Shown in pieces: positions 1 through 27,815 of a stretch of 27,815 nucleotides of DNA. The stretch is taken from the IMG/VR virus record IMGVR_UViG_3300025889_000753, positions 1 through 27,815 of that record; one strand, 5' to 3'. A program made the position numbers and the translations under genes. This stretch comes from a virus. Position 1 is the stretch's first letter. Each line of letters begins with the position of its first letter. A model generated the notes under the pieces. It made no database searches and was not told where the DNA came from. It saw only the letters and a list, made by a program, of their open reading frames with translations.

Positions 1-2
1 AG

Positions 3-2102
3 AAGGGTGGACTACATGTCCCTACGGATGGCCTTGATGATATTGTTTATGCCGCATATCCAGATACGGCTGGACGCGCCTCACGTGAGGGCAAAGAACT
101 GTTCGACGCTATCTTCGAAGCGCAGGAAGTGCTTCGCAAGGAAGCAAATATGTACGGCGCGAACATTCCTGAGAACCCAAACCGGCGCCTCGCACAAACG
201 CATGAACAGCGGCTGGTTCAGGCGGTCACGAAAGAGACTTGGGTCGAGGACCATATGCGGACCCTCGATTGGGACGTTATGCGCTTTGAGGGAAAAGCGA
301 TATCGGAAGCGAAGCGGGAGGAAGTACTCGGCCGAGTGTATGATGGGATTGTGAATGATGGAGCTGGTCGCGGCAGCCCGGCGCAGAACCAGCAGCCGTC
401 GCTTGCCAATCGCCTCGCCCGAGATCGCTTCCTCTATTACAAGGATGCAGACTCGTATATTGCTATGCAGAAGAAGTACGGCCGCGGTAATTTGTATGAG
501 CAGACAATCGGATTGATTGACCATATGAGCATGGAGATTTCTCTGCTCAAGCACTTTGGTCCATCGCCTGATACGACGAGAGAGTTTGCAAAGCGGGTCG
601 GTCGGGAGCGGGCTGCGCAGCTTAACAACGCACGGCCGGTTGGGAAGCGTAATGTCGTTAATAACTACGATGATTATGCGCGCGAAGTGTTTGATGAGAT
701 GTATGCTATCCATACTCGTCAAATTGGTTCACCTGACGGCAACCTGATGGCACAGACCTTTAGCACCCTGCGCACTATTGCAGTAAGTGCGAAGCTTGGC
801 GGCGTGTTTATTCCAACAGTGTTTGGTGATATTGCTAATGCGAGAGTTGCTCGACGGATGATGAACCTGCCGGAGGTTCGTGTTATTCGCTCGTACTTCG
901 CCAACTTTGTTCCGACGAAGGCCAAGACGCAGGAAGCTATCCGTGCAGGTATTATTTTCGAGAATGGTATTTCTTTGGCCTTCAACAGACAACGCTATTT
1001 CGGTGCACTTGATGGGCCACATTGGGCACGCCGCTGGTCCGATATAACGTACCGGGCCGGACTCGCCGCACATGCAACGCAGGTAGGACGAAATGCAGCT
1101 GGTAAGGAGTTCATGGGAGTACTCGCGTCGTATAAAGATACGTCGTTTGATGAACTGCCGTTCGCACCCTTGCTTATCGAAAACGGAATTGAGGCTGCTG
1201 ATTGGGACGCTTTCCGCGCCACGCCACTTTACAATTTTGGAGGTGCTACTTGGCTCCGTCCGATCGACATGTGGCAGGCTGGTGATGATACTGCCAAGAA
1301 GGTTGCGGAAAAGTTTCAGAATGCAATGCAACTCTATATTCGTACGGCTATTCCCGAGCCTACGTTACGTTCACGAGTCGCCATGGGAGAAGCCATCCCG
1401 CCTAACTCGTTCCGCGGGCAGTTGTGGCGGACGATGACTTCGCTGGTATCCTTCCCGGTGTCGATCTACTTTAACCAGCTGCGGCGTATCGCGGAAGCTC
1501 CTCGTATTCGCGATAAGCTTAACTACGCCGCCAGATATTTTGCGTGGATGACTGCAGGTGGAATGTTCATCACGCAAGTCAAGGCGCTTGCGAATGGGCA
1601 AGAGCTGTATAACATGGACCCAACCTTGGCCTTTGAGGATTTTCCTAGGTTCGCAGACTTCTATGGTCGCGCTATCATTAACGGAGGTTCACTCGGCATC
1701 CTTGGTGATATGGTCTTTAATAACATCAATCTGAGTAATAGCAGCCGGCGGCCCGGTAATCCGACTGAGGAATATTTAAGAGCGTTGCATAGGTTGACAC
1801 TCGATAACGTCATCGACGCCGGGCATGCTGCGCTCTATGCAGCTGGTGCAACCAGTACTCAGCCGGACGATCTTGAGTTGGGAAGTGATCTTCTCCGCTT
1901 TATGGATGCTAATGTACCTGACTTATGGCAGACGAAACTTGTACTACAACGCGCTATTACTGATGACCTGTTCGAGCGTGCTGATCCCGCAGGTTGGCAG
2001 CGCTATCAGCGATATTTGCGGGAGCACGAAGAGGGCATGTGGTGGGCACCGGGTGAAGACCCGCAGGTGCCCAACTTTGCAACGGCTATTGGCGGTGAGT
2101 AG
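3..2102 (+). CDS. C-terminal part of a giant internal virion (ejection-type) protein, 5' end outside window
   Basis: The reading frame is already open at the left edge, with no stop upstream of the first in-window GTG at 129, so this is the tail of a longer protein and not a gene starting here. About 700 residues are visible. It is mostly helical, without signal peptide or catalytic motif that I can name. The stretch around codons 470-500, with a TRTAIPEP-like element (here IRTAIPEP) followed by a SLVSFPVSIYF segment, resembles the C-terminal part of the very large internal or ejection proteins and polyvalent proteins of podoviruses. It lies directly before the tail fibre, which fits a virion role at the DNA-delivery end. 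Assignment to the virion is inference from position and general similarity; an unrelated large polyvalent protein is the alternative. Confidence 0.72.
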   Translation, partial: KGGLHVPTDGLDDIVYAAYPDTAGRASREGKELFDAIFEAQEVLRKEANMYGANIPENPNRRLAQTHEQRLVQAVTKETWVEDHMRTLDWDVMRFEGKAISEAKREEVLGRVYDGIVNDGAGRGSPAQNQQPSLANRLARDRFLYYKDADSYIAMQKKYGRGNLYEQTIGLIDHMSMEISLLKHFGPSPDTTREFAKRVGRERAAQLNNARPVGKRNVVNNYDDYAREVFDEMYAIHTRQIGSPDGNLMAQTFSTLRTIAVSAKLGGVFIPTVFGDIANARVARRMMNLPEVRVIRSYFANFVPTKAKTQEAIRAGIIFENGISLAFNRQRYFGALDGPHWARRWSDITYRAGLAAHATQVGRNAAGKEFMGVLASYKDTSFDELPFAPLLIENGIEAADWDAFRATPLYNFGGATWLRPIDMWQAGDDTAKKVAEKFQNAMQLYIRTAIPEPTLRSRVAMGEAIPPNSFRGQLWRTMTSLVSFPVSIYFNQLRRIAEAPRIRDKLNYAARYFAWMTAGGMFITQVKALANGQELYNMDPTLAFEDFPRFADFYGRAIINGGSLGILGDMVFNNINLSNSSRRPGNPTEEYLRALHRLTLDNVIDAGHAALYAAGATSTQPDDLELGSDLLRFMDANVPDLWQTKLVLQRAITDDLFERADPAGWQRYQRYLREHEEGMWWAPGEDPQVPNFATAIGGE

Positions 2103-2156
2103 GGTATGGCTTCGTGCCGCCCGAACGGATACATACCTACCTGAAGGAGGACAAGC

Positions 2157-4169
2157 ATGACGATTTCGACTGTCGCTAATTCAGTGACCTACACTGGCAA
2201 CGGGTCTGCTGCAACTTTCGCATTTCCTTTTAAGATACTCGACGCGGATCATCTAGTCGTTCAGCGCTTGCTTGCAGCTGATGACTCAGTTGATCATACT
2301 TATATCGGGACTGAGATCACGGTCTCCGGAGTAGGCGCTGCGAGTGGTAGCGTGACGATCAACGCCGGCGCACCTTCATCCACATATAAGATTAAAATAA
2401 CCCGCATCGTCCCGTATACACAAGAGGCGGACCTGCTAAATCAGGGCGGCTACTATCCGGAGACGATTGAGGACCAGCTTGACCTTATGGTCATGATGGC
2501 ACAGCAGCTGGCGAACACCGGCGGTGATGAGGCCTGGGCATTGGAAGCGCAACAGGCGGCGGCTGATGCAGAAGCGTTCGCGGCCTCATCCCAAACCTTC
2601 GCGACCAACTCCTCAAACTCCGCAACGGCGTCAGCGGCCTCGGCAGTTGCTGCGGCTGCGGCACAGGCTGATGCGGAGACTGCGGCCTCGGCAGCAACGA
2701 CTAACGCTGACCGTATCTATCCCGACACAGCGACTGCACTAGCCGCGCTGGCTGAGGGCGATTACTTTTGGGTAGAGAATGCTGATGATGACCTACAACT
2801 CTATCGCGAGGTAGGCGGTGTTGCGGTCGCACAGGACTTTGCGATGCCGAATGTTGGCCGGGTTGCTGCGGCCGAAATAGCACATGAGCGTTATACTGGA
2901 CCGTTCAGAGAGGCGCCTACCGACACGTACATGAGAGACATTATTGAGGATATGTATATCGAGGGAGGTGATCCCGGCCATGATTATATCTTCAATTATG
3001 AGACACAGGACCTCGGCTCAGGAAATGCGCGTGTCACCTTCAAGATTACTGACGTAACCCTTGGCATTGACAGCTGCCAGTGGAGGGTGGTCGATACGCA
3101 GGCCAATTTCCTAGCGCGCACATCGCCGACCGTTGTGGCATTTCAGGACGTTTTGGCGGGCTATACGGGCACCACGGCGACGATATGGGTGAATTGGGCC
3201 GCGTTGGTCTTTGGGGGCGGCATCACCGGCTATACGACCGTTGCTCAATCCGGTATCCGCAATGACCGGGTTATCTCCCGCGAGGAGATCATGGAGCGGT
3301 TCAAGGCCGGGGCGGAACCGAAGATCGTGCTCACCGTCGGGACCGGCTCACCGACTGCTACGCACTTCAACAGTCGTGCAGACGCTATTGCTAGCCTCTA
3401 CATTCCAGGCCTCACGGTTACACGCTCAGGTCCGTTCCCGCTATCGGACATTTGCTCCTTCTCGAACCAAGTGTTGATCCTCGATGTGGATGATGCGATT
3501 GATGAGGAGTCCGTGCTGGTTAGTCCGGGAGGAATTGACCAATCAGAAGTTGTTCTTCCCCCTTTCATCACATTGCGAGGAAAGGATATGCTTCTGTCTC
3601 GGCAGTATGCTGATGGAGGAGCAAACACTGGACCAGTAATTGAGGCGCCGTTTCCTTTCCGCATCGAGAACATGACGATTGAAAACCTCGGTCCCGGCTA
3701 TGCAGTCCATATTGACAACGTGAATGATCGAGCAAAACGGGCGGACGTTGGACCAGCAGTTCTGCGCTATCCAATGGTCTCAGTTATGAAGAAGGCAGTA
3801 CTTGAAGGAAGTGCTGCTTCTACTAGCTGGACCATTGGCACCGGCCTGTCGAACGGACAGCTGTTGCGTGTTGAGGAAAGCCGAGTTATCGGTGGGGCGG
3901 AACAGCCTCAACTCGGTGTCCACACTTCACCGACTACTACGGATGCAGGCGATATTGAGGCTATCGACACCTACTTCAACGACGCTGTTATTGGTAGTGC
4001 GGTGCAGCTTGTTAAGAGCCACGCGATGACTGTGCAGCATCGAGTGAACATTAAGGGTAGCACCCTTAGTAATATTAGCGTCAGCAATACTGGAGGCGGT
4101 TCCGCCGGGTTCCGTCGGGTCGGTAAGATAGACTCCACTATTACCATTAGCGGCACCCTGGATACGTAG
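2157..4169 (+). CDS. Tail fibre protein with T7-type N-terminal attachment domain
   Basis: 670 residues. Residues about 1-125 match the T7 tail-fibre N-terminal domain pattern: a TYTGNGSAATFAFPFKI start, beta-rich repeats, then GGYYPETIEDQLDLMVMMAQQL. This domain attaches fibres to podovirus tails. Residues about 125-180 are an Ala/Ser-rich heptad region, typical of a trimeric coiled-coil shaft. The rest is beta-rich without recognisable enzyme motifs and should carry the receptor-binding tip. The start has an excellent AAGGAGG site six bases upstream. It lies 54 bases after the virion protein and before the lysis genes, the usual podovirus order. No tail chaperone or intramolecular protease motif was seen at the end. 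Confidence 0.9.
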   Translation: MTISTVANSVTYTGNGSAATFAFPFKILDADHLVVQRLLAADDSVDHTYIGTEITVSGVGAASGSVTINAGAPSSTYKIKITRIVPYTQEADLLNQGGYYPETIEDQLDLMVMMAQQLANTGGDEAWALEAQQAAADAEAFAASSQTFATNSSNSATASAASAVAAAAAQADAETAASAATTNADRIYPDTATALAALAEGDYFWVENADDDLQLYREVGGVAVAQDFAMPNVGRVAAAEIAHERYTGPFREAPTDTYMRDIIEDMYIEGGDPGHDYIFNYETQDLGSGNARVTFKITDVTLGIDSCQWRVVDTQANFLARTSPTVVAFQDVLAGYTGTTATIWVNWAALVFGGGITGYTTVAQSGIRNDRVISREEIMERFKAGAEPKIVLTVGTGSPTATHFNSRADAIASLYIPGLTVTRSGPFPLSDICSFSNQVLILDVDDAIDEESVLVSPGGIDQSEVVLPPFITLRGKDMLLSRQYADGGANTGPVIEAPFPFRIENMTIENLGPGYAVHIDNVNDRAKRADVGPAVLRYPMVSVMKKAVLEGSAASTSWTIGTGLSNGQLLRVEESRVIGGAEQPQLGVHTSPTTTDAGDIEAIDTYFNDAVIGSAVQLVKSHAMTVQHRVNIKGSTLSNISVSNTGGGSAGFRRVGKIDSTITISGTLDT

Positions 4170-4178
4170 GAGGAAAAC

Positions 4179-4376
4179 ATGAAGCATCCTTTGGAAATGA
4201 AACACAGTGAGCGTGTTAAGCGGAAGGAGGTGATTGGGAAGCGGATGATGGAAATCGAGAAGTCGCTGAAAAGCAAGATCGCTGACTCTGAACAGCCGAA
4301 TGTTTTTCCGGCCCTCGAAACCGAATGGGCGCGGCTCGATACCGAGCGGCGTCAGATCGAAGAACTAGGAGGTTAA
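4179..4376 (+). CDS. Small charged helical protein, unknown
   Basis: 65 residues, dominated by Lys, Arg and Glu and predicted helical throughout, without membrane segment or cysteine pairs. A TAGGAGG site six bases before the ATG supports this start, nine bases after the tail-fibre stop. An internal AAGGAGGTGAT followed by ATG at 4243 is probably too far from that ATG to be a second start. Its place between fibre and lysis genes suggests a structural helper, for example a fibre-assembly or adaptor peptide, but no family was recognised. Confidence 0.75.
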   Translation: MKHPLEMKHSERVKRKEVIGKRMMEIEKSLKSKIADSEQPNVFPALETEWARLDTERRQIEELGG

Positions 4377-4377
4377 C

Positions 4378-4491
4378 ATGGAAATTATGCAGCCTTGGAT
4401 GAGCATTGATGGAGGCGAGTCTGGCGGCTCCGGTCCTGCACCGCCGGCTCCACCTCCGCCGCCACCTCAAGAGCCTAAGCCGATCGAATGA
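4378..4491 (+). CDS. 37-residue proline-rich peptide
   Basis: A very short frame with an AGGAGG site seven bases before the ATG; its stop overlaps the next start as ATGA (4488-4491). The N-terminal half contains QPWMSIDGGESGGSG, the C-terminal half is a run of Pro and Ala ending PKPIE. Good Shine-Dalgarno, tight spacing on both sides and coupling to the next gene make translation likely. Similar Gly/Pro-rich short peptides occur beside virion genes in phages, but the function is unknown. Confidence 0.62.
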   Translation: MEIMQPWMSIDGGESGGSGPAPPAPPPPPPQEPKPIE

Positions 4492-5000
4492 CTTGGCCTG
4501 AGATCATCATCCACGCAGTCGTGATCTGCGTTGGCGTACCAGCGGCGCTGCGTAATTGGACTGCGCTTGCGCTCGTTGCGTCGTGGGCGTTGGGTCAGGG
4601 AACGTGGATGGTGACTGGCGACAATCTTCCTCTCAAGATTTATTTCTTGGCCGACCTTACTGTCATTGGCGTTATTTTAGCCAAGGAGATAGTTAAGGTC
4701 GGCCCTAAGGAATATAACGGAATATGGCACCAACTTCGCTGCCTGATTAAGGACTTGACAGTTCAGGATCGTTGGATTATTGCCGTGTTCGTAGCCGGGT
4801 GCTGGCCGCTCTACGTCATCAGCATTGGTGCGTATGAGCGTTGGTGGATGCTCTACTACATCACTATAGCGCAATTCCTACTTGCGGGATGGGAGGCGCT
4901 TTCATCTTGGCGCGGGGCCAAACGCGCCGTTCACGACAGGACGTATCGGCAGAAGCCGGGCGGCCTGAAACGAATGGCGGGGAATTGGGGGCATGGATAG
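4488..5000 (+). CDS. Polytopic membrane protein, lysis-cassette associated
   Basis: 170 residues with four to five hydrophobic segments at about 5-22, 25-42, 50-67, 95-112 and 116-134, then a basic C-terminal tail, which is expected to be cytoplasmic. It is rich in Trp. The start is coupled to the preceding peptide through ATGA, and its stop overlaps the next gene (start 4993). Position just before the endolysin would allow a holin role, but it is longer and has more segments than most holins, and a better holin candidate lies at 5962. Membrane location is seen in the sequence; function is open. Confidence 0.8.
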   Translation: MTWPEIIIHAVVICVGVPAALRNWTALALVASWALGQGTWMVTGDNLPLKIYFLADLTVIGVILAKEIVKVGPKEYNGIWHQLRCLIKDLTVQDRWIIAVFVAGCWPLYVISIGAYERWWMLYYITIAQFLLAGWEALSSWRGAKRAVHDRTYRQKPGGLKRMAGNWGHG

Positions 5001-5370
5001 TGTTTCAGAACTGCGCCAGCTTCTGTCTGTCGAGAGCGCTGCTTGGGCAACATTCCTTGTGGTAAGCTTATTTGCTCTGCGTATGTGGAATGGAGCACCA
5101 GCGATGTTCGGCAAATGGATCGAGTGGCGACGGGCTAAAGAGGAAGCGAAGGCGGCTGATTGGGCTAGACTTCGTAGCGAGATCGCTCGCCAAGGAAACC
5201 GCATTGAGTATCTGGAATTGCGCGATCAAGAATGTCAGCGCAACCTCGCCGCAGCCGAACGCCGGATCGCTGTCCTTGAGGGCTACTTGCAGGGACAAGG
5301 TGAGGCACGACAGGACGTTACCTTATTGAAAAGTGCTGAGCGTTTAATTGAGGAGAAAAAGCGTGACTGA
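4993..5370 (+). CDS. Membrane-anchored coiled-coil protein
   Basis: 125 residues: one hydrophobic segment at about 17-33, then a long Ala/Glu/Arg-rich helix with heptad pattern to the C-terminus. Proteins with one N-terminal anchor and a coiled coil are common beside phage endolysins and can act as spanin-like or holin-regulating factors. Here a separate classic spanin pair exists downstream, so a second spanin is less likely. The ATG lies inside the end of the previous gene, and the stop (5368-5370) overlaps the endolysin start, giving coupled translation. No family name can be given with confidence. Confidence 0.8.
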   Translation: MDSVSELRQLLSVESAAWATFLVVSLFALRMWNGAPAMFGKWIEWRRAKEEAKAADWARLRSEIARQGNRIEYLELRDQECQRNLAAAERRIAVLEGYLQGQGEARQDVTLLKSAERLIEEKKRD

Positions 5371-5965
5371 CATTATTACCGATGACGCCTTCGTTCGACT
5401 TTTTCAGGAACGAGCAGGTCTCGAAGTTGATGGATGGGCTGGTAAGCTGACGGTTGAAAAGCTCAACCAACTGCTTCCACCGGCCCGGCCACCTGCGAGT
5501 GTGACGAGTGAAATGCCAGACGATTATTGGCCGATGCTCTCGAAGATTGAGAGTGGCGATCGGCCGTATATCAAGGCATCTACGTCCAGTGCGTCCGGTC
5601 TCTATCAGTTTATTAAATCGACGTGGATGGGCGAGGGCGGTGCTTGGGGCGATAATATGTCACAGGCGTTCGGAGGGCTGCGGCCGTCAGTGGAGGAACA
5701 GCTGCAGCGGGCTAAGTCCTTCACAGCGAAGAACGCGGCCTATCTTCGACAGCACAGTATCCCGATTAATAAGGCGAGCCTATATGCTTCGCATTTCTTC
5801 GGCCCTGTTACGGCAGTACGAGTGATTGGTGCTGACGTTAACCAGCGCGCTGATCTCATCGCCGGACCTGCTGCGACGAGAGCTAATCCGTCGATCCTGC
5901 AAGGTAAGACGGTCGGAGAGTTCCTTACGTGGCTGCATAGAAAGACGGGAGATTGGGCGCGATGA
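5363..5965 (+). CDS. Endolysin: peptidoglycan-binding plus lysozyme/transglycosylase-type domain
   Basis: 200 residues. Residues about 5-40 look like a short peptidoglycan-binding helix bundle (VDGWAGKLTVEKLN). The catalytic part begins near 55, with the motif KIESGD where Glu63 is the expected general acid, followed by ASGLYQFIKSTW, as in soluble-transglycosylase-like muramidases. There is no signal peptide or anchor, so release should need the holin. A GTG start at 5363 is chosen because GAGGAG lies seven bases upstream; the longer TTG start at 5348 would contain that site. The stop overlaps the next start. The same fold is also used in virion-associated lysins, but the neighbours favour an endolysin. 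Confidence 0.85.
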   Translation: MTDIITDDAFVRLFQERAGLEVDGWAGKLTVEKLNQLLPPARPPASVTSEMPDDYWPMLSKIESGDRPYIKASTSSASGLYQFIKSTWMGEGGAWGDNMSQAFGGLRPSVEEQLQRAKSFTAKNAAYLRQHSIPINKASLYASHFFGPVTAVRVIGADVNQRADLIAGPAATRANPSILQGKTVGEFLTWLHRKTGDWAR

Positions 5966-6231
5966 AACAGGATACTGAAGATCGCATTGCCGCTTCGCCT
6001 CCGAGGGAAGGCTCAATGTATCGAGCTGTACTTGGTATAGCCGCACTCACCGGAGGCTTCATTGGGTTTGCCCTGCTGTTCTTTGTCCAAATACCGGAGG
6101 GCAATAGGGAGCCGTTACTGCTTGCGCTCGGGCTTGTGCTCGGTTGGGGAGGTACTGTTATAAGCTACGAGTTCGGTAGCTCGCCGTCCGGACGTAAGGC
6201 AGCGGATGCGGGGATCAGGAAGGAGGAATAA
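5962..6231 (+). CDS. Holin candidate, two membrane segments
   Basis: 89 residues, with hydrophobic segments at about 23-45 and 52-71 separated by a short polar turn (IPEGNREP), and a charged C-terminus containing EFGSSPSGRKA. The turn plus a yyFGSS-like end is a pattern I know from small phage holins. It follows the endolysin (overlap at 5962-5965) and precedes the spanin pair, so endolysin, holin and spanins form one cassette. The ribosome site before 5962 is weak (GGGAG at a long distance), consistent with coupling. Assignment as holin is inference from size, topology and context. Confidence 0.72.
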   Translation: MKQDTEDRIAASPPREGSMYRAVLGIAALTGGFIGFALLFFVQIPEGNREPLLLALGLVLGWGGTVISYEFGSSPSGRKAADAGIRKEE

Positions 6232-6232
6232 T

Positions 6233-6496
6233 ATGCTTAGTTGGATCAAGGCCAATCCGATCGTTACCGGGTTAATTGCTCTCGGTATCGTCGTGTTCAT
6301 CATCGCTGGTTTCAGTTTCCTTAGTAGAGAGAACCAGCGTGAGGAAGAAAACTTGAAATCGCAAGGTGCAACGGAGGAAAGGAGTAGGACACATGAAGAG
6401 TCGCTTAACGTCGTTCGTAACGCCAATCAGCCTGTCACTAACAATGAGCTTCGGGCTGAGTGCTTGCGGAACAACCGCAACCCAGCGGCCTGCTAG
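6233..6496 (+). CDS. i-spanin-like inner-membrane protein (Rz type)
   Basis: 87 residues. One N-terminal membrane segment at about 11-30 is followed by a hydrophilic, Glu/Arg/Asn-rich region expected in the periplasm, ending in a motif with two cysteines (ECLRNNRNPAAC). A strong AAGGAGG site precedes the ATG. The last 104 bases are shared, in another frame, with the lipoprotein gene starting at 6393. A membrane-anchored protein overlapping an out-of-frame short lipoprotein is the hallmark of Rz/Rz1 spanins, which fuse inner and outer membranes at the last step of lysis. It is shorter than lambda Rz, so the coiled coil must be short. Confidence 0.82.
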   Translation: MLSWIKANPIVTGLIALGIVVFIIAGFSFLSRENQREEENLKSQGATEERSRTHEESLNVVRNANQPVTNNELRAECLRNNRNPAAC

Positions 6497-6656
6497 CATC
6501 AATACGATGTGCCTCGTTGATCGAGAGATTACGTATAGCAGGCCGGCGGCTGGTCAGCAGGAGACAGCTGCTAACCAGTTCGATACGGCTGAAACAACGG
6601 AGCAGATCGCGCAGCACAATATCGTGTATCGCCGGACCTGCCCGCCTACAAACTAG
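6393..6656 (+). CDS. o-spanin-like outer-membrane lipoprotein (Rz1 type)
   Basis: 87 residues with a clear lipoprotein signal: basic start MKSR, hydrophobic stretch, then the lipobox LSAC with Cys25 as the lipidation site. The mature part is about 63 residues, Thr/Gln/Ala-rich, with two more cysteines. Its ATG lies within the i-spanin gene in a different frame, preceded by AAAGGAG eight bases upstream, and it runs on past the i-spanin stop. This overlapping rather than fully embedded arrangement is known for some spanin pairs. The lipobox and the overlap together make the call strong. Confidence 0.85.
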   Translation: MKSRLTSFVTPISLSLTMSFGLSACGTTATQRPASINTMCLVDREITYSRPAAGQQETAANQFDTAETTEQIAQHNIVYRRTCPPTN

Positions 6657-6663
6657 GAGACGA

Positions 6664-6747
6664 ATGATGAGAAATGATGTAGTCTGGACGATCGTAGGTG
6701 TACTCGGCATCCTCGCTCTCGTGCTATATATAGCAGGGAGGATTTAA
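6664..6747 (+). CDS. 27-residue single-span membrane peptide
   Basis: Starts with two consecutive ATG codons behind AGGAG, after the o-spanin stop. The whole product is MMRND, then a hydrophobic stretch of about 19 residues, then GRI. It is a credible membrane microprotein that could tune lysis timing, but nothing in it names a family. The gene ends on the TTAA shared with the convergent gene, and a 14-base palindrome (6722-6735) lies within it. It is short enough that a chance frame remains possible. Confidence 0.55.
   Translation: MMRNDVVWTIVGVLGILALVLYIAGRI
6722..6735. repeat. Perfect 14-base palindrome at the convergence point
   Basis: TGCTATATATAGCA reads the same on both strands and lies 9 bases before the shared stop codons of the two arms. 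It can form a five-pair stem with a TATA loop, too weak for a classical terminator and without a T run on either side. It may be an operator-like dyad or simply part of the coding sequence of the 27-residue peptide. Confidence 0.45.
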
Positions 6748-7955
6748 GCGGTTCGACCCTTTGGCTCATAGCCCTGTCCACCACTGTTCATAAACTTTTT
6801 AGTAAGCAACTGCGCCCGTACCATGACGTCGAGAATACGATCGACCGAATGGGCGGGCACCCTTTCTCCTAAGAACGTCACAAGTAAGTGTTCCGGCACC
6901 GGCGTCTTGTCATGTCTCATATGATATTGATAGGCGAAGTGCCAACACTCCTCAATCGCACGAGCGTCGCCGCCCACCTTCAGCGCCTTGAAAATGTCGG
7001 GCATATAGCTCTCGGCTTGGATTAGCCAGTCGAGAGCTTCGGCGTAGTGATCGAGCGTGATCTTGCGGTCGGAGGAAGATGCCGCGCTGGCTACGATACA
7101 CAGCTTTAGTAAGTGAGCTAGTCGCCGTGTGTTGTAATGCGTTAGCTTGGGATGATCTGGACGGGGCTGATATCCCTGTTTGGCCCAAAGATTGATAGCT
7201 TCTTTAACGTCGTCAGCGATTGAAAACTCGCCCCAAATACCATAAATGTCAGCGAGATCGGCCGCGAGATTTTTATACGCTGCTCCGTCATGATCTAGCT
7301 CGGCGAATATATCTGTGTACTTTGTCTCGCCAGAGTAGATGTTGATGACGCGGCTCATGAAGCCGAACTCCCATGCGCCCTCCGGTAACAGGCTGTTCAG
7401 ATAGGCCGGCGTGGTGGCGGACAGGATATTGAGCTGCGCCTTTGGGATGTTGATTTCGATTTTGCTTGACCGGCGCGTTTCATGATACCTGCCGTTGTCC
7501 CACAGGTCCGTGAGTGTGGACATGAAGTCTCCGTCCCACGCAGGGAGGAAGACGCCTAGCTCGTTTGATATAACCTGAAGAGAATTGAAGACGGTAATGG
7601 GAGGGATTTCGTTGAGCTTGACGATCCGTCGTTGAGCCTTGTTCAGGGCGTCGGCAAGCGATGCTTTTGTGACGCTGGTGGGGGCGACGAATATTGGAGT
7701 CTCAGGAGTTCTGATCTCGTTAAGTAGATCATAGGATAGCCCGGTACATAGGGACTTGCCGACGCCGGCTGGTCCGATAAGGAAGATGAACTGGTTGGCA
7801 TACAGAACTCCCTTCGCCGTAGTAATCCACGCCTTCCGCTCTAGCGCCGCCGAGACGAGAAAGATCGCTGTCCACCTGCGGTATATAGCAGGTGAACCGC
7901 GGCCCTCGGTGTAGCGGAGGAAGCCGTCGATGAAACTCGAGTACTTACGCGACAT
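6744..7955 (-). CDS. Replicative P-loop ATPase, DUF3987/helicase-like
   Basis: 403 residues. A Walker A motif GPAGVGKS is at 61-68, after a conserved-looking N-terminus (YRRWTAIFLVSAALERKAWI), as in phage and plasmid ATPases of the DUF3987 type often annotated as primase-helicase or replicative helicase. A segment VISNELGVFLP fits the acidic motif that follows in this family. The C-terminal third is helical and may be winged-helix-like. No primase zinc finger or TOPRIM motif is present, so it is the ATPase part only. It overlaps the DNA polymerase stop by one base (TAATG), so the two are co-translated, which supports a role at the replication fork. It is the last gene of the early arm. Confidence 0.78.
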   Translation of the reverse strand: MSRKYSSFIDGFLRYTEGRGSPAIYRRWTAIFLVSAALERKAWITTAKGVLYANQFIFLIGPAGVGKSLCTGLSYDLLNEIRTPETPIFVAPTSVTKASLADALNKAQRRIVKLNEIPPITVFNSLQVISNELGVFLPAWDGDFMSTLTDLWDNGRYHETRRSSKIEINIPKAQLNILSATTPAYLNSLLPEGAWEFGFMSRVINIYSGETKYTDIFAELDHDGAAYKNLAADLADIYGIWGEFSIADDVKEAINLWAKQGYQPRPDHPKLTHYNTRRLAHLLKLCIVASAASSSDRKITLDHYAEALDWLIQAESYMPDIFKALKVGGDARAIEECWHFAYQYHMRHDKTPVPEHLLVTFLGERVPAHSVDRILDVMVRAQLLTKKFMNSGGQGYEPKGRTA

Positions 7956-9469
7956 TAGAAGTCGGCTAGGCTAAGCTGGAACTTTGTCTCGGTGCGTTTG
8001 CGCTCATCACTCCCCTTCCACTTCTTTAACCCGTCCGGGTTCTCGTCGGATTGTTTGCCCCAATTCCAGCCCGTTGATGCTTCCGTCGGCACGACGAACT
8101 CGCGTCCGCGTTCGAGTACCAGCTTCGTCTTAATCGCTTCGACAGCCCACGGCACTATCTCGTCGCGCAGGTGCTCAGGGAACTGGAATAGGATTGAGTC
8201 GTGAACCTGGACCAGCAGCTGCACCTTGTTGGCGCGCCACAAGTTCAGGATGCCGGTGTTGATTTCGTCACCAGTCATGGACTGTGGAACATGAGCGACG
8301 GCCTCACGGCGCGTTGATCCGTCCTTCGGGCGGCCGAAGAAGAACCGACGACGGCCGAAGGGGCTGATGAGATAGCCGAGATTTTCGAGTGCCCAAAACA
8401 CTTTCTCGTGCCATGCGGGAATGCAGGGAAAGCCTTTGAAATAATGTGACTGAAAGTCTTTGGCTATCTGTAAAGGGATGCGAGCGTGCTTGGCGATCGT
8501 CGGCGGAGTCGCTAGATAGTTTGAGCCGTGTCCGACCTTCTTTGACATGAAACGATAATCGTAATGCTTGTGTGCCAACTGTTCAGCGATTTCTCGATCC
8601 GGCGCGGTGCCCCACGCAAGGTTCGGAAAGGCGATCTTGCTGACGAAGGTATGTAGATCACCGGACTCACAAGCGTTCAGATACGAACCGGCGAACGCCT
8701 CGTCCTCGTTTGCAAACAGGTTCCAGCATAGCGCTCCGACGTTTCGGCTATCGCCCTGCTCGAGGTCGATGTTGCAGAACATCATACCGGGGTCGGCCAC
8801 GAATACGGATCGGAGCGACTCGGTTACGTTTTGGAGATTGGTTCCTGTTCCGAAATCTGTGACAGACGAAGCGAACCGTCCGGTAACTGTTCCAGCAATA
8901 TTGAACTGCGTTCGCATCCTTCCATCTGCATCAACACCCGTCCGCAGAAATCCCAAACTTTTTCCAAGTCCTCTAAGGAGAAGGATATGATTACAGATTG
9001 GCTCGGCGATAAAGTAGTTTGCGAGCTTTTCAAGTGCTCCCTCATCTGTGGTTGGTGCAAATGCTCCATTGCTGTTCCTTTTCTTTTGAACCGGCAGTTG
9101 CATAATGTCGTAGAGCAGCTCTTTCAACTGCTTTGGTGATCGCCAGTTTGCACCTGCCGCGCCAATCCCATCACAGATGATTGCGTCGAGCTGTTCTTCT
9201 AGCCGTGCTATCTTCGTAGTAATGTCGGCGATGACCTGCATCTTCCTACGCTTGTTGACGCGCAGCCCGCGCAGGTTCATTTCCAGCACCGGCGCCTGTA
9301 ACGCTTTTGAAAACTCATAGGTGCGGAGCGCAACATCGTCGGCCACGGCCATCATGTTCTGAAGAACTTCCGAGGTGACGCAACTGTCGAGGCCGTTGTA
9401 AACCCAACGCATTTCGTCTGCGCCGAGTGCATTGATGTTCAGTGTGGCAGTGTCGATTACCTCAGCCAT
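7955..9469 (-). CDS. Family A DNA polymerase, polymerase part of a split enzyme
   Basis: 504 residues. Polymerase motifs are clear: TGRFASS near 196-202, motif A CNIDLEQGDSRNVG with Asp235, motif B RFMSKKVGHGSNY with Arg306, Lys310 and Tyr318, and motif C QVHDSILF with His423-Asp424 (Ser instead of the usual Glu after it). The first 30 residues contain WVYNGLDSCVTSEV; Tyr24 and Asp28 match motif Exo III of the 3'-5' exonuclease, whose motifs I and II lie in the protein encoded at 9734-10744. The protein therefore starts within the exonuclease domain. In SPO1-like phages, UDG-like, exonuclease and polymerase domains form one chain. The gene follows the 89-residue gene by two bases and overlaps the ATPase by one. 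Confidence 0.92.
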   Translation of the reverse strand: MAEVIDTATLNINALGADEMRWVYNGLDSCVTSEVLQNMMAVADDVALRTYEFSKALQAPVLEMNLRGLRVNKRRKMQVIADITTKIARLEEQLDAIICDGIGAAGANWRSPKQLKELLYDIMQLPVQKKRNSNGAFAPTTDEGALEKLANYFIAEPICNHILLLRGLGKSLGFLRTGVDADGRMRTQFNIAGTVTGRFASSVTDFGTGTNLQNVTESLRSVFVADPGMMFCNIDLEQGDSRNVGALCWNLFANEDEAFAGSYLNACESGDLHTFVSKIAFPNLAWGTAPDREIAEQLAHKHYDYRFMSKKVGHGSNYLATPPTIAKHARIPLQIAKDFQSHYFKGFPCIPAWHEKVFWALENLGYLISPFGRRRFFFGRPKDGSTRREAVAHVPQSMTGDEINTGILNLWRANKVQLLVQVHDSILFQFPEHLRDEIVPWAVEAIKTKLVLERGREFVVPTEASTGWNWGKQSDENPDGLKKWKGSDERKRTETKFQLSLADF

Positions 9470-9471
9470 CG

Positions 9472-9741
9472 TTATGCTCGATCGTCCTTAAACTTCCGCA
9501 ACAGCTTCCGTACTTCCTTAACCGGCACGGCCATTCGATGCGCTATCTCGGCGGAGTGTAACGGCGGTTCGATTAAAATGAGTCGCTCGAATTGGCGCAT
9601 TTCTGCTCTGATCTTCCGGCTTGCGTCACGGAGTAAGTCGTTCTCAACCCTTTGCAGCAGCTGTTTATGGTGATGGCACAGTGGACTGTCAAGCGCGACT
9701 GGCTGCTGACAGTTTGGCGCCATACATAAAGCCTCAGTCAT
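9472..9741 (-). CDS. Small zinc-finger/HTH-like protein inserted between polymerase halves
   Basis: 89 residues. The N-terminus has C-x4-C (CMAPNC) and then CHHH 16 residues later, a plausible zinc site. The C-terminal half, IAHRMAVPVKEVRKLLRKF, looks like a helix-turn-helix. The middle is a basic/acidic helix. It overlaps the end of the upstream exonuclease-part gene by eight bases and ends two bases before the polymerase-part gene, so all three are translated from one transcript. It has no HNH or GIY-YIG signature. It may be a DNA-binding accessory factor for the split enzyme, or an insertion that caused the split; the sequence does not decide. Confidence 0.75.
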   Translation of the reverse strand: MTEALCMAPNCQQPVALDSPLCHHHKQLLQRVENDLLRDASRKIRAEMRQFERLILIEPPLHSAEIAHRMAVPVKEVRKLLRKFKDDRA

Positions 9742-10744
9742 GCTTCTTCCCTTTCCCCATAAACTTCCAACTCGCCTCCTCCGAATAGATCGAACCGAGG
9801 AAGCCGAGTCCTTTTTCCAACTCCGGCTGCATCGCGTGGTGCAGCAGCATTGGGTCCTCTCGCGCGAGCGGCGCGGTTATACCGTACCGGGACCACAGGA
9901 CATTCATGTCGAACAGGCCGTTCTGCCAATCTATCGGTTTCGTCCTCAACCAGTGGCGAACGTATCCCCAAGCGATCATTTCCTCTTGGAGAGAGGGCCA
10001 GTAGTTTTGTCCATCTTGGAGAAAAAAGGGAATGATGATTGCCGAGCTAGGGCTTGGAGCGAAACTGATGCAGTCAATTTGATCTTGCTTAGTTTCAATA
10101 TCCGCCGCAAGCGAGTCGGCTGGGGCGATGTAGTCGCGCTCATAATTTGCGAGGTCCAATAGAGTGGGACGAAGCCATAGCTGGCGGGAGGGTCTGGTGA
10201 ACTCGGGAGTTTCGCTTTGCCGTTTCGCCTTGTCAAGGTCGGCTATTACGATCGGATGGAGCGACCACTCGCGCGCGACAGCGGCGGGATGGTATGTTGG
10301 GAGTACCTTGTATTCACGGCCTAGCCGCTCACTTACGGAGAGACAGGTAACTGCAGTGGACCCGCGAATGCCTCTAATGCCGCTAGTATGAAGGAAAGCC
10401 CAAGCAGCAGTAGCGCCCAAACAGACAATGATATTAGGATCAGCAGAGCGAATTTCTTCATACAGTCTCTCCAGCTCGGGAGCATACTTGGCGAGAATAT
10501 ACTTGCCAGCCATAAGCTGTGGCATACCAGCGATGCCGCTCGTGCGTGGTCCGCACAGGTTTTTAATGTCGTTCGATGGGCGCGGGCGCAGGTTGAAGCA
10601 GTTCGTTACCAAACATTCGCTTCGCGATATGCCAGCTTGGGATAGCATTTGATCAAGCAACCAGCCGGACGTTCCGACGAAAGGGCGGCCGACTTCCTCT
10701 TCCTTTTCTCCGTAAGCTTCTCCAACTAAGGCGATACGAGTCAT
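9734..10744 (-). CDS. Uracil-DNA-glycosylase-like domain fused to N-terminal part of 3'-5' exonuclease
   Basis: 336 residues. Residues 1-175 carry UDG superfamily motifs: GEAYGEKEEEVGRPFVGTSG at 8-27, NCFNLRPRPSND at 48-59 and TYHPAAVAR at 150-158, as in the N-terminal domain of SPO1-type DNA polymerases. Residues about 210-330 are a DnaQ-like exonuclease: Exo I with Asp215 and Glu217 (ADIETK), Exo II with Asn275 and Asp279 (NGLFD). The chain stops after a Lys-rich end, before Exo III, which is found in the polymerase gene. The ATG at 10744 overlaps the TGA of the HNH gene as ATGA, and is preferred over the GTG at 10750. Whether the UDG domain is active is unknown; in SPO1-like enzymes this domain is often only UDG-like. 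Confidence 0.85.
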   Translation of the reverse strand: MTRIALVGEAYGEKEEEVGRPFVGTSGWLLDQMLSQAGISRSECLVTNCFNLRPRPSNDIKNLCGPRTSGIAGMPQLMAGKYILAKYAPELERLYEEIRSADPNIIVCLGATAAWAFLHTSGIRGIRGSTAVTCLSVSERLGREYKVLPTYHPAAVAREWSLHPIVIADLDKAKRQSETPEFTRPSRQLWLRPTLLDLANYERDYIAPADSLAADIETKQDQIDCISFAPSPSSAIIIPFFLQDGQNYWPSLQEEMIAWGYVRHWLRTKPIDWQNGLFDMNVLWSRYGITAPLAREDPMLLHHAMQPELEKGLGFLGSIYSEEASWKFMGKGKKHD

Positions 10745-11199
10745 GCCCACGTTCCATTAAGTGTTCTAATCCGTTCGTGCATATGTTCCTTGTTATGGCA
10801 AGAAACACAAAGCACTTCTAAATTGTTGATTGAATTGTTCTTTCTGTTTCGGTCTTTGTGATGACGAGGAAGCTCAACCGTTCGAGAGGTTCCACAGCGC
10901 TCACAAGTAAATAAATCCTTTCCTGCTAGAAGCAGGACGCTTTTTGTAGTTCTGCCAACCGTAGCTCTTGAGGCTCCGTTGATATAGTTTGGGTTTGCAC
11001 TTCCAGTTTGATTACGGGCAGCGGCTCCTTGAGGCCAGCCTAGTATTCGGTATCGTGTGCACAGACTTCGAATACTAGCTTCGCTCTTTCCTAATTCTTT
11101 GGCTGCATCCTTTTGTCTATAGCCAGCCTTTTGTAATCTTCTTAACTTAGGAAGCAACAAGAGTACTTCCATATTGGTCATCTTCCTTTGGCGAGTCAT
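10741..11199 (-). CDS. HNH endonuclease with N-terminal helix-turn-helix
   Basis: 152 residues. The N-terminal part (about 14-50) has a helix-turn-helix (RQKDAAKELGKSEASIRSLCTRY). The C-terminal part holds a zinc-HNH domain: CERC, then ELPRHHKDRNRKNNSINNLEVLCVSCH. Such genes are typical free-standing homing endonucleases of phages. The start at 11199 is supported by GGGAGAG four bases upstream; the longer frame to 11286 would run into the methyltransferase gene. It sits exactly between the methyltransferase stop (11201) and the next gene (ATGA overlap), and its base composition is visibly more AT-rich than its neighbours, suggesting insertion. Confidence 0.88.
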   Translation of the reverse strand: MTRQRKMTNMEVLLLLPKLRRLQKAGYRQKDAAKELGKSEASIRSLCTRYRILGWPQGAAARNQTGSANPNYINGASRATVGRTTKSVLLLAGKDLFTCERCGTSRTVELPRHHKDRNRKNNSINNLEVLCVSCHNKEHMHERIRTLNGTWA

Positions 11200-11200
11200 T

Positions 11201-12493
11201 TTACTCTCCCCGCTTAGACCAATTATCTCTTGCAATCTGCCAGAACTCCGACAGCTGTTCCAGCCCGAGTACATGGTGCGCGCCAAGGTCCTCCGCCACC
11301 TTCAGCGCGTTACCGGAGCCACACGTCGGGTCGAGGACGAACGAATACTCGTCACAGATCATTCGCATGAAATGCCTTAGCATTGCGTAAGGCTTTTCGG
11401 AGGCGTGGATTGCGCCATCGCGGCGACCTGGATAGGGGAAGCAGTTGGCGACGCAGCCTTCCTGTGTGATCTTCCTGTCGCCTCGGGAGGCGAATATCGC
11501 GGCTTCGTAAACCTGCCGCGGTCCGCGTTGAGGATCAGGGGCGATACCGGAGCCGTCGCTCTTAAACCAGATGAGCGGGAAGGGGTTACACTTCCAGCCC
11601 ATTGCTTCGAGGCGCTCGACGGTTTCGCCGTGCTGGTTCATCTTCATGCTGTGCCAAAAGATCAGGTGTGCCGACTCGGCTACAACGTTATCCATAGCAA
11701 GAGCAAGGCGGTCCAGCAAAGCCCAATAAGTATCAGGATTATCTTCGTAATGGTCCTTAATGGTCGCATCCATACGAGGGCTGTCGGCCACATTAATCCC
11801 GTAAGGAAAATCGCAATGTATAAGATTAAATCGAGGGCCATTATATGTCTCCTGCCAGTCATGGAATGAGACGTTTAGAAGAGGTATCTCCGGTTCGACG
11901 GGAGCGGCCGCTTGTTCTTCCGGAGTGAGTATGCTCTCATCGACGGCGACAACAACGCTGTCGAGAACGCTTGCTTTCTTCCGCTCCGCGTTGCGCTGCA
12001 CGATGTTGAGAGCGGCGCTGAAGCGTTCAGCGTTAGCCACAACCTCGTTGCCCATATGCGTTGCGACCTGCAGCTTCTTAGAAACCTCAGGTCGCGACAA
12101 ACCAATGGCGTCAGCAGTCTGCTCCTGCGACCAGCCGGGTTCGTGTGCGACCTTTAGCTTATGAAACTTTTCGAGTGCCGCGACCTCGTCCTGCCACGGC
12201 AGGTTCTCGCGCTTGATGTTTTCCTCAAGCTCGATTGTTTGTAGCTCGTAGTCGGACAAGTCCTCGGCGAACTGGACCGGCACGTGAGTCCAGCCGAGCT
12301 GGCGGATCGCTGTTAGCCGACGCTCACCAGCGACCAATACGCCGTCCTGTGTGATGACGATCGGGTTGATAAGGCCGATACGCTGGATCGACTCAGCCAG
12401 CTCATCGATGTTTCGCAGCTCACGACGCTGTCGTTCAGCACGATCAACTATGATAGAGGCGGTGTCTATGGATCGAAAGGTGCCGCTGGTCAT
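11201..12493 (-). CDS. ParB-like domain fused to DNA methyltransferase
   Basis: 430 residues. Residues about 5-150 form a ParB/Srx-type N-terminal domain, with LAESIQRIGLINPIVI, the motif GERRLTAI at 56-63 and ENIKREN at 91-97, then a helix-turn-helix-like region. Residues about 205-430 form an adenine-N6 or cytosine-N4 methyltransferase: catalytic motif as DFPYG (Asp228, Pro230, Tyr231) first and the S-adenosylmethionine site DPTCGSGNAL (388-397) later, the beta-class order. ParB-methyltransferase fusions are recurrent in phages, where they are thought to modify phage DNA against restriction or in regulation. Phe in place of the first Pro of DPPY is a point to note. The start at 12493 overlaps the upstream stop as ATGA. 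Confidence 0.88.
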   Translation of the reverse strand: MTSGTFRSIDTASIIVDRAERQRRELRNIDELAESIQRIGLINPIVITQDGVLVAGERRLTAIRQLGWTHVPVQFAEDLSDYELQTIELEENIKRENLPWQDEVAALEKFHKLKVAHEPGWSQEQTADAIGLSRPEVSKKLQVATHMGNEVVANAERFSAALNIVQRNAERKKASVLDSVVVAVDESILTPEEQAAAPVEPEIPLLNVSFHDWQETYNGPRFNLIHCDFPYGINVADSPRMDATIKDHYEDNPDTYWALLDRLALAMDNVVAESAHLIFWHSMKMNQHGETVERLEAMGWKCNPFPLIWFKSDGSGIAPDPQRGPRQVYEAAIFASRGDRKITQEGCVANCFPYPGRRDGAIHASEKPYAMLRHFMRMICDEYSFVLDPTCGSGNALKVAEDLGAHHVLGLEQLSEFWQIARDNWSKRGE

Positions 12494-12675
12494 CCGATGC
12501 GCTCCATATCTTCCACACGAACCGGCACACAAATATGACCGTTCGACTTATACCGTTTGCACAGCGCGATGGCTTCGAGATCGTCCATCTCCTTTGCCTC
12601 GCTCATCTGTGTGCTGAATTGGCTGGACTTAGAGAACCAGCCCGCTCCGCGAAGGGATGCGACGTGATACTTCAT
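12490..12675 (-). CDS. Small hypothetical protein
   Basis: 61 residues; GGAG lies six bases before the ATG. The C-terminus overlaps the methyltransferase start as ATGA. The middle segment KEMDDLEAIALCKRYKSNGHICVPVRVEDMERIG suggests one helix followed by beta strands. No family was recognised; translational coupling makes it a likely real gene whose product acts with or before the methyltransferase. Confidence 0.7.
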   Translation of the reverse strand: MKYHVASLRGAGWFSKSSQFSTQMSEAKEMDDLEAIALCKRYKSNGHICVPVRVEDMERIG

Positions 12676-12684
12676 AACGTTCTC

Positions 12685-12927
12685 CTAAGCCGGAATAATG
12701 GAATATATCTGACCGGAATATTCTGCAGTCTCCTTGAGAGCCGCAATGCGCGCTTCCGCATCGGCCTGATCGTAAGCCCAAAATGAAAGGGAATAGTCCT
12801 TGTTCTCGTACCTATAATCAAAGGAGAACATGAACATGGGTCGGCCGTACTGGTCCGTCGTTCGACATTCGGGATCAGGACCGTCGCGCTTATCGCGCTC
12901 ATCAGCAAGGTCGATGATGTTGTCCAT
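12685..12927 (-). CDS. Small acidic hypothetical protein
   Basis: 80 residues from the ATG at 12927, with GGAG six bases upstream; the longer frame to 13050 lacks a ribosome site and would cover the next gene. It begins with an acidic helix (DNIIDLADERDKRDG), followed by alternating aromatic strands (FMFSFDYRY, YSLSFWAY) and a helix with AEARIAAL. The pattern suggests a compact alpha/beta fold. Function unknown. Confidence 0.7.
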   Translation of the reverse strand: MDNIIDLADERDKRDGPDPECRTTDQYGRPMFMFSFDYRYENKDYSLSFWAYDQADAEARIAALKETAEYSGQIYSIIPA

Positions 12928-12973
12928 AACGTGCTCCAAAAAGTGGCGGGGAGCCGAAGCTCCCCATCCACCA

Positions 12974-13117
12974 TTATTTGCTAAGTGCTGTCTTAACAGC
13001 ACACATAGCGTTGGCCGCGTTGCAAGCTGCCTGAGAAAACCGCAACGCATCCTCCGATTTCTCAGAGGCTGCTGCCTTGTTAATCAGGGTTTCAACTTCT
13101 TTGCTCTTGTCAGTCAT
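12974..13117 (-). CDS. 47-residue helical peptide, short gene found by eye
   Basis: The frame runs from an ATG preceded by GGAG about ten bases upstream to TAA at 12974-12976. The product is Ala/Lys-rich and helical (EVETLINKAAASEKSEDALRFSQ-type pattern), with two cysteines and no membrane segment. It fills a gap that would otherwise be empty between two genes of the same strand. A hairpin follows the upstream gene at 13138-13169. The start coordinate could be off by one base because it was counted by hand; the codon count (48 with stop) is consistent. Confidence 0.6.
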   Translation of the reverse strand: MTDKSKEVETLINKAAASEKSEDALRFSQAACNAANAMCAVKTALSK

Positions 13118-13137
13118 CGGGTTCTAACTCCGAATGT

Positions 13138-13169
13138 GCTCACGTATCGGAAAGGAGCAGAGCGTGAGC
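13138..13169 (-). terminator. Hairpin between candidate SSB gene and 47-residue gene
   Basis: A seven-pair stem, GCTCACG paired with CGTGAGC, encloses an 18-base loop. An alternative six-pair stem (GCAGAG with CTCTGC) overlaps it on the right. Neither is followed by a T run on the - strand, so this could be a weak or Rho-assisted stop, an mRNA end protector, or chance. Confidence 0.35.
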
Positions 13170-13180
13170 GGCCTCTGCTA

Positions 13181-13642
13181 TTATTCGACCGGCGCGGTTC
13201 GACCGATCTCGGCGTTGAAGGTTTCGCCGGACTCATCACGCTTGTCCTGCTTCCACTTCACGTCACCGAGGAACTCGGCGTTCACCGCAGCGTTGAGCAT
13301 CTCCGCAACGGTCATGCCAGCCTCCGCACAGCGCAGGTGCTTCTCGCAGAACTGACGCAGGTTGAACAGCGTCGTCTCGAAAGCGGCCTCATCCTGCGTG
13401 TCGAACACGAACGACTTCGACAGCATGATGTTGCTGATCTCGCCGGGATAGTCGCCGATCTCAACATTATCCATGGCCTCAACGACCTTCACCGGGAAGC
13501 GGAGGAACTCCCACTTCTCGTCCTGCGACTTTGTGCTCTCGGGCACCTTGGTAACGCGAAAGCGATACGTGCCGACCGGCGGAAGCGGGGGACGCTCGAC
13601 TTCCTCGATACGCTTCGACGCAATGTCATTAAAATTGGGCAT
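13181..13642 (-). CDS. Candidate ssDNA-binding or recombination-partner protein
   Basis: 153 residues from the ATG at 13642, which overlaps the TAA of the short ATPase-tail copy as TAATG. The N-terminal region has VGTYRFRVTKV and a later strand pattern (FLRFPVKVVEAMDN), compatible with an OB-like beta fold, then a helical C-terminus with two cysteines. Proteins of this size and make-up are often encoded directly after Sak4-like ATPases in phages and serve as single-strand-binding partners. No catalytic motif was seen. The function is inferred from context and general shape; a single-strand annealing or a structural role is possible. Confidence 0.6.
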   Translation of the reverse strand: MPNFNDIASKRIEEVERPPLPPVGTYRFRVTKVPESTKSQDEKWEFLRFPVKVVEAMDNVEIGDYPGEISNIMLSKSFVFDTQDEAAFETTLFNLRQFCEKHLRCAEAGMTVAEMLNAAVNAEFLGDVKWKQDKRDESGETFNAEIGRTAPVE

Positions 13643-13761
13643 TAGCTTTGTCCTTTCAGTGTGGCAAAGATAGTAGACAGACCTGTTTCGAGCGGCAGCT
13701 CTTTCTCGACCGTGGATGATGGCATCTTCAGGTCGATAACTCCGGTAGGCAAGGTCTTGAT
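13642..13761 (-). repeat. Direct repeat, downstream copy of the ATPase gene 3' end
   Basis: This 120-base segment is the partner of 14225-14344. The two copies agree at about 77 percent of bases but 87 percent of encoded residues, and the differences are mostly at third codon positions. That is more divergence than a recent tandem duplication would give. Confidence 0.85.
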
Positions 13762-13776
13762 AGCCTCCGAAAACAT
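13642..13776 (-). pseudogene. Detached second copy of the Sak4-like ATPase C-terminus
   Basis: A 44-codon frame. Its last 39 residues match residues 217-255 of the ATPase encoded at 14225-14992 at 34 of 39 positions; by hand count the 120 bases agree at about 92. The first five residues (MFSEA) have no match there. AAGGAG lies nine bases before its ATG, inside the last codons of the endonuclease gene, so a peptide could be made. Its TAA overlaps the ATG of the next gene as TAATG, exactly as the intact ATPase TAA overlaps the endonuclease ATG. The simplest reading is that this is the original 3' end left in place when an endonuclease gene arrived with its own replacement tail. Confidence 0.85.
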
Positions 13777-13781
13777 TATAA

Positions 13782-14225
13782 CTAACTCCTTGGAATAAGA
13801 CTTTTGGTTGAGATAGCTTTCTCTGGAAGCCAATTTCGAGATAGTCTGTAGTGAAGTGTTGGGTAGGCAACCTTACACCGTTCGTCTTCTGCCCACTCTT
13901 TGAGAGTTTTAGTCTCACCGAAGGCGGTAATCTTAACAGTGTTCCTTCGATTATTTACACTGACTGAATGTGTCACCCAACGGCAGTTGCTTGGCTCATA
14001 ATTGCCGTTGTTATTTTCTCTGTCCAAGAGGAGGCCACGACGATAGCCATTTTCTTTGGCCCACTTTTGAAATATACCAAAGCTCTCATTCCATTCAGGA
14101 CATACAGTGACACCTCGCCCACCGTAGTCAGAGAAATCTCCTTTATTATGATCAGAGCAGCGCCGTCGCATACTGTCCCAAACATACCAAAGTGGAGTTC
14201 TAGTTCCTCCATGCCGCTCGTACAT
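13782..14225 (-). CDS. Homing-endonuclease-type protein (HNH-like, NCRW family)
   Basis: 147 residues. The order of motifs is that of a common phage endonuclease family: TPLWYVWDSMRRRC at 10-23, YGGRGVTVCPEWNESFGIF near 34-52, LLLDRENNNGNYEPSNCRWVT near 65-85, then a DNA-recognition tail with GETKTLKEWAEDER and a final YRLSRNWLPEKAI. The LDR-N-GNY-NCRW core corresponds to a degenerate HNH site. It starts on the TAATG shared with the ATPase stop and ends six bases before the detached ATPase tail. AT content is visibly higher than in neighbours. A free-standing homing endonuclease is the best call; cleavage activity is not proven by the sequence. Confidence 0.82.
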   Translation of the reverse strand: MYERHGGTRTPLWYVWDSMRRRCSDHNKGDFSDYGGRGVTVCPEWNESFGIFQKWAKENGYRRGLLLDRENNNGNYEPSNCRWVTHSVSVNNRRNTVKITAFGETKTLKEWAEDERCKVAYPTLHYRLSRNWLPEKAISTKSLIPRS

Positions 14226-14344
14226 TAGATTTGACCTTTGAGCTGAGCAAAGATTGTAGACAAACCAGTCTCTAACGGTAACTCTTTTTCTACATTAGAG
14301 GTTGGCATCTTCAGGTCGATTACTCCTGTGGGCATAGTCTTAAT
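14225..14344 (-). repeat. Direct repeat, ATPase-fused copy of the 3' end
   Basis: The last 39 codons and stop of the Sak4-like gene; partner of 13642-13761. Both copies end in TAATG, where the G belongs to the next start codon. Confidence 0.85.
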
Positions 14345-14992
14345 TCTGCGTCTGACATTCGTGCCGGACCCGGAGGCCTCGGCGAGAACGAGTGTGTCGA
14401 AATAACTCGCGACGGTTGGACCGAGCGCGCTGCCGACAGCGGATGGGTAGCCTTTGTGAACGCCTTCCATCACCTCCTTGTAGTTGACGTGGGAGATAAC
14501 GATGACGTTCTGCTTGTACGCCTCGCTAGTGAGCAGCGCGAGCACTGACTCAACGGCCTGTTGTGCAGCATAGAACCACTGGCGAGGGTCTTTCGCGGTT
14601 GGGTTCATTCCCTTCGCCCATGCCCAAGCAGCTTTGCCTAGAAAGGTTAGTGAGTCGATGACCGTGATGCACATAGGGTCTTCGATCTCGGACCACTCGG
14701 TCAGCTTACCCATGGCGTCGGAAAAGGCTTTCGGTGCTCCCTTTACCATCGGCCCCTGCGGGGTGATGCGATACTGGTCACGGTAGGTTTCGTACTCGAT
14801 CTTGGATAGATCAGCGCCGGCGGTTCGACCGAATTGCTTCAACGCGGTGAGGCCGTTGTCCATGTCCAAGATACGCATACTGTAGCCGTCGGCAAGTAGC
14901 GCAGCTAGGGAGCCGGTCTTACCTGACGAGCTATCGCCTATGTACAAAATCTTCGTATAGGCTGACGATGCGTGATTATCTAATGTTGGCAT
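14225..14992 (-). CDS. Sak4-like RecA-fold recombination ATPase
   Basis: 255 residues from the ATG at 14992. Walker A is GDSSSGKTG at 19-27, Walker B is CITVIDS with Asp113, and VIVISHVNY at 163-171 matches the following strand of RecA-like folds. This is the pattern of phage nucleotide-binding proteins of the Sak4 type, which act in single-strand annealing recombination. The start has GGAG followed by TTGCAAA, a variant of the early start motif; the longer frame to 15112 would lie over the upstream endonuclease gene. The C-terminal 39 residues have a second copy at 13642-13761. Upstream nuclease and downstream candidate SSB support a recombination module. Confidence 0.85.
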   Translation of the reverse strand: MPTLDNHASSAYTKILYIGDSSSGKTGSLAALLADGYSMRILDMDNGLTALKQFGRTAGADLSKIEYETYRDQYRITPQGPMVKGAPKAFSDAMGKLTEWSEIEDPMCITVIDSLTFLGKAAWAWAKGMNPTAKDPRQWFYAAQQAVESVLALLTSEAYKQNVIVISHVNYKEVMEGVHKGYPSAVGSALGPTVASYFDTLVLAEASGSGTNVRRRIKTMPTGVIDLKMPTSNVEKELPLETGLSTIFAQLKGQI

Positions 14993-15482
14993 TTTGCAAC
15001 TCCATTGATTTGTGAAGAGCGAATTCACCTTGATATTTTTCAGCTGCTTGGCGATAAGCCTCTGCAGCCTCTTCCATAGTTGCGTAAGAACCAATAGGTA
15101 TCTTTCGACCATTGATCCTTATGCGAGCTGACCAAGGCTTGCTTCGACGAGCATCGGCTTTGAACACTACTCCTTTTGGATACTTACCAAAGCCGACCTT
15201 GTTGAACTGGTTCTGTTGGTGGGTCGCCTGTCTAAGGTTCTTAATCTTTGTGTTTCGCTTGTCACCGTCACGATGATCGACTAAGCAGTCTGGCCAATAT
15301 CCGTAATAAAGTGCCCATATTAAATGGGTGATAATGTAAGGTATGCCCTCATAGGAAGTCTTATGACGACCAGCTTCGATTGGACCTAAAACAGCGTTCT
15401 TAGTCCACTTAATCCTAGTCAAAATCCCTGTAACAGGATCGTAACTAAATGCTGTTCTCAGTTCTTCAATAGAGTGCTTCAT
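14976..15482 (-). CDS. HNH homing endonuclease with AP2 DNA-binding domain
   Basis: 168 residues. An HNH core lies at about 85-115 (CLVDHRDGDKRNTKIKNLRQ, then ATHQQNQFN), followed by an AP2/ERF-like domain at about 122-160 (GVVFKADARRSKPWSARI, INGRKIPIGSYATMEEAAEAY). This is one of the commonest homing endonuclease designs in phages. It begins 11 bases after the nuclease stop and its last codons overlap the start of the Sak4-like gene by 17 bases, covering that gene's ribosome site. Base composition is AT-rich compared with neighbours. It seems to be an insertion between two recombination genes. Confidence 0.92.
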   Translation of the reverse strand: MKHSIEELRTAFSYDPVTGILTRIKWTKNAVLGPIEAGRHKTSYEGIPYIITHLIWALYYGYWPDCLVDHRDGDKRNTKIKNLRQATHQQNQFNKVGFGKYPKGVVFKADARRSKPWSARIRINGRKIPIGSYATMEEAAEAYRQAAEKYQGEFALHKSMELQNANIR

Positions 15483-15492
15483 AAAACGTTCC

Positions 15493-16425
15493 TCAGCGCG
15501 GTTCCATGGGGTCCCACCGCTTACCCTTTACGAAGTCACCTTTCAGAAACTGCTCCCGCACACTAGGCGCCTTCGAGCAGATGTGACGGAACTCGCACCC
15601 ACCGTACTGACTGCACGATGACGGGTTCAACGGAAACTCGTTGTTACGAGTTGCCTCACGAGCGCGCTCGATATGATACATGCTGTGGTCATACCACTCG
15701 TTGAGCTGGTCGTCGGTTCGGAATGTGAACCCGCGCTCGAAACGAGTAAAGCCGACAGCGATCTGCGCAGCGTCGATCATCACGCCTTTGATCGGTAAGC
15801 CGAATATAGACTTGCCCGCGAAGGTGTACATGGACATTTGACTGTCCGGGTTGTAGCCGTCGAAGTAGCGCGACGTAATTGTGGACTGCGTAGTCTTTTG
15901 ATCTTGGATATATTCGTGCTTACCGTATTCGACAAGCCGATCGAGGTGGCCACATAAGATAATGCCGTTGTCGGCTTCGAGGCGAAATGAATGCTCGACA
16001 GCGGGCTGGCCGTTAGATAATATGACTGTCTGGCAGGAGTCATCCTCACCGAACTGGTCGATGTACCAGACGATCGTGCGGATTAGATTCTCGCGGGTCT
16101 TGGTGTTGTGGTCGGATTGCCACGGCGAGCCGGTGTCGGAGATAGGTTCGCCGGCTTCATCCAGCTCGAACTCCCACGTCTCCACGAGCGCCTCGCTCAC
16201 GACCTCGATGAGCGCCTCGTCCTGCGACATTCCGTCAGCTGTGTACTTGTAGTAGCTCTCGAGAGCGGTTGCATACCAGCCGCCGAACAGCAGGTGCACG
16301 GACTTGCGCTCCGGCTGCCACCCAAAGATCATTTTGAGCTGGTACTTGCGGAGACAAGTCTCGGCTAGTTTGAGGGAGGTTGAGTCCCAGGCGAATTGTA
16401 CGCCGTCGGCGTCGAAGGATTTCAT
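15493..16425 (-). CDS. RecB/Cas4-type PD-(D/E)XK nuclease with Fe-S cysteines
   Basis: 310 residues from the ATG at 16425, which follows AGGAGTTGCA; the longer frame to 16575 lacks such a site. Nuclease motifs are Glu144 (AVEHSF), Asp162 (CGHLD) and Asp175-x-Lys177 (QDQKTT). One cysteine at 24 (AETCLRKY) and three at 271, 277 and 283 (CSQYGGCEFRHIC) match the 4Fe-4S arrangement of AddB/Cas4-like nucleases. Such proteins act as DNA exonucleases in phage recombination and replication. There is no cas1/cas2 or CRISPR array nearby, so a CRISPR role is not supported. It is followed by the Sak4-like ATPase, separated only by the AP2-HNH gene. Confidence 0.87.
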   Translation of the reverse strand: MKSFDADGVQFAWDSTSLKLAETCLRKYQLKMIFGWQPERKSVHLLFGGWYATALESYYKYTADGMSQDEALIEVVSEALVETWEFELDEAGEPISDTGSPWQSDHNTKTRENLIRTIVWYIDQFGEDDSCQTVILSNGQPAVEHSFRLEADNGIILCGHLDRLVEYGKHEYIQDQKTTQSTITSRYFDGYNPDSQMSMYTFAGKSIFGLPIKGVMIDAAQIAVGFTRFERGFTFRTDDQLNEWYDHSMYHIERAREATRNNEFPLNPSSCSQYGGCEFRHICSKAPSVREQFLKGDFVKGKRWDPMEPR

Positions 16426-16447
16426 GATTGCAACTCCTAAAATAGGA

Positions 16448-16645
16448 CTATATCCTGATATCAAGCTTGTCGGCAAGCGACGCGATCTTCTTTTGCTTCT
16501 CGGTGAGTGGCTTGGTGGAGCCGGCCTTGGCGTTGCCGAGATTGAACTGGTGCCGCGACTTACGAAACGCCTCAATCATTGACGTAATGTCATCGCGAGT
16601 TAGGTCGAGCGGGTTCCTCGCAAATAGCGTGGAAAGGTCTGTCAT
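16448..16645 (-). CDS. Small hypothetical protein
   Basis: 65 residues behind an AGGAGTTGCA start motif. The sequence DLTRDDITSMIEAFRKSRHQFNLG is helical, then a basic linker with KPLTEKQKKIASLADKLDIRI. Its ATG overlaps the upstream stop as ATGA. Small helical proteins with this character occur next to phage nucleases; function unknown. Confidence 0.72.
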   Translation of the reverse strand: MTDLSTLFARNPLDLTRDDITSMIEAFRKSRHQFNLGNAKAGSTKPLTEKQKKIASLADKLDIRI

Positions 16646-16812
16646 TTTTGCAACTCCTCTAACTTCAACAGGTTCTCAAGCGCCTCGCTCTCAGTGGCTC
16701 CAAACGCATAACGTCCTCCACCACGTTGAGCGTAGTATCGAGCTGATGGACCAGGTTCCCAATCAGGTCCGGTCTCTCCTATTTCGATTGTTGTCTCGGT
16801 GGGATTACTCAT
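16642..16812 (-). CDS. 56-residue hypothetical protein, short gene found by eye
   Basis: ATG at 16812 behind GGAG with eight bases spacing; the stop overlaps the next start as ATGA. The product begins acidic and Thr-rich, has a middle RYYAQRGGGRYAFGATE and ends in a Leu/Glu helix. The start overlaps the stop of the preceding gene as well, giving an unbroken chain. Function unknown. Confidence 0.66.
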   Translation of the reverse strand: MSNPTETTIEIGETGPDWEPGPSARYYAQRGGGRYAFGATESEALENLLKLEELQK

Positions 16813-16988
16813 ATCTTAATCTCCACCTTCGCGTCAATGCTCCCGCCGCTGGCCTCGATCTGCTCAATATACCGACGCACCACGCGGCGGATGATCGCAC
16901 CGGCGCCTACGTCGGGATAGAGAAGTTTCAGCTTCTCATAATCACCCTCGAATAAATTGAGCGTGTGCTTTTGCAGGCCCTCATCCAT
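16809..16988 (-). CDS. 59-residue ribbon-helix-helix-like protein, short gene found by eye
   Basis: ATG at 16988, stop TGA overlapping the next ATG. An N-terminal strand (KHTLNLFEGDYEKL) is followed by two helices (LLYPDVGAGAIIRRVVRRYIEQIE), the order of an Arc/MetJ-type ribbon-helix-helix DNA-binding protein. If correct, it would be the only small regulator of this fold that I see in the window. The ribosome site is GGAAA, weak, and the start overlaps the previous gene by eight bases. Confidence 0.66.
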   Translation of the reverse strand: MDEGLQKHTLNLFEGDYEKLKLLYPDVGAGAIIRRVVRRYIEQIEASGGSIDAKVEIKI

Positions 16989-17190
16989 CAGCGTTTCCTT
17001 TATTCACAATCCAGAGGTCCATCCCGTTGATCGGGGAGATAACTAACGACAAGGGTTTGAAGTCCTCACAGTCGCGGCGGATAGCGTAGAGTCGCTGACG
17101 TAAGCGCTCTGCGTCCTCGGTCTGGATGACCGTGCCGCGCTCGGTACGAAGAGCTTCATATAGCAGCTCGGTTAGTTCGAGGTTAGTCAC
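16981..17190 (-). CDS. Small hypothetical protein with GTG start
   Basis: 69 residues. The GTG at 17190 overlaps the end of the HIRAN gene by eight bases, and no good Shine-Dalgarno site precedes it, so it probably depends on coupling. The N-terminus is helical (LELTELLYEALRTERG), the C-terminus strand-rich (LSLVISPINGMDLWIVN). No family recognised. Confidence 0.62.
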   Translation of the reverse strand: MTNLELTELLYEALRTERGTVIQTEDAERLRQRLYAIRRDCEDFKPLSLVISPINGMDLWIVNKGNADG

Positions 17191-17545
17191 GGTTATTCAT
17201 GTCAGAGCCAAGCTGCGCACGAGCATACTCCTGCTCTTCATCGTCATAGTCGGCCGGCATATCATCAAACGAGATTTCAAGAACCGGCTTCAGCGTGTTC
17301 TCGAACGCAATGATTTCGGCGGAGATTTCCGCGCCATCCATCAGGACCGCGAACAGCGCGCTGTTGCTTTCCCGAGGGATGAAGCCGATATGCACGTCGT
17401 TGGAGTAGACGGCGACAGCGGTTCTGTCGTACTCGTTGTTGGGATCGGCGCGGAGTTCCACGCGGTCGCCGATGATAAGATTGCGAACCACTTCCTTAGC
17501 TTCAGGTGGACGGAATGTTGCGCCGACCATTGGGACTGTTAGCAT
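17183..17545 (-). CDS. HIRAN-domain protein
   Basis: 120 residues from the ATG at 17545, preceded by GGAGAAGGA. Residues about 7-75 fit the HIRAN domain: VGATFRPPEA, LIIGDRVELRADPNNEYDRTAVAVYS, VHIGFIPRESNSALF. In eukaryotic HLTF this domain binds 3' single-stranded DNA ends; in bacteria and phages it occurs alone, with a presumed role in recognising damaged or stalled DNA. Here it stands alone, with a short acidic C-terminal tail (DYDDEEQEYARAQL). It lies between the highly structured intergenic region and the recombination block, which fits a DNA-processing accessory role. Confidence 0.85.
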   Translation of the reverse strand: MLTVPMVGATFRPPEAKEVVRNLIIGDRVELRADPNNEYDRTAVAVYSNDVHIGFIPRESNSALFAVLMDGAEISAEIIAFENTLKPVLEISFDDMPADYDDEEQEYARAQLGSDMNNRD

Positions 17546-17565
17546 ATTCCTTCTCCTCAACTTGG

Positions 17566-17599
17566 TCTAGCTCTGACGAGGGGGTGTGTCAGGGCTAGA
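17566..17599. terminator. Twelve-pair hairpin upstream of the HIRAN gene
   Basis: TCTAGCTCTGAC (17566-17577) and GTCAGGGCTAGA (17588-17599) pair over twelve positions, with one G-T pair on the + strand (a C-A mismatch on the - strand), around a ten-base loop. It is the last of three hairpins in the gap 17546-17690. There is no T run, so a Rho-independent terminator is not supported; it may stabilise or divide the transcript. Confidence 0.45.
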
Positions 17600-17615
17600 C
17601 GAAATTGAGGGGAAA

Positions 17616-17656
17616 CCGGGACGGGCGGCGGAGTTGCTGACCGTAACCCGTCCCGG
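17616..17656. terminator. Ten-pair GC-rich inverted repeat
   Basis: CCGGGACGGG (17616-17625) and CCCGTCCCGG (17647-17656) form a perfect ten-pair stem around 21 bases. It is very stable, but without T run on either strand. Together with the neighbouring hairpins it fills the intergenic gap behind the 169-residue gene and could limit read-through from that gene's strong promoter. Confidence 0.5.
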
Positions 17657-17658
17657 CC

Positions 17659-17680
17659 GAGCGCGCTGTCGGACGCGCTC
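17659..17680. terminator. Seven-pair GC hairpin behind the 169-residue gene
   Basis: GAGCGCG and CGCGCTC pair around an eight-base loop, 11 bases past the stop of the gene ending at 17691. A further small stem (CGCTCT with AGAGCG) reaches into that stop region. No T run follows. Confidence 0.42.
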
Positions 17681-17690
17681 TTTACGTCGC

Positions 17691-18200
17691 TTAGAGCGAC
17701 GTACCCTCGAGAGCGTTCGCGAGGCGATCGGCGCGCTTCTTCTTCGCATCGACCTCCTTCTTCGCCGCCTCCAGCACGGAGTCCATCGTAGCGATACGAT
17801 CGACCTCGGCCTCGATCTTCTCGTCCCATTCCTCCTGGGTGAGGCCTTCGGGCGCGACGGTAAGCTTGCGGCCATCCTGCGCAAGGTGGTTCTTGAGCAG
17901 CTCGCGGGCGATCTTTCGGGCCTCACGCTCGTACGGGTCGAGCTTGGCAGCGGCACGAGTGCCAGCCGCAGTGAAGGCATAGGCGGCATCGACCTCGGCG
18001 ACGAGGGCGGCGAGCTGGTCATCGGAGGCACCCTGCTCGATGGCTTCCTTCAGCTTCGCGCGGACGTTGTTGCCGATGTTCTCGCTGCGGGTCTGGTTGA
18101 GCACCCGCGCCTCGATGGCGGTGAGGACGTGGCCCTCTTCATAGGGCTGCGAAATCTCGAAATTGCGGCCCTCGATAGTCTTCGTTTTCGGTTCAGGCAT
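17691..18200 (-). CDS. Conserved-looking phage protein with its own promoter, unknown
   Basis: 169 residues. N-terminal part: NFEISQPYEEGHVLTAIEARVLNQTRSENIGNN, a segment I have met in unknown phage proteins. The rest is helical and highly charged, with a C-terminal coiled-coil-like Lys/Glu region, no catalytic motif and no membrane segment. The ATG follows AGGAG by six bases, within a small hairpin (18199-18219). It has a consensus-like promoter just upstream and structured DNA behind it, unlike any other gene here, which suggests high or separately timed expression. A role as an abundant DNA-associated or virion-associated protein is possible but not shown. Confidence 0.82.
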   Translation of the reverse strand: MPEPKTKTIEGRNFEISQPYEEGHVLTAIEARVLNQTRSENIGNNVRAKLKEAIEQGASDDQLAALVAEVDAAYAFTAAGTRAAAKLDPYEREARKIARELLKNHLAQDGRKLTVAPEGLTQEEWDEKIEAEVDRIATMDSVLEAAKKEVDAKKKRADRLANALEGTSL

Positions 18201-18219
18201 TTCAAACTCCTGTTGAAAT
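18199..18219 (-). promoter_or_regulatory. Start-site hairpin with Shine-Dalgarno in the loop
   Basis: On the transcript, ATTTCAA pairs with TTGAAAT around the seven-base loop CAGGAGT. The loop shows the ribosome site, while the stem takes up the first two bases of the ATG. It may control translation of the 169-residue protein, by temperature, a protein or the ribosome itself. Confidence 0.5.
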
Positions 18220-18238
18220 ATGGCGACGTGCCGGGTCC

Positions 18239-18267
18239 ATCCTACGCGGGTGGCGCGCCGGTGTCAA
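18239..18267 (-). promoter_or_regulatory. Sigma70-type promoter for the 169-residue gene
   Basis: The - strand reads TTGACA, 17 bases, TAGGAT: a perfect -35, optimal spacing and four of six -10 positions. The predicted start lies about 12-15 bases ahead of the leader hairpin. The spacer contains GGCGCGCC. It lies in the 118-base gap between genes, so it is not overlapping coding sequence. Confidence 0.75.
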
Positions 18268-18318
18268 TGGCCGTTTGCAGGGGCGTATGGTTCGGTGCGG
18301 ATCGAACGGGGCCATATC

Positions 18319-18582
18319 CTAGCCTCGCCGCCGGAACGTCTGTTCTCTCACAATCATACCAATTGGGATAGTCATGAGGTTCATCACGGACCGTTCGTCC
18401 TCAGCTTCCTCCGGACCTATTGACATACAAAGGGTGACATGCTTTTCGTCTCGTGCAATCTCAAATCCGAGAGTGCTAACCAAATGAATTGGGATAGTTT
18501 CAGGTAGCTCGTTAAGCCTTGCCCAAGCATGATTGCCAGTGTAGGCGTCGTGCCAGTCGATTAGTTTAAGCGAGTACTTCAT
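18319..18582 (-). CDS. Small hypothetical protein
   Basis: 87 residues behind AGGAGTTGTGCA, a two-base-longer variant of the early start motif. Overlaps the helicase stop by 17 bases. Strand-rich N-terminus with several Trp (LIDWHDAYTGNHAWARL), then PIHLVSTLGFEIARDEKHVTLCMS. No family recognised. It is the last gene of its run before the intergenic promoter region at 18200-18318. Confidence 0.75.
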   Translation of the reverse strand: MKYSLKLIDWHDAYTGNHAWARLNELPETIPIHLVSTLGFEIARDEKHVTLCMSIGPEEAEDERSVMNLMTIPIGMIVREQTFRRRG

Positions 18583-20032
18583 TGCACAACTCCTTTGTCT
18601 CAACGAAATCTTCGGTACGAATATATGTCAGCGTTTCCTTCGCCCGCGTACATATAACGTAGCGCAGGTTCGGCTCCTGATCTTCCTTCCCAACTAGATG
18701 CTGGTCGAGGAAGTAGACGTGATCGAACTCCAGCCCCTTCGCACCATGCCCGGTCATTAGCTTGAGTGGACTGTGCAGCTGCGATAGGTGCTGTGCGTAG
18801 GCCAGCGCGTCACCGAGTGTAGCGCCTTCGCGCGCGAATATCTTCATGCACTCAGCACGGTCTCGCAGACGACCGTGTGCTCGCTCCTTATTCTTTTCCA
18901 TTTCATGCGCGAGCCAGGCCTCGATCTTTTCGAGCACGGTATGCTGAGGGAGATCGTGTCCTCCGAACTTCCGCATCACCTTTGTGAGTGAGGTTACCAC
19001 GTCCTTGCCGTGCAGCTCGCAGGTGCGGCCGTGCTTCAACAGCTTGATCGCGATGTTGAATAGTGGCGCGTTGTTGCGGCAGATGATGACGGCATCCTCG
19101 GGCAGGACCTCACTAGTCCATGAGGAGAGCGTCCGAACCGAACCAGGCCTTGCCCATTCAGGCCAGCGCATCGCTGGTGCGCGCCATCGCACATGCTTCA
19201 CCACTTCGCTTGGACAGCGGAACGAGATCGTTAACGGCAACTCTCGCATGGCGAACTCTTCACGTAGCAGTGCCATGCTTTCTTCGTGCGCCCCTCGGAA
19301 GCCGTAGATGGCTTGACAGGGATCGCCGACGGCTATGAGTCGTCTCGTCCCCACCAGCTTTCTAAGTGTGGCGTGATTGAGCGCAGAGAGGTCCTGCGCC
19401 TCATCAACAAGGACAAGAGGATACCGAGGGAAAGCTCCATGAAATACCGTTGGCATAAGAATTTGATCATTGAAATCGCACTCCCCTTTCAACGCCATCT
19501 GCAGCGACTGCAGTGTTGCGGCGATGACCAGCTCCTGTTCTATCGACGATAGGCGCTGTTCGAGGTGGCCGAAGAACTCCTCGTCGTTCATGAGACGCTT
19601 GGCACGATCGAAGTGGCCGGACGGTATGTAGCCGCAAGACTTACCGAAGTCAACGATGCGAATTAGCTCGGCAAAGTTTTCCCATAACACGTCCTGTTCG
19701 GCACGGCCAGCTGCTCGCACCAACTCGTTAACGATCTCGTATGTCTTGGATGCGTTGATAGCAAGGCGACGTCCGGTCGCGTCCATCCAAGTGCGATGGC
19801 CGAGCGCATTGAGCGTCATAGCCTTCACGTTGGGAGGCATTCGTTCCTGCATCTCGACGGCCATCTTCTTGTTGAAGGCTAGCGCAAGGATTTCGATTGA
19901 AGGTAGCGCGTTGGCGATTAGCTCGAGCGTGCTGGTTTTGGCCGCGCCGGCCAGTGCGGACACGAGGAGGTTGCGGTCGCTGTCGCGAGCGGCCTCCACG
20001 ATGTCGGCCTGTTCGTCGGTTGGCTTATGCAT
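18566..20032 (-). CDS. UvrD/Rep-like superfamily 1 DNA helicase
   Basis: 488 residues from the ATG at 20032 behind AGGAGTTGCA; the longer frame to 20257 would cover the next gene. All SF1 helicase motifs are visible in order: Q-like TDEQ at 5-8, motif I ALAGAAKTST at 26-35 (Ala in place of the usual third Gly), motif II LVDEAQD, motif III AVGDPCQAIYGFRGA, motif IV ISFRCP, motif V GHGAKGLEFDHVY and motif VI YVICTRAKETL. It is shorter than cellular UvrD, lacking large accessory domains, as in other phage helicases. It should unwind DNA with ATP in replication or recombination. Confidence 0.92.
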   Translation of the reverse strand: MHKPTDEQADIVEAARDSDRNLLVSALAGAAKTSTLELIANALPSIEILALAFNKKMAVEMQERMPPNVKAMTLNALGHRTWMDATGRRLAINASKTYEIVNELVRAAGRAEQDVLWENFAELIRIVDFGKSCGYIPSGHFDRAKRLMNDEEFFGHLEQRLSSIEQELVIAATLQSLQMALKGECDFNDQILMPTVFHGAFPRYPLVLVDEAQDLSALNHATLRKLVGTRRLIAVGDPCQAIYGFRGAHEESMALLREEFAMRELPLTISFRCPSEVVKHVRWRAPAMRWPEWARPGSVRTLSSWTSEVLPEDAVIICRNNAPLFNIAIKLLKHGRTCELHGKDVVTSLTKVMRKFGGHDLPQHTVLEKIEAWLAHEMEKNKERAHGRLRDRAECMKIFAREGATLGDALAYAQHLSQLHSPLKLMTGHGAKGLEFDHVYFLDQHLVGKEDQEPNLRYVICTRAKETLTYIRTEDFVETKELCNEVLA

Positions 20033-20045
20033 TGTGCAACTCCTC

Positions 20046-20276
20046 TCAGTCGTATTCATTGTTCCAGATTGCTTCCACAATCTTATCCTCGCCAGCTTTG
20101 TCAAGGATGATGCAGCTGAAGTCATCCATCCGAGTAACGGTAAATGACTCCAGCTCGTCTTGCTCATCCTTGTATTGAGCTGGCATGATACGATAATTGA
20201 TAAGGACTGATACGTCCTCTTCATCAGGCAAGTCGATAGTTGTTTCAAGCTCACCAAGACGGCGCTGGTATGTCAT
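20046..20276 (-). CDS. Small acidic hypothetical protein
   Basis: 76 residues with AAGGAGG seven bases before the ATG, the strongest ribosome site of this run and different from the AGGAGTTGCA sites next to it. Acidic, with pattern TIDLPDEEDVSVLINYRIMPAQ followed by FTVTRMDDFSCIILD, suggesting a small beta-rich fold. Similar acidic proteins occur near phage helicases. Function unknown. Confidence 0.75.
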   Translation of the reverse strand: MTYQRRLGELETTIDLPDEEDVSVLINYRIMPAQYKDEQDELESFTVTRMDDFSCIILDKAGEDKIVEAIWNNEYD

Positions 20277-20278
20277 GG

Positions 20279-20443
20279 CTATACCTCCTTGCAGCGGGTT
20301 TCACGCTCGATACGGCGGGCGCGGTTTAGCTGCATTGTTATAATGAGAACCTTTTTCTTGCACCTGTCGAGGTGACTTTCGACATGAGATAGTGCTACCC
20401 TTGCGGTGGCTAGCTCACCTTCAAGTCGTTCAACTTCCGTCAT
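20279..20443 (-). CDS. 54-residue coiled-coil peptide, short gene found by eye
   Basis: ATG at 20443 behind AGGAGTTGCA; its stop lies between the ribosome site and start of the next gene. The product starts with TEVERLEGELATARVALSHVESHL, a clear heptad, and ends in a very basic segment. The shared start motif and the overlap with the preceding stop make it a likely real gene. Function unknown. Confidence 0.7.
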   Translation of the reverse strand: MTEVERLEGELATARVALSHVESHLDRCKKKVLIITMQLNRARRIERETRCKEV

Positions 20444-20799
20444 TCTGCAACTCCTTCTATCCTACGGCGAACCGCTTCCGCCGCTTCCATCAAGTCATCG
20501 TTCGTCGTTGGCGCGAGGCCGTCGTTCGCTGGCGTGAACGTGCCAGCTGTCTGGCGGATGCCGATGATGACCTCACAACTGCTGGCGTCGAGCCGAGGCA
20601 AGACGAGCACGTCGTATGGGGACATGGCTCGCGGGCCGAGTGTCTCGGCGAATAGCTTGCGAAACTTGTAGGCGCGCTGTCGCCAATGGACTGCCGCGCC
20701 GTGTGACTCGCAGGTGAATGTTCCGCCACCCGCTGCTAGTGCAGCGTCGAGGACGGAGCGTATGTCGGCGTACATGCCGAGCCGGTTGGCCTTAGTCAT
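20440..20799 (-). CDS. Hypothetical protein
   Basis: 119 residues, GGGAG seven bases before the ATG, stop overlapping the next ATG as ATGA. The middle contains CESHGAAVHWRQRAYKFRKLFAE, a basic helical part, then PYDVLVLPRLDASSCEVIIG, a strand pair. A DNA- or RNA-related role is possible from the basic middle. No family recognised. Confidence 0.74.
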   Translation of the reverse strand: MTKANRLGMYADIRSVLDAALAAGGGTFTCESHGAAVHWRQRAYKFRKLFAETLGPRAMSPYDVLVLPRLDASSCEVIIGIRQTAGTFTPANDGLAPTTNDDLMEAAEAVRRRIEGVAE

Positions 20800-20992
20800 T
20801 AATTTCTCCCTGTAAAGCAGACTCTAAATCATCGGCCAATACTCTAAGTTTAGCTATCACACAATCCAAGGACTGTTGATGGCGAGAGCGATTAAACTTC
20901 CACTTACGACTGAATGGATAGATACCATAAGGCAGCTGTATCAGCTTAACTCTTTGAAGACAGTCACGAATTGAGCCTCGTCGAGGTGTCAT
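20792..20992 (-). CDS. Small basic hypothetical protein
   Basis: 66 residues, overlapping genes on both sides (eight and four bases). It is basic in the first half (KWKFNRSRHQQSL) and ends in an acidic helix. Its base composition is more AT-rich than its direct neighbours, so it may have arrived separately. Function unknown. Confidence 0.66.
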   Translation of the reverse strand: MTPRRGSIRDCLQRVKLIQLPYGIYPFSRKWKFNRSRHQQSLDCVIAKLRVLADDLESALQGEIND

Positions 20993-21336
20993 GGCATTAT
21001 CCTCGCTACTGTAAAATCATCGTCCAGCGTCACAACGACAACCCAACCAGCCGGATATACGAGTATCCGTTCCGAGCGCAACCATGCCATAGCGGCTGGC
21101 GCGAGTGGCGGGAGGCCGGGATAGACGAGGTAGTCGTCGCCGGTTAGCGTCCACTTGTTACGCTCATCACCGAGTACCGGGTTCCAGCCCTCGGGGTAAT
21201 TGGTTTGGACCTGTAGCCAGACCGGGTCGGCGCAGTTGGGATCGAGGAGGAGTGGGATGCGGCCTAGGTGCTGCTGCGCCTCGTGACCGTAAGCGGTGTT
21301 GAGGTGCCAGTCGAGGATGGCGAAGGGTTCGGTCAT
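20989..21336 (-). CDS. Hypothetical protein, paralogue of the protein at 22139-22477
   Basis: 115 residues. The C-terminal half, VYPGLPPLAPAAMAWLRSER followed by ILVYPAGWVVVV, matches YPGDSALPPVARAQLRDEEI followed by FIFPYAWVMIL in the other protein, and both have an NTAYxH element earlier (NTAYGH here, NTAYAH there). This points to an old gene duplication. Start overlaps the upstream stop as ATGA. No known function. Confidence 0.76.
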   Translation of the reverse strand: MTEPFAILDWHLNTAYGHEAQQHLGRIPLLLDPNCADPVWLQVQTNYPEGWNPVLGDERNKWTLTGDDYLVYPGLPPLAPAAMAWLRSERILVYPAGWVVVVTLDDDFTVARIMP

Positions 21337-21473
21337 CCAACAGTCCCCTTCATCAGCTTCTTACAGTTCTCGCAGGTCACGTCAGCGGGAACCGTTGTGG
21401 CGTTCTTGAACCGGGCCTGTCCGCAACGGACTTGGCCGAGCCTGATCCAGTGATGGATGCGATGCTCAATCAT
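21333..21473 (-). CDS. 46-residue zinc-ribbon-like peptide, short gene found by eye
   Basis: ATG at 21473 behind GGAG, ATGA overlaps on both sides. The product has one cysteine near residue 17 (QVRCGQ) and a C-x2-C pair near the end (VTCENCKKL). With a His/Arg-rich start it could bind zinc. Likely a small DNA- or protein-binding factor; unknown. Confidence 0.64.
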   Translation of the reverse strand: MIEHRIHHWIRLGQVRCGQARFKNATTVPADVTCENCKKLMKGTVG

Positions 21474-21622
21474 TTCTTATCTCCGAGGCCAGTTACTCTC
21501 TTGCATACAGTGCAGTTAACTTGACTAAGATCGGTCGTGGTTCTTCCGTTTATGTAGTCTTGACTGTTTAAACAGGCCGGGTAAGGAACACCGTTTCGAA
21601 GAAATTGAGCATGGTAAATCAT
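21470..21622 (-). CDS. 50-residue cysteine-pair peptide, short gene found by eye
   Basis: ATG at 21622, with GGAG eight bases upstream and ATGA overlaps on both sides. It contains a cysteine at 17 and C-x2-C at 37-40 (NCTVCKRV). The C-terminal pair is like that of the next gene, so the two may be a local duplication of a zinc-ribbon half. AT-rich compared with its neighbours. Unknown function. Confidence 0.64.
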   Translation of the reverse strand: MIYHAQFLRNGVPYPACLNSQDYINGRTTTDLSQVNCTVCKRVTGLGDKK

Positions 21623-21855
21623 AGCCTAAACTCCAGCTTGCTAACGTCCAACCCTTTAATAGGTTTCACTTCGCGACGGGCCTCATGGTCGCCACGCGAC
21701 GCCATCGTCTGTGCTGATAGCGGACGATAGAGTGCCATCTCAACAGCAACGCGAGCTACGTCAGGCCAGAAGCCTGTTGGGAAACCGCGTGATGTGTCAG
21801 CGTTGGGAGCACCGCGCTTCCAAGCGGCTATAAGATATTCCTCTACAGCGTTCAT
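21619..21855 (-). CDS. Small hypothetical protein
   Basis: 78 residues, ATGA overlaps on both sides. The part NAVEEYLIAAWKRG and FPTGFWPDVARVAVEMAL is helical with aromatic residues; the end is basic. No recognised family. Confidence 0.7.
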   Translation of the reverse strand: MNAVEEYLIAAWKRGAPNADTSRGFPTGFWPDVARVAVEMALYRPLSAQTMASRGDHEARREVKPIKGLDVSKLEFRL

Positions 21856-22139
21856 AATGAAATGTCCAGCTGCTCGACGTTGATCCCCATGTCAGCGAAG
21901 CGCTCTTTCTCCGCTTCCAGCCTCTTCCGAGTATCCTCCTTCTTCCATATCTCGATGATATGCTGCGTCGGATACTCGTTGATGTAGCCGAGCTGTTCCT
22001 TGCGTCCACGTTTCACGTCCATGAGGATGCGCTGGATGAACCGGAGCGAGGCTGGCGTTGCGCCAACGTCGAGCGTCCGGCCGGTTGGGAGGATGAGGCG
22101 AAGGCCCTCGTTGGGCGCTAGTGTGACGCGCAGTTCCAT
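21852..22139 (-). CDS. Hypothetical protein with coiled-coil end
   Basis: 95 residues from the ATG at 22139, which overlaps the upstream stop as TGATG; the longer frame to 22193 would run into that gene. The N-terminal half is strand-rich (LRVTLAPNEGLRLILPTGRTLDVG), the C-terminal half a charged helix (EDTRKRLEAEKERFADMG). Unknown function. Confidence 0.72.
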   Translation of the reverse strand: MELRVTLAPNEGLRLILPTGRTLDVGATPASLRFIQRILMDVKRGRKEQLGYINEYPTQHIIEIWKKEDTRKRLEAEKERFADMGINVEQLDISL

Positions 22140-22477
22140 CAGTCCATCCTCGAGATTTCGTATGAACCGTCGGGTTGAAGGATCATCACCCATGCGTAAG
22201 GAAATATGAATATCTCTTCGTCACGCAACTGCGCTCGTGCAACTGGAGGGAGTGCCGAGTCGCCGGGATATTGGATAGAAGGAAAGGCTCTGTCAATAAT
22301 ACGAAAGCCTTTGAAAGGACGCCAGCCGCCACCGTGAGCGTAAGCTGTGTTGAACTGCTCACGCGCGGGACGGGGATCACTCTCACTGAGGAACGTCGGG
22401 ATGAGACCGACGGCGTACTCTAGCGCCGGCTGTCTGTAATATTTGGCACAGGCCAGAAGTTCTCGAAACTGTATCAT
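22139..22477 (-). CDS. Hypothetical protein, first gene behind an early promoter
   Basis: 112 residues from the ATG at 22477 behind AGGAGTTGCA, with a promoter at 22501-22529. The C-terminal half is homologous to the protein at 20989-21336 (shared YPG..LPP, LR.E and W-V pattern). As first gene behind a promoter it may be an early host-takeover protein. No known family. Confidence 0.76.
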   Translation of the reverse strand: MIQFRELLACAKYYRQPALEYAVGLIPTFLSESDPRPAREQFNTAYAHGGGWRPFKGFRIIDRAFPSIQYPGDSALPPVARAQLRDEEIFIFPYAWVMILQPDGSYEISRMD

Positions 22478-22500
22478 GGTGCAACTCCTTTCAATTATCC

Positions 22501-22529
22501 ATATTACCACAAACCGTGCTCAAACGCAA
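22501..22529 (-). promoter_or_regulatory. Early promoter, second member of a two-site class
   Basis: The - strand reads TTGCGT, 17 bases, TAATAT. Both the -35 with its GG flank and the inner spacer half (CGGTTTGTGG) recur at 27727-27755. It lies between two genes, and the predicted start falls just ahead of the AGGAGTTGCA site of the next gene, giving a very short leader. Confidence 0.75.
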
Positions 22530-22543
22530 CCGACGTTGTGAGC

Positions 22544-22768
22544 CTATTGATTGATCCTTGTTGTAGACAGGACGGTTAGGACCTGTGCTACAACAGCCTG
22601 TAAGTTTGCGGCCGCCGTGTTGAGGTCGGCAACGATCTGCACAATGTCGGGCAGGTCGGCCTCAAGTGGTGTAGCAGGAAGGGCTGCTAGGGCTGCGGCT
22701 ACATCTGTGAGGCCGGTGTTTACCGCTTCGACGTCAGTGATAATATCGTCTACGGAGGGAAGGGGCAT
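22544..22768 (-). CDS. Helical Ala/Val/Asp-rich protein
   Basis: 74 residues from the ATG at 22768; AGGA lies eight bases upstream. The product is built of amphipathic segments (DDIITDVEAVNTGLTDVAAALAAL and DIVQIVADLNTAAANLQ), a pattern of small helical bundle or coiled-coil phage proteins. It ends just before the second early promoter and is the last gene of the transcript from the right edge. Function unknown. Confidence 0.72.
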   Translation of the reverse strand: MPLPSVDDIITDVEAVNTGLTDVAAALAALPATPLEADLPDIVQIVADLNTAAANLQAVVAQVLTVLSTTRINQ

Positions 22769-22778
22769 GGTTAGGTTC

Positions 22779-22973
22779 CTATAACGGGAGGGCGGTTGTG
22801 CAGAAAGCGCACTCGGCGAGGCCGCGGCCGACGTACCAGTGCGATCGACCGCAGCCTGGGCAGGCAATGCCGGGGCGGTACTGAATGACGTAGCCGCGGT
22901 TCTCTGGGTTGAAGGTGGCAGTCGCCAAAGTTTTCTTGCGGCGGTATACCTTCAATTCGGATGGCTGGTTCAT
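22779..22973 (-). CDS. Zinc-ribbon protein
   Basis: 64 residues with two C-x2-C pairs, CPGC at about 38-41 and CAFC at about 55-58, separated by 13 residues: a classical zinc ribbon. The N-terminus is basic (KVYRRKKTLATATF). GGAG lies eleven bases before the ATG. Zinc-ribbon proteins of this size often bind nucleic acid or RNA polymerase; no family named. Confidence 0.76.
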   Translation of the reverse strand: MNQPSELKVYRRKKTLATATFNPENRGYVIQYRPGIACPGCGRSHWYVGRGLAECAFCTTALPL

Positions 22974-23509
22974 TTCTTGTTTTCTCCATCTTCATGCGAT
23001 ACTGACCGGATGGCGGTGGCGATTGTGCGCGGATCGTAGCTTTCCCAGTCCTTATTCTCGAAGCTCAAGGCAATCCTCGCACACCGTTCACGCTCTACCC
23101 GCTCGGCGGTAAGGTAGGCGGAGGCGATGGCGGCTTCGTGAGCCTCGATTATGCGGCAAGCTAGCCATGCATGCGGAAGTCCGTCGCCATGATCCTTGGC
23201 GTTCTCTTCCAGCCAGAGCACTATGTGATCGGCGTTCGAGATGTCGAGATCGCTTTGGAGCTTGGCGATCTCTTCCGCCGCCCACTGGAAATCTGCTTCG
23301 GTTGGCTGAGCAGGGGCGACCTTAAACTCCTCAATCTGATCGCCCATCGGCGCGTTATCGCAGCACTGCCCGCATTCTTGGGAGGCGAGCGACCATGTGC
23401 CGTCCGGCCATTTGATCCAGAGCGCGTTGCAGACCTTACAGCGGTGCGTCGCATTACGCGCTCGTTCCGCCTCCTGCGTCATCCGCAGTTCATCGAGGTC
23501 AGGGGACAT
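22970..23509 (-). CDS. Hypothetical protein with N-terminal cysteine pairs
   Basis: 179 residues from the ATG at 23509, GGAG seven bases upstream; the longer frame to 23659 is a shadow of the next gene. Cysteines CKVC near 24-27 and CGQCC near 46-50 may form a zinc site. Then comes a helical part (FQWAAEEIAKLQSDLDI), and the stretch RIIEAHEAAIASAYLTAERVERERCARIAL followed by AIRS is common in small phage proteins of the accessory type. The start overlaps the upstream stop by eleven bases. Function unknown. Confidence 0.74.
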   Translation of the reverse strand: MSPDLDELRMTQEAERARNATHRCKVCNALWIKWPDGTWSLASQECGQCCDNAPMGDQIEEFKVAPAQPTEADFQWAAEEIAKLQSDLDISNADHIVLWLEENAKDHGDGLPHAWLACRIIEAHEAAIASAYLTAERVERERCARIALSFENKDWESYDPRTIATAIRSVSHEDGENKK

Positions 23510-23738
23510 TGGGACTCTCCACCAGTTCGAGCTGCGAAGGCGCGAAGACGAACAGCAAGCCACAGTCGTTCTCGGCCACGACGCGCAACAAGCCGCTCCG
23601 CTCGCCATCGGATCGCTTCTGAAAAACGGCGACCACGATCCCTCGGAAATGATAGTCACCTGTGCGCTTCAGGATTTCGTCGCCGCGTTGAAACTGACGG
23701 TTCATGTCAGCCGCTTTGATGAGGCGAAGTTTATCCAT
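23499..23738 (-). CDS. Small conserved-looking beta protein
   Basis: 79 residues from the ATG at 23738; the frame to 23873 would cover the next gene. The core GDEILKRTGDYHFRGIVVAVFQKRSDG and then CGLLFVFAPSQLEL is a pattern I know from small phage and bacterial proteins (GDYxFxGxVVAxFxK), probably a small SH3-like barrel. GAGG precedes the ATG. Function of the family is unknown. Confidence 0.74.
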   Translation of the reverse strand: MDKLRLIKAADMNRQFQRGDEILKRTGDYHFRGIVVAVFQKRSDGERSGLLRVVAENDCGLLFVFAPSQLELVESPNVP

Positions 23739-23742
23739 CCCC

Positions 23743-24168
23743 CTACCTCCTCTCGACATCGGGAGCTGCCTGGGCGCGAAGGGCGAACGCGATCCGGTTC
23801 TCGCTGCGGACGCTGAGTGCTTCATAGCGCCGCTCGCTGCCGAGTTCCCGATAGGACTCTCTAACACCCGCATCGATGCATAGGCGGGTGATGCAGCTTA
23901 GGATGCGCTGTGCTGTCCACCCGTCCTTCTCGCTCGTGCCCAGACACGCTAGCTTGATGAGGCGCAGCGCCTCTCGTAGTTCAGGCGCGCTTCTAAGCAG
24001 CTCGGCATGACCGCCGAACGCGTGACAGATCAGATCGCCTTTAGGCGCGTTGTCCTCGTCGGACGCTACAATGGTCTCGAAGCCCTTGTCGTCGGTTATA
24101 ATGTGCCAAGGGGGCGGCGCGTCCGCCAGCTCGATCAGCGCGGTCCTGTCCTGGTTAGGCATGGTCAT
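23743..24168 (-). CDS. Hypothetical accessory protein (Ea22/ead-like character)
   Basis: 141 residues, with two possible starts (24168 and 24162); the first overlaps the previous stop as ATGA and is preferred. The N-terminus PPPWHIITDDKGFETIVASDED and then HAELLRSAPELREALRLIKLAC resembles the phage accessory type with WHI.. and LL.SAPEL.EAL elements. No catalytic motif. Function unknown. Confidence 0.74.
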   Translation of the reverse strand: MTMPNQDRTALIELADAPPPWHIITDDKGFETIVASDEDNAPKGDLICHAFGGHAELLRSAPELREALRLIKLACLGTSEKDGWTAQRILSCITRLCIDAGVRESYRELGSERRYEALSVRSENRIAFALRAQAAPDVERR

Positions 24169-24353
24169 GCATGCACCTGATCGATGGCGCGGTTGATGAT
24201 CTCGGCGATCAGTTTGGCCCGCATCCCGACCAGCAAGCCAGTCGTAGGATCGGCGGCGGCACGCAGCACGCCCGGCTGGCTGGGATCAACCGTGACGTAG
24301 GCCCAATCGGTGCGAAGCTGTTTCAGCGCGGCGAGATATTCAGCTTCTTCCAT
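24165..24353 (-). CDS. Small hypothetical protein
   Basis: 62 residues, AGGAG about seven bases before the ATG, ATGA overlap with the next gene. Helical ends around a short strand part (WAYVTVDPSQPGVLRAAADP). Function unknown. Confidence 0.68.
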   Translation of the reverse strand: MEEAEYLAALKQLRTDWAYVTVDPSQPGVLRAAADPTTGLLVGMRAKLIAEIINRAIDQVHA

Positions 24354-24414
24354 GCTCTTGCTCCTTGAGGAAATTGCGGAGTGATTGGTCGGTGCTATCG
24401 GGGTGGGGTTTCAT
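24340..24414 (-). CDS. 24-residue peptide, tentative
   Basis: ATG at 24414 overlaps the TGA of the 40-codon gene as ATGA; its stop lies 14 bases inside the next gene. The product is polar and charged. A weak GGGAA lies upstream. Its support is mainly the coupling pattern that runs through the whole arm, so it may be chance. Confidence 0.38.
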   Translation of the reverse strand: MKPHPDSTDQSLRNFLKEQEHGRS

Positions 24415-24533
24415 GAAGGGTTCCCGGTGGAGTTGGGCGATGCCGTGTCTTCGCACGGCCCGCGCTGCTGGCCTTCGGCCTCAGCCCCTTCGGGTCTTCG
24501 CGGAGCAGCATCGCTATCGCGGGGCTCAAGCAT
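24411..24533 (-). CDS. 40-residue Pro/Glu-rich peptide, tentative
   Basis: ATG at 24533 behind AGAGGTAGGA, stop overlapping the next ATG. Low-complexity polar product (RRPEGAEAEGQQRGPCEDTA). It overlaps the DUF551-like stop by eight bases. The DNA here is very GC-rich and unlike the flanks. Real translation is plausible from the chain of overlaps, but coding evidence is thin. Confidence 0.45.
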   Translation of the reverse strand: MLEPRDSDAAPRRPEGAEAEGQQRGPCEDTASPNSTGNPS

Positions 24534-24753
24534 GTCCTACCTCTGCTGAGCGAAGCGACTGGATGCTCGGCAGAGACTGCCAGTGCGTCGGATCATGCGG
24601 CAGCTTCACGCGGCTCAGTGCTGGCCCGCCGCTAAGAAGCCACCCATCGCCATAGCCATAAATTGCCACCGCCCACCACCCGAGCAGGGCTGCGTTGCAA
24701 ACCAGCACCTCGGTCTGGGCCGGAGCGGAACTGATCGGTTTCCAGCTAGTCAT
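24526..24753 (-). CDS. DUF551-like protein
   Basis: 75 residues with the family pattern: start WKPISSAPAQTEVLVCN, middle WWAVAIYGYGDGWLL and end DPTHWQSLPSI. DUF551 proteins are small accessory proteins, widespread in phages and prophages, without known function. The C-terminal THW-x2-LP is the hallmark. ATG at 24753 overlaps the upstream stop by eight bases. Confidence 0.82.
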   Translation of the reverse strand: MTSWKPISSAPAQTEVLVCNAALLGWWAVAIYGYGDGWLLSGGPALSRVKLPHDPTHWQSLPSIQSLRSAEVGHA

Positions 24754-25036
24754 TGAGTGTCCCCGACATGAAAAGCGTCATTGAAATCGGCGGTTTTCCA
24801 TCGCGCGCTCTTGCAGCGTTCACAGTCAAAAGCTGGTCCGCCATGCACGCATCATAGGCAGCTCGTTCAATGCCGCGCTCGATCAGCTTAATGCGGTCAT
24901 TCAGGGCATCGCGCTCGGCCTTCAGGCGATGCAATTCGCGCGAGGGATGCGACTCCGCGAAGACGCCATCGGCGGCTGAGGGCGAAGCCTCGCAGCCCGG
25001 TTCCGAAGGAACGCGCCCAACTTCTTCCCTGCTCAT
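24746..25036 (-). CDS. Hypothetical protein with coiled-coil segment
   Basis: 96 residues from the ATG at 25036, overlapping the preceding stop as ATGA; AGGAG sites lie upstream. The N-terminal third is low-complexity (VPSEPGCEASPSAADGVFAE), then a coiled coil (ELHRLKAERDALNDRIKLIERGIER), then a segment with YDACMADQLLTVNAARARDGKPPISM. Function unknown. Confidence 0.7.
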   Translation of the reverse strand: MSREEVGRVPSEPGCEASPSAADGVFAESHPSRELHRLKAERDALNDRIKLIERGIERAAYDACMADQLLTVNAARARDGKPPISMTLFMSGTLND

Positions 25037-25554
25037 CCTCCCTCTCCTTTGATAGCGGAGAGAGCGGAACGGGCGTTGGCGGCGGCCTCCCAACGCCCGC
25101 GAGCGCAGCCTTCCTGAAAGGCCTGCTCGATCGCTTCTTCGGCTTGTTCGTCGTCAGGTCGGCTGTAGCGAAAGCTAACGGTCGGTTCGGGTGGCGGCTC
25201 ACCTGTCGGTGCCTCGCCGTCAACCCGCTTGAACGCCTCTTCCGCCACCTGTAGACGAGAGCGTAGGGTGCGGAGTTCTGACAGGAGAGCGGGGGCGTGG
25301 TTGCGAAGGAGGACGATCAGGGCGGCGTTGGCGAGCATTTCCTTGTGGCCGCGCGCCGACTGCCAATATTCTTGCCAGAAGCCGTCCCAATGAATTACCG
25401 CACAGTCCAGCTCTCTGGGCGCTTGAATGCTTGGAACCTCCATCGGCCTATCGCCGCTGTCGTCCACGCAAATCCACCAGTCTCCGGGCGTCGCCTTCGC
25501 CAGCGTCGCCTCTATCTCTTCAAGGGGGAGGGGAGGTTTTCGATTGTCGGTCAT
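25033..25554 (-). CDS. Ea22-like accessory protein
   Basis: 173 residues. The opening LEEIEATLAKATPGDWWICVDDSGD and the later ANAALIVLLRNHAPALLSEL are the signature of a very common phage accessory type (ATPGxW followed by a NAxLIxxLRNxxPALL helix). The rest has a linker and an acidic helix. Start overlaps the upstream stop as ATGA. The function of this family is not established. Confidence 0.78.
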   Translation of the reverse strand: MTDNRKPPLPLEEIEATLAKATPGDWWICVDDSGDRPMEVPSIQAPRELDCAVIHWDGFWQEYWQSARGHKEMLANAALIVLLRNHAPALLSELRTLRSRLQVAEEAFKRVDGEAPTGEPPPEPTVSFRYSRPDDEQAEEAIEQAFQEGCARGRWEAAANARSALSAIKGEGG

Positions 25555-25865
25555 TGCCCCACCCCTGCTTTGGAGAGAGCGGCGATTGCCCTGAAGCTCA
25601 GGTCGCGATCATCGAAGCCGGGGCCGTGCGGGTGCGGCTTGTAGATTTCCGGGTTCGCGTAGAAGCGCAACGCCTCCACCAGCTCTGCAACCGATGCTTC
25701 GCGGTGACGGGCGAGGGCTTCGGCGAGCACGTCGCGCATCTCCTCCACGTCAGCTTCGCAGAGAACATCGCTGTTCGCGTAGTAGATTGTTTGCGCCGCC
25801 TCAGCCGCCGCTTCCCGGTCGAGCTGTATGACAGCCACCAGCCCATCGGATTGATTGGGGGTCAT
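25551..25865 (-). CDS. Hypothetical protein
   Basis: 104 residues from the ATG at 25865; GGAGG lies upstream, and the start overlaps the previous stop as ATGA. Helical acidic part (LDREAAAEAAQTIYYANSDVL), then VAELVEALRFYANPEIYKPHPHGPGF and DDRDLSFRAIAALSKAG, a type seen in accessory regions of alphaproteobacterial phages and prophages. Function unknown. Confidence 0.74.
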   Translation of the reverse strand: MTPNQSDGLVAVIQLDREAAAEAAQTIYYANSDVLCEADVEEMRDVLAEALARHREASVAELVEALRFYANPEIYKPHPHGPGFDDRDLSFRAIAALSKAGVGQ

Positions 25866-26107
25866 TTGGAATATCCTCCGGCTGCGAGCATGGCGTCGGC
25901 GATCAGGTAACAAGAGCGAGCAAGATGACGGGCGCTCTCGCCGGTATTATAGCGCATTGTTCCTGCGACACCGGCGAGCACTTGCCCCGCGAACCAGTCG
26001 CGCAGGGTCATGCCTTCAAGCTGAACCTCTTTCGGTGTGGCCAGCGGATCAGACGACGTATTGCGCGCGACCTTGACCGGAAATGCAGGCGGGTTCTCAG
26101 GCTTCAT
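25862..26107 (-). CDS. Small phage protein with MTLRDWFAGQ motif
   Basis: 81 residues from the ATG at 26107 (ATGA overlap). The core GMTLRDWFAGQVLAGVAG followed by ARSCYLIADAMLAAGG is a widespread small phage protein type (GMTLRDYFAAQAL). No function is known. The first part, PPAFPVKVARN, is typical as well. Confidence 0.8.
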   Translation of the reverse strand: MKPENPPAFPVKVARNTSSDPLATPKEVQLEGMTLRDWFAGQVLAGVAGTMRYNTGESARHLARSCYLIADAMLAAGGYSK

Positions 26108-26433
26108 GGCTGTTGCTCGCTTGAGGGAGGGGCGGGGGATGCGGCGAGCATGGGCCACCAGACATTGATCGCCATCGGGTAGGCATCGCTCGGAAAGGCG
26201 TCTTGGCGATGATCGTCCACGACTGCCCAATAGGCGTCCATCATCGCCCTGGTCGGCTCTATCGGCACCAGCGCCCACCCTGCTTCGGGCATTGCTGCGA
26301 TCGCCGCGCGGGCAGCTTCACCATATTGCTCGATGGCCGACGGGCAGCGCGTCGCGTGACAGAAGCCGACGCAAAGGCCGCCACTTCGACAAATCGCCCT
26401 CGCGACCCGTTCGACATCGGCTTTGGAGGTCAT
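26104..26433 (-). CDS. Hypothetical accessory protein, Cys-rich N-terminus
   Basis: 109 residues behind AGGAGTTGCA. The N-terminus DVERVARAICRSGGLCVGFCHATRCP has four cysteines and a histidine in about 15 residues, then IEQYGEAARAAIAAM, a common phage pattern (VARAIC....W..y...AraAI.AM), and PTRAMMDAYWAVVDDH. Probably a small alpha-helical protein, function unknown. Confidence 0.78.
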   Translation of the reverse strand: MTSKADVERVARAICRSGGLCVGFCHATRCPSAIEQYGEAARAAIAAMPEAGWALVPIEPTRAMMDAYWAVVDDHRQDAFPSDAYPMAINVWWPMLAASPAPPSSEQQP

Positions 26434-26666
26434 GATTGCAACTCCTTTCTAGGCATCCGTTGTCCAAGCCGTAACGTGCTGATGCCTTCGTAAGCACGTT
26501 GGCAAGCCTGCAGCTGACTTTCAGCCTTCGCCTTCGTATCCGCGCGAATGAGGATACGCATGGGAAAGCCTTTGCGAAAACTGGCGACCGCCCAGGCCTC
26601 GGCCCGATGAATGTCGGTGAGGCGCCAGCCGCCCTGTCGGCGGATTGGGACGACTTTGAAGATCAT
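26430..26666 (-). CDS. Small basic hypothetical protein
   Basis: 78 residues from the ATG at 26666; overlaps on both sides as ATGA. Basic, with KVVPIRRQGGWRLTDIHRAEAWAVASFRKG and later TKAKAESQLQACQRAYEG. Function unknown. Confidence 0.72.
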   Translation of the reverse strand: MIFKVVPIRRQGGWRLTDIHRAEAWAVASFRKGFPMRILIRADTKAKAESQLQACQRAYEGISTLRLGQRMPRKELQS

Positions 26667-26986
26667 CGCGCTGACTCCACGATAATGATGGGCGCGCAAC
26701 CGTCCGTTGTTGGTTCGGCGCGCTGCCAAATCTCCATCGCGTCGAGAGGCGTCACGCGCGGGTGCGCCGGTTCGTCCTCGACGAGGACATAGACCGCAGC
26801 GAATGGGCCGAATATGACCACGCCTGAATAGCGGAAATGCGATGCGAGGCGCGGAATGCTGACGGCCGTTGGCTGCAGCTCCCATGACATGAGGCGCTTG
26901 ACAATGGCCGTGCGGAGGTCACTCTCATTGTCGAGTGGACAGGAGAATGTGTGCCGGCCCTCGACGTTGTAGAGGTGGAGCCACAT
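26663..26986 (-). CDS. Hypothetical protein
   Basis: 107 residues from the ATG at 26986, which overlaps the upstream stop as TAATG. It contains RHTFSCPLDNESDLRTAIVKRL and a strand-rich centre VVIFGPFAAVYVLVED. No motif recognised. Confidence 0.72.
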   Translation of the reverse strand: MWLHLYNVEGRHTFSCPLDNESDLRTAIVKRLMSWELQPTAVSIPRLASHFRYSGVVIFGPFAAVYVLVEDEPAHPRVTPLDAMEIWQRAEPTTDGCAPIIIVESAR

Positions 26987-27180
26987 TAGCACGGCCTCCC
27001 ATTCACTTCCGCAAGCGGGAGCCGGTGTGTACCGGCAAACCAACGCGACGACTCACCGCGTTGGTAGGGCACGCTGGCCACGTCGCAGATGAGGGCGCAC
27101 ATATTCGTGCGGTAAGTGAGTCCCGGCAGGTCGCTATAGCTGACCTCGACGCGCTCGCCGATGATTTCTGCGAAAATCAT
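26986..27180 (-). CDS. Small hypothetical protein behind the double hairpin
   Basis: 64 residues, ATG at 27180 directly behind AGGAGTTGCA. Four hydrophobic strands (MIFAEIIGERVEVSYSDL, TNMCALICDVASV). It is the first gene after the double hairpin at 27216-27284, so that structure probably forms in its leader. Function unknown. Confidence 0.73.
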   Translation of the reverse strand: MIFAEIIGERVEVSYSDLPGLTYRTNMCALICDVASVPYQRGESSRWFAGTHRLPLAEVNGRPC

Positions 27181-27215
27181 TTTTGCAACTCCTTCCATTG
27201 TTAGAACCAGTGTGG

Positions 27216-27284
27216 CCGTCCTAGTGAGATTAGCGGACCACTCTCACTAGGACGGTCAACGTAAGGGGAAGAACGTTGACCGTC
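27216..27284 (-). promoter_or_regulatory. Two mutually exclusive hairpins in an intergenic leader
   Basis: A perfect twelve-pair stem (27251-27262 with 27273-27284, loop of ten) and a perfect fourteen-pair stem (27216-27229 with 27242-27255, loop of twelve) share bases 27251-27255, so both cannot be complete at once. On the - strand transcript the twelve-pair stem forms first, the fourteen-pair stem second, and the AGGAGTTGCA site of the next gene follows 23 bases on. There is no T run, so it does not look like a standard terminator; attenuation or processing is possible. Confidence 0.6.
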
Positions 27285-27290
27285 GCCTCG

Positions 27291-27303
27291 AATCACCTCC
27301 TTT
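27291..27303 (-). promoter_or_regulatory. Extended anti-16S (Shine-Dalgarno-like) element without start codon
   Basis: The - strand reads AAAGGAGGTGATT directly after the stop of the gene at 27307-27501. It matches nearly the full complement of the 16S rRNA 3' end, more than any other site in the window. No ATG, GTG or TTG stands at the right distance; the only GTG overlaps the element itself. Confidence 0.5.
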
Positions 27304-27306
27304 CTG

Positions 27307-27501
27307 TTATTTCATGCTGCCGGGTTTGGTGAGGCCGTAGTTTCCCCAAGGCGTTGTGTTGTCTCGACCTTGGATGCGATCAGGCCGTTTACCAACCTGT
27401 TCACCATAGCGCCTTTCGTTCAGGCGCTTAAAGGCTCGACGGAGATGGCGACCGCCCGGATAGTCCTTACCGGGGCGGGTGCGGGGAGGGTTCGTAGGCA
27501 T
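27307..27501 (-). CDS. Small basic protein
   Basis: 64 residues from the ATG at 27501, overlapping the upstream stop as TAATG, with AAAGGAG seven bases before it. Very rich in Arg, Lys, Gly and Pro (RTRPGKDYPGGRHLRRAFKRLNERR), without hydrophobic core, therefore perhaps a nucleic-acid-binding peptide. Promoter-proximal genes of phages often encode such host-directed proteins. Function unknown. Confidence 0.7.
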   Translation of the reverse strand: MPTNPPRTRPGKDYPGGRHLRRAFKRLNERRYGEQVGKRPDRIQGRDNTTPWGNYGLTKPGSMK

Positions 27502-27674
27502 TAGTGACTCCTTTCGTCGAAATATCGTTTGGCGACGAAGCGCCAGTTCGGTCCATACTGGAGCCGGTGATGCGCGATCCAAGCGTACGGGTGCATTTTC
27601 GTTTTGCGCTGCATCACCTCACTCTGATGAGCCGAAACGCGCCGGTTGTTGCCTCGTCCGATGACAATTCGCAT
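27501..27674 (-). CDS. Small basic protein, first gene of the early arm in this window
   Basis: 57 residues, ATG at 27674 behind AGGAGTTGCA, with a promoter at 27727-27755. Basic and His-rich (RGNNRRVSAHQSEVMQRKTKMHPYAWIAHHRLQYG), possibly nucleic-acid-binding. The TAATG overlap links it to the following gene. Function unknown. Confidence 0.7.
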   Translation of the reverse strand: MRIVIGRGNNRRVSAHQSEVMQRKTKMHPYAWIAHHRLQYGPNWRFVAKRYFDERSH

Positions 27675-27726
27675 GTTGCAACTCCTATTCCCTGCAGCGC
27701 CGTGCGATGGCTTGCGCCGCACCCAT

Positions 27727-27755
27727 TATATACCACAAACCGGGCCGATACGCAA
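27727..27755 (-). promoter_or_regulatory. Early promoter, first member of a two-site class
   Basis: The - strand reads TTGCGT, 17 bases, TATATA (or TATAAT with a 19-base spacer). The -35 with its GG flank and the spacer part CGGTTTGTGG are the same as at 22501-22529, while the bases between them differ, so the likeness is not simple duplication of a long segment. It stands before the run of small genes to the left. Confidence 0.75.
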
Positions 27756-27815
27756 CCGGCCGGTGCAGGTGCATGGTATGGCCGCATGATCCCTGTGGTA
27801 ACGTGCGGGGCAACG

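Follow-up and report, generated by a model that had tools for sequence, protein, structure and literature searches.

An HNH endonuclease gene between two versions of a phage sak4 gene end: probable replacement of target-gene ends by homing-type genes

Gene organization of the sak4 locus

The window, by which we mean the whole stretch of DNA analysed, is a 27,815-base viral record from IMG/VR (IMGVR_UViG_3300025889_000753). The genes of its sak4 region all lie on the minus strand, and an HNH endonuclease gene among them is flanked by two versions of the sak4 3' end, an anatomy that is strongly established. The features are listed below in the direction of transcription, with L003 denoting the nearest relative found.

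Upstream of the HNH/AP2 gene, minus strand: PD-(D/E)XK exonuclease gene, heading the gene run
15482-14976, minus strand: second HNH gene (HNH_3 + AP2; PF13392 1.3e-13, AP2 1.1e-5)
14992-14225, minus strand: complete gene for a Sak4-like RecA-fold ATPase (PF13479 AAA_24 5.8e-12, PHROG 124 1.1e-11)
14992-14345, minus strand: sak4 body, probably native, the 5' part of a chimera with the attached tail
14344-14225, minus strand: attached tail, codons 217-255 plus stop (G+C 0.40-0.41), placed outside the pair of detached tail and L003
14225-13782, minus strand: HNH endonuclease gene, 147 aa (PHROG 3377 2.7e-46; no match in Pfam)
13791-13786, minus strand: AAGGAG ribosome-binding site for the ATG at 13776, within the 3' end of the HNH gene (direct reading)
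13776-13642, minus strand: short ORF made up of five codons and the second sak4 tail
13776-13762, minus strand: ATG TTT TCG GAG GCT (MFSEA), in frame before the detached tail
13761-13642, minus strand: detached tail, putatively the original sak4 3' end (34/39 residues as in the attached tail; sister to the L003 tail)
13642-13181, minus strand: next gene, 153 aa, function unassigned, with homologues in relatives

The earlier note had described the ATPase as complete, and the Pfam and PHROG matches bear this out. The PHROG 124 match, together with fold matches to RecA/RAD51, places the protein in the Sak4 family. In the AlphaFold model (mean pLDDT 92.3), codon 217, where the two tail versions begin, falls within strand 214-218, and the tail contributes strand 237-239 and helix 243-251, the final helix. 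Because codon 217 lies in a core strand, a plain insertion there would destroy the protein, and the model indicates that a Sak4 cut short at this codon should be ruined.

The start of the HNH gene overlaps the Sak4 stop as TAATG, and the stop of the detached tail overlaps the start of the next gene in the same way. The HNH gene ends in ...CCAAGGAGTTAG, followed by TTATA-ATG, so that the AAGGAG serves the ATG of the detached ORF, the new start that the earlier note had recognized. AAAGGA, the likely ribosome-binding site of the next gene, sits within the detached tail. The next gene has no match in Pfam or PHROG; in relatives its homologues come right after sak4, or past a short gap.

An Rfam search of 13100-15600, in which a group I intron was sought, gave no match at E up to 1; therefore no known intron or riboswitch is present in this interval. 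An intein, with the endonuclease fused in frame to the host protein, is ruled out by the fact that Sak4 ends in its own stop codon.

The second HNH gene, which overlaps the sak4 start and sits between the exonuclease gene and sak4, has no part in the tail replacement discussed below. Its presence means that sak4 in the window is bracketed by two endonuclease genes, and HNH genes of the HNH_3 + AP2 type also occupy the exonuclease-sak4 junction in three other contigs (L171, L118 and L161). The first 20 codons of sak4 (14992-14930) are low in G+C, at 0.40, climbing to about 0.6, as if the upstream HNH gene had brought in a short sak4 5' end.

Comparison of the two tails

The last 39 codons of sak4 and the tail of the short ORF agree in 34 of 39 residues and in 90 of 117 bases, or 92 of 120 with the stop codon included; the hand counts in the earlier note were exact. 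Differences are mostly silent, as had also been observed there (17 of the 21 differing codons, from the 38 codons before the last). A tblastn search with Sak4 against its own record returned two places, the second being 13761-13642 (6.9e-17, 85% identity over 40 residues); the recovery of the second copy at this value excludes a chance likeness of the tails.

Base composition differs along the locus, with G+C of 0.56 in the sak4 body, 0.40-0.41 in the attached tail, 0.45 in the HNH gene and 0.50 in the detached tail, the last being intermediate between the HNH gene and the body. The attached end differs from the empty allele at 26 of 108 bases.

Sak4 relatives and the native tail

Two scans of viral contigs yielded about 80 Sak4 relatives, about 75 of them with a complete 3' end. 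The earlier note had reasoned that replacement would be contradicted by uninterrupted relatives carrying both tails, and none of these 75 or so has two tails. A scan of genome contigs for Sak4 relatives gave no match, and the sole match in a tblastn search of INPHARED with Sak4 was in Caulobacter phage Kuura, at 30% identity. The nearest relative, L003, with 89% protein identity, has an uninterrupted sak4 with one tail and no HNH gene. An HNH gene of the window's kind had no match in the records of 11 of 12 relatives, the exception being L097, where it occupies the same junction. The window gene carries the HNH domain of a free-standing homing endonuclease gene (the PHROG 3377 match), is inserted beside a conserved gene and missing from close relatives, and lies between a full-length sak4 and a fragment of its end, which is the layout of target-gene end replacement. 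A donor phage with exactly this attached tail was not found among the relatives scanned.

Two further contigs deserve mention. That of the close relative L004 (IMGVR_UViG_3300045391_002865) ends at Sak4 codon 213, a few codons short of the replaced tail, a break which might fit a population mixed for the endonuclease there. Lactobacillus phage phiadh (NC_000896, 1315-2549), a Firmicutes phage, has an HNH gene of this family directly after its annotated Sak4 gene, and no tail duplication was recognised in its HNH region.

A tail tree was built by maximum likelihood from 17 tails and 108 nt, with bootstrap/SH-aLRT as branch support. The detached tail is sister to the L003 tail (94/82), with the attached tail outside this pair and the trio united at 96/96; the Sak4 bodies of the window and L003 are likewise sisters (100/100). 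A tree constrained to unite the window tails is worse by 2.24 log units and is not rejected by the AU test over these 108 nt (p 0.19); when the tails were compared with L003 site by site, a sign test gave 13 versus 6, which is not significant (p 0.17). Because the AU test spares the tails-as-sisters arrangement, the support that the tree gives for the direction of replacement is moderate. Identity to L003 is 78% for the body, 94/120 (78%) for the detached tail and 87/120 (73%) for the attached tail.

These data also bear on local duplication, in which insertion of the HNH gene would have doubled 120 bases at the 3' end of sak4, with divergence of the copies afterwards. The AU result leaves the window tails as possible sisters, and at the protein level they share 35 of 40 positions, stop included, versus 33 of 40 for each with L003. 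However, the tails differ from one another (28/120 bases) as much as the detached tail differs from L003 (26/120), so the duplication would have to be older than the divergence from L003, a relative with a single tail and no HNH gene. The best tree, moreover, unites the detached tail with L003, the G+C of the attached tail follows that of the HNH gene, and in six more loci (below) it is again the attached copy that has the lower G+C. We therefore regard local duplication as unlikely. The proposal of the earlier note, that the fused tail came with the endonuclease and the old tail was left behind, gains moderate support from the tree, the G+C content and the six parallel loci, and the tail alignment that it had suggested as a check came out in its favour at the same level. 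Sequence comparison points, with moderate support, to a native detached tail and a foreign attached tail.

A free-standing form of the endonuclease gene

L097/L098 is the only relative with an HNH gene at the sak4 3' junction. There the gene lies exactly between sak4 and the next gene, with a TAATG joint and one tail only, the second tail being absent; this looks like the ordinary free-standing form. The HNH protein of L097 is 51% identical to that of the window, and in L097 an AAGGA precedes the ATG of the next gene with the same spacing as the AAGGAG-ATG of the window.

The five codons that precede the detached tail occupy the position where the next gene starts in L097; homologues of this gene have F-x-[acidic/small]-[I/A/V] starts, with which MFSEA agrees. 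Since L097/L098 has the HNH gene at this junction without any duplication, ATG TTT TCG GAG GCT probably represents the start and first five codons of the donor's next gene; the earlier note had called the five residues unrelated, which is probably incorrect.

Gene ends duplicated around other HNH genes

We surveyed about 190 distinct loci of related HNH genes, including 18 regions from sequenced phages, by comparing the flanks of each HNH gene for repeated coding sequence. Besides the window, six loci have an HNH gene flanked by two versions of one gene end:

L014: portal gene, 3' end, anchored score 56
L253: gene of unknown function, 3' end, unanchored score 69, outside the strict end rule
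L023: ERCC4 nuclease gene, 5' end, 15 codons, anchored score 64
L056: SSB gene, 5' end, 17 codons, anchored score 46
L234: VRR-NUC gene, 5' end, 15 codons, unanchored score 74, outside the strict end rule
L318: holin gene, 5' end, 23 codons, unanchored score 84, found after the anchored test

In the anchored test the alignment must reach the gene end, and the null consisted of 1,200 cross-pairings of loci; this test was adopted because shared endonuclease domains inflated the unanchored null. For 3' ends, cross-pairings scored at most 43, compared with 170 for the window and 56 for L014. For 5' ends they reached at most 47, this value being SSB against SSB, while L023 scored 64 and L056 scored 46; the anchored scores of L056 and L014 are modest. 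None of the 18 regions from sequenced phages showed a recognisable tail duplication.

In all seven loci, the copy attached to the gene has a lower G+C than the stranded one (two-sided p 0.016), and this holds in 6/6 when the window is left out (p 0.03). The G+C of the attached copy is closer to that of the HNH gene than to that of the body everywhere except in L253 (six of seven), and the G+C of the stranded copy is closer to that of the body everywhere except in the window (six of seven). This pattern across seven loci suggests that the attached ends probably came along with the endonuclease gene. In the six loci other than the window, which come without an uninterrupted close relative, the call of native and foreign copy is made from G+C alone; a blastn search of INPHARED for HNH-free relatives of L056, L023, L014 and L234 found no close one, the matches being mostly to HNH genes or unrelated. 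Taken as they stand, the loci look like a recurring route by which HNH genes enter essential phage genes and leave them unbroken.

Several other candidates from the survey were set aside: L183 and L191 as neighbouring endonuclease paralogues, L067 and L188 for their resemblance to an intron or repeated non-coding sequence, L199 as an exact repeat of endonuclease-like sequence, L290 because paralogous small genes flank its HNH gene, and L319 because its repeat comprises a terminator and ribosome-binding site without a coding copy. The HNH gene of this last locus has, on each side, a version of a terminator hairpin with a ribosome-binding site (about 2600-2700 and 3426-3490), possibly a non-coding counterpart of the gene-end duplications. 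Two irregularities were seen among the retained loci. In L234, the VRR-NUC gene after the HNH gene is frame-disrupted just past the replaced 5' end (about 1640-1660), or misassembled. In L014, a TGA (about 2886) interrupts an HNH frame that is continuous elsewhere, at a position where a sense codon seems to stand in relatives; either the stop arose by mutation or this phage translates TGA as an amino acid.

Discussion

We consider it likely that a homing-type HNH gene entered the end of sak4 and brought with it a working but diverged substitute for the final 39 codons. The donor would have had the layout of L097/L098, with an ordinary HNH gene standing free between sak4 and the gene that follows. 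The enzyme would have cut an empty sak4 near codon 217, in the core strand, and the left end of the break would then have copied the donor tail, the HNH gene and the first five codons of the donor's next gene. Shortly after the HNH gene, the copied strand would have been connected with the right end of the recipient rather than crossing over further downstream, a one-sided step suggested by the geometry of the locus and the resemblance of the five codons. The product would be a whole chimeric sak4, with the native tail stranded; we propose that it is resistant because the target site is both split and re-coded, and that the next gene would still be translated because the new ATG and AAGGAG lead ribosomes through the old tail to the TAATG. 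The old tail may now act as a right homology arm in further homing, as has been proposed for the WHO elements of yeast.

The WHO elements at FBA1 in Torulaspora and Lachancea (eLife 2020), for which resistant and sensitive alleles were shown by cleavage tests, offer the closest anatomy (PMC7282813). In both systems the endonuclease gene lies between a full-length gene and a 3'-end fragment. In WHO elements the full-length gene is a chimera of recipient 5' and donor 3' ends and the fragment is the recipient's old end, as is probable in the phage, and the end replacement re-codes the target gene and gives resistance. WHO elements are LAGLIDADG + zinc finger genes on nuclear chromosomes, whereas the present case involves an HNH enzyme and phage DNA; membership in the WHO family proper is accordingly rejected, since that family requires LAGLIDADG plus zinc finger and the best family matches here are HNH. 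WHO fragments, in addition, need not stay open, while the phage fragment has acquired a new start and is coupled to the next gene, and the 5'-end mirror cases among the phage HNH loci are a further difference.

The final anatomy predicted by the WHO model is the same as that observed, and a two-arm cycle of this type, in which the donor already had the HNH gene plus a sak4 fragment and the body and fragment served as homology arms without one-sided joining at this locus, is a variant of our explanation that is compatible with its main claim. The anatomy would be identical, so that one locus cannot separate the two. Yet the sole relative with an HNH gene at this junction (L097/L098) has no fragment, and some such joining event would be needed once anyway to form the cassette; we regard the cycle as a serious possibility at somewhat under even odds.

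Ordinary mosaic recombination between two phages, perhaps through Sak4 itself, would make the endonuclease a passive neighbour. Sak-type annealing proteins recombine diverged sequences (PMC5499656, PMC5928155), and HNH cutting at this locus is a predicted activity. Gene-end pairs, however, flank HNH genes in seven loci, versus none in about 75 sak4 relatives, and mosaic recombination appears rather unlikely. An assembly chimera of two co-occurring phage populations might likewise be suspected, given that the locus is known from a single metagenome contig and that the L004 contig breaks a few codons before this junction. Both gene joints are nevertheless tidy TAATG overlaps, the geometry of ribosome-binding site and start is as in L097, and the arrangement recurs in unrelated contigs, all of which makes a chimera highly improbable.

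The comparison with fungal mitochondria drawn in the earlier note was apt, with the nuclear WHO elements as an additional parallel. In the sections of PMC3630166 on mORFs with C-terminal duplications (Allomyces atp6; Glomus atp6, atp9, cox2 and nad3), an endonuclease ORF lies between an acquired, diverged C-terminus on the gene and the native C-terminus behind it, and the native one resembles a close relative while the attached one does not. These mORFs differ in that they encode LAGLIDADG or GIY-YIG enzymes, reside in organelle DNA and frequently share the phase of the gene; all the cases in those sections are 3' ends, whereas the phage loci include 5' ends as well.

Among phages, the free-standing homing endonucleases SegA-G and MobE of T4-like phages sit between conserved genes, cut the neighbouring gene of relatives without them and co-convert the flanks, homing being repair from both flanks, as outlined in parts of a T4 review (PMC2988022). 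They differ from the present case in that the relevant parts of that review describe no stranded target-gene end, the stem 'duplicat' being absent from it. Together with a phage HEG survey (PMC10448857), the same review (PMC2988022) treats co-conversion, HEGs near essential genes and HEG islands in the portions concerned; stranded gene ends do not occur in the passages of either source matched by keyword. The earlier note gave the arrangement as not known to be a described strategy for phage recombination genes, and in the open-access literature searched we found no description of end replacement by phage endonucleases. End replacement is known from yeast WHO elements and fungal mORFs; the phage form appears to be a variant of it, with moderate statistical support for its direction.

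Homing endonucleases of phages are usually described as intron-borne or intergenic. The HNH gene described here appears to invade coding sequence with neither intron nor intein, bringing a replacement for the part that it severs, and its target, sak4, itself encodes a recombinase. The finding links phage HEGs, fungal mORFs and yeast WHO elements in a convergence over different enzyme families and three genetic systems, adds a mirror form at gene starts and accounts for some of the chimeric gene ends and stray fragments in phages; the enzyme/target pairs now identified are open to direct assay. A broader reading, to which we give an even chance, is that phage HNH genes are repeated natural "home and rescue" drives, each with a re-coded 3' or 5' end of its target. 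If this is true, invasion would swap the gene end, the gene would work on and resist cutting, and the old end would be left stranded; HEGs would then have a general, convergent way into coding sequence that needs neither intron nor intein, and phages would have a source of chimeric gene ends.
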